Source: Gaetbulibacter saemankumensis DSM 17032
GTDB lineage: Bacteria > Bacteroidota > Bacteroidia > Flavobacteriales > Flavobacteriaceae
Reading direction: 5' to 3'
Length of the DNA: 64,000 nucleotides
Assembly (NCBI RefSeq): GCF_000425645.1
Contig: NZ_AUDV01000006.1
Coordinates: 248,001-312,000 of the forward strand
A program made the position numbers and the translations under genes. Below, piece after piece: positions 1 to 64,000 of the stretch. Numbering within the stretch: position 1 is the first letter of the stretch; every line of letters starts with the position of its first letter. Under the pieces are notes generated by a model. It was given only the letters and a program-made list of their open reading frames with translations, ran no database searches and had not been told where the DNA came from.

Positions 1-2167
1 AAACATTCAGGTGATTAACACACAAACTAAAGACACCCTATTTACTGATATCAATGGTTATGTTAGAACAAAAAACACAGGTGAATATATATTTAGAAAA
101 ATTGGATATTCAGAAAAACATTTTTATATCCAAAATCTTAATACCGTCATCCAACTAAGTATAAACCCCTCTGAACTTCACGAAGTAGTAATTACCTCGA
201 ATTTGATTTCTAAACGCCTAAAAACCTTTTATTCATCTACCGACATTATCAATAAAAAAGAAATTGATCGAGGAAACTCTGTTGACTTTGCCCCAATATT
301 AAACAAAATTCCTGGCATTTTTATGCAAAATGGCGCACTCAACACGAATCGAATAATAATAAGAGGAATTGGTTCAAGAAATTTATATGGTACTTCTAAA
401 ATACGTGCCTATTTCAAAAACATACCTTTAACAAACGGGAATGGCGAAACTACCATTGAAGATTTTGAATTAGGTTCACTTGCTCGGATAGAAATAATTA
501 AAGGAGCCAATTCAAGCATACATGGAGCAGGCTTAGGAGGCACAATTAATTTAATTCCAGAAACAGCACTTCTAAATCGAAGTAAAATTCAAAATACAAT
601 GACGGTTGGCTCTTTTGGTTTATTTAAAAATCTAATTAACATAACTTATGGTGGTACTAAAACAAATGTGAACACGGTTTATAGTCATACTCAAAGTGAC
701 GGTTATAGGGAAAACAACTATTATAACCGTCAAACTTTCACCTTTAACAGCAATCACTATCTTAATAAAAATAATAACATCTCCTTCTTAGGTAGCTTGG
801 TAAAATTAAAGGGCTACATACCCAGCTCAATTAATAAAGAAACCTTTTTAAATAACCCAACATCTGCTGCACCAACTTGGGCACAATCGAAAGGTTTTGA
901 AGACACAAAACGAAGTATTTTTGGTTTCACCTGGAAACATCAATTTACACATTCCATTTCACATTCTACAAGTATTTTTACATCATTAAAAAAAGCTTAC
1001 GAACCGAGACCTTTTAGCATTTTATCTGAAAATTTATTTGCTAATGGTATACGTAGTCGATTAATTCAAGATACAAAAAACTTAAAGTGGACATTAGGCG
1101 GAGAATACTTTCAGGATTTTTATATTTTGAAAACATTTGAAAACCTCTATAAAGATTACCCCCCTGGAACGGGTAGTATTCAAGGTAATATGCTATCAAA
1201 CTTTAAAGAAAAGAGACACTATTTCAATATTTTCTTTGAAAGCGATTATCATGTAACTTTAAAAACAATCATCTCCTTTGGAATTAATTACAACAAAACG
1301 GGTTATAATATTATTGACAGATTCAACATAAAACCAAACTTGAATCAATCGGGGTCTTATAAATTTAAAAACATCTTATCTCCCACTTTTGGTTTGTCAC
1401 ACAAAGTTTCTAACTCCTTAAATTTATATTCTAACATCAGTCATGGTTTTTCTCCACCAACCACAACAGAAACGCTTTTACCGGACGGATTAATAAATCA
1501 AAATATTAAACCTGAAACAGGTTGGAATTTTGAAATAGGAACCCGAATGAAGGGTCTTAATAATCGTTTACATTGCAACATTTCTTTATATCGTTTACTG
1601 GTTAAAAACCTACTTGTAGCCAAAAGAATAGGTGATGATGAATATATTGGAATTAACGCGGGAAAAACCCAACATGATGGATTAGAACTTTCGGCCAATT
1701 ATCAATTCCTAAAAGACAAGAGAATGCAGTTACAAGGCCATATCAATTATTCTTTTAACAACTACTTTTTTAAAGATTATAAGGATAATATAAATGACTA
1801 TTCCGGTAATGATTTAACCGGAGTTCCAAAACATATTTATAATATGGGGATTGATTGCAACACAACTTTCGGACTGTATGGGCATGTAAATTTTCAATAT
1901 ATTGGGAGCATGCCTATAACCGATAGTAACTCACTTTATTCTGAAGCATATAGTCTATCCAATTTTAAAATTGGTTGGCAGAAAATTTTAAACAAAAAAT
2001 TAAAATGTAATGTTTTTTTTGGCATAAATAATATATTTGATACAACCTATGCATCACAAATCCTTATTAATGCATCGGGCTTCAATGGAAGTCAACCAAG
2101 ATATTACTACCCTGGAAACCCTTTAAATTACTTTTCAGGGATTATCTTTACATATAACGTATATTAA
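1..2167 (+). CDS. TonB-dependent outer-membrane receptor (5' end outside window)
   Basis: C-terminal part of a TonB-dependent receptor, which imports a ligand across the outer membrane using energy from TonB-ExbBD. The frame is open through the three codons before the GTG at base 11, and no signal peptide is visible, so the true start lies upstream of the window. The first ~55 residues look like the end of a carboxypeptidase-regulatory-like domain. A plug domain follows (LNKIPGIFMQNG, IIIRGIGSRN, then IEIIKGANSSIHGAGLGGTINL-type strands at about residues 95-185). The rest is a beta-barrel ending in an aromatic C-terminus (IFTYNVY). The sugar dehydrogenase gene starts 5 bp downstream, so the two are probably co-transcribed. 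The ligand cannot be read from the sequence. Confidence 0.9.
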   Translation, partial: NIQVINTQTKDTLFTDINGYVRTKNTGEYIFRKIGYSEKHFYIQNLNTVIQLSINPSELHEVVITSNLISKRLKTFYSSTDIINKKEIDRGNSVDFAPILNKIPGIFMQNGALNTNRIIIRGIGSRNLYGTSKIRAYFKNIPLTNGNGETTIEDFELGSLARIEIIKGANSSIHGAGLGGTINLIPETALLNRSKIQNTMTVGSFGLFKNLINITYGGTKTNVNTVYSHTQSDGYRENNYYNRQTFTFNSNHYLNKNNNISFLGSLVKLKGYIPSSINKETFLNNPTSAAPTWAQSKGFEDTKRSIFGFTWKHQFTHSISHSTSIFTSLKKAYEPRPFSILSENLFANGIRSRLIQDTKNLKWTLGGEYFQDFYILKTFENLYKDYPPGTGSIQGNMLSNFKEKRHYFNIFFESDYHVTLKTIISFGINYNKTGYNIIDRFNIKPNLNQSGSYKFKNILSPTFGLSHKVSNSLNLYSNISHGFSPPTTTETLLPDGLINQNIKPETGWNFEIGTRMKGLNNRLHCNISLYRLLVKNLLVAKRIGDDEYIGINAGKTQHDGLELSANYQFLKDKRMQLQGHINYSFNNYFFKDYKDNINDYSGNDLTGVPKHIYNMGIDCNTTFGLYGHVNFQYIGSMPITDSNSLYSEAYSLSNFKIGWQKILNKKLKCNVFFGINNIFDTTYASQILINASGFNGSQPRYYYPGNPLNYFSGIIFTYNVY

Positions 2168-2172
2168 AGGCT

Positions 2173-3294
2173 ATGAAACATCTATTTACCATTCTAACAA
2201 TACTTATAAGCTATTGCTCTTGTGCTCAACAAGCAGAATCTGAAATAAAGGCAGAATCACCTACTCATATAAACTACACAACCCAGACTGTGGTTCCCGA
2301 ATTAAATAATCCTTGGGGCATGGCTTTTCTGCCGGATGGTAGTTTACTTATAACAGAAAAATCAGGTAAGCTTATCCATTTTAAAAATAACACAAAAATA
2401 AATATTAGTGAACTACCAGATATTTATGTAAGAGGTCAAGGTGGTCTTATGGACATTAAACTACATCCCGATTATGCTAATAACGGGTGGATATATTATT
2501 CATACGCGTCTCCTGAAGGTGACGGTGATGGTGGTAATACTGCCGTTATGCGTGCCAAATTAAATAACTCGGTATTAACCAATAAAGAACTTCTTTACAA
2601 AGCAACGCCAAATACTACCAAAGGACAACATTTCGGTTCTCGTTTAGAATTCGATAATCAAGGGTATCTTTATTTTTCTATTGGAGATCGCGGTCAACGT
2701 GATGTCAACCCTCAAGATATAACTCGTGATGGAGGCAAAATCTATAGATTAAATGCAGATGGCAGCATCCCAATAGACAATCCATTTGTAAATTCTGAAA
2801 ATGCCAAAACCGCAATTTATAGTTACGGACACAGAAATCCACAAGGTATGACAAAACACCCTGAAACCGGGGAAATTTGGACACATGAACATGGTCCAAA
2901 AGGTGGTGACGAAATTAACATTATTATAAAAGGTAAAAACTATGGCTGGCCCATCATTTCATACGGTATAAACTACAGTGGGACAACATTTACTGATCTT
3001 ACCCAAAAAGAAGGGATGGAACAACCCTTATTTTATTGGGTACCTTCTATTGCTCCCTGTGGTATGACATTTGTAAACTCAGATCAATATCCTGACTGGA
3101 ACGGCAATTTATTAGTAGGATCTCTTAAATTTCAATATCTAGAACGTTTAGTTCTTGAAAACAATAAAGTTGTAAAACGTGAAAAACTTTTTGAAAATTT
3201 AGGTAGAGTTAGAAATGTTATTCAAGGTCCCGATGGTTTTATTTATTTAGGTGTTGAAGGCAAAGGCATACTTAAAATCATTCCAAAAAATTAA
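2173..3294 (+). CDS. PQQ-dependent sugar dehydrogenase (glucose/sorbosone dehydrogenase family), lipoprotein
   Basis: Soluble-type quinoprotein beta-propeller of the GSDH family, which oxidises sugars or related alcohols with pyrroloquinoline quinone. Family motifs are clear: NPWGMAFLPDGSLLITE near residue 47, GQGGLMDIKLHPDY, GSRLEFDNQGYLYFSIGDRG, the SYGHRNPQGM motif and HEHGPKGGDEIN, which holds the conserved His. The N-terminus (MKHLFTILTILISYCSCAQQ) is a signal peptide with Cys residues at the likely cleavage site, so it may be an exported lipoprotein. A c-type cytochrome follows 9 bp downstream, a sensible electron acceptor. The exact substrate, and whether PQQ is really bound, are unknown. 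Confidence 0.85.
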   Translation: MKHLFTILTILISYCSCAQQAESEIKAESPTHINYTTQTVVPELNNPWGMAFLPDGSLLITEKSGKLIHFKNNTKINISELPDIYVRGQGGLMDIKLHPDYANNGWIYYSYASPEGDGDGGNTAVMRAKLNNSVLTNKELLYKATPNTTKGQHFGSRLEFDNQGYLYFSIGDRGQRDVNPQDITRDGGKIYRLNADGSIPIDNPFVNSENAKTAIYSYGHRNPQGMTKHPETGEIWTHEHGPKGGDEINIIIKGKNYGWPIISYGINYSGTTFTDLTQKEGMEQPLFYWVPSIAPCGMTFVNSDQYPDWNGNLLVGSLKFQYLERLVLENNKVVKREKLFENLGRVRNVIQGPDGFIYLGVEGKGILKIIPKN

Positions 3295-3303
3295 ATACCA
3301 TAC

Positions 3304-3708
3304 ATGATGAAACTTTTTTTAATCAGCATTTTAATATTTACTTCTGTAATCACAATAAATAAACCCCAAAATGACCCGTTAAAGGATAGTATTAATCGAG
3401 GTGAAGAAATTTATACCGATTTCTGCATGAGCTGTCATTTACCTAATGGCGAAGGTGTAAAAAAAATGTTCCCGCCACTTGCTAAGTCTGATTATTTAAT
3501 TAAGAATCAAGAAGCAAGCATTAGAGCTATAAAGTTTGGTATTACGGGCCCCATAACTGTGAATGATATTAATTACAACAACACTATGATGCCTCTTGGT
3601 TTGAGTGATAAAGAAATAGCCGATGTTATGAATTATATTAACAATTCATGGGGCAACGAAAACAAAAAAATAATTACTGCGGAAGCGGTTTCAAAGGTTA
3701 ATAAATAA
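3304..3708 (+). CDS. c-type cytochrome, single haem
   Basis: Small exported cytochrome c of 134 residues. A hydrophobic N-terminal segment (residues 3-18) serves as signal or anchor. The haem-attachment motif CMSCH is at residues 41-45 and the probable axial Met lies in NTMMPLG near residue 95. The surrounding pattern (GEEIYTDFCMSCHLPNGEG, then FPPLAKSDYL) is typical of class I cytochromes found beside quinoprotein dehydrogenases. It follows the sugar dehydrogenase by 9 bp, so I infer that it takes electrons from that enzyme in the periplasm. The partner assignment rests on context alone. Confidence 0.88.
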   Translation: MMKLFLISILIFTSVITINKPQNDPLKDSINRGEEIYTDFCMSCHLPNGEGVKKMFPPLAKSDYLIKNQEASIRAIKFGITGPITVNDINYNNTMMPLGLSDKEIADVMNYINNSWGNENKKIITAEAVSKVNK

Positions 3709-3742
3709 TATTAGTTAAAACATAATTCACTTTGGATTTAAC

Positions 3743-3750
3743 TAACTTTG
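3743..3750 (+). promoter_or_regulatory. candidate -7 promoter element before udk
   Basis: TAACTTTG matches the Bacteroidota -7 consensus TAnnTTTG and lies 23 bp before the chosen udk start. No TTG was found at the usual -33 distance, so this is a partial match only. Confidence 0.4.
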
Positions 3751-3773
3751 TGAATAAAAATAAACTAATTAGC

Positions 3774-4379
3774 ATGCTTATAATAGGAATTGCAGGCGGA
3801 ACGGGATGTGGAAAAACAACTGTTGTAAACCAAATACTTAATGAATTGCCAAAGGGCGAGGTCGGTGTTATTTCACAAGATTCCTACTATAAAGACACGA
3901 CTCATTTATCATACGAAGAACGTGTACAAATAAATTTCGATCATCCGCGCTCAATAGATTTCCCCTTGCTAGAGCAACATTTAAAAAATTTAAAAAATGG
4001 CGTATCAGTACACCAGCCAATTTACTCTTTTACAGAACATAACCGCACCGGAGATACAATTTTAACGCACCCCAGAAAGGTTCTAATTGTTGAAGGCATT
4101 TTAATACTAACCAATCCAGAATTAAGAAATATGTTCGATATTAAAGTTTTTGTACATGCAGACACCGACGAGCGATTAATAAGAAGATTAAAACGTGATA
4201 TTTCTGAAAGAGGTCGTGATTTAGATGAAGTATTAACACGGTACAAAACCACTTTAAAACCTATGCACGACCAATTTATTGAACCCATGAAAGAATATGC
4301 AGATATCATTATCCCCAATAACAAATACAACACTGTTGCCATAGATATTGTACGAACTATTATAAACAATCGCTTGTAA
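3774..4379 (+). CDS. udk: Uridine kinase
   Basis: Uridine/cytidine kinase of pyrimidine salvage, phosphorylating uridine or cytidine to UMP or CMP in the cytoplasm. The P-loop GGTGCGKTT is at residues 8-16, followed by QDSYYKD, the conserved NFDHPRSIDF motif near residue 53, and the VEGILIL strand with the RLKRDISERGRD lid. I start at ATG 3774 (MLIIGIAGG) rather than an upstream TTG at 3732. This gives 201 residues, close to the family length of about 205-215, and puts the P-loop at its usual distance from the N-terminus. The septum protein gene starts 2 bp after the stop. Confidence 0.93.
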   Translation: MLIIGIAGGTGCGKTTVVNQILNELPKGEVGVISQDSYYKDTTHLSYEERVQINFDHPRSIDFPLLEQHLKNLKNGVSVHQPIYSFTEHNRTGDTILTHPRKVLIVEGILILTNPELRNMFDIKVFVHADTDERLIRRLKRDISERGRDLDEVLTRYKTTLKPMHDQFIEPMKEYADIIIPNNKYNTVAIDIVRTIINNRL

Positions 4380-4381
4380 AA

Positions 4382-4705
4382 ATGGCCCTATTTAAACATA
4401 AAATATTTAAACCATTCAAAAATATATTCGTCTTAATTCTAGTATTATTTACAGTCTGGATGCTGTTTTTCGATGCTAATTCATGGCTGATTCACCACGA
4501 ACTAAATTCTGAAATAAATGATTTAGAAAACGAAAAGGAATACTACCAGAAAGAAATAGAAAAAGATAAAAAAGCCCTCAAAAAGCTAAGCTCGGAAGAA
4601 GGCTTAGAAAAATTTGCACGTGAAACCTATTACATGAAACGTGAAAACGAAGAAATCTTTATTATCGAATATGAAGACAGCTTAAAAACAAAGGAAGATG
4701 AGTAA
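4382..4705 (+). CDS. FtsB/DivIC-like septum formation initiator
   Basis: Short bitopic membrane protein of 107 residues. It has a basic N-terminus, one transmembrane helix at about residues 14-31 (IFVLILVLFTVWMLFF), then a periplasmic coiled coil at about 35-72 rich in Glu, Lys and Leu, and a tail with the family-like YYMKRENEE motif. Proteins of this type (PF04977) join FtsL and FtsQ/DivIB in the division complex. It begins 2 bp after udk and overlaps the start of the mutase small subunit by 8 bp, so it is translationally linked to both. Whether it is the only FtsB/DivIC of the cell cannot be seen here. Confidence 0.85.
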   Translation: MALFKHKIFKPFKNIFVLILVLFTVWMLFFDANSWLIHHELNSEINDLENEKEYYQKEIEKDKKALKKLSSEEGLEKFARETYYMKRENEEIFIIEYEDSLKTKEDE

Positions 4706-6071
4706 AAATTTATTCAGCGAATTTAATCCGGTTTCTGCCAAACAATGGAAACAAAAAATTCAATTCGACTTAAAAGGTGTCGACTACAATGAAGCGCTTA
4801 TCTGGAATTCGAATGAGGATATCGATGTAAAACCCTTTTACCATCGAGATGGTATTAAAACGCCTGTTCACCTTTCTAATACCAATGCCACAAACTGGAA
4901 AATTTGCCAGACTATCTATGTGTCGGATGTTAGCAAATCGAATGAAACAGCTATAAATGCCATTCATAATGGAGCTGAAAGCTTAAAATTCATTATTCCC
5001 AATAACAATATTTTATTACAGGCCTTATTAAATGATATTAACCTAAATGAAATATCTATTTTTTTCGATTTACATTTTTTAGATCTCGAATACACGAATC
5101 AAATTCTCGCATTCCAATCGGAAGCCGGAATTTTTGTCAATCTTGATATTATTGGAAATTTAGCTAGATCAGGCAACTTTTACGATAATTTTAGAGCTGA
5201 TTTTAACAATTACAACAACATAGTTTCTCGATCGAAGACCATATCGATTAACGTAGATTTATATCAAAACGCGGGCGCTACTATGGTACAGCAATTAGCT
5301 TACGGTCTAGCCCATGTAAACGAATATTTAAATTACTCAGAACACGTTGTACATAATACAAATCAAGAAACTCTAAAAATTATTTTCAACGTAGCCATTG
5401 GTAGCAATTATTTTTTTGAAATTGCCAAACTCAGAGCATTAAAACAATTATGGAATACGCTTGCTGATGAATACAAGTTAAATAATGACTGTATCATTTT
5501 CAGCATACCCTCTAAACGAAATAAAACTATATATGATGCTAATACGAATATGCTTCGTACTACTACAGAATGCATGAGTGCTATTTTGGGAGGATCAGAC
5601 TACATATGTAATTTACCTTATGATGCTCCATTCAAAAAAGACCATAATTTCAGTGCTCGAATTGCCAGAAATCAATTACTCATTTTAAAAAACGAAAGCT
5701 ATTTCAATAAAGTTAAAAATCCAGTCGATGGTGCTTATTATATTGAAACGCTTACCGAACAACTTGCTCAAAAAGCTTTAGATTTATTTAAAGACATAGA
5801 AAATAACGGTGGATTTTTAAAACAGTTGAAAAACGGTACTATTCAAAGAAAAATAAAAGAAAGTGCCAACAAAGAACAACAACTTTTCGATAAAGAAATT
5901 GAAGTTTTAGTGGGAACCAACAAATACCCTAACTCTGAAGAAAGTATTAATGAGCATTTGGAAATTTACCCGTTTGTAAAGACCATTAAACGTAAAACAC
6001 TTATAGAGCCCGTTATTGAAAAAAGATTATCTGAAATATTAGAACAAAACCGATTAAAAAATGAAAATTAG
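4698..6071 (+). CDS. mutA: Methylmalonyl-CoA mutase small subunit
   Basis: Small subunit of the heterodimeric methylmalonyl-CoA mutase, which interconverts methylmalonyl-CoA and succinyl-CoA. It aligns with the N-terminal barrel of the large subunit: FNPVSAKQWKQKIQFDLKGVDY at the start, KLRALKQLW near residue 244, and the [20 protein letters not shown] and NPVDGAYYIE segments that match equivalents in the large subunit. It lacks a cobalamin-binding C-terminal domain, as is normal for this subunit, and is rather short at 457 residues. The large subunit lies 640 bp downstream, separated by one lipoprotein gene, and all three form a tight cluster. Confidence 0.92.
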   Translation: MSKNLFSEFNPVSAKQWKQKIQFDLKGVDYNEALIWNSNEDIDVKPFYHRDGIKTPVHLSNTNATNWKICQTIYVSDVSKSNETAINAIHNGAESLKFIIPNNNILLQALLNDINLNEISIFFDLHFLDLEYTNQILAFQSEAGIFVNLDIIGNLARSGNFYDNFRADFNNYNNIVSRSKTISINVDLYQNAGATMVQQLAYGLAHVNEYLNYSEHVVHNTNQETLKIIFNVAIGSNYFFEIAKLRALKQLWNTLADEYKLNNDCIIFSIPSKRNKTIYDANTNMLRTTTECMSAILGGSDYICNLPYDAPFKKDHNFSARIARNQLLILKNESYFNKVKNPVDGAYYIETLTEQLAQKALDLFKDIENNGGFLKQLKNGTIQRKIKESANKEQQLFDKEIEVLVGTNKYPNSEESINEHLEIYPFVKTIKRKTLIEPVIEKRLSEILEQNRLKNEN

Positions 6072-6711
6072 TATGAATTCAACATTTAAATTTATTGCAT
6101 TTTTATTAGCTATTACTTTTTTAAACTGCAAACAAAAAGAAACATTTCAAGATTTTAAATACAGTGACAAAAAAGCACTTATTACTTGTCCTGAATTAAA
6201 TTCACAGTTATTTAATGAAGCTTTATACAGCTTTGAGGACGACATTTTAAATTATTATAAATCAAACAGAAGTAATACAACATTAGTTCAGGCATATAAT
6301 CTATTTGTTCGTGATGCGACAGGTAATCGTGCGAAATACGACCAGATTATTTCTAAACATAGTTTAAACGTTTTTGAAGCTCTAAAAAACGAGAATAACC
6401 TTTGGGATGCTAATAACCCGTCAAGTCATTTAAACTATAATGGCCCACTACTTGAATGCATCTCAATCAACATGCAGAATAAACATTTAAAAACTACCTT
6501 AAACGCTCTTATTTCAACAAATAGTATGAGTCCGAAATTATTTGGAGCACCTCTAAGTACCCAATACAGACAGGCTTTATCTGATAAATATTTAGCTACT
6601 TACATTGCTTTCGATTTATATTATGCTAAACTCTTTGGTATCGATTTTTCGAAAGTAAATTTTGATAAGCCAGAATCAGCTGTTGATTTTAATCAAACGC
6701 CAAAAAAATAG
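6061..6711 (+). CDS. Conserved-looking lipoprotein of unknown function inside the mutase operon
   Basis: I do not recognise this 216-residue protein. The N-terminus has a hydrophobic stretch and a lipobox-like FLNC (Cys 23), then polar sequence, so it is probably an exported lipoprotein. The start may be ATG 6061, overlapping the mutA stop, or ATG 6073, directly after that stop. The mature part has no motif I can name. It is predicted to be mostly helical, with LFNEALYSFEDDILNYY near residue 50 and the segment LFGAPLSTQYRQALSDKYLATYIAFDLYYAKLFG near the end. Its stop codon abuts the mutB start, so it must be co-transcribed with the mutase. Function unknown. Confidence 0.8.
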   Translation: MKISMNSTFKFIAFLLAITFLNCKQKETFQDFKYSDKKALITCPELNSQLFNEALYSFEDDILNYYKSNRSNTTLVQAYNLFVRDATGNRAKYDQIISKHSLNVFEALKNENNLWDANNPSSHLNYNGPLLECISINMQNKHLKTTLNALISTNSMSPKLFGAPLSTQYRQALSDKYLATYIAFDLYYAKLFGIDFSKVNFDKPESAVDFNQTPKK

Positions 6712-8835
6712 ATGACTAGAAAAGACCTGCAACATATCACCTTAAAACCGTCCTACCCGAATACAAATATTGCGTCAGGAAACACCTTAGAAACTGCGGA
6801 AGGCATCGTGCTTAAATCGGTGTATACAAATCATGATATTGAAGATTTAGAACATCTTAATTTCGGAGCTGGTATTCCACCTTTTCTCAGAGGCCCTTAT
6901 AGCACTATGTATGTTCAAAGACCTTGGACAATAAGACAATACGCCGGATTTTCAACGGCTGAAGATAGTAATGCTTTTTACAGGCGCAATTTAGCAGCTG
7001 GACAAAAAGGACTTTCTGTTGCTTTCGATTTAGCCACCCATCGGGGGTACGATAGTGACCATGAACGCGTTGTTGGCGATGTTGGAAAAGCAGGTGTTGC
7101 TATCGATTCGGTTGAAGACATGAAAATACTCTTCGATCAAATTCCTTTAGATAAAATGTCGGTTTCAATGACCATGAATGGAGCTGTATTGCCTATCATG
7201 GCGTTTTATATTGTTACTGCCGAAGAACAAGGCATTAAACCAGAACAACTTTCAGGCACCATTCAAAATGATATCCTAAAAGAATTCATGGTTCGTAATA
7301 CTTATATCTACCCGCCAACCCCATCCATGAAAATTATTGCTGACATATTCGAATATACCAGTAAAAATATGCCTAAATTCAACAGTATAAGTATTTCTGG
7401 GTATCATATGCAGGAAGCAGGAGCATCGGCAGATATTGAATTAGCCTATACTTTAGCTGATGGCTTGGAATATATTCGCAAAGGACTGGAAGCAGGGATG
7501 GATATTGACACTTTTGCGCCACGACTTTCGTTTTTCTGGGGCATTGGCATGAATCATTTCATGGAAATTGCCAAAATGCGAGCTGCCAGAATACTTTGGG
7601 CTAAGCTGGTAAAACAATTTAATCCGAAAAATGAAAAATCTTTAGCCCTACGCACCCATTGTCAAACAAGTGGTTGGAGCTTAACAGAACAAGACCCTTT
7701 TAATAATGTTGCCAGAACCACAATCGAAGCTGCTGCTGCGGTTTTTGGTGGCACCCAAAGCCTCCATACCAATGCCTTAGATGAGGCTATTGCTTTGCCT
7801 ACCGATTTTTCTGCTCGCATTGCTAGAAACACGCAAATATACCTGCAAGAAGAAACTAAAATCACTAAAACGGTAGACCCCTGGGCCGGTAGTTATTACG
7901 TTGAAAAACTGACTAGTGACATCACACATAAAGCATGGAATTTAATTGAAGAAATTGAAAGTTTAGGAGGCATGACCAAAGCTATTGAAGCCGGTATTCC
8001 TAAATTGCGAATTGAAGCCTCGGCTGCTAAAAAACAAGCTCGAATAGATTCTGGTCGTGATATTATAGTTGGTGTAAACAAATACCAATTAGACAAAGAA
8101 AGCCCTATAACGACCCTAGAAGTCGATAATCAGTCCGTTAGAAATTCACAAATTGAGCGCTTAAACCAGATTAAACATTCCAGAAATACAAAAAAAGTTA
8201 ATAGCATACTTGCAAAATTAACCGCTTCGGCACAATCAGGAAGTGAAAATTTATTAGCTTTAGCTGTAGAGGCTGCTCGTGAACGAGCAACCTTAGGTGA
8301 AATTAGTCTTGCTTTAGAAAAGATTTATGGACGATACAAAGCACAAAACAAATCAGTTTCCGGAGTGTATAGCAAAGAAATAAAAAACGATGAAAGCTTT
8401 AAAAAAGCTCAGGCATTAGCCGATACTTTTGCCAGCCAAGAAGGTAGACGCCCACGCATTATGATTGCAAAAATGGGACAGGACGGACATGACAGGGGTG
8501 CCAAAGTAGTAGCCACAAGTTATGCCGATATTGGTTTTGATGTCGACATCAGTCCGCTTTTTCAAACTCCAGAGGAAGTCGCTAAGCAAGCGGTAGAAAA
8601 TGATGTGCATATTTTGGGCATTTCATCTTTAGCTGGCGGACATAAAACCCTCGTTCCGCAGGTTATTGAAGCCCTGAAATCTTATAATCGCGAGGACATC
8701 ATGGTTATTGTAGGAGGTGTTATCCCTAAGCAAGATTATACTTTTCTTTTTGACGCTGGTGCTATAGCCGTATTCGGTCCTGGAACAAAAATTAGTGACA
8801 CTGCTATAAAAATTTTAAATATTTTAATTGACTAA
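6712..8835 (+). CDS. mutB: Methylmalonyl-CoA mutase large (catalytic) subunit
   Basis: Adenosylcobalamin-dependent catalytic subunit of methylmalonyl-CoA mutase, 707 residues. The N-terminal TIM barrel carries [43 protein letters not shown] and the [16 protein letters not shown] active-site region. The C-terminal Rossmann domain has the cobalamin motif DGHDRG (DxHxxG, His near residue 592), with [12 protein letters not shown] and [10 protein letters not shown] downstream. It starts immediately after the stop of the lipoprotein gene. In Bacteroidota this enzyme commonly works in propionate/succinate interconversion. No MeaB/ArgK chaperone or epimerase gene is visible in this window. Confidence 0.96.
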
Positions 8836-9149
8836 AACATTCTTGATTTACAATCTTAATTTTTGGATTTGAATATAACAAGGTAAAACTTATTAACAAA
8901 CAAGATATCAAACAACAACGTAATCCCTTTTAAGCGAATTATCTGACATGAAACACATTAGATATAGACTTGCACTAATGGAGTAAATAAAAATGTCTTA
9001 TTTAACTCGTCCCATAACATAACCCAATTTAAATAATATACAATTTAATTTACAATAGGCAGTTTCGATTAAAAAAAACTGTTAACAAGTAACATTTTTT
9101 ATACTCGCAAATAGTTGTATTTTTACCGCTACTAAAACCAAATCATTTA
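8836..9149. other. 314-bp intergenic region before parA, no gene seen
   Basis: Very AT-rich. No convincing ORF, tRNA or strong terminator hairpin was seen on either strand. A weak -7-like TATTTTTA lies about 30 bp before parA. The region presumably holds the end of the mutase transcript and the parAB promoter. Confidence 0.5.
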
Positions 9150-9914
9150 ATGGGTAAAATTATTGCAATTGCTAACCAAAAAGGCGGTGTTGGTAAAACA
9201 ACAACATCGATAAACTTAGCGGCTTCTCTTGGCGTTCTGGAAAAAAAAGTATTACTTATAGATGCTGACCCTCAAGCAAATGCAACTTCTGGAATAGGAA
9301 TTGATGTCGAAACTGTTGAAGTAGGAACCTACCAATTACTTGAACATTCTAGTTCGGCAAAAGAGGCTATTATTAAAACAGAAACACCTAATTTAGATAT
9401 TATTCCGGCACATATCGATTTAGTAGCTATAGAAATAGAACTTGTAGATAAAGAAGCCAGAGAATATATGCTAAAAAACGCCTTAGAAGAAGTAAAAAAC
9501 GATTATGATTTTATTTTAATCGATTGTGCACCTTCTCTGGGATTATTAACACTAAATGCACTTACAGCTGCTAATTCTGTAATTATTCCAATACAATGTG
9601 AATACTTTGCTTTAGAAGGATTAGGAAAATTATTAAACACCATAAAAAGTGTTCAGCATGTGCATAACAAGGATCTGGATATCGAGGGGTTATTACTAAC
9701 CATGTACGATTCTAGGTTAAGACTTTCTAATCAAGTGGTAGAAGAAGTACAAAAGCATTTTAACGATATGGTTTTTCAAACCATCATTCAACGAAATGTA
9801 AGGCTTAGTGAAGCTCCAAGTTATGGGGAAAGTATTATAAACTATGATGCCGCGAGCAAAGGAGCTACAAACTACTTGAGTTTAGCAAAGGAAATTATCA
9901 ATAAAAATGAGTAA
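9150..9914 (+). CDS. parA: Chromosome-partitioning ATPase ParA (Soj)
   Basis: Deviant-Walker-A ATPase that moves ParB-parS complexes during chromosome segregation. The P-loop KGGVGKTTT with the signature Lys is at residues 11-19. It is followed by LLIDADPQANATSGIG (Walker A' with the conserved Asp), the switch region LIDCAPSLGLLTLNAL and IQRNVRLSEAPSYGESI near the C-terminus. The 254-residue length fits chromosomal Soj-type proteins. parB follows after 2 bp. A candidate parS site is discussed near 62.47 kb. Confidence 0.96.
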   Translation: MGKIIAIANQKGGVGKTTTSINLAASLGVLEKKVLLIDADPQANATSGIGIDVETVEVGTYQLLEHSSSAKEAIIKTETPNLDIIPAHIDLVAIEIELVDKEAREYMLKNALEEVKNDYDFILIDCAPSLGLLTLNALTAANSVIIPIQCEYFALEGLGKLLNTIKSVQHVHNKDLDIEGLLLTMYDSRLRLSNQVVEEVQKHFNDMVFQTIIQRNVRLSEAPSYGESIINYDAASKGATNYLSLAKEIINKNE

Positions 9915-9916
9915 TT

Positions 9917-10825
9917 ATGGCTAAGGCAACTAAAAAACAAGCTTTAGGGAGAGGATTATCGGCTCTATTAAAAGATCCAAATAACGACATTCAATCGGTT
10001 CAAGATAAAGGTGCCGATAAAGTTATTGGCAATATCATTGAGCTAGATATAGATTTTATTGAAGTTAACCCGTTTCAACCACGTTCTAACTTTAGTGAAG
10101 AATCACTTCGTGAGTTAGCATCTTCTATAAAAGAGTTGGGAATTATCCAACCAATCACCGTTAGAAAACTAGGCTTTAATAAATACCAGTTGGTATCTGG
10201 AGAACGTCGTTATCGCGCTTCTAAATTATTAAATTTAGAGACTATTCCTGCCTATATAAGAATTGCAAACGACCAGGAATCGTTAGAAATGGCCTTGGTT
10301 GAAAACATACAGCGTCAAGATCTAGACCCAATAGAAATTGCATTATCTTACCAGCGACTAATTGACGAAATTAATTTAACTCAAGAACAAATGAGTGAGC
10401 GTGTTGGTAAAAAACGGTCAACCATTACCAACTATTTACGTCTTCTAAAATTAGACCCGATTATTCAAACTGGTATGCGCGATGGATTTATATCTATGGG
10501 ACATGGCCGCGCTTTAATTGGTATTGAAGACCAGACGATACAGTTAGATATTTACGAAAAAGTGCTTTCTAACGAATTGTCGGTACGCGATACCGAAAAC
10601 TTAATTCGTAATTATAACGAAACAAACGAGGTTAAAGTAGCACCAAAAACAGTGAAAACCAGCATTCCTTCCTATATAAAAGAAGGTATTGGCTCTTTTT
10701 CAGAATACTTTGGACATAAAATTGACGTTAAAGTTTCTAAAAATGGAAAAGGAAAAATTACTATTCCTTTTCATTCTGAGGAAGATTTTAAACGTATTAA
10801 AAAATTAGTTGAAGGTGACAAATAA
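9917..10825 (+). CDS. parB: Chromosome-partitioning protein ParB (Spo0J)
   Basis: Centromere-binding CTPase of the ParABS system. The N-terminus has the LGRGLSALL motif that interacts with ParA. The ParB/sulfiredoxin fold contains NPFQPR, the GERRYRAS nucleotide-binding box near residue 95 and ALVENIQRQDL. A helix-turn-helix follows at about 155-185 (LTQEQMSERVGKKRSTITNYLRLLKL), then a C-terminal dimerisation segment. The length is 302 residues. The next gene overlaps its end, so the cluster parA-parB-DUF5683 is one transcription unit. Confidence 0.95.
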   Translation: MAKATKKQALGRGLSALLKDPNNDIQSVQDKGADKVIGNIIELDIDFIEVNPFQPRSNFSEESLRELASSIKELGIIQPITVRKLGFNKYQLVSGERRYRASKLLNLETIPAYIRIANDQESLEMALVENIQRQDLDPIEIALSYQRLIDEINLTQEQMSERVGKKRSTITNYLRLLKLDPIIQTGMRDGFISMGHGRALIGIEDQTIQLDIYEKVLSNELSVRDTENLIRNYNETNEVKVAPKTVKTSIPSYIKEGIGSFSEYFGHKIDVKVSKNGKGKITIPFHSEEDFKRIKKLVEGDK

Positions 10826-11432
10826 GCTCGTCATAACCAGTATTCTATCATTTTTATTTTGTTTCTGTTTATCAGCTCAGGAAAAAAAAGCAAAAAAAGA
10901 CAAACTTCCTGAAGAAGTTATTCTCGATTCAGAATCTGAGATTGTAACGACTCCAATAAATCCGCTTTCACCCGCTAAAGCGGCTTTTTATTCTGCCGTA
11001 TTACCTGGTTTAGGGCAAGCTTACAATAAAAAATATTGGAAAATACCTCTTGTTTATGCCGCATTAGGTACGGGAACTTACTTCTACATAAACAACAATA
11101 AAGAATATCACCGTTACCGAGATGCTTACAAAAGCCGATTGGCTGGTAACAAAACCGATGAGTTTTATTTCGACCCGGAAGGAAATCAATTAGAAACCCC
11201 CAGGGTAACTACAGAAGGCCTGGAGCGCGCACAGAAATTCTACCGGAAAAACAAAGAAATATCAATTTTGGTTACGCTGGGAATTTATGCCTTAAATATT
11301 ATTGATGCCAACGTGGATGCGCACTTATTACAATACAATGTTGATGAGCGCCTATCGGTAGCACCACATTATAAAATTGATGAGATTAACGCCAATGGAA
11401 ATCTCGGATTAACATTAAATTTTAGATTTTAA
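10809..11432 (+). CDS. DUF5683-type exported/membrane protein
   Basis: Protein of 207 residues with an N-terminal signal peptide (KLVITSILSFLFCFCLSAQ), a Lys-rich linker, and a core (NPLSPAKAAFYSAVLPGLGQAYNKKYWKIPLVYAALGTG-like region near residue 50) typical of DUF5683. Hydrophobic helices lie at about 75-95 and 155-170. Function unknown. The reading begins at TTG 10809; GTG 10815 is an equally good start and would still give the signal peptide. Both overlap the end of parB, which indicates translational coupling. It sits between parB and dapB. Confidence 0.8.
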   Translation: MKVTNKLVITSILSFLFCFCLSAQEKKAKKDKLPEEVILDSESEIVTTPINPLSPAKAAFYSAVLPGLGQAYNKKYWKIPLVYAALGTGTYFYINNNKEYHRYRDAYKSRLAGNKTDEFYFDPEGNQLETPRVTTEGLERAQKFYRKNKEISILVTLGIYALNIIDANVDAHLLQYNVDERLSVAPHYKIDEINANGNLGLTLNFRF

Positions 11433-11434
11433 AT

Positions 11435-12139
11435 ATGAAAATTGCTTTATTAGGATACGGAAAAATGGGTAAAACCATTGAGCAAATTGCCATAAATCGT
11501 GGACATGAAATTGTTCTAAAAGTAGATAAAGATGATAAGGATTATGACATTACCATAGCTGATGTTGCGATTGATTTCAGCATCCCTACTGTGGCCTATA
11601 ATAACATCTCTAATTGTTTAAACAATGGCGTTCCCGTAATTTCAGGAACCACAGGTTGGTTAGACAAATATGATGATGCCGTAGCTTTATGTAAAGAAAA
11701 AAATGGAGCTTTTATTTACGCTTCGAACTACAGTTTGGGAGTTAATATATTTTTCGAACTAAATAAAACTTTAGCGAAAATGATGACTGCCTTAAAGCAG
11801 TACAATGTGAGTATGGAAGAAATTCACCATACTCAAAAGCTTGATGCCCCTAGCGGAACAGCTATTTCTTTAGCTAACGACATCATTGCTAATAACAGTA
11901 ATTATAACCAATGGAAATTAGAGGAATCAGGCAATCAGGTCATTCCAATTGCAGCGAAACGTATCGAAGATGTTCCAGGAACCCATACCGTAACTTACGA
12001 GAGTGAAGTTGACACCATAACAATTGAACACGTTGCCCATAACAGACAAGGCTTTGCCTTAGGTGCTGTTGTTGCTTCGGAGTGGATTGTTGGTAAAACC
12101 GGCATTTTTACCATGAACGATGTGTTAAACATTGGTTAA
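11435..12139 (+). CDS. dapB: 4-hydroxy-tetrahydrodipicolinate reductase
   Basis: DapB reduces the dihydrodipicolinate precursor with NAD(P)H in the diaminopimelate/lysine pathway. The Rossmann motif GYGKMGKTIEQIA is at residues 7-19, followed by VISGTTGWLDKY. The catalytic motif EIHHTQKLDAPSGTA near residue 130 holds the His pair and the Lys. At 234 residues it is shorter than the E. coli enzyme (about 270), as is usual in Bacteroidota. It starts 2 bp after the DUF5683 gene. Confidence 0.95.
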   Translation: MKIALLGYGKMGKTIEQIAINRGHEIVLKVDKDDKDYDITIADVAIDFSIPTVAYNNISNCLNNGVPVISGTTGWLDKYDDAVALCKEKNGAFIYASNYSLGVNIFFELNKTLAKMMTALKQYNVSMEEIHHTQKLDAPSGTAISLANDIIANNSNYNQWKLEESGNQVIPIAAKRIEDVPGTHTVTYESEVDTITIEHVAHNRQGFALGAVVASEWIVGKTGIFTMNDVLNIG

Positions 12140-12204
12140 CATCATTTCAAACTGTAACTAACCAAATGGTTTTGCTACAAACTAACAATTAAATATTTTC
12201 TATT

Positions 12205-13785
12205 ATGACGCTTACGCAGTGGTTTGTTTTTATTTTAATAATTCAGGTAATTCATGGTTTAGGCACCTGGAAATTATACACAAAAGCCGGTAAACAAGCA
12301 TGGGAAGCCTTTGTTCCTGTTTATAACGGTATTGTTTTAATGAAAATAATTAACCGCCCCTGGTGGTGGGTTATACTATTGTTTTTACCCATTGTAAACC
12401 TTATTATGTTTGCAGTTATTTGGGTAGAAACCGCACGCAGTTTTGGCAAGAACAGTTATTTAGACACCTTTCTAGCCGTAGCAACTTTAGGCTTTTATAA
12501 TTATTATTTGAATTATGCGGCACAGATATCATACATAGAAAACCGCAGCCTAACTCCAAAATCTGGATCGGGGGAATGGACAAGTTCAATTTTATTTGCT
12601 ATTGTAGCTGCCACTATTGTACACACCTATTTTATTCAGCCATTTACTATTCCGTCATCATCTTTAGAAAAATCTTTGTTAGTTGGCGATTTCCTATTTG
12701 TAAGTAAATTTCATTATGGTGCACGTGTTCCTATGACCACGGTTGGAGCACCTATGGTACATGATACTATTCCCGTATTAAAAACAAAATCGTATTTATT
12801 TGACGACCACAAAGGCAGCAAATCTTGGAAAAACAAATTACAACTTCCTTACTTAAGAATTCCTGGTTTTGAAAGCATTGAACGCAACGATATTGTTGTG
12901 TTCAACCAGCCCGCCGATACCCTGTTAGATATGAATAATTTTCATCCTGACAGAAATTACTATAAACCTATTGATAAAAAAACCAATCTGGTAAAACGAT
13001 GTGTGGGCGTACCTGGAGATTCTTTAGAAGTTCGCAATGGCTTTGTATACATTAATGGCGAAAAAAATGTGCTGCCAGACCGAGCGCATTTACAATTCAG
13101 TTATTATGTGCAGCCGAAAACCAATCAATTTAACCCGGCCTATTTAAAAGAACGGTATGACATTACGGATGGCTTTGGCATAGGCATAGCAAACCAAAAT
13201 AACACCTATTATTTCTCGGCTATTTCAGATGAGGCTTTATCGAAATTTAAAAACCACCCGAACGTTGCTAGTATTACTCCTATCATTCAGGAAAAAGGCG
13301 TACGAGATTCTAAAATTTTCCCGCACGATCCTAATTATAACTGGAATACCGATTTCTTTGGTCCGTTATACATTCCCGAAGCTGGAAAAACCATCGCTAT
13401 TAATTTAGATGTACTACCTCTCTACAAGCGCGTTATTACCGAATACGAAGGCAATACTCTACAAGTTAAAGGCAATCAAATATTAATTAATGGTGAAGTT
13501 GCCAATACTTACACTTTTAAACAGGACTACTATTGGATGATGGGAGATAACCGTCATAATTCTATAGATGCCCGTGCCTGGGGATTTGTACCCTTCGATC
13601 ATGTTGTTGGTAAACCTGTATTTATTTGGATGAGTTGGGATGGTAAAAGTCCACGTTGGGAACGTTTCTTCACGACCGTTGGAGGAAGTGGTGAACCAAC
13701 ATCATATTTAATTCCTTTCTTAGTGCTATTATTTGGTTATTTAGGATTTAACAAATACAGACAACACAAAAAAACGAAGAATTAA
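12205..13785 (+). CDS. lepB: Signal peptidase I, long flavobacterial form
   Basis: Membrane-bound serine/lysine signal peptidase that removes signal peptides from Sec substrates. The N-terminal ~110 residues form a hydrophobic domain resembling DUF5684, with several helices. The next transmembrane helix leads to box B (FTIPSSSLEKSLLVGD near residue 150, nucleophile Ser in PSSSLE). The general-base Lys is in VKRCVGVPGDSLEVRNG near residue 265, and box E is MMGDNRHNSIDARAWGFVP near 440. At 526 residues it is far longer than typical enzymes because of the N-terminal domain and an insertion of more than 150 residues between the Lys box and box E. The C-terminus has another hydrophobic helix and a basic tail. 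Confidence 0.93.
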   Translation: MTLTQWFVFILIIQVIHGLGTWKLYTKAGKQAWEAFVPVYNGIVLMKIINRPWWWVILLFLPIVNLIMFAVIWVETARSFGKNSYLDTFLAVATLGFYNYYLNYAAQISYIENRSLTPKSGSGEWTSSILFAIVAATIVHTYFIQPFTIPSSSLEKSLLVGDFLFVSKFHYGARVPMTTVGAPMVHDTIPVLKTKSYLFDDHKGSKSWKNKLQLPYLRIPGFESIERNDIVVFNQPADTLLDMNNFHPDRNYYKPIDKKTNLVKRCVGVPGDSLEVRNGFVYINGEKNVLPDRAHLQFSYYVQPKTNQFNPAYLKERYDITDGFGIGIANQNNTYYFSAISDEALSKFKNHPNVASITPIIQEKGVRDSKIFPHDPNYNWNTDFFGPLYIPEAGKTIAINLDVLPLYKRVITEYEGNTLQVKGNQILINGEVANTYTFKQDYYWMMGDNRHNSIDARAWGFVPFDHVVGKPVFIWMSWDGKSPRWERFFTTVGGSGEPTSYLIPFLVLLFGYLGFNKYRQHKKTKN

Positions 13786-13822
13786 CGTTAAAATTCTTAG
13801 GTAACCGAAGTTATTAACACCA

Positions 13823-14446
13823 ATGAATATATTAATTCATCCAACATACTTTCCGAGTATTGCACATTTTTCTGCTATTGCAGCCGCAGAACATGTGATT
13901 TTGGAAGTTCAGGATAACTTTGTAAAACAAACCTATAGAAACCGCGCTTATATTTATGGTGCTAATGGCAAATTAGCGCTTAATATTCCGGTAATATTCT
14001 CACAAAAGAACCGATTAAAATACCACGAGGTTAAGGTTTTTAATGAGGAAAACTGGCAAAGTTTGCATTGGAAATCTCTACTGTCGGCTTATAGAACCTC
14101 TCCCTTTTTTGAATATTATGAGGATGAGCTTTACCCGTTATTTCATGAAAAGGTGGAATATTTATTAGACTTTAATTTAAAGTGCTTCCAAACGATTTTA
14201 GATTGTTTACAGCTAGATATTCCTATGTCAAAAAATGAAATATTTGAAAAAGAACCCGCTAATGTTAAGGATTGTCGTTACTTAGTCCATGCGAAAAAAG
14301 AACCAGAATACAAATTTACCGAATACACACAAGTGTTCAGTGAAAAACACGGCTTCATTTCAAACCTGAGTATCTTAGATTTACTTTTTAATGAAGGCCC
14401 TAATGCCCTAACCTATCTTGAAGAACAAACTTTAACCATTCCGTAA
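13823..14446 (+). CDS. WbqC family protein
   Basis: Cytoplasmic protein of 207 residues matching the WbqC-like family (PF08889): HPTYFPSIAHFSAIAAAEHVILE at the N-terminus, then FVKQTYRNRAYIYGANG and LNIPV. The motif SLHWKSLLSAYRTSPFFEYYEDEL follows near residue 75. The family occurs in polysaccharide biosynthesis clusters, but its biochemical role is not settled, and there is no such cluster here. It lies between lepB and a DUF6122 gene, whose ATG overlaps its stop (TAATG). Confidence 0.87.
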   Translation: MNILIHPTYFPSIAHFSAIAAAEHVILEVQDNFVKQTYRNRAYIYGANGKLALNIPVIFSQKNRLKYHEVKVFNEENWQSLHWKSLLSAYRTSPFFEYYEDELYPLFHEKVEYLLDFNLKCFQTILDCLQLDIPMSKNEIFEKEPANVKDCRYLVHAKKEPEYKFTEYTQVFSEKHGFISNLSILDLLFNEGPNALTYLEEQTLTIP

Positions 14447-14754
14447 TGCTTCAACCTCTCGTTCATTACAGTTGCCATGTGTTTCTTCCTCTAGTAGTGG
14501 CACTCCTATTTTTTAAAAGTCAATGGAAAATAGCATTTTTAATTATGCTTTCAGGTATATGGATTGATATCGACCACCTATTGGCTACTCCTGTATTCTC
14601 ACCAAACCGCTGTAGTATTAATTTTCATCCTTTACATAGCTATTACGCGATTATTGTCTATAGTATTCTAAGCAGCATTAAAAAGACCCGATTAGTAGGT
14701 CTGGGCTTAATTCTACACATTATTTCCGATACGGTAGATTGCAGTTTTATGTAA
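14446..14754 (+). CDS. DUF6122-like small membrane protein
   Basis: Protein of 102 residues with three predicted membrane segments and His/Asp motifs (WIDIDHLLATPVF and NFHPLHSYYA, then HIISDTVDC near the end). These suggest a membrane-embedded metal site like that of integral membrane metal-dependent hydrolases. I match it to DUF6122 with moderate confidence. The start ATG overlaps the stop of the WbqC gene, so the two are translationally coupled. Its stop lies 1 bp from the end of the convergent phosphatase-fold gene, leaving no room for a dedicated terminator. Confidence 0.75.
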   Translation: MLQPLVHYSCHVFLPLVVALLFFKSQWKIAFLIMLSGIWIDIDHLLATPVFSPNRCSINFHPLHSYYAIIVYSILSSIKKTRLVGLGLILHIISDTVDCSFM

Positions 14755-14755
14755 C

Positions 14756-15778
14756 CTAATTAATAGACAGAGAAGCCATTATAGGATAGTGGTCGGAGTA
14801 TTTTTCGTAATAAGTTTTAAAACTATTTACGGTAAAGGATTTATCGACAAAAATATAGTCTATTCTTACAGGAAAAAATTTTAAATCATAAGTGCTTCCA
14901 TAACCATGTCCAGCTTCCCGAAAACTATCATTTAGATTACTTTTAATTTCTCTATAAACATAGGAAAATGCCGTGTTATTTAAATCACTACACACAACCA
15001 TTCGATACTTACAGGCTTTTTTATGCTCTAAAAATAGTTCCGTTTGCTCTTGTTGCCTTTTAAACGTACTCCCTACCCGATTGATTAATCGTTCGGAATC
15101 TTCATTCTTAAAATGTTCAATATCTTTTGTGATTCGTAAAGATTCCAAATGCACGTTATATACTCGCAAGGTATCTATATCCTTAACAATATCTACAAAT
15201 ATAGCATTATTCGGGGTGTTTGGAAATTCAACGGATCCCGAATTAATAATTGGGAATTTTGAAAATATGGCTTGACCATGTTTCGTTTTATTTCCCGATA
15301 CCTGCTCAAATTTATATTTAAAAAAAGACAAATCTACTGCTTTACCTGGATGATATTCTTGAATACACAACACATCCGGCGCTTGCTCCTTTACAAAGTT
15401 CACTATTTTAGTATCAATACCTTGTTCAGGAATCCAGTCGTATAAATTAAAGAGACGTACGTTATAATTCATCACTTTAATAGTATTGCTCAATTCCTTG
15501 TTATTTGATGAAGAAAACTTATAAATAGACCCAAAAAACACATAACCTATACCCAACACCAGAAGGGATAAAATAAGCTCTTTCTTTAATTTTATCAACC
15601 AATAAATGAAGAACAACAAATTACTTAAGATTAGAAAAGGGGCTCCTAAATTTAATACTGAAAGTATTGCGAAGGTTTTAGGCGGAAAAAAAGGCAATAC
15701 ATAAGAAAACAAAAGTACCACGGCCACTATTACATTTAGCAGATAGATAAATTTATTTATAATACTTAAGTTTTTCAT
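14756..15778 (-). CDS. Endonuclease/exonuclease/phosphatase-fold membrane protein
   Basis: The N-terminal ~95 residues hold three transmembrane helices. The remainder is an EEP-fold hydrolase with the expected metal-site motifs: NYNVRLFN, DVLCIQEYHPG (Glu), RVYNVHLES, VVCSDLNNTAFSYVY (Asp/Asn), RIDYIFVDK and the final SDHYPIMASL (His). It has 340 residues. The catalytic domain probably faces the periplasm. The substrate (nucleic acid, phospholipid or phosphoester) cannot be deduced. It lies just downstream of two rhomboid genes on the same strand, a common Flavobacteriaceae arrangement. Confidence 0.86.
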   Translation of the reverse strand: MKNLSIINKFIYLLNVIVAVVLLFSYVLPFFPPKTFAILSVLNLGAPFLILSNLLFFIYWLIKLKKELILSLLVLGIGYVFFGSIYKFSSSNNKELSNTIKVMNYNVRLFNLYDWIPEQGIDTKIVNFVKEQAPDVLCIQEYHPGKAVDLSFFKYKFEQVSGNKTKHGQAIFSKFPIINSGSVEFPNTPNNAIFVDIVKDIDTLRVYNVHLESLRITKDIEHFKNEDSERLINRVGSTFKRQQEQTELFLEHKKACKYRMVVCSDLNNTAFSYVYREIKSNLNDSFREAGHGYGSTYDLKFFPVRIDYIFVDKSFTVNSFKTYYEKYSDHYPIMASLSIN

Positions 15779-15814
15779 TTAAAACATCCAGCGATTAATA
15801 CTTAAAACACTAAA

Positions 15815-16651
15815 TTATTTACCTGCACGAAACAAAAATTCCTTTTCCTCTGCTGTTAAACTGTCGTAACCACTTTTACTAATCTTATCTAAGATAACAT
15901 CTATTTTCTTTTGATTATTAAATTCATTAAAATCGGAACCTTGATAACCAGCCATTTTGGCTTTATTTTTATGAACCGTTTTTAATGGTCTCTTTCTTGT
16001 CCATTTAATATTACTCAAAAATTCACCAAATCCCTTCCCTATATCATGTCCCTTAGTTAATTGTTTTGCATAAACAAAGCCCAATAAAGCCCCCCCTAAA
16101 TGCGCTAAATTCCCACCAGCATTAATCCCAAACAAACCAATTACATCCAAAATAACAATTGCTAATCCTATATACCATAGTTTTATGTTAAAGGTGAAAA
16201 AACGTACTTCCTGATAAGGCAAATAAGCACATATAAAAATAAGCAAGGCTCTAATAGCAGCTGAGGCTCCAACTAAAGACGAACTCACACCAAATACCGT
16301 TGGGAACAATGTATAACTAAGCATATATAATAAACCACCACTGATAGCACCTAAAAAATAAATGCTTAGTCCCATTTTAGGACTGAACAAGTTCAAAAAC
16401 ATTTGCCCTATAAAGTAGAGCCAAAGCATATTAAACAGAATATGAATAAAATCGTAATGTATAAATGCATATGTAATGATACTCCAAGGCTTGAGAATGA
16501 AATCGCCTGCATCACTCGGTAATTCTAACCAAACCATGTAACGCCTTAATATCAATCCTAAAACAAAGATTACCACATTAGCTACAATGATTTTCTCAAG
16601 AACATTAAGCCGTTTTAATTTATATTTTACGTCGTCTAACAAGCTACTCAT
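15815..16651 (-). CDS. Rhomboid family intramembrane protease (GASA variant)
   Basis: Six-helix rhomboid core with a cytoplasmic C-terminal tail, 278 residues. The HxxxN motif is HILFNMLWLY. The Ser loop reads SLVGASAAIRA, so the nucleophile is in GASA rather than the canonical GxSG. The catalytic His is in LAHLGGALLGFVY. The Ser/His dyad is therefore intact, and activity is plausible despite the Gly-to-Ala change. The tail (from about residue 205) is basic and ends in a short helical segment, ILDKISKSGYDSLTAEEKEF, also seen in other flavobacterial rhomboids. It shares one base with the preceding rhomboid gene. Confidence 0.88.
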   Translation of the reverse strand: MSSLLDDVKYKLKRLNVLEKIIVANVVIFVLGLILRRYMVWLELPSDAGDFILKPWSIITYAFIHYDFIHILFNMLWLYFIGQMFLNLFSPKMGLSIYFLGAISGGLLYMLSYTLFPTVFGVSSSLVGASAAIRALLIFICAYLPYQEVRFFTFNIKLWYIGLAIVILDVIGLFGINAGGNLAHLGGALLGFVYAKQLTKGHDIGKGFGEFLSNIKWTRKRPLKTVHKNKAKMAGYQGSDFNEFNNQKKIDVILDKISKSGYDSLTAEEKEFLFRAGK

Positions 16652-17397
16652 TAATACCAGCGATTTTGATTAAATTGATTTTTCTTCCAGTACCACATAA
16701 TAATAAAACCTGCTAAAGCGCCTCCAACATGCGCCATATAGGCCGTATTACTAGGACTAAAGAATGACTGCCCTGTAATACCAGATATTAAATCTAAAAT
16801 AATAATTCCCGGAATAAAATACTTCGCTTTTATTGGTATTGGTAAAAAAATTAACATTAGTTCTGCATTCGGGTTTAGCATACCAAAAGCTACCAAAACT
16901 CCCATAATACAACCTGAAGCACCTACCATACTTCCATTGAAAACAGGAAATATATTTTGCAATTCCATTAATTGAGCCTTAGAAATATTACCCATTACTT
17001 TATTAGTAGAGAGCATTTGGGTGATTTGATCTGAAGATAATCCTGAGGCAATTAAATTGTTAAAACTTGGAACGTATTCAAAATAATAATACCCTAATTG
17101 TAAAAGTACAGCACCTAATCCTGCTGAAAAGTAAACAAATAAAAAGCGTTTACTTCCTAACATCTGTTCTACTGGCGTACCAAACATCCATAATGCAAAC
17201 ATATTAAAAAGAATATGTGTTATGCCTCCATGCATAAACATATGTGTAACAATTTGCCAAGGTTGAAAAGCCGGATTTTTAGGAAAATACAAGGCAAACC
17301 ATTCATAAAAAACGCCATTACTTATGGTTAGGGTACCGATAAACACAATAACATTAATAATTATTAGATGTTTTACGGTTTCGGAAATTCTTATCAT
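16651..17397 (-). CDS. Rhomboid family intramembrane serine protease
   Basis: Canonical rhomboid of 248 residues. It has the HILFNMFALWMFG motif, the nucleophile loop SMVGASGCIMGVLVAFG (GASG) and the His motif YMAHVGGALAGFI. A polar insertion of about 50 residues (from SFNNLIASGLSSDQ) lies between helices 3 and 4. It cleaves membrane-anchored substrates near or in the lipid bilayer; the substrates are unknown. The gene follows mutL with 3 bp between them and precedes a second rhomboid, so mutL and both rhomboids form one operon. Confidence 0.92.
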   Translation of the reverse strand: MIRISETVKHLIIINVIVFIGTLTISNGVFYEWFALYFPKNPAFQPWQIVTHMFMHGGITHILFNMFALWMFGTPVEQMLGSKRFLFVYFSAGLGAVLLQLGYYYFEYVPSFNNLIASGLSSDQITQMLSTNKVMGNISKAQLMELQNIFPVFNGSMVGASGCIMGVLVAFGMLNPNAELMLIFLPIPIKAKYFIPGIIILDLISGITGQSFFSPSNTAYMAHVGGALAGFIIMWYWKKNQFNQNRWY

Positions 17398-17400
17398 ATA

Positions 17401-19263
17401 CTAAATAAATTTTTTATCCAACTCCTCGACACTCATTGTTATGAATGTTGTACGGTTAGTTGGTGAAACACTTGGCTCTTTACATGCAAACAATTTATTT
17501 ACCAAATGTTCCTGTTCTTCTCTTTGTAGCGATTGCCCTGTTCTTATTGCTAAACTTTTAGCTAATGACTTCGCTAATAAATCGGTAGCACTAAAATTAC
17601 TTTCAGGCACCTCATTTTCCACATCACTGATAAGCTGTTCCAAAATAATAGACACCTCACTTTCCGGCACACTCACAGGAACACCAGTTATTTCAACAAG
17701 ATCTTCATCTATATTCGAAAATATAAATCCAATATGAGTTAAGTCTTCCATAAGGTTTTCAATGATATGAACCTCATGACTTGAAAAGTGAAGCTGCAGT
17801 GGAAATAATAACTGCTGACTCACCCCTTCTTTAATTGTCATATTTCGGAGAAAATCTTCATACAATATACGTTGATGCGCACGATGTTGGTCTAAGACCA
17901 AAATGCCAGATTTTATAGTACTAACAATATATTTGTTATGAATTTGATACGTCGTTTGAATTTTTTCTACCTCATTATCTTCTGTAAAAATAGTTTCCGT
18001 AGTTTCTTCACTTTCAAACTCAACCCCCTTAAAGTCATCATCCTCATGCTCATTACTCTTAGATTCAAGTCCGACATACAAACTTTCCCAACTGGGAGAA
18101 TCCTTTGAAGCACCACCTCGGGCCGCTGCCACACGAACCCCTGACAAGGCCTCTTCTTTAAAAGGATTAAAGGTTTTATCGACCTCAATAGTAGGGGTTA
18201 TTGTAGGTTTTTTTGAGTAATCGTAAGGCGTATCAAGGCTGGAATCACGATCAAAATCTAAAACAGGTGCAATATTAAACTGCCCTAAACTGTGTTTTAC
18301 GGCAGAACGCAATAAGGCATACAACGTATGCTCGTCATCAAACTTTATTTCAGTTTTGGTCGGATGAATATTAATGTCAATCGTCTCCGGATTTACACTT
18401 AGTTTTAAAAAATAACTAGGATGTGTTCCTGGTTTAAGCAGACCATCGAAAGCTGAACTTATGGCATGATTTAGATAAGCACTTTTCACAAAGCGATTAT
18501 TAACAAAAAAATACTGTTCATTACGAGTCTTCTTGGCATATTCTGGCTTACCAACAAAGCCTGAAATTTTAAGCACCTCAGTATCTTCCTCTACAGGCAC
18601 TAATTTTTCATTAGTTCTATTACCAAAAATATTTACGATACGTTGCCTGTAATTACCAGAAGGCAAATTAAAATTTTCACTCCCATTATTATAAAACATG
18701 AAATTTATGTCAGGGTGTGCCAAAGCGACACGATGAAACTCATCAATCACATGTCTTAATTCTACATTGTTCGACTTTAAAAAATTTCGTCGTGCGGGAA
18801 TATTAAAGAACAGGTTTTTAACACAAATAGACGTTCCGTTTGGCACTACGGCTACATCTTGTGACACCACTTCACTACCTTCAATTTCTATGGTGTGACC
18901 AATATCGTCTAACTCTTGTTTCGTTTTTAACTCTACATGAGCTATCGCAGCAATACTCGCTAAAGCTTCTCCACGAAATCCTTTTGTATTAATTTGAAAT
19001 AAATCTTCGGCGCTCCTAATCTTAGATGTCGCATGACGTTCGAAGCTTAATCTGGCATCAGTTGCACTCATACCTTTGCCATTATCTATAACTTGAACTA
19101 AAGTTTTACCCGCATCTTTAATTATAAGTTTAATTTGAGTCGCATTCGCATCAATGGCATTTTCCAATAACTCCTTTACCACAGATGCCGGACGCTGAAC
19201 AACTTCTCCGGCTGCTATTTGATTTGCAACATGATCAGGTAATAGCTGTATTATATCGGCCAT
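17401..19263 (-). CDS. mutL: DNA mismatch repair protein MutL
   Basis: MutL couples MutS mismatch recognition to strand processing. The N-terminal GHKL ATPase is complete: ENAIDANATQI, DNGKGM, RHATSKIRSAEDL, TKGFRGEALASIA and NGTSICVKNLFFNIPARR. The C-terminal dimerisation domain begins near residue 435 and has a clamp-binding-like QQLLFPLQ. The region that normally carries the endonuclease motif DQHAxxExxxxE reads DQHRAHQRILYE, so Ala and the first Glu are replaced. The late Cys/His box is also not recognisable (CKEPSVSPTNRTTF). The length of 620 residues is normal. Repair function is secure; nuclease activity is doubtful. Confidence 0.95.
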   Translation of the reverse strand: MADIIQLLPDHVANQIAAGEVVQRPASVVKELLENAIDANATQIKLIIKDAGKTLVQVIDNGKGMSATDARLSFERHATSKIRSAEDLFQINTKGFRGEALASIAAIAHVELKTKQELDDIGHTIEIEGSEVVSQDVAVVPNGTSICVKNLFFNIPARRNFLKSNNVELRHVIDEFHRVALAHPDINFMFYNNGSENFNLPSGNYRQRIVNIFGNRTNEKLVPVEEDTEVLKISGFVGKPEYAKKTRNEQYFFVNNRFVKSAYLNHAISSAFDGLLKPGTHPSYFLKLSVNPETIDINIHPTKTEIKFDDEHTLYALLRSAVKHSLGQFNIAPVLDFDRDSSLDTPYDYSKKPTITPTIEVDKTFNPFKEEALSGVRVAAARGGASKDSPSWESLYVGLESKSNEHEDDDFKGVEFESEETTETIFTEDNEVEKIQTTYQIHNKYIVSTIKSGILVLDQHRAHQRILYEDFLRNMTIKEGVSQQLLFPLQLHFSSHEVHIIENLMEDLTHIGFIFSNIDEDLVEITGVPVSVPESEVSIILEQLISDVENEVPESNFSATDLLAKSLAKSLAIRTGQSLQREEQEHLVNKLFACKEPSVSPTNRTTFITMSVEELDKKFI

Positions 19264-19266
19264 GTA

Positions 19267-19551
19267 TTATTTAAAAAATATAGATAAATCGAAATCGATA
19301 ATAAAAAGAAATACCAGTATAAGTACACAAACGATAATTAAAATACGTTTGTTCACTTCTTTATCTGGATTATTTTTAAAATCGTCTAAAGCATTAATAA
19401 ATTTAGTTTTTAATCCGGTATTTGGTCCAACGGTCTTTCTAAAATGATCAAATTTATGTTTAATTTCATAAGGACTACCCTCTCCGTCATTATTGTAATA
19501 ACGTGGTGTATAATTAAACTTTTTATTTTTTCGTGTTTTTAAAAGACCCAT
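19267..19551 (-). CDS. Small single-helix membrane protein, paralogue of its upstream neighbour
   Basis: Protein of 94 residues: basic N-terminus with a KNKKFNYTPRYY motif, polar middle, and one C-terminal transmembrane helix at about 69-88 (ILIIVCVLILVFLFIIDF). It closely resembles the next gene in motif order (R-K-N-K-x-F-N-Y-x-P-R), so the two arose by duplication. Such proteins are sometimes labelled riboflavin synthase subunit beta because ribH is nearby, but nothing here resembles that enzyme. It ends 3 bp before mutL starts. Function unknown. Confidence 0.72.
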   Translation of the reverse strand: MGLLKTRKNKKFNYTPRYYNNDGEGSPYEIKHKFDHFRKTVGPNTGLKTKFINALDDFKNNPDKEVNKRILIIVCVLILVFLFIIDFDLSIFFK

Positions 19552-19572
19552 AATTTTAAGACTTTACAAAGT

Positions 19573-19803
19573 TTACATGTACTTTGTTTCTAATATATAC
19601 ATACAAATCAATAATAGTACCAAAATTATAATTAAGGTACGAATTGACATGCCTCCTCGTTTTTTTTGATTATTACCACGTGAAGCGTTCCATTTGTCAG
19701 AAAAACTGCGAATTCGAGATGTCTCGAAATCATCTAATTCTTGGTTTTCCTTAGAAAATCTTGGTCGATAATTAAAGGTTTTATTTTTACGTTGTTTAAA
19801 CAA
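19573..19803 (-). CDS. Small single-helix membrane protein, paralogue
   Basis: Protein of 76 residues with N-terminal RKNKTFNYRPRFSKEN, a charged middle and a C-terminal membrane helix (TLIIILVLLLICMYILE). It shares its N-terminal motif and topology with the gene 21 bp downstream and is shorter in the linker. Both would be tail-anchored with the N-terminus in the cytoplasm. No function can be assigned. It lies between ribH (upstream) and the paralogue plus mutL (downstream) on the minus strand. Confidence 0.68.
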   Translation of the reverse strand: MFKQRKNKTFNYRPRFSKENQELDDFETSRIRSFSDKWNASRGNNQKKRGGMSIRTLIIILVLLLICMYILETKYM

Positions 19804-19964
19804 AATACCGCATCTTATACTTCAAAAATACTTAAAAATAGGGAGAATGAAGCAGAGGCCTTGCTAAAAATTGTTAACAACAAATTGCTATAAGCTTAAT
19901 AAATTTAAGCCATCAACGAGCTTTTAAACAAAATAAGGGACAAATTTATACTAAGAACTAATTT

Positions 19965-20450
19965 TTAGAAATTATGGCGCAAGTTAGCCATTCTTATAGC
20001 CGCAATACCAGCTTCGGTTCCCTTATTACCATGTATACCTCCGGAACGATCGATAGACTGTTGCATATTATTATCTGTAAGTACACAGAAAATAACCGGC
20101 GTTTCATGCAAAACATTTAAGTCTTTAATCCCCTGTGTAACCCCTTCACAAACAAAGTCGAAATGTTTTGTCTCCCCTTGTATAACACAACCTATAGCAA
20201 TGACAGCATCGACAATATGATCCTGCATTTTTTTACAACCATAGATAAGTTCGAAACTACCAGGTACATCCCAACGTATGATATTATCAGGCAGAACCCC
20301 ATTCTCGATTAACACATTATAAGCCCCTTCAAACAACCCCTCGGTAATAGTGTCATTCCATTCTGAAACAACAATCCCAAACCGAAATTTACTCGCGTTT
20401 GGGATTGTTTTCTTATCGTAATCCGATAAATTTTTATTTGCCGTAGCCAT
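19965..20450 (-). CDS. ribH: 6,7-dimethyl-8-ribityllumazine synthase
   Basis: Penultimate enzyme of riboflavin synthesis: condenses the ribityl-aminouracil with dihydroxybutanone phosphate. Motifs: GIVVSEWNDTITEGLFEGA, WDVPGSFELIYG, AIGCVIQGETKHFDFVCEGVTQGI with the catalytic His region, and PVIFCVLTDNNMQQSIDRSGG. The length of 161 residues is typical, and the protein should assemble as an icosahedral or pentameric particle. It starts 3 bp after the TPR protein gene, with which it is probably co-transcribed. No other rib genes are in the window. Confidence 0.96.
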   Translation of the reverse strand: MATANKNLSDYDKKTIPNASKFRFGIVVSEWNDTITEGLFEGAYNVLIENGVLPDNIIRWDVPGSFELIYGCKKMQDHIVDAVIAIGCVIQGETKHFDFVCEGVTQGIKDLNVLHETPVIFCVLTDNNMQQSIDRSGGIHGNKGTEAGIAAIRMANLRHNF

Positions 20451-20453
20451 ATT

Positions 20454-21224
20454 TTATTTGCTTGCTAATACTTTTGCTTTACCAATAAACACATCTACTT
20501 TTCCTGCTTCGGTAGAATTAGGATACTCTTCTTTTATTTTTTCGAAGAAATCAAGAGCTTTACCAGCCTTATCCAATTCTAAAGCTATAGTTCCTGCCTT
20601 AAACAAGTACATGGGCGTTGTGTAATCATTATTACGCATAGAAGCTGCTTCTTCATAATAATCTAACGCATCTTCTGGTTGATTTAATTGCACAAAAGCA
20701 TCTCCAATATTACCTTTAGCTAAAGGAGCTAAAATTTCATCTTCACTTTTAAACTTACTTAAATACTCCACAGCATTTTTGTAATCTTTCAAACGTAAAT
20801 AAGCTGTACCTGCATAATAATTAGCAAGGTTCGCAGAAGGTGTTCCACTATACTCTGAAATAATATCCAGCATACCATATTTACCTTCTCCACCATTCAA
20901 TGCTAAATTGAATAAAGAATCTTGCTCTACACCATTAACGGCTTCGTTAAAATATTTCTGGGCCTGGAACATATCATTCATTGCAGCTTCCTGCTTAGGT
21001 TTTGATATAAACTCATTAAACCCTAAGTACCCTAAAACCACAACAGCTACAACACCGATAAAGATTAAAATAAGTTTTTGATTCTTTTCAACAAAAAGTT
21101 CTGTTTTTGAAGCCGTCTCATCAAGCGTATTAAATACCTCTGCCGTTGTTGACCCCTCTTCGATATCGTGCTCTTTCTCTACCTTCGTTTTTGGTTTGTA
21201 ACCTCTTTTGTTATATGTCGCCAT
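20454..21224 (-). CDS. Tetratricopeptide-repeat membrane protein (YfgM-like)
   Basis: Cytoplasmic N-terminus of about 50 residues, one transmembrane helix (LILIFIGVVAVVVLGYLGFNEF), then a periplasmic helical repeat domain. TPR-like units are visible at AYLRLKDYKNAVEYLSKF, GDAFVQLNQPEDALDYYEEA and AGTIALELDKAGKALDFFEKI. The architecture matches YfgM-type proteins, which assist proteins at the Sec translocon, but that role here is inference. It has 256 residues and heads the minus-strand group that includes ribH. A TATTTTTG -7-like element lies at about 21250-21257 on the minus strand. Confidence 0.82.
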   Translation of the reverse strand: MATYNKRGYKPKTKVEKEHDIEEGSTTAEVFNTLDETASKTELFVEKNQKLILIFIGVVAVVVLGYLGFNEFISKPKQEAAMNDMFQAQKYFNEAVNGVEQDSLFNLALNGGEGKYGMLDIISEYSGTPSANLANYYAGTAYLRLKDYKNAVEYLSKFKSEDEILAPLAKGNIGDAFVQLNQPEDALDYYEEAASMRNNDYTTPMYLFKAGTIALELDKAGKALDFFEKIKEEYPNSTEAGKVDVFIGKAKVLASK

Positions 21225-21362
21225 TTATGTTGTCTATATTAATGTGTCGCAAAAATATAATTTTTCTTCATATCTAAAAGCTAAATTATTTGATATTTTT
21301 CAATAATTTGCACCGCCTTTTAAACAGTCTGCGCTTATTGTTGGGTTTAAGCTAATAATTTT

Positions 21363-22445
21363 ATGATTTTAACATCCCTGTCATTACTCAATTACAAAAA
21401 TTTTAAAAGCAAAACTTTTCAGTTTAATCACAAAATAAACTGTATTGTTGGGAATAATGGCATTGGAAAAACAAATGTACTCGATGCTATTTACCATTTA
21501 TCGTTTGGTAAAAGTTATTTTAATCCTGTGGCATCTCAAAACATTAAGCATGACCAAGATTTCTTTGTAATTAATGGCGACTACATTAAAGATAACAAAG
21601 ATGAAAAAATTGTAATTAGCTTAAAACGTGGGCAAAAAAAAGTTATTAAACGCAACGGTAAACCCTATGAAAAATTCAGTGAACATATTGGCTTTTTACC
21701 TCTTGTAATAATTTCACCTGCCGACCGTGATTTAATTATTGAAGGTAGTGATACACGTAGAAAATTTATAGACAGTGTTATTTCGCAGAGTGACAAAAAT
21801 TATTTGAATCACCTTATAAATTATAATAAGATTCTAGCTCAGCGAAATGCTTTATTAAAATATTTTGCATTGAACCATACCTTTAATAAAGATACACTTG
21901 AAGTTTACAACGCCCAATTAAACGAGTATGGCAGTTTAATTTATGAAAAACGAGCAAATTTTCTTGAAGACTTTATCCCAATTTTCAAAGCCAGACACGA
22001 AGCCATCAGTAATGGAAAAGAAACAGTTGACCTCCTATACAGAAGTGATTTATCCGAAGACCATTTAAACAATCTCTTACAGAAAAACCTTAATAAAGAT
22101 AAAAGTCTACAGTATACCAGCGTTGGCATTCATAAAGACGACTTACAATTCAATATTGAAAGTCATCCCATTAAAAAATTTGGCAGCCAAGGACAACAAA
22201 AATCCTTTTTAATCGCCTTAAAACTTGCGCAATTCGATTTCATTAAAGCTCAAAGTGGCGTAAATCCCATTCTATTACTTGATGATATTTTTGATAAACT
22301 AGACGAAAATCGTGTTGCTCAAATTATTAAATTGGTAGACGATAAAAATTTCGGTCAGTTATTTATTAGTGATACCCATACCGATCGCACAGAAAATGCC
22401 GTGAAGCAGGCTCATCAGTCCTATGAAATTTTCAGACTATCATAA
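21363..22445 (+). CDS. recF: DNA replication/repair protein RecF
   Basis: SMC-like ATPase that helps load RecA at gapped DNA. Walker [24 protein letters not shown] at about residues 30-52, the [15 protein letters not shown] segment, the ABC signature [19 protein letters not shown] near 275, and Walker [14 protein letters not shown] near 308 are all present. Length of 360 residues is normal. It is divergent from the TPR protein gene and is followed after 115 bp by a DciA-like gene, the usual neighbour of recF in Bacteroidota. Confidence 0.95.
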
Positions 22446-22560
22446 TTACAAAATCAGTACTTATTCACAATTTTTCAACTCCAAACACACTGCCTGTTGA
22501 AAAATTATTTCAAATAGACCTGCAAAACCTATTACCTTTACCACTCCTAACACCCATCCA

Positions 22561-22857
22561 ATGGCAAAACGTAACAATGAACATATTAGCATTTCTGATG
22601 CGCTGAAGGAATTTGTAGAAACCAACAAATTAGAAAAAGGTTTAAATAAAGTTAATGTAGCCGATGCCTGGGCAGAACTAATGGGAAACGGTGTTAACAA
22701 TTACACCAAAGCCATAAATCTAGAACGCGATACGCTTTATGTTCAACTGAACTCCAGTGTTTTAAGGGAAGAATTGGGCTATGGCAGACAAAAAATTATC
22801 GACATGCTTAACGAAGCTTTAGGCAAGGAAATAATTAAAAAATTGATTCTAAGATAA
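22561..22857 (+). CDS. DUF721 / DciA-like protein
   Basis: Protein of 98 residues with the DUF721 pattern: an N-terminal helix (ISISDALKEFVETNKLEKGL), VADAWAELMGNGVNNYTKAINLERDTLYVQLNSSVLREEL, then GYGRQKIIDMLNEALGKEIIKKLILR. DUF721 proteins are related to DciA, the ancestral loader of the replicative helicase DnaB. The position next to recF fits a replication role, but this short form is not proven to load helicase. Confidence 0.82.
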   Translation: MAKRNNEHISISDALKEFVETNKLEKGLNKVNVADAWAELMGNGVNNYTKAINLERDTLYVQLNSSVLREELGYGRQKIIDMLNEALGKEIIKKLILR

Positions 22858-22919
22858 TTAGAATAAAAACTTTTCTAAAGAAAAACGAAAATAAAACAAC
22901 AAGCTATTATTATTTAGTG

Positions 22920-22927
22920 TACCTTTG
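22920..22927 (+). promoter_or_regulatory. -7 promoter element of the first cold-shock gene
   Basis: TACCTTTG fits TAnnTTTG and lies 26 bp before the ATG. The short 5' untranslated region it implies leaves no space for a long cold-shock leader. No clear -33 TTG was found. Confidence 0.5.
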
Positions 22928-22953
22928 TTGCTTAATTTTTTATAACAAATACA

Positions 22954-23145
22954 ATGAGTAAAGGTACCGTAAAATTCTTCAATGACTCTAAAGGTTTTGG
23001 ATTCATCGTTGAAGACGACAACAACAAAGAACATTTCGTACACATTTCTGGACTTATCGATGAAATTCGTGAAGGTGATGTAGTTGAATTCGATCTACAA
23101 GAAGGTAGAAAAGGATTAAACGCCGTAAACGTAAAAGTAGTCTAA
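22954..23145 (+). CDS. Cold-shock domain protein (copy 1)
   Basis: Single cold-shock domain of 63 residues, an OB-fold that binds single-stranded RNA and DNA. RNP1 is KGFGFI within VKFFNDSKGFGFIVEDD and RNP2 is EHFVHISGLIDEI. It is nearly identical to the second copy 150 bp downstream, with differences mainly around DDNNKE and a few conservative changes. Each copy has its own terminator, so they can be expressed separately. Likely an RNA chaperone; induction by cold is not shown by the sequence. Confidence 0.95.
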   Translation: MSKGTVKFFNDSKGFGFIVEDDNNKEHFVHISGLIDEIREGDVVEFDLQEGRKGLNAVNVKVV

Positions 23146-23170
23146 CAACATATACTTTAACAATTACACG

Positions 23171-23202
23171 AAAAGCTATCAATTAAATTGATAGCTTTTT
23201 TT
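23171..23202 (+). terminator. Intrinsic terminator of cold-shock gene 1
   Basis: Inverted repeat of AAAAGCTATCAATT with its complement, followed by a run of seven T. It lies 25 bp after the stop codon. Confidence 0.9.
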
Positions 23203-23294
23203 GTTTTAAACTTTTTATAAAAAAAGTAGTTCAAATTATTTATTGATATTTTTTTTTACATATTTTTATAATATTAATAACTAATAATTTTAAC

Positions 23295-23486
23295 ATGATT
23301 ACAGGATCAGTAAAATTCTTCAATGACTCAAAAGGCTTCGGTTTTATTATTGAAGAAGGTTCGCAAAAAGAACATTTCGTTCACATTTCAGGATTAATTG
23401 ACGAGATTCGCGAGGGCGATAACGTTGAGTTTGAACTGAAAGAAGGTAAAAAAGGATTAAACGCAGTAAATGTAAAAGTAATTTAA
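23295..23486 (+). CDS. Cold-shock domain protein (copy 2)
   Basis: 63-residue cold-shock protein with the same RNP1 (KGFGFI) and RNP2 (HFVHISGL) motifs as copy 1; most differences are in the loop EEGSQKE. The pair is a recent tandem duplication. The intergenic stretch between them is nearly pure A/T, with no clear TAnnTTTG element, so copy 2 may use a different promoter signal. It is followed by a hairpin terminator shared with the convergent ndk gene. Confidence 0.94.
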   Translation: MITGSVKFFNDSKGFGFIIEEGSQKEHFVHISGLIDEIREGDNVEFELKEGKKGLNAVNVKVI

Positions 23487-23514
23487 TATATACTATTTAA
23501 TTTTTTTGAAACAA

Positions 23515-23545
23515 AAAATCCCGCAACATTGTTGCGGGATTTTAA
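23515..23545. terminator. Bidirectional terminator between cold-shock gene 2 and ndk
   Basis: GC-rich stem AAATCCCGCAAC / GTTGCGGGATTT with a 3-nt loop, flanked by A and T runs on the two sides. It separates convergent genes. Confidence 0.92.
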
Positions 23546-23567
23546 TTTTTATTAGTATCAAAATGTC

Positions 23568-23987
23568 TTAAAACATCTCTCTACCTGAAAAATGAAATGC
23601 ACTTTCTATCGCTGCATTTTCATCACTATCACTTCCATGTACCGCATTTTCACCAATTGAAGCTGCGTACAATTTTCTAATAGTACCTTCTGCAGCATCT
23701 ACTGGATTTGTTGCACCTATTAAAGTTCTGAAATCTTCAACGGCATTTTCCTTTTCTAAAACAGCTGCTACTATTGGTCCACGAGTCATATATTCTACTA
23801 ACTCACCAAAAAATGGGCGCTCATTATGTATTGCATAAAAAGCCTCTGCATCTGCCTTTGTCATTTGGGTTAATTTCATTGCCACAATTCTAAAACCTGA
23901 AGCTGAAATTTTTTCTAAGATTGCGCCAATGTGTCCTTTTTCAACAGCATCTGGCTTTAACATTGTAAACGTTCTGTTTGTTGCCAT
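23568..23987 (-). CDS. ndk: Nucleoside diphosphate kinase
   Basis: Transfers the gamma-phosphate between nucleoside di- and triphosphates through a phosphohistidine. Motifs: [16 protein letters not shown] at the N-terminus, [37 protein letters not shown], and the active-site loop [15 protein letters not shown] with the catalytic His near residue 117. Length of 139 residues is standard. It is a single gene with a good promoter about 90 bp upstream. Confidence 0.97.
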
Positions 23988-24076
23988 TTTATTTATTTAA
24001 TTTTTATCGCTTTTAAAATATTCAGACACAAACTTTGTAAAGCCTGCTTACATCCGAAAATCCTTTAATTTTCGTG

Positions 24077-24106
24077 CAAAAGTACGCTATTTATCATTAA
24101 AAACAA
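24077..24106 (-). promoter_or_regulatory. Bacteroidota-type promoter of ndk
   Basis: Read on the minus strand: TTG (24106-24104), a 19-nt spacer, then TACTTTTG (24084-24077). Both elements match the flavobacterial housekeeping consensus TTG-N(17-23)-TAnnTTTG. It implies an ndk leader of roughly 80 nt. Confidence 0.7.
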
Positions 24107-24144
24107 GCCCCTCCAATTTTAAAAAAATTGTATATTCGTTCCCT

Positions 24145-25164
24145 ATGAATAAAGTAAATATCACCGACATAAAGAGCTTATTATCAAGTAAAAAGAAAAT
24201 CATTATTGTTCCGCATAAAAATCCTGACGGTGATGCTATTGGCTCTACCTTGGGTTTATACCATTACTTATGCCAACTAAATCATGATGTCAAAGTTATT
24301 TCACCTAATGAATATCCACACTTTTTAAAATGGATGCCTGGTGAAAACAGTATTTTAAAATATGATACTCAAACAGAGGTTTGTAGTACATTAACACAAG
24401 ACACCGACATTATATTTACACTGGATTTTAATGCTTTACATCGTGCTGGTAATATGGAAAGCATTCTTTCTAAAAGTGAGGCGATTAAAATCATGATCGA
24501 TCACCACCAGGCACCAGATCCATATCCTAATTTTACTTATAGTGATGTCTCCATGAGTTCTACCTGCGAAATGGTGTATAACTTTATAGATATGCTTGGA
24601 GATAATGAACTCATTAATCCTGATGTAGCAACTTGTTTGTATGCTGGAATAATGACAGATACCGGCTCATTTAGGTTTCCATGTACAACTAGTAAAACGC
24701 ACCGGATTATAGCTGATTTAATTGATAAAGGAGCTAAGAATTCTGAAATTCATAATAACATATACGACACAAATAGTTACCAAAAGTTACAATTGTTAGG
24801 TTGTGCATTATCAAACTTAAAAGTCTTGCCGGAGTATAAAACTGCTTATATAACCTTATCGCAGGATGAATTAAACAAATTTGATTATAAAAAAGGAGAT
24901 ACCGAAGGTATTGTTAATTATGGGCTATCCTTGAATAATATTGTTTTAGCGGCTATATTTATTGAAGACAAACAGGAAGGCATCATAAAAATCTCTTTAC
25001 GCTCTAAAGGTGACTTTTCGGTAAACGATATGTCCAGATCATATTTTAATGGAGGAGGACATATAAATGCCGCTGGAGGTCGAAGTGAATCTACATTAGA
25101 AGAAACTGTTGAGAAATTTATTAGTATATTGCCTAGTTATAATAACGCCCTAAACAATGAATAA
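24145..25164 (+). CDS. DHH-family phosphoesterase (NrnA-like oligoribonuclease / pAp phosphatase)
   Basis: DHH-DHHA1 phosphoesterase of 339 residues. Metal-binding motifs are IIVPHKNPDGDAIGSTLGL near residue 22, FTLDFNALHRAG, and the DHH motif MIDHHQAPDP near 115. The DHHA1 end has FNGGGHINAAGGRSE. Family members degrade short oligoribonucleotides and dephosphorylate 3',5'-pAp. It overlaps the gldI start by 8 bp, so these genes are coupled. Confidence 0.9.
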   Translation: MNKVNITDIKSLLSSKKKIIIVPHKNPDGDAIGSTLGLYHYLCQLNHDVKVISPNEYPHFLKWMPGENSILKYDTQTEVCSTLTQDTDIIFTLDFNALHRAGNMESILSKSEAIKIMIDHHQAPDPYPNFTYSDVSMSSTCEMVYNFIDMLGDNELINPDVATCLYAGIMTDTGSFRFPCTTSKTHRIIADLIDKGAKNSEIHNNIYDTNSYQKLQLLGCALSNLKVLPEYKTAYITLSQDELNKFDYKKGDTEGIVNYGLSLNNIVLAAIFIEDKQEGIIKISLRSKGDFSVNDMSRSYFNGGGHINAAGGRSESTLEETVEKFISILPSYNNALNNE

Positions 25165-25702
25165 ATTACTCATTTTAATCGTTTTAATATTAGCTATAGG
25201 ATGTAAATCTCCCGAAGCTCGTCGCCCCATATCTGTTAAATCTGGCTCATTTATAGATGCTTCCGTAGAGCGTAATAAAACATTAAACGCTAAAGAACAG
25301 GCTCTTATTGAAAAAATAATGACTGACCAAAAGCACCATACGTACTTCGCCTCAGAAAGCGGGTTTTGGTATTATTACAACAATAAAATTGATTCTGATA
25401 GCCTTACAACTCCAGAATTTGGAGATTTGGTAAACTACAACTACAGTTTAAAAACTTTAAAAGGCCAATTAATATATTCTATCGAAGACCTGAAAACGCA
25501 AACCTATGTTATGGATAAAGAGGAACTATTTACCGGGTTACGTGAAGGATTAAAACTCATGAAATCTGGTGAAACGGTTACGTTTCTTTTCCCTTCTCAA
25601 AAAGCATACGGTTATTATGGCGATGAGAATAAAATAGGTCGAAATACGCCCTTAGTCTGTGAAGTTACTCTTAACTCTATTACAAAAAATGAAAATAATT
25701 AA
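25157..25702 (+). CDS. gldI: Gliding-motility-associated peptidyl-prolyl isomerase GldI
   Basis: FKBP-type isomerase lipoprotein of 181 residues. The signal peptide (LLILIVLILAIGCKSPEARRP) has a lipobox with Cys 16. The FKBP core contains FGDLVNYNYSLKTLKGQLIYS, GLREGLKLMKSGETVTFLFPSQKAYGY and the terminal NTPLVCEVTLNSI strand. GldI is needed for gliding in Flavobacterium johnsoniae and probably folds exported motility or secretion proteins. Its N-terminal lipid and the downstream isomerase lipoprotein support a periplasmic folding role. Confidence 0.87.
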   Translation: MNKLLILIVLILAIGCKSPEARRPISVKSGSFIDASVERNKTLNAKEQALIEKIMTDQKHHTYFASESGFWYYYNNKIDSDSLTTPEFGDLVNYNYSLKTLKGQLIYSIEDLKTQTYVMDKEELFTGLREGLKLMKSGETVTFLFPSQKAYGYYGDENKIGRNTPLVCEVTLNSITKNENN

Positions 25703-25703
25703 C

Positions 25704-26846
25704 ATGTCCTTTGTTTTTAAATCATTTAAATTCTTAATTCTCGTTCTTACAATTACATTATCCGCTTGTAAAGCGCAATATCCAGAGCTTGAAGATGGCT
25801 TATACGCCGAATTTGTAACAAATAAAGGTGTTATGGTTGCGAAATTAGCCTACGATAAAACACCTGTAACAGTGGCTAACTTTGTGTCGCTTGCAGAAGG
25901 AGAAAACACTTTAGTTGATGAAAAATATTTAGATAAACCATTCTATAATGGACTTAAATTCCACCGCGTTATTAATGATTTTATGATTCAGGGCGGCGAT
26001 CCGAATGGTGATGGCTCTGGTAATCCAGGATATCGTTTTAATGATGAATTCGACCCGAGTTTAAAACATACTAAAAAAGGCATTCTAGCCATGGCTAATT
26101 CCGGTCAAAATTCAAACGGCAGTCAATTTTACATAACACACAAGGCAACCCCTTGGTTAGATGCATATGATGACAATAATATTTTAAAAAACTGTTCTGG
26201 TCGACGTGTAAGTTGTCACACGGTATTTGGAGAAATTGTTCTAGGCTTGGAAGTTATAGATTCTATTGAAAAAAACGATATTATCGAACAGTTAAACATT
26301 ATAAGAAAAGGCCGCAGCGTTAAATCATTTGATGCTCCAAAAGTTTTTAAAGCGCATTTTGCACAAGTAGAACATGAAGAAAAAGTAAAAGCCGAAAAAG
26401 AAGCTGCTATTATTAAAGCTTGTAAAGAGCGATTTGAAAAACAACAATCTCAAGCCATTACTTTACCTTCCGGCCTGCAGTATATCATTACAGAAAAGGG
26501 TTCGGGTGAAGCCTTAACTTCAAATTCCAAAGTACTTACCCATTATTCGGTATATTATGAAGACGGCAAACTCATTGATACCAGTAAATTAGAAACTGCA
26601 GAAGCCAATGGCGCGCTTAACGAACAACGCAAATTAGCCAATGGTTACCAGCCTTTAGAGGCAGACATCAGCCCAAATGCACGCATGATAGCAGGTTTTA
26701 AAGAAGGACTACAACAACTACAGGTTGGAGATAAAGCCACCTTATTTATTCCTTATCACCTTGCTTATGGCGAAACAGGTAACAGAGGTATAAAACCAAA
26801 ATCCAACTTGATATTTGAAGTAGAAATTTTAGAATTACTCAAATAA
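25704..26846 (+). CDS. Cyclophilin-FKBP fusion peptidyl-prolyl isomerase, lipoprotein
   Basis: Two isomerase domains in one exported lipoprotein. The signal peptide ends in LSACKAQ. Residues ~30-210 are a cyclophilin domain (FHRVINDFMIQGGDPNGDGSG and NSGQNSNGSQFYITH). After a charged helix, residues ~240-380 form an FKBP domain (ITLPSGLQYIITEKGSGE, MIAGFKEGLQQLQVGDKATLFIP, LAYGETG). I start at ATG 25704, 1 bp after the gldI stop; ATG 25689 (overlapping gldI) is the alternative. A longer reading from GTG 25659 adds a tail unlike a signal peptide. 381 residues with the chosen start. Confidence 0.9.
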   Translation: MSFVFKSFKFLILVLTITLSACKAQYPELEDGLYAEFVTNKGVMVAKLAYDKTPVTVANFVSLAEGENTLVDEKYLDKPFYNGLKFHRVINDFMIQGGDPNGDGSGNPGYRFNDEFDPSLKHTKKGILAMANSGQNSNGSQFYITHKATPWLDAYDDNNILKNCSGRRVSCHTVFGEIVLGLEVIDSIEKNDIIEQLNIIRKGRSVKSFDAPKVFKAHFAQVEHEEKVKAEKEAAIIKACKERFEKQQSQAITLPSGLQYIITEKGSGEALTSNSKVLTHYSVYYEDGKLIDTSKLETAEANGALNEQRKLANGYQPLEADISPNARMIAGFKEGLQQLQVGDKATLFIPYHLAYGETGNRGIKPKSNLIFEVEILELLK

Positions 26847-26895
26847 AAATAGACTAAGAAATTATAAAAATCATCCTAAAACAAAATAAAACTTT

Positions 26896-27825
26896 ATGTA
26901 CTTATTAAAATTTGATTGGAATCCAGTTTCCGGCATCGATATCATCGGAAATTTTAAATTACACTTTTACAGCTTAATGTGGGTGATTGCATTTATATTA
27001 GGATGGTACATCATGAAACGCATTTTTACAAAAGAAAAAGTTTCCTTAGAATATTTAGATCCACTTTTTATATATACCGTTTTAGCAACTATGATTGGTG
27101 CCCGATTGGGCCATGTTCTGTTCTATCAATCTGAATTGATCTCCGAAGATTTTTTCAGCATATTTTTGCCATTTAAATTTAAAGGCGGCATAGAATTTAC
27201 CGGTTTTCAGGGCTTAGCTAGCCATGGTGCTGCCATCGGGATTATCATCGGTATGTATTTATACCGCAAAAAATATAAATACAAATCGCTTTTATGGATT
27301 TTAGACCGGGTGGTTATATCTGTAGCCTCAGGAGCCATATTTATTAGAATAGGTAACTTTATAAATTCTGAAATTATTGGAAAAATTACGGATTCGGCTT
27401 TTGGTGTTCGTTTCATTCAGGACGAATATTATAAAAGGGAAATTGTACAGCTAACAGGTATCCGTGACCCACAAAAGGCTTATAATGCCGTGACCAACAA
27501 CCCACAATTTCAAAATTTGCTGGATGCTGTGCCTTACAGACACCCTGCTCAATTATACGAATCATTCTCTTATGTTTTCGTATTCTTAATATTATGGTAT
27601 TTCTATTCTAAAACATCAAAAAGAGAACAAACAGGCTTCTTATTTGGGCTATTTTTAATTCTACTATGGACCATTCGATTCTTTGTAGAGTTTGTAAAGG
27701 AACCACAAGGAGAGGAATATATTAACTGGTTCGGACTAAATACTGGCCAGTGGTTAAGTATTCCGTTTATTTTAATTGGTTTATACTTTATGTTTGTATA
27801 CAAACCAAAACAACGAGTAAAATAA
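26896..27825 (+). CDS. lgt: Prolipoprotein diacylglyceryl transferase
   Basis: Integral membrane enzyme that transfers diacylglycerol from phosphatidylglycerol to the lipobox Cys of prolipoproteins. It has several membrane helices, GARLGHVLFYQ, FQGLASHGAAIGIIIGMYLY (the conserved His), RIGNFINSEIIGK and YRHPAQLYESF. Length of 309 residues is normal. It sits next to several lipoprotein genes (gldI, the isomerase fusion, the DUF192 protein), all potential substrates. Confidence 0.96.
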   Translation: MYLLKFDWNPVSGIDIIGNFKLHFYSLMWVIAFILGWYIMKRIFTKEKVSLEYLDPLFIYTVLATMIGARLGHVLFYQSELISEDFFSIFLPFKFKGGIEFTGFQGLASHGAAIGIIIGMYLYRKKYKYKSLLWILDRVVISVASGAIFIRIGNFINSEIIGKITDSAFGVRFIQDEYYKREIVQLTGIRDPQKAYNAVTNNPQFQNLLDAVPYRHPAQLYESFSYVFVFLILWYFYSKTSKREQTGFLFGLFLILLWTIRFFVEFVKEPQGEEYINWFGLNTGQWLSIPFILIGLYFMFVYKPKQRVK

Positions 27826-27826
27826 G

Positions 27827-28318
27827 GTGAATTCGCCCAGATTACATATTAACCTTTTAACAAGCCTAATGCTATTGACGTTAGGCTTGATTTCATGTAA
27901 GGAGCACAATAAAACAGTAAATCGAACCAAAGTTAGCTTCAAAAAGGAGGGTGAACTCAAAATATTTAAATCCGATGGCTCAACAATTAACTTAGATATT
28001 GAAATAGCCAATACCGATTATGAGATTCAAACCGGATTAATGTATCGAGACTCTATGGAACAATATCAAGGAATGTTATTTATTTTTGAAGACGTTACCG
28101 AACGTTATTTCTATATGAAAAATACCCACATTCCTTTAGACATTATTTACATCGATCCAAACAATAAAATAGTAAGCTTTCAAAAAAACGCAAAACCTTT
28201 TGATGAACGTTCACTTCCTTCTAATTTCCCGGCTAAATACGTGTTAGAAATTAATGCAGGCTTATCTGATATGTGGAATTTAAAGGTTTCTGATAGTATT
28301 GCCTACTCTACTCTCTAA
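27827..28318 (+). CDS. DUF192 lipoprotein
   Basis: 163 residues from a GTG start 1 bp after lgt. A hydrophobic stretch ends in LGLISCKEHN, a good lipobox. The DUF192 core includes INLDIEIANTDYEIQTGLMYRDSMEQYQGMLFIFEDV, FYMKNTHIPLDIIYIDPNNKIV and YVLEINAGLSD. The family is exported and of unknown biochemical role. An ATG at residue 15 would leave too short a signal peptide, so GTG is preferred. Confidence 0.88.
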   Translation: MNSPRLHINLLTSLMLLTLGLISCKEHNKTVNRTKVSFKKEGELKIFKSDGSTINLDIEIANTDYEIQTGLMYRDSMEQYQGMLFIFEDVTERYFYMKNTHIPLDIIYIDPNNKIVSFQKNAKPFDERSLPSNFPAKYVLEINAGLSDMWNLKVSDSIAYSTL

Positions 28319-28593
28319 ATTTATTTTATCGTTATAAGATTCATGTATCTAATAGCACTTTAGGTTTTCAGTCAAAAAAAACAGTAAGTTTTTATAAGAC
28401 TTAAAAACACCAATTCTTCCTCCTAAAATATATCTGTTAAATTAATAAAGTCTCTTAAAACGTGTTTTATAAGTCTTAGTATTTGTCTTTAATACTGAAC
28501 AAAACACACTTTGGTTTACACCCCTAATTCTAACCACATCATTTAGATCAAAACCTTTCAACTTATAAAACAATACATTATGACTTTGCATAA
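28319..28593. other. Intergenic region between DUF192 gene and secDF terminator, no gene seen
   Basis: AT-rich with no credible ORF or tRNA. It contains an inverted pair TAAGACTTA (28395-28403) and TAAGTCTTA (28470-28478) of unknown meaning. Confidence 0.4.
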
Positions 28594-28629
28594 AAAAAGC
28601 CTGTCAATATTGATATTGACAGGCTTTTT
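28594..28629. terminator. Bidirectional terminator between DUF192 gene and secDF
   Basis: Perfect inverted repeat AAAAAGCCTGTCAATAT around a 2-nt centre, with A and T flanks, between convergent genes. Confidence 0.93.
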
Positions 28630-28649
28630 AAATTATTAAAAACTACTTA

Positions 28650-31631
28650 TTAGTTTTTCTTTTTATTTAATTTCTTAACCGCATCAAACATTACAGGAGT
28701 TGCAATGAATAATGATGAATAAGTACCCACAATTACACCAACTATTAAGGCAAACATAAAGCCTCTAATTGAATCTCCACCAAAAATGAAGATTGCAAGT
28801 AATACCACTAATGTAGTTAAAGAGGTGTTTAAAGTTCTACTCAAGGTACTACTTAAAGATTCGTTTACAACACGTTTAAATTCCCAAGAAGTGTGCTCGT
28901 TAAAGTACTCTCTAATTCTATCGAAAACCACCACAGTATCATTTAACGAATACCCAATTACTGTAAGGATAGCCGCAATAAACGCCTGATCGATTTCCAT
29001 ACTAAAAGGCATAAATTTATAAGTAATAGAGAATACACCTAATACGATTAATACATCATGGAATACGGCTGCAACCGCTCCAAGAGAGTATTGCCATTTT
29101 TTGAATCGGAATAAGATATATAGGAACACCACTATTAAAGACCCTAAAATAGCCCAGAATGATGCTTGTTTAATATCATCTGCAATTGTAGGACTCACCT
29201 TAAATGATTCCATAATACCAACTTGCTTATTCTGATTGGTATTATCTATAAACTCTTCGTAAGTTATACCATCTAAATATGGTTGTAAAGCGTTATATAA
29301 ACCAGATCTGATTTCTTCATCAACTTCGGTACCCGTTTCATTTACTTTATATTTAGTAACGATTTTTAATTGGTTTGCACTACCTACAGTCTTAGCATTA
29401 GCACTTCCAAAAACGTCTACTAATTTCGCTGTAATTTCAGAAGCACTGACGTCTTCAGCAAATCGAACCTGGTAAGTTCTACCTCCAACAAAATCAACCC
29501 CTTGATCTAATCCATTAGTAAATAACGACCCTAAACCTAAAACAATGATAGTTCCAGAAACGATATACGCTACTTTACGCTTAATTAAGAATTCGATATG
29601 AATATTTCTAAATAAGTTTTTAGTAAGCGCTGTTGAGAAATCTAAATTACCACCACGGTTAGCATACCAGTCGATTAATAATCTGGTAATGAATATAGCC
29701 GTAAATAACGATGTACCAATACCAATTAATAAAGTTGTTGCGAAACCTTTAATGGGTCCTGTACCAAATACAAATAAAATTAACGCTGTTAACCCAGTAG
29801 TAATATTGGCATCTAAAATTGAAGATAAGGCATTGTTAAATCCATCCTGAATAGCTTCTTTTTGTCCCTTACCTTTAGTTATTTCTTCACGTATACGCTC
29901 AAATATAAGTACGTTAGCATCCACCGACATACCAATAGTTAACACAATACCGGCAATACCAGGTAATGTTAATACTGCTCCTAATCCAGAAAGGATTCCG
30001 AAGATTAACAAGATGTTTAATAACATTGCAATATCGGCAAAAGCACCTACTTTACCGTAGTAAAACACCATCCACAACAGCACTAATACTAAAGCAATCA
30101 TAAACGACATTGTACCACTATCAATAGCTTCCTGACCCAAAGAAGGTCCTACAACTTCGCTTGCAATAATGTCTGCCGACGCCGGTAATTTACCTGCACG
30201 TAAAACGTTTGCTAAATCGACTGCTTCATTTAAAGTAAAGTTTCCAGAAATTTCTGAGTTTCCACCAGAAATAGGACCTGAAGTAACTCCTGGAGCAGAA
30301 TACACCACGTTATCTAAAACAATAGCAATCTGACTACCTTGAGAATAAGCTCTTCCGGTCATTTCTTCCCAAATCTTCGCACCTTTTGCATTCATTTGCA
30401 TAGATACCGTTGGTTTTCCTGTTGGTCCGAATGCATTACGAGCATCGGTAACTACAGCACCACTTAATTCAGGAGTATTATCTCTGTTACCGACTAAGGC
30501 ATATAAATCTACTAACTCGCTATCTTTTTCTGGCTTACCAAAAGCAAATTTCACATAACGTAATTCAGCAGGTAATAATGATTTTACCTGAGGCATATTT
30601 AAATACTCTAAAACAGTTGCTTTATCTTCAGCCGCAAAACGAGCCACGATAGGACCTCCCTGGTAACCTTGTCCTCGAAGTAAGTCGAAAATTGGATTTA
30701 CAGTTTTCACTTCTGTAGAATCGGTTGTGGCATCTCCTAATAGATCATCAATGGTAGAATCATCTGCAGATTCTTCATCGGCACTTTTTGGAGCTTCTTC
30801 ATCCGCATCAACCTTAACAATATCTTTTAACGTTTCATTAGCTTGTATTAAAAAGTTAAAAAATTGCTCGCCTTTGTATGCATCCCAAAACTCCAATTGA
30901 GCCGTACTTTGTAATAAAGCTGTTGCTCTTTCAACATCTTTAACACCCGGTAACTCTACAAGGATACGACCAGAATCTCCTAAACGCTGAATGTTTGGAG
31001 ATGTAACACCAAACTCATCGATACGCTTACGTAATACTTCAAAAGCCGAAACAATAGACTCATCTATTTTTGTTTCAATTACTTTTTTAACCTGATCGTC
31101 GGTCATAGTACCGTCAATCTCTCCATCTAATGCCTTCGTATAAAAGATATCTGGTGAGGCTAATTTTGTATCACCTTTAATTTTATCGAAAGCAATAAAG
31201 AAATCCTGTAAATACGTATTCTGACTTTCTCTTTGAAGTGCAGAAGCATCATCTAAGGCCTTATTGAAAACAGGGTTTTTACTGTGATTTGCTAATCCTT
31301 TTAAGATATCTTTTACAGACACCTGAAGAATTACATTGATACCACCTTTTAAATCTAATCCAAGGTTCATGGCTTTTGCTTTCACATCATTATAAGTGAA
31401 CTTTGCAATTCCAATATTGAATACGGTATCATTAGCGATACTTTCTAAATATTCAATCTCCTCGGCACTACGCTTGGCGCGGTAATTCTCTTCATCTTCA
31501 GAGATTTTATTAATTGCCATCTCCTCGGCATTACGCTCTATTTGACTTGCTTTAAACGTGAATGAAAGCTGATAAATACTTACTAATCCGAATAAAACAG
31601 CAAATAATTTTACTAATCCTTTATTTTGCAT
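28650..31631 (-). CDS. secDF: Fused protein translocase subunits SecD-SecF
   Basis: Proton-driven accessory translocase that pulls exported proteins through SecYEG. The SecD half has an N-terminal membrane helix, FGLDLKGGINVILQV near residue 88, the P1 domain with EVLRKRIDEFGVTSPNIQRLG near 205, an acidic linker (DEEAPKSADEESADDSTIDD), and membrane helices. The SecF half (from ~640) has VDFVGGRTYQV, VIGYSLNDTVVVFDRIRE and NTSLTTLVVLLA. Total 993 residues; the fusion is typical of Bacteroidota. It is followed by a strong terminator. Confidence 0.96.
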   Translation of the reverse strand: MQNKGLVKLFAVLFGLVSIYQLSFTFKASQIERNAEEMAINKISEDEENYRAKRSAEEIEYLESIANDTVFNIGIAKFTYNDVKAKAMNLGLDLKGGINVILQVSVKDILKGLANHSKNPVFNKALDDASALQRESQNTYLQDFFIAFDKIKGDTKLASPDIFYTKALDGEIDGTMTDDQVKKVIETKIDESIVSAFEVLRKRIDEFGVTSPNIQRLGDSGRILVELPGVKDVERATALLQSTAQLEFWDAYKGEQFFNFLIQANETLKDIVKVDADEEAPKSADEESADDSTIDDLLGDATTDSTEVKTVNPIFDLLRGQGYQGGPIVARFAAEDKATVLEYLNMPQVKSLLPAELRYVKFAFGKPEKDSELVDLYALVGNRDNTPELSGAVVTDARNAFGPTGKPTVSMQMNAKGAKIWEEMTGRAYSQGSQIAIVLDNVVYSAPGVTSGPISGGNSEISGNFTLNEAVDLANVLRAGKLPASADIIASEVVGPSLGQEAIDSGTMSFMIALVLVLLWMVFYYGKVGAFADIAMLLNILLIFGILSGLGAVLTLPGIAGIVLTIGMSVDANVLIFERIREEITKGKGQKEAIQDGFNNALSSILDANITTGLTALILFVFGTGPIKGFATTLLIGIGTSLFTAIFITRLLIDWYANRGGNLDFSTALTKNLFRNIHIEFLIKRKVAYIVSGTIIVLGLGSLFTNGLDQGVDFVGGRTYQVRFAEDVSASEITAKLVDVFGSANAKTVGSANQLKIVTKYKVNETGTEVDEEIRSGLYNALQPYLDGITYEEFIDNTNQNKQVGIMESFKVSPTIADDIKQASFWAILGSLIVVFLYILFRFKKWQYSLGAVAAVFHDVLIVLGVFSITYKFMPFSMEIDQAFIAAILTVIGYSLNDTVVVFDRIREYFNEHTSWEFKRVVNESLSSTLSRTLNTSLTTLVVLLAIFIFGGDSIRGFMFALIVGVIVGTYSSLFIATPVMFDAVKKLNKKKN

Positions 31632-31826
31632 GTTTTTAATGTTTCGTTAAAACACCTTATAGTATTACTGTACTCGGCATTTTAACCTTTAAATTTGGTT
31701 AATTGAATGTATGAAAGTCTAAAAAATTACGTGTTGTAATTCTTTATTTTTTAATAATAAGTTTCTGTAATCATCGGGATAGTCACTTTAAATTACACTT
31801 TAAAGTGGTCTTATAACAAAGCATCC

Positions 31827-32444
31827 CTAAGCAATAGGTCCTGCTCGACCTTCTGGAATATTGCCTAATGTATTATCTATAGCAATTGCTATATTTTTGA
31901 AGACTTTTATGGCTTCTTCAGAAATTTTATTAGCGCCATGTGCATTTACATTATTAGAGTAGAAATACACATTCGGATTATAAAATCGATCTAAATCTTG
32001 TTTAGCCGTAAGGACACATTTACCATCTAAATCCCAACCAGTATTACTGGTTTTTTGAATTTCATAGACATTAAGATTGTAGTTTTTAGAATCCTTCTCA
32101 GTCGGTAAATCGGAAGTTTTAGAGATTTGACCATTAGAAGCATAGTTTAACTTCAGATTTTCATTTACAGACAATAAGCGCTTTACACTTGCAACATTAG
32201 CAGCACTATAATAACTAATCTTAATCTGACCGTCCTGAAGCTCTTGAACATTAATATGTCTAACACCAATAGCATGAAGCTGTTCTTTAACAACCACAAT
32301 AGCACTTTCGGTTTCAGCAGATGTGATTGTTGCATCCGTGAATTGCAATACTATTTCCTGATTAGGTTCAGAAATTTGATTCTGATATATACCTAAAGCA
32401 GTAATAATTATTAATAAAGCACCAAAGTACCATTTTGCTCTCAT
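31827..32444 (-). CDS. Membrane-anchored protein with SecD-P1-like segment, unknown function
   Basis: Unrecognised protein of 205 residues: an N-terminal transmembrane helix (WYFGALLIIITALGIYQ) and a large extracytoplasmic part. Residues ~45-100 (VVVKEQLHAIGVRHINVQEL, then DGQIKISYY and VKRLLSVNENLKL) resemble the P1 ferredoxin-like motif of SecD in the neighbouring secDF gene. The pattern aligned by eye is helix, GVxxxNxQxLxDxGxI strand, then a second helix ending in LL. The C-terminal half has no clear match. It lies between mdh and secDF on the same strand. A link to protein export is inference. Confidence 0.65.
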   Translation of the reverse strand: MRAKWYFGALLIIITALGIYQNQISEPNQEIVLQFTDATITSAETESAIVVVKEQLHAIGVRHINVQELQDGQIKISYYSAANVASVKRLLSVNENLKLNYASNGQISKTSDLPTEKDSKNYNLNVYEIQKTSNTGWDLDGKCVLTAKQDLDRFYNPNVYFYSNNVNAHGANKISEEAIKVFKNIAIAIDNTLGNIPEGRAGPIA

Positions 32445-32455
32445 GCGCCAAATAT

Positions 32456-32487
32456 AAAAAAATAAAGACTGTATTTCTACAGTCTTT
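32456..32487 (-). terminator. Terminator of mdh
   Basis: Stem AAAGACTGTA / TACAGTCTTT with a 4-nt loop. On the minus strand it is followed by a U-rich run. It lies between mdh and the next minus-strand gene. Confidence 0.85.
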
Positions 32488-32516
32488 AAATAATTTATGT
32501 GATAATATATGGATTA

Positions 32517-33443
32517 TTAAAATTCTAACAAACCATTTGTCTTTCTAACGCCTTCGGCACTTGATTGCATATGTGCTTTTTCAGCATCACTTAATGGAAT
32601 ATCAACGATTTTTTCAATACCATTTTTACCTAAAATAACAGGTACACCAATACAAATATCTTCTAAACCGTACTCACCTTCTAATAAAGTAGAACATGGG
32701 AACATTTTCTTTTGGTCGCAAGCAATTGCCTGAACTAATCCACTTACTGCTGCTCCAGGAGCGTACCATGCTGAAGTTCCTAATAATTTCGTTAGTGTCG
32801 CACCTCCCACTTTAGTATCGGCTGCAACCTGCTCTAAACGTTCTTCACTTAAAAATTCTGAAACTCTTACACTATTTCTGGTTGCATGCGAGGTTAAAGG
32901 CACCATACCAGTATCACTATGCCCTCCAATTACCATACCATCAACATCACTAATAGGTGCTCCCAAAGCTTCTGCTAATCGATATTTAAAACGTGCAGAA
33001 TCTAAAGCGCCACCCATACCAATAATTCTATTTTTAGGTAACCCTGTAGATTTATGCACCAAATAGGTCATAGTATCCATTGGATTACTTACCACGATAA
33101 TAATAGCATTAGGAGAATGCTCAATTAAATTAGAAGAAACCGTTTTTACAATACCTGCATTAATTCCTATTAATTCTTCGCGAGTCATTCCTGGTTTACG
33201 AGGAATACCTGAGGTAATAACACAAATATCGCTATTAGCTGTTTGACTATAATCGTTAGTTACACCTGTAATGGTGGTATCGAACCCATTTAACGAAGCT
33301 GTTTGCATTAAATCCATAGCTTTACCTTCGGCATAACCTTCTTTAATGTCTAACAAAACTACTTCTGAAGCAAAATCTTTAATCGCAATGTACTCCGCAC
33401 AACTGGCTCCTACAGCTCCCGCACCTACTACTGTTACTTTCAT
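32517..33443 (-). CDS. mdh: Malate dehydrogenase (LDH-like type)
   Basis: NAD-dependent malate/oxaloacetate interconversion in the TCA cycle. Rossmann motif VVGAGAVGASCAEYIA at residues 4-19 with LLDIKEGYAEGKAMDLMQ. Substrate-binding loop SGIPRKPGMTREELIGIN, VVSNPMDTMTYLV, and the catalytic His in VIGGHSDTGMVPLT near residue 172. 308 residues, the short LDH-like class usual in Bacteroidota. It has its own terminator downstream. Confidence 0.95.
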   Translation of the reverse strand: MKVTVVGAGAVGASCAEYIAIKDFASEVVLLDIKEGYAEGKAMDLMQTASLNGFDTTITGVTNDYSQTANSDICVITSGIPRKPGMTREELIGINAGIVKTVSSNLIEHSPNAIIIVVSNPMDTMTYLVHKSTGLPKNRIIGMGGALDSARFKYRLAEALGAPISDVDGMVIGGHSDTGMVPLTSHATRNSVRVSEFLSEERLEQVAADTKVGGATLTKLLGTSAWYAPGAAVSGLVQAIACDQKKMFPCSTLLEGEYGLEDICIGVPVILGKNGIEKIVDIPLSDAEKAHMQSSAEGVRKTNGLLEF

Positions 33444-33570
33444 GTCTTAAAATTTAATATTTTATAGTTAACTTTATTCTTCCACTTTGTTAGTCTAACA
33501 AATTTCCATAGACTAAAGTGTTTATTTTATGATATTAGTCATGCAAATTACAAATTATAATACTCTAAAT

Positions 33571-33603
33571 AAAAAAGTGAAAGATATTATCTTTCACTTT
33601 TTT
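33571..33603 (-). terminator. Terminator of the DUF6588-like gene
   Basis: Nearly perfect inverted repeat AAAAAAGTGAAAGATA / TATCTTTCACTTTTTT. It lies between two minus-strand genes, so it ends the upstream DUF6588-like transcript. Confidence 0.9.
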
Positions 33604-33667
33604 ATATTATTTTTTTAAATATCATTTAAACCATAAATCGCATAAATTTAATTTATGTAAAATGATA

Positions 33668-34690
33668 TTATCTAAATCCAAAATTTAAACCAATAGCAAA
33701 GGAATTAAACTCCGAAATATGATATTCTGCATTTAGTCTGAAAACGCTTAGTTTTAGTTTTGCCCCTATAGTTCCACGAACAGATTCCACCGTACTTGTT
33801 ACAGAAAAAGGATCGGTAACCGTTTCACTAAGTACGCCATTATTAACTTGATACGTTCCTAATACATCAGAGGATGACTCACCTGAAATATACCCAACAC
33901 CACCATAAAAATTAATAACTGGTAATTTTGTTGAAGCAATCAATTGAAACAACCAAGTATCGGTTGAGTTTTCAATGCGTTGATCTTGACCAAAGATTCC
34001 AGAAGACTCTGTTAAATCGTACTCACCTCCTAAATGTGTATAAGCCACTAACCCTGATACTGCCACTGGCAATATTTTATCTGCTGGTAACCATTTTGTG
34101 AATTCTGCTTGCAAAGCACCACCAACCATACTGGCTTCAAATTCATCGGTTTTAACTTTTGGTAATAAACGAGCCTTTACTTCCAAACCTTTTATTAAAC
34201 CAAGGGCACCCTGAATATAGCCTGTTGGCATATAATCGATACCTACCCCGGATGGCAATGTTATGCGATCTTCAATTAAGGGATTTATTTTCGATTTGAT
34301 AATTAATTCAACATCCTCCTTGTTTTCTCCAAACACGCTAGAAACATTTTTAGAAACTACATTTGGGCCGTCTGCAAATTCAACCTTGAAATTATAATCA
34401 TCACTGTTATAATCTGCTATATTCATCGTAAATGTTCTATCGGCCTTTTTGGCAATAGCAGCATTGGCGATAATAGAAATTTCGAAACCTCCTAATGGTT
34501 TTGAGTCTCCCGAATTAAACCAGTTAGCATTCATACTATGCATTACAGCCTTAGCCCCTGGGTTTAAAAAATCGTTAGAGAAACGCTCCGCATTTTCTAC
34601 ACCAGCATCTAACAAACCTCCCAACCCACTTTGAGCATGTAAACTCATTGCTGCCATAACAGCCATTACTGATAGAATTATTTTTTTCAT
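33668..34690 (-). CDS. DUF6588-like outer-membrane-type protein
   Basis: Exported protein of 340 residues with a signal peptide (MKKIILSVMAVMAAMSLHAQ). I start at 34690 rather than at an upstream ATG, because the longer reading would place foreign sequence before the signal peptide and would run across the predicted promoter. The mature part has alternating strands, ends in FAIGLNFGFR with a C-terminal aromatic-Arg, and contains GALGLIKGLEVKARLLP, FYGGVGYISGESSS. This is consistent with a beta-barrel of the DUF6588 family. Function unknown. Confidence 0.78.
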   Translation of the reverse strand: MKKIILSVMAVMAAMSLHAQSGLGGLLDAGVENAERFSNDFLNPGAKAVMHSMNANWFNSGDSKPLGGFEISIIANAAIAKKADRTFTMNIADYNSDDYNFKVEFADGPNVVSKNVSSVFGENKEDVELIIKSKINPLIEDRITLPSGVGIDYMPTGYIQGALGLIKGLEVKARLLPKVKTDEFEASMVGGALQAEFTKWLPADKILPVAVSGLVAYTHLGGEYDLTESSGIFGQDQRIENSTDTWLFQLIASTKLPVINFYGGVGYISGESSSDVLGTYQVNNGVLSETVTDPFSVTSTVESVRGTIGAKLKLSVFRLNAEYHISEFNSFAIGLNFGFR

Positions 34691-34711
34691 GTATTTTAAA
34701 TTTGGTTCGTA

Positions 34712-34741
34712 CAAAAATATAGAAAACACATTCACAAACAA
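34712..34741 (-). promoter_or_regulatory. Promoter of the DUF6588-like gene
   Basis: On the minus strand: TTG (34741-34739), 19-nt spacer, TATTTTTG (34719-34712). Both elements match the flavobacterial consensus, and the -7 element lies 21 bp before the chosen start codon. Confidence 0.65.
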
Positions 34742-34972
34742 CATTTTATCGGTTAATTTTACCTTTAATCGATAAATATTATTAAAAACACCCTATTACT
34801 CCAACATTAAATAACACCCACAATATTCTTAAAATTCGACGTTTTATTTAAAGAACATTTCTAAAACCAACTTATATTTTGGCTTATTTTAAAAATATAA
34901 ATTAGATTTGAACTTACATAGCAGAGGTTTTAAATTAGATAATTTATTATAACTCTGTATAATTTACGTCCC

Positions 34973-35737
34973 ATGAAATTAAAATTAGCACTAATACTTA
35001 CTGCTGTATTTTTGTCATTCAGTTGTAGTCAGGATACCACTACTGATTCAAAACAAAACATTGTTAACAACCGACAAACCACAGGAAGCTCAGCAAATGA
35101 CATTTTATCTGATAACACTTTTAAAAGTTTAGTGATCGAACTAGTATACGTAGAAGGATTTCAACCCAGACAGGCTAGCATTGATAATTTTGTTACTTTT
35201 TTAACAAATCACACCTACAAACCTAATGGAATAGATGTACAAGTACGATCCATACCTAGCTTAGGAACAGAAACGTATTCTACCGAAGACATAGCGGATA
35301 TCGAAAGAGAAAACAGAACACAATACAATACAAAGGATAAGCTTGCTATTTGGGCTTTCTTTACAGATGGTAAATCAGATAAGGATGAATCTAATAGTGT
35401 TGTCCTAGGAACAGCTTATTGGAACACTTCATTTGTTATTTTCGAAGAAACCATTCAGGGTTTAAGCAACAGTCCTATAGAACCCAGCCGAAGTTTATTG
35501 GAAAGTACCGTTATAAACCATGAGCTAGGCCATTTACTAGGATTAACAAATTTAGGAACAGATATGCAAACCGACCATGAAGACACCAATCATCCTAAAC
35601 ATTGTAATGATGAAGATTGCCTAATGTACTGGGAAGCAGAATCAGCGGCAGCCATATCAAATTTATCAAACACTAGTACGCCCCCACCTTTAGACGCGCA
35701 GTGCCTTGCCGATTTAAAAGCAAATGGAGGTAAATAA
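34973..35737 (+). CDS. Zinc metalloprotease lipoprotein (archaemetzincin-like C-terminal signature)
   Basis: Exported lipoprotein of 254 residues: signal peptide MKLKLALILTAVFLSFSCSQ with lipobox Cys 18. The catalytic motif NHELGHLLGLTN (HExxHxxG) begins near residue 182. It is followed by HPKHCNDEDCLMYW, giving CxxxxCxM as in archaemetzincins, with Met at the expected Met-turn. The third zinc ligand is not obvious: the usual position is Asn, and His residues follow in the DHEDTNHPKH stretch. It may degrade proteins outside the cytoplasm. The substrate is unknown. Confidence 0.78.
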   Translation: MKLKLALILTAVFLSFSCSQDTTTDSKQNIVNNRQTTGSSANDILSDNTFKSLVIELVYVEGFQPRQASIDNFVTFLTNHTYKPNGIDVQVRSIPSLGTETYSTEDIADIERENRTQYNTKDKLAIWAFFTDGKSDKDESNSVVLGTAYWNTSFVIFEETIQGLSNSPIEPSRSLLESTVINHELGHLLGLTNLGTDMQTDHEDTNHPKHCNDEDCLMYWEAESAAAISNLSNTSTPPPLDAQCLADLKANGGK

Positions 35738-35745
35738 AACTATTA

Positions 35746-35790
35746 ATAACCATAAAAAAAGCCGCTATAAGCGGCTTTTTTTATGGTTAT
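35746..35790. terminator. Bidirectional terminator, 21-bp perfect stem
   Basis: Perfect inverted repeat with a 3-nt loop; the GC core AAGCCGCT / AGCGGCTT is flanked by A7 and T7 and further paired sequence. It separates the convergent protease and gyrB genes. Confidence 0.94.
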
Positions 35791-35804
35791 AATTTACTAA
35801 CTTT

Positions 35805-37757
<1,953 letters not shown>

Positions 37758-37792
37758 TTAAATATTATCTTTTTAGTTAAGCTTTATATCAC

Positions 37793-37816
37793 AAAAAAAG
37801 ATGCTGAAAAGCATCC
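37793..37816 (-). promoter_or_regulatory. Terminator-like hairpin in the gyrB leader (possible attenuator)
   Basis: On the minus strand GGATGCT-TTTC-AGCATC is followed by seven T. It has every feature of an intrinsic terminator, but lies 39 bp upstream of the gyrB start on the same strand, with no minus-strand gene before it to terminate. Confidence 0.6.
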
Positions 37817-37830
37817 TTTCTGAATACAAA

Positions 37831-37838
37831 CAAATATA
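37831..37838 (-). promoter_or_regulatory. -7 promoter element for gyrB
   Basis: TATATTTG on the minus strand fits TAnnTTTG. It would place the transcript start near 37825, just upstream of the hairpin. No clear -33 TTG was found. Confidence 0.45.
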
Positions 37839-38131
37839 GTAAATTCTAAGGCTTTCAGAAAGCTTTTTATCGATACATGCATAAAATTATCAACATTTGT
37901 TAATTTCGAGAAACTAGCTTAAATCGCTTAAAAATCATCTTAAAATCGATTTTAACAAATTTCAACTCGTTTTTAAAAGATAATTTTCAGAAAGTCGTTC
38001 TAAAGTCTTATTTTAATACTTGAAAACCATTTTAAAATCAAATAAATCCTCTAAAAATTCAAAATAAGAGGGTTTAAAAGAAAAAAAATTAGAATATGAT
38101 GTATGTCACTTTTTTAGACTTAAGTAAACAA
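37839..38131. other. AT-rich divergent intergenic region between gyrB and porin gene
   Basis: No gene seen. It contains a 16-bp perfect palindrome TTAAAATCGATTTTAA (37940-37955), a weak hairpin (GCTTT-CAG-AAAGC plus T-run, 37851-37868) and many TTTTAAA tracts. It could hold promoters or a small RNA, but nothing is firm. Confidence 0.4.
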
Positions 38132-38139
38132 TAATTTTG
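38132..38139 (+). promoter_or_regulatory. -7 promoter element before the porin gene
   Basis: TAATTTTG matches TAnnTTTG, 23 bp before the ATG. The -33 position is T-rich without a clear TTG. Confidence 0.45.
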
Positions 38140-38162
38140 TTCCTTCACTAACAAATTACCTT

Positions 38163-39428
38163 ATGAAAAGACCAATTACAAAAGTCTTAATTACTTTACT
38201 TTTAACATTAAGTTTTACGTTTTATTCTTTCAGTCAGGAACCAAAACCATTCAAACCAACTATCAAGTGGAATCTTAAGTCTCAATTTTGGCTAAGGTAT
38301 TCCGACCTTAATGAAGGTTCTGAAATTCACGGCGAACCCACATCAGATTTTTTCGATGTTTCTATTCGAAGATTACGCATCCCTGTTTCATCTCAAATTA
38401 CCCCTAAAATATTTGCCTATGCTATTTTTGGAGGCAACAATTATAACTTTAAAGGAGATTCTTTCCCAATTGGAGTCCTAGATTTATATATTGAATATTC
38501 ATTTTTTAAACAATTTGAAATTGGTTTTGGAAAATCGGGCTGGCAAGGATTAAACCGTTGGAACATTAGATCAAGTATGACACTTATGGGACTGGATTCA
38601 CCTCTCTTTACTTTAAACTCCGTGGAGATTAATGATGACATAGGTCGCTTATTCGGTTTTTGGTTTAAAGGTCAAGCAGATAAATTTGACTATAGAATGA
38701 CTTTTAACCGTCCCTTTTATGTTAAAAAAATCCCGAATGGTTCGGTAAATTTTGCTAATAATAAACCTAGAGTAAAAACCTCGGCGTATGTTAAATATCA
38801 AATTTTTGAACACGAATCTAATAAATCTGCATACCAAATAGGTACCTATCTACAAAATAAGAAAGTTTTTAATATTGGTGCCGGTTTTCAATTTCAACCC
38901 GAAGCTATGAGTGACGGTGATGCAAACCTTCCTGAAACCAATATTTATGATATTTCACATTTTGCTGCAGACTCTTTTTTAAACCTACCATTAGCAAATG
39001 GTAATGCCATTACGGCTTATCTTGGCTATTACGATTATGATTTTGGAAAAAATTACATTCGTAATGTGGGTGCCAACAACCCCACTACCGGCGGAGGTAC
39101 AGACTTTAACGGACCAGGAGTTGCCTTTCCTATGATTGGTACAGGCACAACATGGTACGGACAATTTGGTTATGCATTTAAGCAAACACAGATATTAAAT
39201 CATTTAACAGTAATTCAACCTAATATTGCGGTACAATATTCTGATTGGGATGCGTTAAATAATCATATGACAGTTTATGATTTTACTGTAAACTTTCTTA
39301 TTAACGGGTCTCAAGGCAATAAAATAAGCTTAGGATATCAGCATCGACCAATCTTTGAAGCCGAAACCTTAAAACAAAAAGACTACAAAGGCATGGCTGT
39401 TCTTCAATATCAAATTTCATTGAAATAA
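38163..39428 (+). CDS. Outer-membrane porin, phosphate-selective porin O/P-like
   Basis: Beta-barrel outer-membrane protein of 421 residues with signal peptide ending SFSQ. Typical porin features: KWNLKSQFWLRYSDLN at the start of the mature part, FFDVSIRRLRIPVSSQITPKIFAYAIFGGNN, FEIGFGKSGWQGLNRW, and a C-terminal strand MAVLQYQISLK. The pattern resembles the O/P porin superfamily (PF07396). The solute is unknown. It is a single-gene unit between gyrB and the Asn-tRNA operon. Confidence 0.8.
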   Translation: MKRPITKVLITLLLTLSFTFYSFSQEPKPFKPTIKWNLKSQFWLRYSDLNEGSEIHGEPTSDFFDVSIRRLRIPVSSQITPKIFAYAIFGGNNYNFKGDSFPIGVLDLYIEYSFFKQFEIGFGKSGWQGLNRWNIRSSMTLMGLDSPLFTLNSVEINDDIGRLFGFWFKGQADKFDYRMTFNRPFYVKKIPNGSVNFANNKPRVKTSAYVKYQIFEHESNKSAYQIGTYLQNKKVFNIGAGFQFQPEAMSDGDANLPETNIYDISHFAADSFLNLPLANGNAITAYLGYYDYDFGKNYIRNVGANNPTTGGGTDFNGPGVAFPMIGTGTTWYGQFGYAFKQTQILNHLTVIQPNIAVQYSDWDALNNHMTVYDFTVNFLINGSQGNKISLGYQHRPIFEAETLKQKDYKGMAVLQYQISLK

Positions 39429-39607
39429 CTATCTATAAAAGAGTTCTAAATCAATTCTAACAAGCCTTTTGGAGAAATTGTTTTAATAATTTTAAGGATT
39501 ATTTTAAATCGATTATAGAAAAAACAAATTAAACATACGTTTATTAACAATTCTACAATAGACCAAATCTGAATAAAAAAAATTACTCCTAGTCTATTTA
39601 TTCTATA

Positions 39608-39615
39608 TATCTTTG
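39608..39615 (+). promoter_or_regulatory. -7 promoter element for the Asn leader / gatC operon
   Basis: TATCTTTG fits TAnnTTTG and lies 16 bp before the leader ATG. It would start transcription near 39621, giving a very short untranslated stretch before the leader ORF. No -33 TTG is evident. Confidence 0.5.
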
Positions 39616-39631
39616 AAGGAGAATTAAACCT

Positions 39632-39679
39632 ATGACAATCAATAACAACAATAATAATTTCAATAATCCTAATTTTTAG
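39632..39679 (+). CDS. Asn-rich leader peptide (15 codons) of the gatC-gatA-gatB/aspS operon
   Basis: Short ORF encoding MTINNNNNNFNNPNF: nine of fifteen codons are Asn, with six in a row (AAT AAC AAC AAT AAT AAT). An AAGGAG purine run ends 10 nt before the ATG, unusual in a phylum that rarely uses Shine-Dalgarno sites, although it may lie at the transcription start. The stop is followed within 5 nt by GGAAGG, which can pair with the ascending arm of the terminator downstream. The arrangement is that of leader peptides such as TrpL and HisL. Because the operon makes Asn-tRNA(Asn), I infer that ribosome stalling at Asn codons under low Asn-tRNA lets transcription read through. The peptide itself probably has no other role. 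Confidence 0.75.
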   Translation: MTINNNNNNFNNPNF

Positions 39680-39683
39680 GACA

Positions 39684-39739
39684 GGAAGGTTATTGTTAAA
39701 AAATATGAAAGGCCTTCCAAATGTGGAAGGCCTTTTTTT
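39684..39739 (+). terminator. Transcription attenuator: antiterminator arm plus intrinsic terminator
   Basis: Terminator stem AAAGGCCTTCCA (39708-39719) / TGGAAGGCCTTT (39724-39735), 4-nt loop, then T run to 39739. The upstream GGAAGG (39684-39689) is complementary to CCTTCC (39713-39718) in the left arm, so the two pairings exclude each other. A ribosome at the leader stop (39677-39679) would cover GGAAGG and favour termination. One stalled on the Asn codons (39641-39658) would leave it free. It lies 17 bp before gatC. Confidence 0.75.
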
Positions 39740-39756
39740 AATACTAAATTTAAGAT

Positions 39757-40026
39757 ATGAGTAAAATTATGACTGTCGACATATTGTCGAGTATTAAAGG
39801 AGCACAGCCCAGTGAAGCCGTGAGCAAATTATTTGATGTCATTAAAAATGCACAATCAACAAATAATAACTCTTTTAATAATAAGGGTAATAATTGTGTA
39901 TCATTAAATGATTTGCGAGACGATATCGTCGTTGAAAGTTCAGCCATCGAAAAACAGATTATTATAGAGAACTTCCCAAAAGAAAAAAATGGCTATTTGG
40001 TGGTTTCTAAAATTATAGAAGAGTAA
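39757..40026 (+). CDS. gatC: Divergent GatC-like subunit of the tRNA amidotransferase
   Basis: Protein of 89 residues directly before gatA. The C-terminal half follows the GatC pattern: LNDLRDDIVVESSAIEKQIIIENFP-like stretch, then GYLVVSKIIEE, comparable with the family's LReDe...NAP...gyfkVPkii. The N-terminal helices are divergent. GatC is a small linker that holds GatA and GatB together. Residues 31-51 contain nine Asn (NAQSTNNNSFNN, KGNNC). Context (attenuator, gatA 2 bp downstream, gatB/aspS) strongly supports GatC, although sequence similarity is weak. Confidence 0.72.
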   Translation: MSKIMTVDILSSIKGAQPSEAVSKLFDVIKNAQSTNNNSFNNKGNNCVSLNDLRDDIVVESSAIEKQIIIENFPKEKNGYLVVSKIIEE

Positions 40027-40028
40027 TT

Positions 40029-41426
40029 ATGGAATCACAAATACACAAAATACACCAGCAACTTGTTAACAAGGAAATATCTTGCACCCAACTCGTTCAA
40101 GAAAAGTTAGAAGCATTAAAAGCTAATACCAACAACACCGTAAATTCGACCTTAGATGACACAGCTATTAACCTAGCAAAGAAAATAGATCATAAAATTG
40201 CTAACGGCGAAGCCATTGGTTTATTGGAAGGCATTCCTTTTGGAATTAAAGATGTATTTATGCTTCAGGGAACAACCACGACTGCAAGTTCTGAGTTATT
40301 AAAAAATTACAAATCCGCTTACACAGCAACGGCTATACAAAAGTTATTAGACGCTGGTGCCATACCAATCGTAAAAGAGAACTGTGACAGTTTTGGTCAC
40401 GGATCATCGAGCGAAAACACCATTTTTGGAGCAGTAAAGAATGCTATTAACCCCGACTTAGTTGGTGGAGGGTCCAGTGGCGGATCGGCAGTAAATGTCG
40501 CAAAAGATTACACCGTATTTTCAATTGGTGGGGATACCGGAGGATCGGTTCGTCAACCCGCAGGCTACAACCACGTATATGGCTTAAAACCAACTTACGG
40601 ACGTATTTCTCGATACGGCTTAATGGCTTACGCCTCCTCTACAGATTGTGTTGGTCCCATTGCTAAATCAGTAGAAGATATTCGTATTGTATTAAATGTG
40701 ATGTCCGGAAAAGACATTAAAGACCAAACAACTTATGTTTCAGAAAGTATTCCTAAAGAAAGCATTTTACATTCAGACATAAAAACGGTTGGATATTTTA
40801 AAAACTTTGTCGAAAGTGAAGCCATCGACCCTAAAATTAAAGAAGACTTTTTAGCGACGATTGAAAAAATAAAAGCCAAAGGTATAGAAGTGAAAGAACT
40901 GGACTTTTTCAAATCTGACATTCTGGTTTCAACTTATTATACTTTGGCCATGGCGGAAACGGCTTCAAACTTATCTCGTTTAGATGGCTCCAATTACGGT
41001 AACCGTATCGATGATAAAAACCTAAAAGAATCTTACGCTATAACACGCTCTGAGAATTTCTCAGAAGAAACCAAACGCAGAATTGTTGGTGGAAACCAGG
41101 TATTATCACAAGGATTTTCAGATGAAATTTACTTAAAAGGATTGGCCCTAAGAGATGCTATTGCTGAAAATTTTGAAAAAGATTTCGAAGAAGTGGATAT
41201 AATCATCTCACCAGTAACACCAAATACGCCACCTAAAATTGGCAACAGTTTAAAAGACCCCTTAGCCATGTATTTAAGCGATGCTTATACGGTTGGATTC
41301 AGTCTTGGACAACTACCCACACTCACCGTACCAAAAGGCACAGAAACTGGCTTACAAATAACAGCCGCAAAAACAAATGACGAACTTGTTTTGAAGTTTG
41401 CTAACTTCTTAAAAGACACATTATAA
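40029..41426 (+). CDS. gatA: Asp/Glu-tRNA amidotransferase subunit A
   Basis: Amidase-signature subunit that hydrolyses Gln and passes ammonia to GatB. The Ser-cisSer-Lys triad is visible: GIKDVFM near residue 75 with the Lys, and VGGGSSGGSAVNVA near 150 with GGDTGGSVRQPAGYNHVYGLKPTYGRISRYG following. 465 residues, slightly shorter than the usual ~485. Its last base overlaps the first base of gatB/aspS. Part of the gatC-gatA-gatB/aspS operon under the Asn attenuator. Confidence 0.95.
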   Translation: MESQIHKIHQQLVNKEISCTQLVQEKLEALKANTNNTVNSTLDDTAINLAKKIDHKIANGEAIGLLEGIPFGIKDVFMLQGTTTTASSELLKNYKSAYTATAIQKLLDAGAIPIVKENCDSFGHGSSSENTIFGAVKNAINPDLVGGGSSGGSAVNVAKDYTVFSIGGDTGGSVRQPAGYNHVYGLKPTYGRISRYGLMAYASSTDCVGPIAKSVEDIRIVLNVMSGKDIKDQTTYVSESIPKESILHSDIKTVGYFKNFVESEAIDPKIKEDFLATIEKIKAKGIEVKELDFFKSDILVSTYYTLAMAETASNLSRLDGSNYGNRIDDKNLKESYAITRSENFSEETKRRIVGGNQVLSQGFSDEIYLKGLALRDAIAENFEKDFEEVDIIISPVTPNTPPKIGNSLKDPLAMYLSDAYTVGFSLGQLPTLTVPKGTETGLQITAAKTNDELVLKFANFLKDTL

Positions 41427-44400
41427 TGGAACTGGAACAATTAGACGCGGCTTTAAAAGCCCACGAATTAGAGTTAGTAATCGGACTGGAAACACACGTT
41501 CGATTAAACACCAAAACCAAATTATTCTGTTCTTGTCCTAATCAGGAAATTGACACACCTAACCAAAACATATGCTCGGTTTGTACGGGACAAATGGGTG
41601 TCTTGCCGGCTGTTAACAAAGAAGCCATTACCAAGGCTATTTACTTTGGAAAGGCAGTGAAATCAACCTTTGACAATGATGTGATTTCCTGGGACAGAAA
41701 ACATTACGAATACCCAGACAACCCTAAAAACATACAGATTACGCAATTTCACAACCCTATTATTCCTGACGGACAAGTGTCATGCTTTAGAAACGATGGG
41801 TCTCAGTTTACTGTAAATTTAACTCAGGTTCATATTGAAGAAGATGCTGCCAAGCTCATGCATGAAAAACATGTGTCCTTAGTCGATTTTAATAAAGCAG
41901 GGGTGCCTCTTATTGAAATTGTTACCGAACCTTGTATTCGCCATATTGAAGATGCTTCAACCTATGCACAATATATCCAGCGTATTGTACAGAATTTAAA
42001 AATATCTGAAGCCAACCTTGAAAAAGGAGAATTTAAATCGGATGTTTCGGTATCACTTCGCAAAAAACACACCTACGCTTTAAATCCGCGTACCGAAATA
42101 AAAAACTTAAACTCGTTTAAGTTCATGGTCGATGCATTAAAAGAGGAAGTTGAAAAACAACTAAACTACTACCTTGAACATAAAGAATTCAGACCAGATC
42201 AAACCACCGTACTTTGGGATGCTGACTTGAAGCAAACCAAAACCATGCGTAAAAAAGAATACGAGGCCGATTACCGTTTTATTTCCGAACCCGACCTACC
42301 ATTCGTTTGCATTAAAGATGTGGTAGAATCGATTGATGTAGATGTAAGTTCATTACCTTTTGCTGTTGAATCTATTCTAATTAAAGGCGGTGTATTACCA
42401 CAGGATGCGAAATTCTTCACAGCCGATTCACTTCGTTCGGAAACTTTTGTAGCTATTAACAATGTCATACAAGACCCATCGTTCGTTGCAAAAACCTTAA
42501 CAAACAATATTAAACCGGATGAATACAACGACATTCACCGTATTGAACATTTAATCGAAATTTTCCAACTATTTAAATCTGAAAAAATCACATCCGTACT
42601 GGTTCAAAATGCCATTACAGCGTATTTAAAAGACAGACATTTTGATTACAATCAATATTTCGAAGACAACAGTATTTCTGAAGAAAAAATTCAGGATGCT
42701 ATTGCGAAAGTCATTTCTGAAAATGAAGCCGTGGCTAACGATATAAAAGCCGGAAACCAAGGAAAAGCTGGTATTTTAGTTGGGAAAGTCATCGCGATCA
42801 TTGGTAAAGGTGCTTCAGGAAAAGTGATTCGTGAAGGTATTCTTAACACCTTACAAGCAGATGCAACTATTAGTAATGCGACTGAAACCACGGTAAAAAC
42901 AAAAGCTGAAGTTCAGGCTGCAACAAAGAAAGAACAAGAAGAGGTATTACCTGAGATCCCTTTAGTTATAAAAGAGGAATATAGAACTCATCTTATTACC
43001 GATATTAACGACAACAGTATTTCTAAGGAAGTAACCTTTGCCGGATGGGTAGCTAGTGTTCGAGACCATGGTGAGTTAATTTTTATTGATTTACGCGATT
43101 CGAGTGCCGAGAAATTCCAGGTGCGCTTAAGCCGTGAATCCTTCCCTAATCTAGACGAACTGGTACGATTAAAACCAGAATCTGTAATTACGGTTACAGG
43201 AATCATCGTACAACGTAAAGAAGACGATTACAACCCGGCATTACGTACCGGTAAAATTGAGTTAGAAGCTAGCCAACTAGATATTCTGAACTTATCAAGA
43301 ACGCTTCCGTTTGAAATAAAACGTGCGACCAAAACAAATGAAAACACTCGTTTTCAGTATAAATATTTAGATCACCGCAATAATGATGTTCGCCGTACCA
43401 TTGTAAATCGCCATAAAGTAATTAAGCTACTCCGCGACATTTTAGATGAACAAGATTTCCTTGAAATTGAAACCCCTATTTTAAGTGCCGGTACCGATGA
43501 GGGTGCTCGTGAATTTATTGTACCATCGAGAAAGCAGGCCGGTGCCTTTTACACTTTACCACAGGCACCTCAGCAGTTTAAACAAATGCTAATGGTTAGT
43601 GGTTATGAGAAATACTTCCAGATTGCACGTTGTTTTAGAGACGAAGATTCTCGTGGCGACAGACAACCCGAGTTTACACAGTTAGATATCGAGATGGCTT
43701 ATGCCAGCATGCAGCAAATCATCGATTTAAACACCAGAATGTTTAATGAAGTGGTGAATAAAATCTATGGTAAAAAATGGATCTTACATCCATTTGAAGT
43801 GCTTACCTACCAAGAAGCTATGGATAACTACGGTTGTGACCGTCCTGACTTACGCTTTGGTTTAAAACTCCAGGACATTACCGAGATTGTTAAGGACACC
43901 ACATTCCAGGTATTCAGTAAGCCTATTGAAGAAGGAGGTATTGTAAAATGTATCAGAGTGACTGGCGAAGAACAAGGCAAAAAACGTTTATCGAAAGGCC
44001 AAATTGAAAAACTAACGGGTATCGCCCAGCAACACGGTTTGGGTGGCTTAGCGTATATCATTGTAAACGAAAACGATTTACAATCGCCTATAATTAAATT
44101 CTTAGGAGAAGATATTGCAGCAGGTATTATTGCTACCACAGGTGCGCAGGTTGGAGATATTGTATTCTTCTCGGCTGCCGATTACGCGACTGCCAATAAA
44201 GCATTAGATGCTGTACGTCAGGAACTAGGCAGCATGTTAAAATTAATCAACCCTAAGGAATTAAGACCGGCATGGGTAGTCGATTTCCCGATGTTTGAAA
44301 AAACCGATGAAGGTCGCTGGACATTTACCCACAACCCCTTCTCGATGCCTGCCGTATATGATATTGAAAAACACATGAACGGTAAGGAGGAAGAAATTGG

Positions 44401-44761
44401 ATCGATTATCGCTCAGCAATACGATTTAATTCTAAATGGTTATGAAATTGGTGGTGGTTCTGTACGTGCGCACAAACCTGAAATCTTAGAAGCCACTTAC
44501 CGAAACATGGGCTACAACAAAGAAGAAATGATGAAGAGCGTTGGCACCATGTATAAATCGTTCCACTATGGTGCCCCACCTCACGGTGGTATAGCCTGGG
44601 GTGTAGATCGCCTCATGATGATTTTAGAAAAGAAAACATCCATTCGTGAAGTGATGGCTTTCCCGAAAACAGGGACCAGTGAAGATTTACTGTTTGGCGC
44701 ACCTTCTCTGCTTTCAGACAAAAAAGTAGAAGAAATGAATGTTAAGGTAATAAAAAAATAA
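41426..44761 (+). CDS. gatB/aspS: Fused amidotransferase subunit GatB and aspartyl-tRNA synthetase
   Basis: A 1111-residue fusion. Residues ~15-480 are GatB: LVIGLETHVRLNTKTKLFCSC, WDRKHYEYPDNPKNIQITQ, the metal-site region and a tail domain (AGILVGKVIAIIGKGASGKVIREG). Residues ~515-1111 are a bacterial-type AspRS: EVTFAGWVASVRDHGELIFIDLRD anticodon domain, DRQPEFTQLDIEMAYA motif 2, the GAD insertion and GGIAWGVDRLMMIL motif 3. The AspRS is presumably non-discriminating, charging tRNA(Asn) with Asp for amidation by GatCAB. The linker (~485-515) is Lys/Glu rich. The joint would aid transfer of Asp-tRNA(Asn) between active sites. Confidence 0.95.
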   Translation: MELEQLDAALKAHELELVIGLETHVRLNTKTKLFCSCPNQEIDTPNQNICSVCTGQMGVLPAVNKEAITKAIYFGKAVKSTFDNDVISWDRKHYEYPDNPKNIQITQFHNPIIPDGQVSCFRNDGSQFTVNLTQVHIEEDAAKLMHEKHVSLVDFNKAGVPLIEIVTEPCIRHIEDASTYAQYIQRIVQNLKISEANLEKGEFKSDVSVSLRKKHTYALNPRTEIKNLNSFKFMVDALKEEVEKQLNYYLEHKEFRPDQTTVLWDADLKQTKTMRKKEYEADYRFISEPDLPFVCIKDVVESIDVDVSSLPFAVESILIKGGVLPQDAKFFTADSLRSETFVAINNVIQDPSFVAKTLTNNIKPDEYNDIHRIEHLIEIFQLFKSEKITSVLVQNAITAYLKDRHFDYNQYFEDNSISEEKIQDAIAKVISENEAVANDIKAGNQGKAGILVGKVIAIIGKGASGKVIREGILNTLQADATISNATETTVKTKAEVQAATKKEQEEVLPEIPLVIKEEYRTHLITDINDNSISKEVTFAGWVASVRDHGELIFIDLRDSSAEKFQVRLSRESFPNLDELVRLKPESVITVTGIIVQRKEDDYNPALRTGKIELEASQLDILNLSRTLPFEIKRATKTNENTRFQYKYLDHRNNDVRRTIVNRHKVIKLLRDILDEQDFLEIETPILSAGTDEGAREFIVPSRKQAGAFYTLPQAPQQFKQMLMVSGYEKYFQIARCFRDEDSRGDRQPEFTQLDIEMAYASMQQIIDLNTRMFNEVVNKIYGKKWILHPFEVLTYQEAMDNYGCDRPDLRFGLKLQDITEIVKDTTFQVFSKPIEEGGIVKCIRVTGEEQGKKRLSKGQIEKLTGIAQQHGLGGLAYIIVNENDLQSPIIKFLGEDIAAGIIATTGAQVGDIVFFSAADYATANKALDAVRQELGSMLKLINPKELRPAWVVDFPMFEKTDEGRWTFTHNPFSMPAVYDIEKHMNGKEEEIGSIIAQQYDLILNGYEIGGGSVRAHKPEILEATYRNMGYNKEEMMKSVGTMYKSFHYGAPPHGGIAWGVDRLMMILEKKTSIREVMAFPKTGTSEDLLFGAPSLLSDKKVEEMNVKVIKK

Positions 44762-44783
44762 TCACGTTATTTTTTTAATTTTT

Positions 44784-44812
44784 AAAGCTTCAGTTTTAAC
44801 TGGAGCTTTTTT
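44784..44812 (+). terminator. Terminator of the gatC-gatA-gatB/aspS operon
   Basis: Stem AAAGCTTCAGTT / AACTGGAGCTTT with one G-U pair and a T run, 22 bp after the stop codon. Confidence 0.85.
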
Positions 44813-44921
44813 ATTTAACACCAACTCCTCAAAAAATTTAACATAAGCATTTTCAATTTACCATTATTTTAAGAAATTTAACATCTAACTTTAAAGCATG
44901 ACAAACTTTAAAAATTCCAAA

Positions 44922-45449
44922 ATGAAAAAACACACATTAATCATCACTACAGCATTTGCTTTTTTTATGCTTATTTCAGCGCAAGTAGAAGCTCAAAAAT
45001 TCTCAAAATTAGATAAAAGTCCGTTGGACATCTCTTACTATAGAACTAATAGAAAATCGCCTCCCATGGCTAAAGTAATTTACAGCCGCCCGCAATTAAA
45101 AGGACGCGATATTAATGCACTTGCACCAAATGGCAAAGTTTGGAGAACCGGCGCCAATGAAGCTACAGAAATTAAATGTTACCAAGATTTAAAATTTGGT
45201 GGGAAAACTGTAAAAGCTGGGACATACTCGTTATATACTATTCCTGGAGACAAAGAATGGACTATTATTTTAAATAGGGACACCGATGTTTGGGGCGCTT
45301 ATAATTATAATGAGCAGAACGATGTTCTTAGAGTTCAGGCATCAGTATCTACAGGAGAAAACACAGAAGCCTTCTCTATTGCTTTTGACGTTGACCACAT
45401 GTATCTCGCTTGGGGAACAATCCTAGTATCTCTTCCGGTTAGTAAGTAA
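44922..45449 (+). CDS. DUF2911 exported protein
   Basis: Exported protein of 175 residues with signal peptide MKKHTLIITTAFAFFMLISAQVEAQ. I start at ATG 44922 because the upstream ATG 44898 adds eight residues with no signal value. The DUF2911 core includes SPPMAKVIYSRPQLKGRDI, WRTGANEATEIKCYQDLKFGGKTVKAGTYSLYTIPGDKEWTIILN. The family is common in Bacteroidota and of unknown function. A single gene between its own terminator and the gatB/aspS terminator. Confidence 0.88.
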   Translation: MKKHTLIITTAFAFFMLISAQVEAQKFSKLDKSPLDISYYRTNRKSPPMAKVIYSRPQLKGRDINALAPNGKVWRTGANEATEIKCYQDLKFGGKTVKAGTYSLYTIPGDKEWTIILNRDTDVWGAYNYNEQNDVLRVQASVSTGENTEAFSIAFDVDHMYLAWGTILVSLPVSK

Positions 45450-45465
45450 GAGGTATCAAATAAAT

Positions 45466-45497
45466 AAAAAAGCGCCTAAGTTATTAGGCGCTTTTTT
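45466..45497. terminator. Bidirectional terminator between DUF2911 gene and queE
   Basis: Inverted repeat AAAAAGCGCCTAA / TTAGGCGCTTTTT with a 4-nt loop, between convergent genes. Confidence 0.93.
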
Positions 45498-45498
45498 A

Positions 45499-46128
45499 TT
45501 ACGGTATATTTAAATACTTATGCGTTTGTAAAGACACTTTCCACTTAGGGTGTTTCATCACATAATCGACTATTTCAGGAATCATTTTATCACGCTTACT
45601 CCATTCCGGCTGCATGTATAAAATACAGTTCTCACTAACTTTAGCCGCTTGTTCTTCGGCAAATCGAAAATCATCTTTGTTATAAATAATCATTTTAAGC
45701 TCATCTGCCTTTTCATAAACTTCTTTTGTTGGAAGCTTCATTTTTTTGGGCGACAAACAAATCCAGTCCCAAACTCCGGAAAGCTTATAAGCTCCAGATG
45801 TTTCTATATGAACCTGTAATCCCTCTGCTTTTAATTTTGTAGTTAACAAGGTCATATCCCATGTTAATGGTTCACCACCGGTAATTACAATCGTGTCGCT
45901 ATATTTTTTCGCATTAGCAACAATTTTAGCAGTTTCGGTAGGGGGATGAATATCAGCATTCCAGCTTTCCTTAACATCGCACCAATGACATCCTACATCA
46001 CAACCACCAATTCTAACAAAATAAGCGGCGGTTCCCTTATGAAAGCCCTCCCCCTGAATGGTATAAAACTCCTCCATCAGTGGCAGCATCTCTCCTTTAT
46101 TTACTAATTCCTGTATCTGATTATTCAT
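45499..46128 (-). CDS. queE: 7-carboxy-7-deazaguanine synthase
   Basis: Radical-SAM enzyme of queuosine (7-deazaguanine) synthesis. It converts carboxy-tetrahydropterin to carboxy-deazaguanine. The N-terminal motif FYTIQGEGFHKGTAAYFVRIGGCDVGCHWCDVKESW has the CxxxCxxC cluster (CDVGCHWC preceded by G). VITGGEPLTWD, LQVHIETSGAY and DWICLSPKK follow. I start at ATG 46128; a TTG nine bases upstream is less likely. 209 residues. No other que gene is nearby. Confidence 0.93.
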   Translation of the reverse strand: MNNQIQELVNKGEMLPLMEEFYTIQGEGFHKGTAAYFVRIGGCDVGCHWCDVKESWNADIHPPTETAKIVANAKKYSDTIVITGGEPLTWDMTLLTTKLKAEGLQVHIETSGAYKLSGVWDWICLSPKKMKLPTKEVYEKADELKMIIYNKDDFRFAEEQAAKVSENCILYMQPEWSKRDKMIPEIVDYVMKHPKWKVSLQTHKYLNIP

Positions 46129-46282
46129 AGCTTGCAAAGATACACATTCCTTTACTTTTTAAAAGGGTTTTGATTTCTAATCAACTACTAAAAAAATCAT
46201 AAAATAAAATATGCTTTTACGTACAAAAACATATTTTTTTTCTTCTTTAATTTTCCTGTATTTTTACTCAAATTTAATTTCC

Positions 46283-47827
46283 ATGCACAACAAGGAAACC
46301 TTTTTTAATTATATCGTAGAAGGTAACAAAACCAAAGGAGACTTCATTCCCATTGGTGCCGCTATGCTTGATGGTGAAACTATAACGGGTGCTCATGTAA
46401 ACATCCCACTTAAAACATTAAATCGTCATGGTTTAATTGCTGGTGCTACAGGTACAGGAAAAACTAAGTCGCTGCAAGTTTTAGCTGAAAATTTAAGCGA
46501 CAAAGGTATTCCGGTTTTACTCATGGATATTAAAGGTGATTTGAGCGGTATAGCACAACCTAGTCCGGGACATCCAAAAATAAATGAACGTCACGAAAAA
46601 ATAGGGCTTCCCTTTGAAGCCAAAAAATTTCCGGTTGAAATTCTAACCTTATCCGAACAAAACGGTGTTCGTTTACGTGCTACCATTAGTGAATTTGGTC
46701 CGGTACTATTATCGCGCATTCTAGACTTAACTGATACACAATCAGGCATTGTAGCTGTTATTTTTCAATATTGCGACGATAACAAATTACCTATTTTAGA
46801 TTTAAAAGATTTTAAAAAAATACTACAATACGCCACCCAAGAAGGCAAAGAAGAATTTAACGAAGCTTACGGACGTATTTCAACAGCATCCACAGGTGCT
46901 ATTTTGAGAAAAATAGTCACCTTAGAACAACAAGGTGCCGATTTATTCTTTGGAGAAACCTCATTCGATGTAAAGGATTTACTTCGTATCGATGATGAAG
47001 GTCGTGGCTATATTAATATTATTCGACTGACCGATATTCAGGATCGCCCTAAGTTATTTTCAACCTTTATGTTAAGTCTGTTAGCAGAAATATACTCGAC
47101 TTTTCCCGAACAAGGCGATAGCGACCGTCCAGAACTTGTTTTATTTATAGATGAAGCGCATTTAATTTTCAACGAAGCTTCAAAAGCTTTACTTGATCAA
47201 ATTGAAAGTATTGTAAAACTTATTCGAAGTAAAGGTGTTGGCTTATATTTTGTAACCCAAAACCCGACTGATGTTCCTGAAGAAGTTCTAGGCCAATTAG
47301 GATTAAAAGTTCAACATGCCCTTCGTGCTTTTACAGCAAAAGATAGAAAAGCCATTAAGCTCACGGCCGAAAATTATCCTGATTCGGAATACTATAACAC
47401 TACGGAAATATTAACATCCTTAGGTATTGGTGAAGCTTTAGTTTCAGCATTAGATGAAAAAGGTCGCCCTACCCCACTGGCAGCTACCATGATGCGTGCT
47501 CCCATGAGTAGAATGGATGTATTAACTGATGCTGAGTTAAAAGAACTTCTTGACAATTCTAAGTTGGTAAAAAAATACAACGAAACCATTGATCGAGAAA
47601 GCGCCTACGAACTGCTAAATGAAAAAATCGCCAAAGCTGAGGAAGAAGAGGCTAAAGCCAAAGCCAAAGAAGAACAGGAAGCCCTAAAAAAAGCAGCATC
47701 AAAAAAACGAGCAAGTAGCTCGTCTCGACGCCGCAGTACCGCCATGAACCCTGTAGTTAAAGTATTAACAAGCGCTACCTTTATTAGAAGTGTTTTTGGT
47801 ATTTTGACGAAAGTGCTAAAAAAATAA
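46283..47827 (+). CDS. HerA-like ATPase / DUF853 family
   Basis: Hexameric FtsK/HerA-type ATPase of the DUF853 (YjgR-like) family. Walker A GATGTGKTKSLQVLAENLSD near residue 53, MDIKGDLSGIAQPS, and Walker B LVLFIDEAHLIFNEAS. Also LIRSKGVGLYFVTQNPTDVPEEVLGQLGLKVQHALRAFT. The C-terminus has an acidic/Lys coiled coil (AKAEEEEAKAKAKEEQ) and a basic Ser/Arg tail. I start at ATG 46283 (MHNKETFFNYI), because the upstream stretch to ATG 46211 is an AT-rich hydrophobic leader not seen in the family. Role unknown; DNA translocation is possible. Confidence 0.9.
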   Translation: MHNKETFFNYIVEGNKTKGDFIPIGAAMLDGETITGAHVNIPLKTLNRHGLIAGATGTGKTKSLQVLAENLSDKGIPVLLMDIKGDLSGIAQPSPGHPKINERHEKIGLPFEAKKFPVEILTLSEQNGVRLRATISEFGPVLLSRILDLTDTQSGIVAVIFQYCDDNKLPILDLKDFKKILQYATQEGKEEFNEAYGRISTASTGAILRKIVTLEQQGADLFFGETSFDVKDLLRIDDEGRGYINIIRLTDIQDRPKLFSTFMLSLLAEIYSTFPEQGDSDRPELVLFIDEAHLIFNEASKALLDQIESIVKLIRSKGVGLYFVTQNPTDVPEEVLGQLGLKVQHALRAFTAKDRKAIKLTAENYPDSEYYNTTEILTSLGIGEALVSALDEKGRPTPLAATMMRAPMSRMDVLTDAELKELLDNSKLVKKYNETIDRESAYELLNEKIAKAEEEEAKAKAKEEQEALKKAASKKRASSSSRRRSTAMNPVVKVLTSATFIRSVFGILTKVLKK

Positions 47828-47874
47828 GTTGGTTATCAACAATTAAACATAATTATATTTTACCCCTAATTCAT

Positions 47875-48429
47875 ATGAAAAAAGTATTTATTACCCTTAC
47901 TACCCTAACTTTAATTTTTAGCAGTTGTAAAAAACAAGATCCGTTTAAAATCTCTAAACATCATGTTGGATTATTAACAGACTCAACTCAGGTTAAAGAT
48001 TTAAGTGCCATCTTTAAAAACGATTCGGTTTCAAAATTTATAGTAGGAAATAGTTTTTCTACTAGCAAAACCAATATCGATATCTTGGATAAGGAAGGCA
48101 ACAAACTTCTGGTTTTAACACCAGCTCGTGCTTTAGACTCTACCTCTGTTATTAGAAATGTTCAGATTGCAGATGCTCGCTATAAAACAGACAAGAACAT
48201 ATCGTCATTAAGCACCTTTAAAGACATTAGCGAGAATTATAAAATATCGAGAATTGATAATCTAATCAATTCGGTTGTGGTTACGGTGAATGAAATTAAT
48301 GCCAGCTTTACTATCGATAAAAAAGAGCTTCCGGCAAACCTTAGATTCGATATGAATATGAACATCGAAGCCACTCATATTCCAGATGATGCTAAATTGA
48401 AATATTTCTTTGTAAATTGGAATAACTAA
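47875..48429 (+). CDS. Lipoprotein of unknown function
   Basis: Unrecognised protein of 184 residues with signal peptide MKKVFITLTTLTLIFSSCKK (lipobox FSSC). The mature part contains DPFKISKHHVGLLTDSTQVKDL and the pattern IFKNDSV; SFSTSKTNIDILDKEGNKLLVLTP, then FKDISENYKISRIDNLINSVVVTVNEINASFTIDKKELP. It is mostly beta and likely periplasmic or outer-membrane linked. It ends one base into the next gene, so it is coupled to YitT. Function unknown. Confidence 0.78.
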   Translation: MKKVFITLTTLTLIFSSCKKQDPFKISKHHVGLLTDSTQVKDLSAIFKNDSVSKFIVGNSFSTSKTNIDILDKEGNKLLVLTPARALDSTSVIRNVQIADARYKTDKNISSLSTFKDISENYKISRIDNLINSVVVTVNEINASFTIDKKELPANLRFDMNMNIEATHIPDDAKLKYFFVNWNN

Positions 48430-49397
48430 TGAATCCATTCTTATCTAAAATACTAGTTGACCTAGCTCGGAAACGACTTGCCTCTAAGCAAGCCAAACCC
48501 GTCACGAAAAGACAAATAGTACCTTTAGTAAGAAATTTACAAGTAGAACTAGCACACGCCATAAAAGAATACGTATTCATAATTATTGGCGTGTTTTCGG
48601 CTGGATTCGGATTAAAATCCTTTTTATTACCAAACAATTTTATCGATGGTGGTGCTACGGGTATCTCGCTTCTATTAGAATACGTAACTCAATTAGAACT
48701 CAGCTACTTTTTAATACTGGTTAATTTACCCTTTTTAATCCTCGCATCCCGGACCATTAGCCTTAAATTTGCTGTTAAAAGTATTGCAGCTATTGCCTTT
48801 TTAGCTTTTGTAGTGCATTTTGTAGATTACCCAACCATCACAGAAGATAAATTATTAATTTCTGTGTTTGGTGGTTTCTTTTTAGGTTTAGGTATTGGCT
48901 TGTCTATGCGTGGTGGTAGCGTTATAGATGGCACCGAAGTATTAGCTATTTATTTAAGCAGAAAATTATCGCTAACTATTGGCGATATACTTCTCTTAAT
49001 AAATATTACTATATTTTCTGTGGGGGCCTATTTACTGTCTATTGAAACAGCTTTATATGCCATCCTAACCTATCTCGCAGCGGCAAAAACTGTAGATTTT
49101 GTAGTAGACGGGGTGGAAGAATACGTTGGGGTGACCATCATTTCTGAAAAACATGAGGAATTACGAATCATGTTAATCGAAAAATTACGACGTGCCTGTA
49201 CCATTTATTCGGGAAAAGGCGGCTATGGGCACCACGGTAAAAGCACCGAAAAAGACATCATTTACACGGTTGTGACCCGTTTAGAATTAGCTAAACTACA
49301 AACCGAAATTGACAAAATTGATCGAAAGGCATTTATAATAATGGGCATCGTGAAAGATTTAAAAGGTGGTATGATAAAAAGAAAACCATTAAAATAA
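48429..49397 (+). CDS. YitT family membrane protein
   Basis: 322 residues. After a basic cytoplasmic N-terminus, membrane helices include VFIIIGVFSAGFGLKSFLLP, SYFLILVNLPFLIL, AAIAFLAFVVHFV and FFLGLGIGLSMRGGSVIDGTEVLAIYLSRK, followed by a cytoplasmic DUF2179 domain (VTIISEKHEELRIMLIEKL, GKGGYGHHGKSTEKDIIYTVVTRLELAKLQ). The YitT family has this architecture; the transported or sensed molecule is unknown. The start overlaps the preceding stop (TAATG). Confidence 0.9.
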   Translation: MNPFLSKILVDLARKRLASKQAKPVTKRQIVPLVRNLQVELAHAIKEYVFIIIGVFSAGFGLKSFLLPNNFIDGGATGISLLLEYVTQLELSYFLILVNLPFLILASRTISLKFAVKSIAAIAFLAFVVHFVDYPTITEDKLLISVFGGFFLGLGIGLSMRGGSVIDGTEVLAIYLSRKLSLTIGDILLLINITIFSVGAYLLSIETALYAILTYLAAAKTVDFVVDGVEEYVGVTIISEKHEELRIMLIEKLRRACTIYSGKGGYGHHGKSTEKDIIYTVVTRLELAKLQTEIDKIDRKAFIIMGIVKDLKGGMIKRKPLK

Positions 49398-49763
49398 ATG
49401 AAAAAATATACCATACAAAACGATCCATTTGTAGTTCCAACTACCGATGGAAAGGTTATAAAAGAACATTTTGGACTTGCCAGCGACGGCAATGCTAATA
49501 TAAGTATAGCCCATATGAAGGCTCCTGCAGGCTGGAGTGAACCTTTTCAAACACCCGAATTTGATGAATATACCTTTATCATCAGCGGCAAAAAGCAATT
49601 TATTATTGGAGATGAAACCATTGTATTAGAAGCCGGACAATCTATAAGAATTGAAAAAAATACCCGAGTTCAATACTCAAATCCATTTACTGAAGTTTGT
49701 GAATATATTGCCATTTGCATGCCAGCTTTTTCAATCGATTCAGTAAACCGCGAAGACCTTTAA
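49398..49763 (+). CDS. Cupin-domain protein
   Basis: Single cupin barrel of 121 residues. The motifs FDEYTFIISGKKQFIIGDE and VLEAGQSIRIEKNTRVQYSNP correspond to cupin motifs 1 and 2. The expected metal-binding His residues are not obvious in motif 1, so the site may be non-metal or altered. It starts immediately after the YitT stop and the next gene starts immediately after its stop, so the three genes are one operon. Function unknown. Confidence 0.82.
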   Translation: MKKYTIQNDPFVVPTTDGKVIKEHFGLASDGNANISIAHMKAPAGWSEPFQTPEFDEYTFIISGKKQFIIGDETIVLEAGQSIRIEKNTRVQYSNPFTEVCEYIAICMPAFSIDSVNREDL

Positions 49764-50588
49764 ATGAATAATACCCTAGTAAAAACTATTGGAACACTTA
49801 TTAACACCGTAAGTTACCTAGCGCCTCAATACGCCGCGAAACTAGCCGTAAACATCTTTTCTACACCACAAAAAGGCAAACTGCAGCCCGATGAATCAAA
49901 CTATTTAAAATCGGCCAAACAACAGGATTTTATGTATGATGATATTGCGATTAGAACCTACCTCTGGGCTGGAAGAAAAGAAACTATTCTGCTGGTACAT
50001 GGGTGGGAAAGCAATACCTACAGATGGCGGGATTTAATAGAATTATTAATAGCTCAGGATTACAATATTGTAGCTTTAGATGCGCCAGGGCATGGTAAAT
50101 CTGGACATAAAACTTTTAATGCCGTTTTATATTCCGAATGCATTAATATGATTGCGCAACAATTCGATATACATATTATAATTGGACATTCTATAGGTGG
50201 TACGGCTTCCGCCCTAGCCACTAACAATCATAATTTAAATATTGATAAGCTCATACTCTTGGGGGCACCTTCAAACTTTGATGAAGTGATTGATAATTAT
50301 GTAAAAATTATGGGCTACAACAAAAAGGTTACCAAGGCTATGGACGCCTATTACATGAAACATTTTGGCAAACTCCCAAGCTTTTATTCTATAAAAAACT
50401 TTTCAGACAAATTAACTGCCGAAGGCCTCATTATACATGATAAGAAAGACCGGATTATTTCTTATCGCGATGCTTTACACATTCATAAACATTACAAAAA
50501 TTCTAAACTGGTAAAGACCCAAGGCTTCGGTCATGGACTAAAAAATGAGGTCATTTATAATCATATATTAGAATTCCTTAACGCCTAG
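49764..50588 (+). CDS. Alpha/beta hydrolase
   Basis: Alpha/beta-hydrolase fold of 274 residues. Oxyanion motif VHGWESNTYRW near residue 78, strand VALDAPGHGKSGHKT, nucleophile elbow IGHSIGGTASALA (GHSIGG), acid in LIIHDKKDRIISYRDA and the catalytic His in GFGHGLKNE. The substrate is unknown. The N-terminal segment (LVKTIGTLINTVSYLAPQYAAKLAVNIFS) is amphipathic and may touch membrane. Starts at the end of the cupin gene. Confidence 0.88.
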   Translation: MNNTLVKTIGTLINTVSYLAPQYAAKLAVNIFSTPQKGKLQPDESNYLKSAKQQDFMYDDIAIRTYLWAGRKETILLVHGWESNTYRWRDLIELLIAQDYNIVALDAPGHGKSGHKTFNAVLYSECINMIAQQFDIHIIIGHSIGGTASALATNNHNLNIDKLILLGAPSNFDEVIDNYVKIMGYNKKVTKAMDAYYMKHFGKLPSFYSIKNFSDKLTAEGLIIHDKKDRIISYRDALHIHKHYKNSKLVKTQGFGHGLKNEVIYNHILEFLNA

Positions 50589-50613
50589 ATTTGTTGTATT
50601 TTTGTCAACAAAT
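50589..50613 (+). promoter_or_regulatory. Promoter with 8-bp inverted repeat before rluF
   Basis: TATTTTTG (50597-50604) fits the -7 consensus. It is flanked exactly by ATTTGTTG (50589-50596) and CAACAAAT (50606-50613), an operator-like dyad. No -33 TTG is visible. Confidence 0.5.
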
Positions 50614-50630
50614 TTGAAGGTCGCTATATT

Positions 50631-51443
50631 ATGTCGCAAGAATTAAAACGTATTAATAAATATTTAAGTGAAGTTGGCTATTGCTCACGCCGTGAAGCCG
50701 ACAAACTTATCGATGCAGGTCGGGTTACTATAAATGGGGACGTTCCGGAAATGGGTACAAAGATAGCACCCGGCGATGTGGTTCATGTTGATGGAAAAGA
50801 AGTCAAAAACACCAAAGAACATTTCGTATATCTGGCCTTTAATAAACCTGTAGGCATTGTTTGTACTACCGATACGAGTGTGGAGAAAGACAACATTATC
50901 GACTATATTAACTACCCGAAACGTATTTTCCCTATTGGTCGGTTAGACAAACCTAGTGAGGGACTCATACTTTTAACCGACGACGGCGATATTGTAAATA
51001 AAATTCTGCGCGCCAGTAACAATCACGAAAAAGAATACATCGTAACCGTAGACAAACCTATTTCTCAAACCTTTATTGAGCGGATGGCCGGTGGTATTTA
51101 TTTGGAAGATTTAAAGAAAACCACCAACAAATGTAAGGTCGAAAAGCTAAGTACTTACGAGTTTAAAATTATACTAACACAAGGATTGAACCGCCAGATT
51201 CGTCGTATGTGTGCGTATTTAAACTACGAAGTACAGACCCTAAAACGTGTTCGTATTATGAACATTAAATTAGACACCCCTGTTGGGAAATACCGAGAAC
51301 TTACCAAAGAAGAGTTTAGCGAGTTAAATAGGTTAATTAGTACCTCAACCAAAGTCTTCAAACCTAAAACAGAAAGACGCCCCAGTAATTCTGAAAGACC
51401 ACAACAAAAGGACAGAAAACCTCCTAAACGCAGGAAGCGATAA
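50631..51443 (+). CDS. Pseudouridine synthase of the RluB/E/F family (RluF-like)
   Basis: RNA-modifying enzyme that makes pseudouridine in 23S rRNA or tRNA. An S4 RNA-binding domain (residues ~5-60: RINKYLSEVGYCSRREADKLIDAGRVTINGDV) precedes the catalytic domain with FPIGRLDKPSEGLILLTDDGDI (catalytic Asp in GRLD), KEYIVTVDKPI, LTQGLNRQIRRMCAYL. A basic, Pro/Arg-rich tail begins near 242. 270 residues. Best match RluF-like because of NKPVGIVCTT and QGLNRQIRRM; the exact target uridine is not certain. Confidence 0.88.
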   Translation: MSQELKRINKYLSEVGYCSRREADKLIDAGRVTINGDVPEMGTKIAPGDVVHVDGKEVKNTKEHFVYLAFNKPVGIVCTTDTSVEKDNIIDYINYPKRIFPIGRLDKPSEGLILLTDDGDIVNKILRASNNHEKEYIVTVDKPISQTFIERMAGGIYLEDLKKTTNKCKVEKLSTYEFKIILTQGLNRQIRRMCAYLNYEVQTLKRVRIMNIKLDTPVGKYRELTKEEFSELNRLISTSTKVFKPKTERRPSNSERPQQKDRKPPKRRKR

Positions 51444-51476
51444 AAAAAGCAGCATGAAAACATGCTGCTTTTTTAT
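51444..51476. terminator. Bidirectional terminator between rluF-like gene and folD
   Basis: Stem AAGCAGCATG / CATGCTGCTT with an AAAA loop, A and T flanks. It lies between convergent genes. Confidence 0.93.
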
Positions 51477-51495
51477 TATATAAAGTTAGATATGT

Positions 51496-52371
51496 CTATC
51501 CGTGTCTTTCTCTTGCTAATAAGGTGTTTTTAAGAAGCATGGCAATGGTCATCGGTCCTACACCCCCAGGCACCGGCGTAATATAGCTTGCTTTTGGGCT
51601 CACGCTTGCAAAATCGACATCACCTGCTAAACGATACCCCGCTTTTTTGGTCTCGTCTGGTACGCGTGTAATTCCCACATCGATAATGACAACACCATCT
51701 TTAACCATATCACCCGTTAAGTATTCTGAAATACCTATCGCAGCTACGATAATATCGGCACTACGTGTAATGTCTGCTAAGTTTTTAGTACGGCTGTGAA
51801 CCACCGTTACCGTGGCATCACCAGCCTTACGTTTCTGGCTCATTAAGATACTCATGGGGCGACCAACAATATGGCTTCTTCCCATAACTACCACATTCTT
51901 ACCTGAGGTTTCCACGTCGTAGCGCTCTAATAATTCTAAAATCCCGAAAGGTGTTGCCGGAAGAAAAGTTGGTAAATCCAAGGCCATTCTCCCTACGTTT
52001 GTAGGATGAAATCCGTCGACATCTTTATCAGGATCGATGGCCATTAATACCTTTTGCTCATCAATGTGTTTTGGTAATGGTAACTGTACTATAAATCCAT
52101 CGATATCGTCATTCGTATTTAACTCCTGAATTTTTTCAAGTAAAACCGCTTCTGTGGTTTCTTCAGGTAAATCGATTAGAGTCGAGTTAAAACCAATTTT
52201 CTCGCAAGCCTTTACTTTAGCATTTACGTAAGTCATACTGGCGCCATCGGTTCCAACTAGAATTGCTGCTAAATGTGGTGTTTTTTCACCGTTAGCAACC
52301 ATCTTACTAACCTCAACAGCAATCTCTTCTTTAATATCGTTACTAACTTTTTTTCCGTCTAAAATTGTCAT
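51496..52371 (-). CDS. folD: Methylene-THF dehydrogenase / methenyl-THF cyclohydrolase
   Basis: Bifunctional enzyme interconverting methylene-, methenyl- and formyl-tetrahydrofolate in one-carbon metabolism. Motifs: [22 protein letters not shown] (catalytic Lys in YxxxK), [44 protein letters not shown] and [14 protein letters not shown]. 291 residues, normal length. Transcribed from the minus strand; ffh lies 47 bp upstream of its start. Confidence 0.96.
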
Positions 52372-52418
52372 CTTTTAGGATTTAAGTACCTGTTTATATT
52401 ATTTTAATTCTTCTAAAA

Positions 52419-53747
52419 TTAACGCATGCCTTTCATCATGCTCATCATTTTTTTAGCACCTCCACCCTGCATCATCTTCATCATTTTGCTCATCTGGTTG
52501 AACTGCTTTAACAACTGGTTTACCTGTTGTACCGAAGTCCCTGATCCTTTACCAATACGTTTCTTTCTGCTGGCATTTATAATGGAAGGATTACTTCTTT
52601 CCAGAGGTGTCATAGAATGAATAATGGCTTCAATACCTTTAAAGGCATCATCATCAATATCTACATCTTTCAACATTTTGCTGGCTCCAGGAATCATCCC
52701 CATCAGGTCTTTCATGTTCCCCATTTTCTTAATCTGCTGAATCTGATTTAAGAAATCGTCGAAACCAAATTGATTTTTAGCAATTTTCTTTTGAAGTTTA
52801 CGAGCTTCTTCTTCATCGAACTGTTCCTGAGCACGTTCTACTAAAGACACGACATCACCCATTCCAAGAATACGATCGGCCATACGTGATGGATAGAACA
52901 CATCAATCGCGTCCATCTTCTCACCTGTACCAATAAACTTGATTGGCTTATTAACTACCGATTTAATTGAAATAGCCGCACCACCGCGTGTATCACCATC
53001 TAATTTCGTAAGAATCACACCATCGAAATTCAACACATCGTTAAAGGCCTTAGCCGTATTAACCGCATCCTGCCCCGTCATAGAATCCACTACGAATAAA
53101 GTCTCCTGTGGTTGAACGGCTTTATGAATATTCGAAATTTCGGTCATCATTGCCTCATCTACAGCTAAACGACCTGCGGTATCTATAATTACGACATTAA
53201 ATCCATTAGCTTTCGCATGAGCAATACCTGCCTGTGCAATGGCTACCGGATCTGAATTTCCTTTATCGCTATAAACCTCTACACCTATTTGATCACCAAC
53301 AACATGTAACTGATCGATGGCCGCCGGACGATACACATCACAAGCCACTAATAAAGGTTTCTTTGTTTTCTTATTTTTCAGAAAATTAGCAAGCTTACCT
53401 GAAAATGTAGTTTTACCAGACCCCTGTAAACCCGACATTAAAATAATGCTAGGTGCACCAGAAAGATTAATACCTTCGGCATCACCTCCCATAAGTTCGG
53501 TTAACTCATCTTTTACAATTTTCACCATTAACTGCCCAGGCTGCAATGTCGTTAGTACATTCTGACCTAATGCTTTTTCTTTTACCGTATTGGTGAATTG
53601 TTTAGCTATTTTAAAGTTAACATCGGCATCGAGTAAAGCACGTCTTACTTCTTTTAAGGTTTCCGCTACATTAACTTCGGTAATACTTCCATGCCCCTTA
53701 AGTACGTGTAAGGCTTTATCTAATTTATCGCTTAAATTATTAAACAT
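52419..53747 (-). CDS. ffh: Signal recognition particle protein Ffh (SRP54)
   Basis: GTPase that targets nascent membrane proteins to FtsY and SecYEG. NG domain: MSGLQGSGKTTFSGKLANFL, ACDVYRPAAIDQL, IDTAGRLAVDEAMM and TKLDGDTRGGAAISI. The C-terminal M domain is Met-rich (FNQMSKMMKMMQGGGAKKMMSMM), which binds signal peptides and 4.5S RNA. 442 residues. A -7-like element TAAATTTG lies at 53781-53774 on the minus strand. The 4.5S RNA gene was not found in this window. Confidence 0.97.
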   Translation of the reverse strand: MFNNLSDKLDKALHVLKGHGSITEVNVAETLKEVRRALLDADVNFKIAKQFTNTVKEKALGQNVLTTLQPGQLMVKIVKDELTELMGGDAEGINLSGAPSIILMSGLQGSGKTTFSGKLANFLKNKKTKKPLLVACDVYRPAAIDQLHVVGDQIGVEVYSDKGNSDPVAIAQAGIAHAKANGFNVVIIDTAGRLAVDEAMMTEISNIHKAVQPQETLFVVDSMTGQDAVNTAKAFNDVLNFDGVILTKLDGDTRGGAAISIKSVVNKPIKFIGTGEKMDAIDVFYPSRMADRILGMGDVVSLVERAQEQFDEEEARKLQKKIAKNQFGFDDFLNQIQQIKKMGNMKDLMGMIPGASKMLKDVDIDDDAFKGIEAIIHSMTPLERSNPSIINASRKKRIGKGSGTSVQQVNQLLKQFNQMSKMMKMMQGGGAKKMMSMMKGMR

Positions 53748-53829
53748 AATTTCTATTCAAATTTTAAGAAGTGCAAATTTAGTGATTTGCTGTGTATTAT
53801 AGAAGTAAGAACTGGTAAAATGTACGAAC

Positions 53830-53867
53830 AAAAAAAGGGCTGTCAAATGGATATTTTTGACAGCCCT
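53830..53867 (-). terminator. Terminator of the repeat lipoprotein gene
   Basis: Stem GGGCTGTCAAA / TTTGACAGCCC. On the minus strand it is followed by a seven-U run. It lies between the lipoprotein gene and ffh, both on the minus strand. Confidence 0.9.
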
Positions 53868-53940
53868 AAATAAAGGAAACCTGCTTATTAAATTAACCTA
53901 ACCAACCAAATCAGCTCAGTTTCCTTACACCAAAACATAA

Positions 53941-55713
53941 TTAATTTTTTCTATCAAGTACTAATACACTTTCTACTGTTCCGGTAGAACTAAAATCTTT
54001 TAATTCTATTCGCGTACTTGAAACTGATGTTATTTTATATCTGTGATTTAAGTAGCTAAATGGTGCTTCCGAACCAAAACGTAAGCCTAATCTTAAACCA
54101 TCATTTCTATAAATTAACCAAGATCCTTTATTTACCACCACATTTTCGGCATTGGTTACTTTTAAATATCCGCTAATAAGAAAACTAATGGTATGATTCA
54201 TAAAGGTATCTGTATTAATGTTCGAACCAGATTCTGCATTTTCATAAGCCGCTACAACCCAGTCGCCCGCCGCGAGTACATTTGAAATCTCAAGCACATC
54301 ACCATCACCTTCAGGACAATGTCTTTCTAAAATCATTTTATTATCCTTGTTACCAACACCTTCTAATTTTATTAATCCCGGTTCTAAGAAAGTAATTAAC
54401 CATTCTAACTGTAATCTCGGACGATTAACCAATGTTATTTGAAGTACAAACCCTGCATTGGTTTTAACCACATTATACACACCTGCCACTAACTCGCCAT
54501 TTACTCGTATTTTAACGATATTATTCTCGAAGAATTTTAATGGCGTACCAATATATTCATCTTCACTATTACTATCATCAACTTTTAATTCATCGACTCT
54601 CCAGTAACACTGTTGCAGATAATTATGAATGCGTTCCAAAGTAATCCCTAAATCGATTTCACAATTTTTCTTTAAAATTGCGCGGTTACCTCCTTCTCGG
54701 AACAATTTAATTTTTCCTGGCTCAATTTCATAAACAAACCATTCCAGAGTAAAGTCTACTAGGGTTTCAAATTGTAAGTTAATAACTGCGCCATGATCGG
54801 TAACGTTTGTACTCCAAGTACCAGTAAGCATTGCGCCACCTCTTGCAAATACATTTACGATATTATCTTCTTTAAAAACCATACCATACTCACGGTACTT
54901 ATCATCTAAACTTTCTTCATTTCGCTTAAATTCGTAAACAATCCAAGGACAAGTTTTTAGTATATTATCTAAACGTTCTTTTGTGAAATCGTGATCACCA
55001 TAGTCGTTATCATCATCTTCATCACAAGCATTTTTAGCCTCTTCGATAGCTGCTTGTAATTCCATATTATTATTAACAACGATTTCAGATCCATCAGCTA
55101 ACTCCATGGTAACAGGAAATTCTAAACTCGCAAACACATCACCTATTTTAACACGCTCGATAAAACGATGTAATTGTCTATCTCCCTCAACATTCACTAC
55201 ATCAATTACCTGAAAATCGGTATCGTAAACAGCAAAAGAAAGTGGATACTGAAAGTCGATACATTCAATATCATCATCTTCTTCATTCTCGCCATAACAG
55301 GCTTCAACAAGTGCGTGTAACTCTTCTTTACTATTAATAGTAATTTCGGTATAATTGGAAGTCATAACGGTTATAGGGAACACTATGCTTAATATATCAT
55401 CATTACCATCAAACTCTTTAACAATGGCTTCAATAACTTTATAATCTGCTTCAGAGTCGACTATTATTTCTAGTCCGTTAACCACAACGGTCACTGGCAA
55501 TTCAACAGACAAACAACTTGCTTTATCAATAACGTTGTCTTGAGAACCATCTAAGGTACTCGTAGCACTAATTAATACGGTAAGTTCTGTATCTGATGTT
55601 AATGCTTCAGACTCTTGTGCTGAAGTGATATCAACCACTTCCTCCTGACAGGAAGTAAAAAATAAAAGGGCAAAAAAAGGAACTAGTAAAAATGTTCTTA
55701 ACATAGTTTTCAT
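53941..55713 (-). CDS. Repeat lipoprotein (four short N-terminal repeats and three lipocalin-like repeats), ECF-sigma linked
   Basis: Unrecognised exported lipoprotein. I use ATG 55713, giving the signal peptide MKTMLRTFLLVPFFALLFFTSC (lipobox Cys); ATG 55737 adds eight residues and is possible. The mature part has four ~40-residue repeats whose common pattern is SxxFPhTh...G.EIhhN...EL; the starts are near residues 67, 107, 151 and 195. An acidic stretch (DEDDDNDYGDHD) follows, then three ~115-residue units each opening with W[I/R/V]V[Y/D/A] after a C or G (CPWIVYEF, CYWRVDEL, GDWVVAAY), resembling lipocalin-like barrels. It is divergent from the ECF sigma gene and shares a promoter motif with fecR. 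Surface-linked role inferred only. Confidence 0.78.
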   Translation of the reverse strand: MKTMLRTFLLVPFFALLFFTSCQEEVVDITSAQESEALTSDTELTVLISATSTLDGSQDNVIDKASCLSVELPVTVVVNGLEIIVDSEADYKVIEAIVKEFDGNDDILSIVFPITVMTSNYTEITINSKEELHALVEACYGENEEDDDIECIDFQYPLSFAVYDTDFQVIDVVNVEGDRQLHRFIERVKIGDVFASLEFPVTMELADGSEIVVNNNMELQAAIEEAKNACDEDDDNDYGDHDFTKERLDNILKTCPWIVYEFKRNEESLDDKYREYGMVFKEDNIVNVFARGGAMLTGTWSTNVTDHGAVINLQFETLVDFTLEWFVYEIEPGKIKLFREGGNRAILKKNCEIDLGITLERIHNYLQQCYWRVDELKVDDSNSEDEYIGTPLKFFENNIVKIRVNGELVAGVYNVVKTNAGFVLQITLVNRPRLQLEWLITFLEPGLIKLEGVGNKDNKMILERHCPEGDGDVLEISNVLAAGDWVVAAYENAESGSNINTDTFMNHTISFLISGYLKVTNAENVVVNKGSWLIYRNDGLRLGLRFGSEAPFSYLNHRYKITSVSSTRIELKDFSSTGTVESVLVLDRKN

Positions 55714-55753
55714 GATATTCGTTTTTGGGTTATACATAGCGTTTTGTTTATAA

Positions 55754-55783
55754 AACAGGATAACTTTAAAAATTCCTACCCTG
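55754..55783 (-). promoter_or_regulatory. ECF-sigma promoter motif of the repeat lipoprotein gene
   Basis: On the minus strand GGGTAGGAA, 15 nt, then TGTT. The same motif with the same spacing lies before fecR. The implied start is about 10 bp before ATG 55737 or 34 bp before ATG 55713. Confidence 0.6.
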
Positions 55784-55826
55784 TATTCCGATTTTTTTTA
55801 ATTTAGTCCTTCCAACTACTTATTAT

Positions 55827-56342
55827 ATGGCGAAACAGCTACAAAAAAACATCTGCGAGGAGCACATGTTTTCATCAATATTTAATAAATACTCTAAAGA
55901 TTTACACAATTTTCTTTACTATAAATTTGGAGATCAACTCAATCCAAAAGACAAAGTTCAGGACGCCTTTATCAAATTATGGGAAAACTGTAAAAAGGTT
56001 ACACCCGACAAAGCGAAAAGTTATGTTTTCACAACCGCTAATAATTTAATGCTTAATGAAGCTGCTCATCAAAAAGTGGTTTTAAAACATCAGCAAACAA
56101 AACCAAAAAAGGTAACCAATGAAAATCCTGAATTCTTAATGCAGGAAAGCGAGTATAATGTTAAATTACAAAAGGCACTTAGTAATTTAACAGAGGCGCA
56201 ACGGGAAGCCTTTATGATGAATCGGGTTGAAGGGAAACGTTTTAAAGAAATAGCCGAATTACTCGATATTTCAACAAAAGCAGTTGAAAAACGTATATAT
56301 GGAGCCTTAGAAAAACTAAGAAAAGACATTAAAGAACTGTAA
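55827..56342 (+). CDS. ECF-type RNA polymerase sigma factor (FecI-like)
   Basis: Sigma factor of 171 residues with region 2 (IFNKYSKDLHNFLYYKFG, PKDKVQDAFIKLWENC) and region 4 (LTEAQREAFMMNRVEGKRFKEIAELLDISTKAVEKRIYGAL). No region 1 or 3. It is followed by its FecR-type anti-sigma factor and an STN-domain TonB receptor, the classical signalling trio in which a ligand at the receptor releases sigma. The gene itself lacks the GGGTAGGAA motif found at fecR and at the lipoprotein gene, so these are its likely targets. Confidence 0.92.
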   Translation: MAKQLQKNICEEHMFSSIFNKYSKDLHNFLYYKFGDQLNPKDKVQDAFIKLWENCKKVTPDKAKSYVFTTANNLMLNEAAHQKVVLKHQQTKPKKVTNENPEFLMQESEYNVKLQKALSNLTEAQREAFMMNRVEGKRFKEIAELLDISTKAVEKRIYGALEKLRKDIKEL

Positions 56343-56365
56343 CTTTTAGAAAAATATTTTTTTTA

Positions 56366-56394
56366 AGGGTAGGAAAAAATAAAAGTGAATTGTT
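56366..56394 (+). promoter_or_regulatory. ECF-sigma promoter motif of fecR
   Basis: AGGGTAGGAA followed by 15 nt and TGTT, at about 20 bp before the fecR ATG. It matches the motif on the minus strand before the repeat lipoprotein gene, including TAAA in the spacer. Confidence 0.6.
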
Positions 56395-56413
56395 ATATAG
56401 TTGTATATAAATC

Positions 56414-57304
56414 ATGAACAGAGAAAATTTAATATCAAAATGGCTTAATAACGATCTAAATGATCTAGAACTTGAAGCATTTAAAAAGCTTGAAGACTAT
56501 GATGATTTAATGAAGTTAAACAACAGCTTACAAAATTTTAAAGCCGATACTTACGATACTACTAAGGAATTAGATGCCGTATTATTGACTATTAAAACTA
56601 AGAAAGCTAATAAATCATCATGGCTAAAGCCTATAATGCGCATTGCTGCTGTTTTGGCTGTTTGTTTTGGTTTATATTACTATACTACAACTTTAGATAC
56701 AACCATAACAACTGAAGTTGCAGAAAAAACCATGATAGAATTACCAGACGCATCTTTTGTTAATTTAAATGCTAAATCTGTTTTAGCCTTTAATAAATCG
56801 TCTTGGAAATCGAATCGTGAAGTCGACCTAGACGGCGAGGCCTTTTTTAAAGTTGCTAAAGGCTCTTCTTTTAAAGTAAAAACCAAAGTGGGTATAGTTA
56901 CCGTATATGGTACAGAGTTCAACGTGAAACAACGCAATGAATATTTTGAAGTTATTTGCTACGAAGGGTTAGTTGGTGTTACCTTAAATTCCAAAGAAAC
57001 CAAATTAAAACCTGGAGACAGTTTTTTAATCATCGATGGGAAACAAGTTGCTAAAGAAAAAGAAATACGCACAACCCCTTCGTGGATAAATAACGAAAGT
57101 TCATTTAAAAGCATACCCTACGGCGAAGTTATTTCTGAATTTGAAAGACAGTACGGTGTAAATATTAAGCTTGAAAATATTGACCGCAGGCAATTATTTA
57201 CAGGCAATTTTACTCACGACAGCCTGGAAGTTGCTTTAAAATCTATCGCTTTAGGAGCTCAAATTAGTCGTAACAATAAAACTATAACTTTAAAACGTGA
57301 ATAG
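56414..57304 (+). CDS. FecR-type anti-sigma factor
   Basis: Membrane anti-sigma factor of 296 residues. A cytoplasmic N-terminus of about 75 residues precedes a transmembrane helix (IMRIAAVLAVCFGLYYYTTT), then the FecR domain (AEKTMIELPDASFVNLNAKSVLAFN, VYGTEFNVK) and a C-terminal DUF4974-like domain (FKSIPYGEVISEFERQYGVNIK, LFTGNFTHDSLEVALKSIAL). It holds the preceding sigma factor in check until the downstream receptor signals. Its last codons overlap the receptor gene by 8 bp. Confidence 0.94.
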   Translation: MNRENLISKWLNNDLNDLELEAFKKLEDYDDLMKLNNSLQNFKADTYDTTKELDAVLLTIKTKKANKSSWLKPIMRIAAVLAVCFGLYYYTTTLDTTITTEVAEKTMIELPDASFVNLNAKSVLAFNKSSWKSNREVDLDGEAFFKVAKGSSFKVKTKVGIVTVYGTEFNVKQRNEYFEVICYEGLVGVTLNSKETKLKPGDSFLIIDGKQVAKEKEIRTTPSWINNESSFKSIPYGEVISEFERQYGVNIKLENIDRRQLFTGNFTHDSLEVALKSIALGAQISRNNKTITLKRE

Positions 57305-59618
57305 AAACAATCGATTTTCTATTCTTACCATCCTGTTTTTTTTGAATGTTTTTATGCTTTTGGCTCAAAACAATCAGGAAAAACAAGAACCCTTATTTAA
57401 AATTTTAAAAATTCTTGAATCTCGTTATAAAGTAAGTTTCTCCTATATTGATGACAATATTAAGAATAAACAGGCCTTTTTACCAAGTCCTGATATTAGC
57501 TTAGATGAAGCCCTGGAATTTTTAAAGATTGACACCCAATTGGGTTTTGAAAAAATAGACGATCGCTTTGTTGTTATAAAGAAAATTAGTCTTCCTAAGA
57601 AAGGACAGTTTAACACACAACGATTGGAAGAAGTTGTTATAACCAATTACCTAACTCAGGGTATAACAAAATTCAATGATGGATCTATCAGTTTAAAACC
57701 CGAAACTTTTGGTATCCTTCCAGGATTAATAGAACCCGATGTTTTACAAATTATTCAAGCACTACCAGGTGTTATGAGTACCGATGAAACGGTTTCTAAC
57801 ATTAATGTTCGTGGTGGGACTCATGACCAAAACCTCATCCTTTGGGATGGCATAAAAATGTACCAGTCGGGACATTTTTTTGGTTTAATTTCCGCATTTA
57901 ACCCTTACACGACCAAGCACATTAATATTTATAAAAATGGTACCCATGCAAAATATGGCGATGGTATTTCCAGTGTAATAGACATGCGGCTTTCGAACGT
58001 TATTGATAATGATTTTCAGGCTGGCTTGGGCTTTAACCTTATTAATGCTGATGGATATACCAAAATCCCACTTTCTAAAAAAGCCGAACTACAACTCTCG
58101 GCACGTCGATCGGTTACCGATTTAATATTAACACCTACATACAACCAGTATTTCAAACGTGTATTTCAGGATTCGGAACTTTCAAATACTGAAAAGAATA
58201 CCAATTCGATTTCTAAAAACGAATCTTTTTACTTTTACGATGTGTCTTTAAAATTTCTATATGACATTAGTAAGAAAGATAAATTCAGGCTGAATCTTTT
58301 AAATGGAAAAAACAATCTACATTATGATGAAGTTTCTACTATAAATAACGAAAATGAAGCTTTAAACAGCAGATTAACACAAGAAAATCAGGCTGCCAGT
58401 ATATCCTATACTAGAGATTGGAACCAAGATGTTTCAACCTCTACGCAAATATATGTTTCTAACTATGATTTAGATGCGACCAATCAAGATATATTAAACG
58501 ACCAACGCCTTATTCAAGAAAATGAAGTTTATGATGGCGCCATAAAGCTTGATATAGATTATAATTTCAATAATCAATTGAGATTTAATGCAGGGTATCA
58601 ATTTTCAGAAATTGGCATCAGTAACTTAGCCGATGTTAACAATCCTGTTTACCGCAGTTACATTAAGGAAGTTATTCGAAGCCATGCTATTTACGCTGAA
58701 ACTAATTTATTATCGTATAATGCCAATACCAATTTAAAATTAGGTGGACGTTTCAATTATTTTCAGAAATTTAATATGTTTTTAGCCGAACCTAGGTTAA
58801 GTTTTAGTCAGCGATTTTTAAATTATTTCCGTTTTGAAATACTTGGTGAATTTAAAAGTCAGACCACCTCACAAATTATCGACTTACAAAACGATTTTCT
58901 TGGTATAGAAAAGCGTCGTTGGGTGTTAGCTAATAACGATAACAGACCCATTACAAAAAGCAAACAACTGTCAGTTGGTATTCATTTTAATAAAAATCAA
59001 TTGCTTTTCAGTGCAGAAACCTATATTAAAAAAGTAAACGGCATTACAACCCGAAGTCAGGGATTTCAAAATCAATACCAATTTACCAATGCAATTGGCT
59101 CCTATGAAATTAAAGGACTAGACATTTTACTTAATAAGCAATTTGACAGTATTATCAGTACCTGGGTATCCTACTCGTACAGCACCAACAATTACACCTT
59201 TAAAACACTAAATAACGGCACCCCTTTCCCTAATAACACTGATATAAGACATGCTGTAACTTTTGCTGGCACATATACCTATAACAAACTAAAACTGGCC
59301 TTAGGCTTTAACTGGCATTCCGGAAAACCAACCACCGAGCCATTGGACTACGACAACACAAACAGAGATGATATTACTTATAAAAGTCCGAACAGCTCAA
59401 CTCTAAAAGATTATTTCCGTGCCGATTGCTCGGCAACCTATGGGTTTGATTTATCAAGAAACAGTCGCGCTACTATTGGTGCTTCAGTATGGAATATTTT
59501 AAACAAAAAAAATATTATTAACACCTATTACACATTAGATAATAACAACACCATTAATAAAGTTGAAAACCTTTCCCTAGGCATTACCCCAAATATTAGT
59601 TTTAGGGTATTTCTTTAA
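57297..59618 (+). CDS. TonB-dependent receptor with STN signalling domain
   Basis: Outer-membrane receptor of 773 residues from a GTG start. After the signal peptide (ending FMLLAQ) residues ~27-95 form an STN domain (FKILKILESRYKVSFSYI, ISLDEALEFLKIDTQLGFEKI) that contacts FecR. The plug follows (IIQALPGVMSTDETVSNINVRGGTHDQNLILWDGIKMYQSGHFFG), then a barrel ending in a strand with terminal FRVFL. No carboxypeptidase-regulatory domain is present. Together with the sigma and FecR genes it makes a trans-envelope signalling unit. Ligand unknown. Confidence 0.94.
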   Translation: MNRNNRFSILTILFFLNVFMLLAQNNQEKQEPLFKILKILESRYKVSFSYIDDNIKNKQAFLPSPDISLDEALEFLKIDTQLGFEKIDDRFVVIKKISLPKKGQFNTQRLEEVVITNYLTQGITKFNDGSISLKPETFGILPGLIEPDVLQIIQALPGVMSTDETVSNINVRGGTHDQNLILWDGIKMYQSGHFFGLISAFNPYTTKHINIYKNGTHAKYGDGISSVIDMRLSNVIDNDFQAGLGFNLINADGYTKIPLSKKAELQLSARRSVTDLILTPTYNQYFKRVFQDSELSNTEKNTNSISKNESFYFYDVSLKFLYDISKKDKFRLNLLNGKNNLHYDEVSTINNENEALNSRLTQENQAASISYTRDWNQDVSTSTQIYVSNYDLDATNQDILNDQRLIQENEVYDGAIKLDIDYNFNNQLRFNAGYQFSEIGISNLADVNNPVYRSYIKEVIRSHAIYAETNLLSYNANTNLKLGGRFNYFQKFNMFLAEPRLSFSQRFLNYFRFEILGEFKSQTTSQIIDLQNDFLGIEKRRWVLANNDNRPITKSKQLSVGIHFNKNQLLFSAETYIKKVNGITTRSQGFQNQYQFTNAIGSYEIKGLDILLNKQFDSIISTWVSYSYSTNNYTFKTLNNGTPFPNNTDIRHAVTFAGTYTYNKLKLALGFNWHSGKPTTEPLDYDNTNRDDITYKSPNSSTLKDYFRADCSATYGFDLSRNSRATIGASVWNILNKKNIINTYYTLDNNNTINKVENLSLGITPNISFRVFL

Positions 59619-59629
59619 AATGCATTCAT

Positions 59630-59664
59630 AAAAAAAGGTCTGAATACCTCAAAACATTCAGACC
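59630..59664 (-). terminator. Terminator of valS
   Basis: Stem GGTCTGAAT / ATTCAGACC with a 10-nt loop. The U run is on the minus strand, so it mainly ends valS transcription between convergent genes. Confidence 0.82.
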
Positions 59665-59687
59665 CTATTTAGATTTTAAATATTTCT

Positions 59688-62324
59688 CTAGTTTAAACTC
59701 GCTAAGCTCGCTTTTAGTGTTTCAATTTTTGCCAAGGCATCAGCTTCTTTCTTCTTTTCTGAAGCCACAACTTGCTCTGGTGCATTATTAACAAAACGCT
59801 CGTTTGATAATTTTTTCTGAACGGATTTTAAGAACCCTTCAGTATAGTTTAATTCTTCGGTTAACTTTTTAACCTCAGCCTCCACATCAATACTACCAGC
59901 CATTGGCACAAAATACTCATTTGATTTTACACGGTAAGTCAAAGCCCCTTCAACCGGTTCTGAAACATATTCTAAGGTTTCAATATTTCCGAGTTTAGTA
60001 ATTATAGCATCAAATGTTGTACTTGCCTGCTCGTTATTTATAACCGCTAAATTAATAGCATCTTTAAACGCAATGTTTTTCTGCTTTCTAATATTTCTTA
60101 TTCCGGAAATAACTTCTGATGCAAATTCAAATTCAGCAATTAAAGCTTCATTTACTGGTTTTGCTTCTGGCCATTGTGACACAATTAAAGCTTCTTCAGG
60201 TGTTCTTTCTGCTATGTAATGCCAGATATCTTCAGTTAAGAACGGCATAAACGGATGTACTATCTTTAAATTTTCTTCAAAACTAGCAATAATAGCCTTA
60301 TAGGTAACAGCATCTATTGGTTGTTGATACCCTGGTTTTGCCATTTCTAACAACCAACCACAGAAATCATCATAAATTAGTTTATAAATAGCCATTAAAG
60401 CATCACTTAAACGGTATTTACTAAAATGATCTTCAATTTCTAATAAAGCCTTTTGAAATTTAGATTCGTACCATTCTAAAGCAACTCGACTCGATTCCGG
60501 TTGCGCAATGCTTTCATCAACAGTCCAACCATCAACTAAACGATAAGCATTCCAGATTTTATTTCCAAACCCTTTTCCTTGCTGACAAAGAGACTCATCG
60601 AATAATAAATCATTACCGGCAGCACTACTTAATAACAACCCTACACGAACACCGTCGGCACTATACTGCTCTATTAATTTTAAAGCATCTGGTGAGTTCC
60701 CTAAGGATTTACTCATTTTTCGGCGTTGTTTATCGCGCACCAGACCTGTTAGATATACATTATTGAATGGTTTTTCTCCTTTGTATTCATATCCTGCAAT
60801 AATCATACGTGCTACCCAGAAGAATAAAATATCTGGTCCTGTAACTAAATCGTTTGTTGGATAATAATACTTAATATCGGTGTTTTCAGGATTTCTAATA
60901 CCATCAAAAACACTCATTGGCCACAACCAAGAAGAGAACCAGGTATCTAAGGCATCGCTGTCCTGACGCAAATCGGCAGCCGTTAACGCCGCATTTCCCG
61001 TTTTATCTTGGGCCAATTTCACAGCTTGCTCAATAGTTTCGGCTACTACAAAATCTTCTTTACCATCACCGTAATAGTAAGCTGGAATCTGTTGCCCCCA
61101 AAGTAACTGACGAGAAATATTCCAGTCGCGGATATTTTCCATCCAGTGACGATAGGTGTTTTCGAATTTCTTCGGGAATAATTTAATTTCTGAATCTTCA
61201 CCTAAAACCGCTTCAATTGCCGGTTTTACCAAACCTTCCATTTTCAAAAACCACTGATCACTTAATCGAGGTTCTATAACCGCTTTGGTACGTTCTGAGG
61301 TTCCTACTTTATTGATATGGGTTTCCGTTTTCACTAAAACACCCTTATCTTCCAGTTCTTTAGCAACCGCTTTACGCGCCGCAAAACGATCTTGCCCTTC
61401 ATAATGTAAACCATAACTATTTAAAGTAGCATCTTCGTTAAAAATATCAACTACTTCTAAATTATGTTTATCACCTAAGTTTTTATCATTTTCATCATGA
61501 GCCGGGGTTACTTTTAAACAACCTGTACCAAACTCCAAATCGACATAACTATCTTCAATTATAGGGATAACACGTCCACAAATAGGCACAATGGCTTTCT
61601 TTCCCTTCAAATGGGTGAATCGCTCATCTTCAGGATTTATACAAATGGCTGTATCACCAAAAATAGTTTCAGGACGTGTAGTTGCAATTGTTAAAGTATC
61701 ATCGCTTCCTTCAATTTGATAATTTATATAGTAAAGGTTACCTTGTTTTTCTTCGTAAATTACTTCCTCATCCGATAATGTTGTCTTTGCTTCCGGATCC
61801 CAATTTACCATTCTAAAACCGCGGTAAATAAGTCCTTTGTTGTACAAATCAACAAATACTTTAATCACGGCTTCACTCATATCATCGTCCATAGTAAATT
61901 TGGTACGATCCCAATCACAAGAACATCCTAATTTCTTTAGCTGCTCTAAAATCACACCGCCATACTCATGAGTCCATTCCCAGGCATGCTTTAAAAACTC
62001 TTCACGACTCAAACTATTCTTATCGATACCCTGCTCTTTTAGTTTCGCAACTACCTTTGCTTCGGTGGCAATAGAAGCATGATCCGTTCCTGGCACCCAA
62101 CATGCATTTTTTCCTTGTAAACGCGCACGTCGAATTAACACATCCTGAATAGTATTATTTAGCATATGCCCCATATGCAATACACCCGTTACGTTTGGTG
62201 GTGGAATTACAATCGTATATGGTTCTCTTTCATCTGGTTCTGAATGAAAATAATTATGTTTCATCCAGTAATCATACCATTTACTTTCTACCTGACTTGC
62301 ATCATATTTTGAAGGCATCTGCAT
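59688..62324 (-). CDS. valS: Valyl-tRNA synthetase
   Basis: Class I aminoacyl-tRNA synthetase. HIGH motif in [15 protein letters not shown] near residue 45, the editing domain ([15 protein letters not shown]), KMSKS in [13 protein letters not shown] near 540, and the anticodon domain. A C-terminal coiled coil begins near 815 ([31 protein letters not shown]). 878 residues, normal. The start is ATG 62324; ATG 62318 is equally possible. A TACTTTTG -7-like element lies upstream at 62361-62354. No T-box or leader peptide was found. Confidence 0.97.
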
Positions 62325-62465
62325 ACTTTGGAATAGTTTTTGAATTTAATCTGCAAAAGTACTTATATTTCTTGTGTTCTGAAACGAGCTATGTTAAAAA
62401 TTTAATGAATACAGCTGTTTTTAAATTTTGATAGAGACATTAAATTAAAATACCTGTAATGAATC

Positions 62466-62481
62466 TATTTCACATGGAACA
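62466..62481. other. parS-like sequence
   Basis: TATTTCACATGGAACA matches the bacterial parS core (TGTTTCACGTGGAACA form) at 14 of 16 positions. It lies in an intergenic region about 52 kb from parAB. Two mismatches, one at the central CpG, leave it uncertain. Confidence 0.35.
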
Positions 62482-62561
62482 ACATAAAAAATGGGAAATT
62501 TTATTTTAACATTTTTTAATACTCTACAGACATGGTATTAAGTACATTTGCTTTAAAATTG

Positions 62562-62580
62562 GATGTTAACAGATGTTAAC
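62562..62580. repeat. Tandem 9-bp direct repeat upstream of the DUF1573 promoter
   Basis: GATGTTAAC twice, 10 bp apart, ending about 25 bp before the -33 TTG. Spacing of one helical turn suits a regulator dimer, but no regulator is known. Confidence 0.4.
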
Positions 62581-62604
62581 GATACTGCCATACATCTAAT
62601 AATT

Positions 62605-62635
62605 TTGTAGAATGTAGAAAAAGTAAGTATGTTTG
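62605..62635 (+). promoter_or_regulatory. Promoter of the DUF1573 gene
   Basis: TTG (62605-62607), 20-nt spacer, TATGTTTG (62628-62635) match the Bacteroidota consensus. A 10-bp inverted repeat TGATATAGCA (62634-62643) / TGCTATATCA (62692-62701) begins at its end. Predicted leader of about 90 nt. Confidence 0.6.
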
Positions 62636-62701
62636 ATATAGCATAAGCCCCAAAGTAATGCCGTTTTATTGGTTATTTGCTATAGACTAGGTGCTATATC
62701 A
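62634..62701 (+). repeat. Inverted repeat in the DUF1573 leader
   Basis: TGATATAGCA and TGCTATATCA are perfect complements 48 nt apart. A third partial copy, TGCTATA, lies at 62678-62684. It could be an RNA stem at the 5' end of the transcript or a DNA site. Confidence 0.45.
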
Positions 62702-62730
62702 TAAAAAACAAAAAAAATAAATTAAGAATT

Positions 62731-63156
62731 ATGAAACAGTTAATTACAATTTTATTCATCGGTTTAATTAGTTTTTCTATTAATGCCCAAGACAAAGTAG
62801 CTAAAATAGAATTTAAATCGACTACCATTGATTACGGAACCATCGAAAAAGGATCAAACGGTGTCCGTGTATTTGAATTTACTAATACAGGTGACGCTCC
62901 TTTAATTATTTCGAAAGTAACATCAAGCTGTGGTTGTACGATTCCTAAAAAACCAAAAGATCCAATTTTACCAGGAAAAACTGGAGAAATTGAAGTAAAA
63001 TATGATACCAACAGAGTAAATCCTATTAGAAAAACCATTACTGTTATTTCTAATGCCGAAACACCTACTGTTGCCCTTAAAATTAAAGGAGAAGTTATTA
63101 ACACTGCTAACGATAGTGTATTGGAAAAGAAAGATAAAAGTATTGTGCAACAATAA
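62731..63156 (+). CDS. DUF1573 exported protein
   Basis: Protein of 141 residues with signal peptide MKQLITILFIGLISFSINAQ. The DUF1573 core has IEFKSTTIDYGTIEKGSNGVRVFEFTNTGDAPLIISKVTSSCGCTIP, KTGEIEVKYDTNRVNPIRKTITVISNAETPTVALKIKGEV: an Ig-like fold with the hallmark SSCGCT. The family is abundant in Bacteroidota and periplasmic or cell-surface; its role is unknown. A good promoter and a strong terminator show it is monocistronic. Confidence 0.9.
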   Translation: MKQLITILFIGLISFSINAQDKVAKIEFKSTTIDYGTIEKGSNGVRVFEFTNTGDAPLIISKVTSSCGCTIPKKPKDPILPGKTGEIEVKYDTNRVNPIRKTITVISNAETPTVALKIKGEVINTANDSVLEKKDKSIVQQ

Positions 63157-63177
63157 TCATTTTTGCAAAGTTTAACT

Positions 63178-63210
63178 AAAAGCGCTAAGTATATACTTAG
63201 CGCTTTTTTT
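63178..63210. terminator. Bidirectional terminator between DUF1573 gene and protease gene
   Basis: Palindromic stem AAAAGCGCTAAGTA / TACTTAGCGCTTTT with a long T run, between convergent genes. Confidence 0.93.
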
Positions 63211-64000
63211 ATATCGGGTTTTCAAGATAAAAACTAAAAAATTTATACTGACCGTCACGGTCGACCTTAAGTTTAATACGCTTCCCTTCGTCTTCATAAA
63301 ATTTATACATGAGTTCCTGCAAAGTAAAATTATGTGCTCCTTTGCCATTAACGGCAATAATAATATCTCCTATTTTTAAGCCAGCCTTATGTGCTGGAGA
63401 ATCGCGTCTAAGCTCAACAACGGCATATGCCGGTTTTAAAGTTAATTTGTATTGAGTATCTAAAATAACGCGAGTACTATTTACGTTTTCACTATTTTCA
63501 ACTGCCCCCATACGGGCATCAGGCAATTTATTCTCTACCTCGCGAACCAAACGAACCCCTCCATGTTCTAATTCAATTCCGCTTTTATTATACCGAAACG
63601 CTTCTTTAAAATTCGAATTTTTCTTTAGAGTTAACAAGGCGTTTCTGTAATCATAAATTATATTAAAACGTTTTAATATGTTACCTGCCAAACTACCGTT
63701 TCGCCCTTTAAATTTTGTAGCTATCGAGATGGAAGAGGAATCCGGATATGCCACGTTAGCTTGTTTTAATTCAAAACTTTTTAATTTTAATGCTTCTATT
63801 TTAGTACGTTTACCATAAACACTACCACTTAGCCCATGACCTAAAAAATCGTAGAAAAACTTATCTCTGGATTTTATTCCTAAAGTATCATTTTCAAAAA
63901 GCCAGAGCGCATCGCTACCCCCTGAATCAATAAGTAATTTAACAGGCACCTGCCTACCTCCTGTAACAACTTCTGCATTAATATAGGGCTTGTTATTGTA
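63209..64000 (-). CDS. Aspartyl protease family protein with PDZ domain (5' end outside window)
   Basis: C-terminal part of a retropepsin-like aspartic protease with a C-terminal PDZ domain. The frame is open to the window edge, continuing through codons before the GTG at 63949, so the N-terminus is missing. The active-site motif VKLLIDSGGSDALWLF has the catalytic Asp (DSGG). NGSLAGNILKRFNIIYDYRNALLTLKKN is the second-half strand. The PDZ domain has RRDSPAHKAGLKIGDIIIAVNGKGAHNF. Function is presumably periplasmic proteolysis; the substrate is unknown. Confidence 0.87.
   Translation of the reverse strand, partial: YNNKPYINAEVVTGGRQVPVKLLIDSGGSDALWLFENDTLGIKSRDKFFYDFLGHGLSGSVYGKRTKIEALKLKSFELKQANVAYPDSSSISIATKFKGRNGSLAGNILKRFNIIYDYRNALLTLKKNSNFKEAFRYNKSGIELEHGGVRLVREVENKLPDARMGAVENSENVNSTRVILDTQYKLTLKPAYAVVELRRDSPAHKAGLKIGDIIIAVNGKGAHNFTLQELMYKFYEDEGKRIKLKVDRDGQYKFFSFYLENPI

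Follow-up and report, generated by a model that had tools for sequence, protein, structure and literature searches.

A putative leader-peptide attenuator responsive to Asn-tRNA in front of a gatC-gatA-gatB::aspS operon in Gaetbulibacter saemankumensis and related Flavobacteriaceae

The gatC-gatA-gatB::aspS operon of Gaetbulibacter saemankumensis DSM 17032 is very probably controlled by a ribosome-mediated attenuator that would gauge usable Asn-tRNA(Asn), and the operon itself most likely replaces asparagine synthetase; this reading rests on sequence and comparison. The window, i.e., the whole stretch of DNA analysed, is 64,000 nucleotides long (contig NZ_AUDV01000006.1, positions 248,001 to 312,000, forward strand), and the features concerned are collected in Table 1. 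Ribosome-mediated attenuation by Asn had been proposed for this locus by an earlier sequence-only reading, and the proposal is supported by comparison (leaders before 58 of 80 operon loci, no Lys in the Asn run, stems kept), without expression data. If it is true, an Asn-specific ribosome-mediated attenuator, which was not found described in the open-licence PMC literature, would do by a translated leader what Clostridium does by a T-box, and tRNA-dependent Asn synthesis would replace the canonical synthetase in many Flavobacteriaceae by means of one fused enzyme.

Table 1. Features of the leader region and the operon, in window positions.
Feature	Position	Strand	Basis or remark
Match to the flavobacterial sigma-A -7 box, TATCTTTG	39608..39615	+	consensus TAnnTTTG; absent from the sequence-only reading
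Leader peptide ORF, MTINNNNNNFNNPNF followed by the stop	39632..39679	+	9/15 Asn; window and 58/80 named loci
Segment 1, AACAATAAT, within the run of Asn codons	39647..39655	+	pairs with 39689-39697; MFE fold
Small stop-codon hairpin UCCUAA-UUU-UUAGGA	39667..39681	+	leader fold
Segment 2, with the antiterminator 5′ arm GGAAGG at 39684-39689	39684..39697	+	leader fold
Intrinsic terminator, with stem arms 39707-39719 and 39724-39736 and a U tract at 39733-39739	39707..39739	+	fold
gatC, divergent	39757..40026	+	NCBIfam gatC 22 bits, cut-off 47.1; no Pfam match
gatA	40029..41426	+	NCBIfam gatA 442.2 bits, cut-off 481.1; Pfam Amidase 384.1 bits
gatB::aspS fusion, 1111 aa	41426..44761	+	single frame; Pfam/NCBIfam

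First of all, the Asn-rich leader ORF which the sequence-only reading had placed before the operon is present as claimed, from its ATG at 39632 to a TAG that ends at 39679. It is the only ORF with at least 55% Asn among the 423 ATG-started ORFs of 12–20 codons found on both strands of the window, and none of the 28,045 such ORFs in 60 windows simulated by a first-order Markov model reached this share. A chance ORF is ruled out by the simulated windows together with this uniqueness. The leader before gatC is about 120 nt long, and from the -7 box match TATCTTTG the transcript is inferred to begin some 10 nt ahead of its ORF's ATG; the consensus of this box for the flavobacterial sigma-A is taken from the available part of PMC9723704. 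Of the 59 leaders described below, 55 have such a box in the 30 nt that precede their ATG, at a distance of 10–20 nt from it; it is missing from that stretch in L084, L099, L107 and L108, the box of L099 sitting one base further up than the 30-nt limit. Further upstream, at 38163-39428, a porin-like protein is encoded (NCBIfam ExtI 51.9 bits, under the cut-off of 150).

Both arms on which the proposed switch depends were located in the sequence. The GGAAGG arm past the stop, as claimed, lies at 39684-39689, with 4 nt separating it from the TAG, and the terminator carries CCTTCC in its left arm at 39713-39718 and ends 17 bp before the gatC ATG (39757). The left arm of the terminator constitutes segment 3 and the right arm, with a second GGAAGG at 39725-39730, segment 4. 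CCTTCC can pair with either GGAAGG, so that the antiterminator (39684-39691 with 39711-39718) and the terminator are mutually exclusive. When the leader RNA was folded, a check that the sequence-only reading had suggested, the full leader formed a structure and both the terminator and the alternative GGAAGG:CCUUCC pairing were available. The terminator alone reaches −20.7 kcal/mol (z −5.25), and the full leader fold, which consists of the segment 1:2 stem, the stop hairpin and the terminator, reaches −32.6 kcal/mol (z −5.36). The automatic terminator scan listed the terminator on the minus strand only; in our reading, which is untested, this is because the plus-strand stem uses up its own Us.

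The layout of the segments had to be revised. The antiterminator and terminator arms of the sequence-only reading stand, but its three segments do not exhaust the RNA, which offers four. It had included neither the segment 1:2 stem (39647-39655 / 39689-39697) nor the stop hairpin (39667-39681), and a simple three-segment layout is ruled out, since segments 1 and 2 pair too. The stop hairpin can explain why the Pro codon CCT and the sequence TAG G are kept.

The folding results also bear on how the switch could be thrown. GGAAGG:CCUUCC forms when the RNA stops just past the CCUUCC arm and segment 1 is taken away, whereas the full-length RNA in isolation favours the terminator; therefore, antitermination must be kinetic, as in trp. 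In a ribosome-blocking model, in which the footprint was assumed to extend from −15 to +15 around the P site and the transcript start was taken as 39621, the antiterminator had in silico a probability of 1.00 with the A site at any codon from 4 to 14, and of 0.00 with the A site at codon 15 or at the stop. The last Asn codon is in this model the final stall position which still leaves GGAAGG free. In the same model, with no ribosome and with CCUUCC just emerged, the antiterminator reached 0.90–0.98; an untranslated leader may therefore be ON, depending on folding kinetics.

The circuit which we propose is inferred from these pairings, as are the stalling, termination and readthrough that it involves. 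When Asn is ample, AsnRS would charge tRNA(Asn) with Asn from outside, and the ribosome would then run through the Asn codons to the UAG and cover GGAAGG (39684-39689), so that the CCUUCC:GGAAGG terminator would form and the operon would be off. When Asn-tRNA is scarce, the ribosome would wait at any Asn codon from 4 to 14; such a stall would open the segment 1:2 stem, GGAAGG would be free to pair with CCUUCC, the terminator would fail and the operon would be made. In the absence of a ribosome, segment 1 could pair with segment 2, as in trp. The fused AspRS would load Asp onto tRNA(Asn) and GatCAB would amidate it to Asn, so that the product would feed back on a pathway of two steps. EF-Tu should accept Asp-tRNA(Asn) poorly; on a more tentative view, therefore, a translated leader, unlike a T-box, would gauge finished Asn-tRNA rather than charging, and finished Asn-tRNA is the signal that a two-step amidation pathway needs.

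As for the genes behind the leader, the gatCAB/aspS set named by the sequence-only reading is there, except that gatB and aspS form a single fused gene, which it had missed. GatA and GatB are recognized by Pfam and NCBIfam and GatC only weakly, below the cut-off; since GatC and GatA both fall under their NCBIfam cut-offs, the GatCAB is divergent. The fusion protein is composed of GatB (about residues 14–477), a linker, and a bacterial-type AspRS with a GAD domain (518–1111). Comparison places the fusion beyond a single genome: the frame is uninterrupted in each of the 79 loci with a complete gene (in L083, the remaining locus, the sequence breaks off within gatB), the linker is variable, and the RDHG motif is found in 79 of 79 fusions, which makes the protein a candidate for a natural covalent transamidosome. 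Moreover, the fused AspRS has in 79 of 79 cases a His at the position aligned to His31 of the P. aeruginosa AspRS, which we take to be a marker of non-discriminating tRNA choice, and the stand-alone AspRS has Lys there. At the position aligned to P. aeruginosa Gly83, presumably a second marker of relaxed tRNA choice, the fused AspRS has Asp. The non-discriminating activity is thus an inference, and the enzyme could be tested directly in E. coli Asn auxotrophs. Across the family, an orthologue of this gatA (E ≤ 1e-150) occurs in 44 of 299 genomes, and the operon's gatA in 37 of the 236 genera drawn.

A separate feature of these loci is that GatC residues of about 29–50 are rich in Asn, at a mean of 35% over the 80 loci (L031-L110); over the same loci Asn makes up 12.5% of the whole GatC vs 5.4% of GatA and the fusion. 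It may form a loop that serves some separate function, or provide a further checkpoint for Asn-tRNA.

The purpose of the operon was judged from the other enzymes of the genomes that carry it. AsnRS exceeds its cut-off in all 60 genomes searched, the genome of G. saemankumensis included, and the latter also carries a stand-alone AspRS. An operon serving as the sole charging route for want of AsnRS is ruled out by this count. In the sequence-only reading, the operon had been an Asn-tRNA route; the transamidation gene set supports this, but not as the only route to charging, AsnRS and a second AspRS being present, so the operon looks like Asn biosynthesis rather than the sole charging of tRNA-Asn. 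By comparison, the canonical asparagine synthetases are absent where the operon is present: over the cut-offs, neither AsnB (NF006949) nor AsnA (TIGR00669) was found in any of the 44 operon-bearing family genomes (0/44 each), vs one or the other in 34 of 36 operon-free genomes (AsnB in 31; AsnA in 3, those without AsnB; Fisher 1.4e-20 for 0/44 vs 34/36, kinship ignored). The 36 operon-free genomes are not a random sample, 30 having come from the list of relatives and 6 from weak matches to the covariance model R1 described below, and the two with neither enzyme are 88% and 80% complete. The G. saemankumensis genome, which is 99.95% complete, has no AsnA and no match over the cut-off to NF006949 or TIGR01536. 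In addition, AsnB is lacking from 47 of the 48 genomes reached via the named operon loci, both Paraglaciecola included; this set overlaps the 80-genome set, is not independent of it, and was scored for AsnB and not for AsnA. L100 (genome G341), a leaderless locus on a 7-kb contig of a MAG, is the only one of the 48 with a full AsnB, and either contamination or a transitional state may account for operon and AsnB together. The single tRNA-Asn found by pattern in the G. saemankumensis genome starts with T and pairs with A72, as judged by eye, i.e., it has the U1-A72 pair that GatCAB needs in tRNA-Asn according to the available part of PMC4206432.

The presence of AsnRS in 60 of 60 genomes would also suit a real attenuator whose operon serves as a stress backup for AsnRS or as a source of Gln-tRNA, not as Asn biosynthesis, and the available part of PMC4206432 records that bacterial GatCAB can amidate Glu-tRNA(Gln). 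We think such a role unlikely, in view of the canonical AsnA/AsnB counts just given (0/44 with the operon vs 34/36 without it) and also of the fact that the fusion partner is AspRS, not GluRS, and that the leader codons are Asn, not Gln. A Gln-tRNA role is nevertheless not excluded, GlnRS not having been searched for. Another point on its side is that 3 of 7 operon genomes (G002, G006 and G034; that of G. saemankumensis is not among them) contain AsnB-like proteins over the TIGR01536 cut-off, a model run on 7 of the 44 operon genomes and not on the other 37. These are four proteins of 570–618 aa (L114-L117), which pass TIGR01536 and fail NF006949; we read them, without a test, as other amidotransferases, perhaps for surface sugars, and the absence of a synthetase in these three genomes is not settled. 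Asparagine biosynthesis for the cell itself, switched on when outside Asn fails, remains the most likely role of the operon, the making of Asn for the cell being inferred. It is a more tentative idea, which we offer as possible and no more, that in many Flavobacteriaceae a fused GatB-AspRS transamidosome replaced the synthetase and would be made only when the ribosome is short of correctly amidated Asn-tRNA.

The attenuator can be examined apart from the function of the operon through its conservation. When GatA was used as the query of a protein search, 80 named loci were obtained, of which 78 belong to Flavobacteriaceae or Flavobacteriales and 2 to Paraglaciecola (Alteromonadaceae). The sequence-only reading had made its proposal refutable by a lack of Asn codons and stems in relatives, and it survived, a leader preceding the same operon in 58 of these loci. 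Together with that of the window there are 59 leaders of 14–17 aa, each with 6–10 Asn, and all 59 end with TAG. In a codon table of the 56 leaders with the standard register (L092, L107 and L108, of other length, were excluded), the eight columns of the run hold Asn in 423 of 448 cells and Lys in none; AAT is used 340 times and AAC 83 times, and only 3 of the 448 cells have a third base other than T or C. Codon −2 is less conserved, with Lys in 9 of 56 leaders. This codon pattern supports translation of the leader ORF, although translation itself is not shown. In the two Paraglaciecola leaders, MTNNAQNNNWNGNNLNY and MINNAQHNNWNGNNLNS, Asn makes up 9/17 and 8/17 of the residues and the FNNP motif is gone; the peptides have diverged and are still Asn-rich, so richness in Asn has persisted where the remainder of the peptide has not.

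The residues other than Asn leave room for a different kind of sensing. In the TnaC and erm leaders, the peptide itself arrests the ribosome in the exit tunnel. If F-N-N-P-N likewise stalled the ribosome there, a small molecule would be sensed instead of Asn-tRNA, and Phe in 55 and Pro in 55 of the 56 standard-register leaders are indeed more than a pure Asn counter needs. However, both codons have possible partners in the RNA (GGAA of segment 2 for the Phe codon UUC, UAGG of the stop hairpin for the Pro codon CCU), the replacement of Pro by Ser in L083 has a compensating base after the stop, which points to an RNA constraint, and the Paraglaciecola leaders stay Asn-rich without FNNP, so that we regard nascent-peptide arrest as highly improbable.

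A riboswitch, a protein-binding RNA or a T-box-like element, working without translation of the ORF and leaving the Asn codons as a by-product of A/U-rich pairing, seems to us just as hard to accept. Segment 1 does fall within the codons and has segment 2 as its partner, and AAC is concentrated at codon −10 (46 of 56), as pairing would favour. On the other hand, the third bases of the run, with their 3 exceptions and no Lys, are not what pairing alone would leave; the unpaired codons −12, −11, −5 and −4 are Asn in 49, 53, 55 and 56 of the 56 leaders; and the ORF ends with the same TAG throughout. Furthermore, no Rfam family, T-box included, matches the window at its gathering score. A T-box or other known riboswitch was rejected as a candidate on this ground, there being also no T-box among the 12 weak matches within 39500-39800.

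Ribosome-mediated attenuation further predicts that the RNA arms are kept, and this was counted on alignment A3, which contains 47 of the 59 leaders. Five near-copies (L033, L052, L070, L077 and L105) and seven leaders with badly aligned tails (L045, L075, L081, L082, L086, L091 and L099) were left out, the latter omission favouring the pair counts. Over the 47 leaders, the segment 1:2 helix is paired in 93.4% of cells, with one both-sides change, the stop hairpin in 99.6%, and the terminator helix in 98.9%, with two pairs changed on both sides; in L083, one C-G to U-A change in the stop hairpin is the one that turns Pro into Ser. The OFF fold as a whole is paired in 97.0% of cells, compared with 33.7–60.2% in slid controls, and has 4 pairs with both-sides changes, a number reached by none of 500 shuffles. 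The antiterminator helix is paired in 98.7%; because it is nearly invariant, covariation says little for it. Its 5′ arm deviates in six leaders (L082, L084, L092, L095, L096 and L101). RNAalifold on alignment A2 gave a consensus that held only the stop hairpin and the antiterminator; we put the gap down to misaligned terminator tails, and the named structures were therefore counted on A3. Both Paraglaciecola leaders keep the antiterminator and terminator arms, and in the one that was folded (L107) the terminator and the antiterminator are evident but the segment 1:2 stem is not.

The leader is not an obligatory companion of the operon. In 22 of the 80 operon loci, no leader was found within about 1.3–1.5 kb upstream, so leader control is dispensable; 19 of these 22 have a TAnnTTT[AG] box starting 28–50 nt before gatC. 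That the operon is kept without the element in those 22 loci is what one would expect of a mere constitutive terminator/promoter region insulating gatC from upstream, its short ORF untranslated, but this would leave the Asn conservation, the invariable TAG and the exclusive pairings unexplained, and a terminator between promoter and gene would simply block the operon, so that we give it almost no credence. On a quick tree of GatA and the fusion, the state of the attenuator leader changes 12 times, at least 5 of them forced by well-supported branches; the leader has thus been lost, or gained, repeatedly, which provides natural comparisons. The operon with its attenuator in Paraglaciecola (Gammaproteobacteria; L107 and L108), on a long branch of 0.42, is an apparent case of horizontal transfer between phyla. 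A scan of viral contigs for the exact leader core gave 0 matches.

The family was also searched with a covariance model, R1, built from leaders of the same clade in which its matches then fell. Among 299 family genomes, 28 contain an R1 match of 98 bits or more; below these, the best score drops to 55.5 bits. Of the strong matches, 26 lie just upstream of the operon's gatA, and the remaining two are on broken or ended contigs (in G192, gatA is on a different contig; in G147, the contig ends 384 bp past the match). Of the 27 weaker matches, five were inspected, and four of these proved to be Trp or Ile/Val leader peptides: the Trp leaders MKNNNTHTWWWNLRNALSQ and MKNNNTHIGWWKLRNALSQ precede trpE, MKRNLINIIAVVIIVIISQ precedes ilvD, and MKNNNIIFIISIIAFARR precedes ilvE. 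With their terminators, they lie at L124 (177-296, reverse complement), L125 (237-353), L123 (300-412) and L127 (243-353). The fifth, G000:C1:1419576 (45 bits), was set aside, as it resembles a plain terminator that follows a different ORF. The Trp and Ile/Val leaders are in other Flavobacteriaceae, so the attenuator mechanism class exists in the family.

Ribosome-mediated attenuation itself is classical: in the attenuators of the trp/his/phe type, the leader peptide is rich in the end-product amino acid. The element described here resembles them (Rfam Trp_leader, Phe_leader and Thr_leader) in its short end-product-rich ORF, its mutually exclusive segments and a stop just before the antiterminator arm, and the best sub-threshold Rfam match is in fact Phe_leader (38.8 bits vs a gathering score of 55). 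It differs from them in that the codons are Asn codons, the operon is one for tRNA-dependent amidation with a fused GatB-AspRS, segment 1 lies within the sensing Asn codons, and no Rfam family matches at threshold. Within the same family, the available text of PMC9723704 presents strong indications that amino-acid operons of Flavobacterium psychrophilum are preceded by leader-peptide attenuators, candidates to which the present leader is alike in kind; the part of its main text at hand mentions no leader for gatC, Asn or transamidation. Neither a ribosome-mediated Asn attenuator nor a GatB-AspRS fusion was found in the literature, the search being confined to open-licence PMC papers.

The enzyme has its own relatives. 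PRK12820 (NCBIfam NF009460), a bifunctional AspRS/GatC fusion, likewise joins AspRS to an amidotransferase subunit, but the partner there is GatC, and the window protein scores 467 against the NF009460 cut-off of 1379. As far as the available part of PMC4206432 goes, Deinococcus, Thermus and Bdellovibrio make Asn on tRNA with AsnRS, GatCAB and an AspRS acting on tRNA(Asn), without AsnA/AsnB. G. saemankumensis agrees with them in having AsnRS, GatCAB and AspRS, no AsnA/AsnB and a U1-A72 tRNA(Asn), and with Deinococcus and Thermus in having a second AspRS, which in that survey's group without synthetase is given for Deinococcus-Thermus only; unlike theirs, the second AspRS of G. saemankumensis is of the bacterial type, has a GAD domain and is fused to GatB. 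In the same portion of that survey, the word "fusion" is absent and no leader-peptide attenuator is described.

The claim of the sequence-only reading that Asn-responsive attenuation of such an operon was without precedent holds for a leader-peptide attenuator, none having been found in the open-licence PMC papers searched, but was too wide, because an Asn-responsive T-box is known. In Clostridium acetobutylicum, according to Saad 2012 and 2013 as cited in PMC4206432, and to PMC4052509, the transamidation operon is under a tRNA(Asn)-responsive T-box, so that both systems have in common the tRNA(Asn)-responsive transcription control of a tRNA-dependent amidation operon. A T-box reads tRNA directly without translation, and the one in Clostridium senses tRNA(Glu) too, whereas the present element would sense Asn-tRNA by way of the ribosome that translates the leader.
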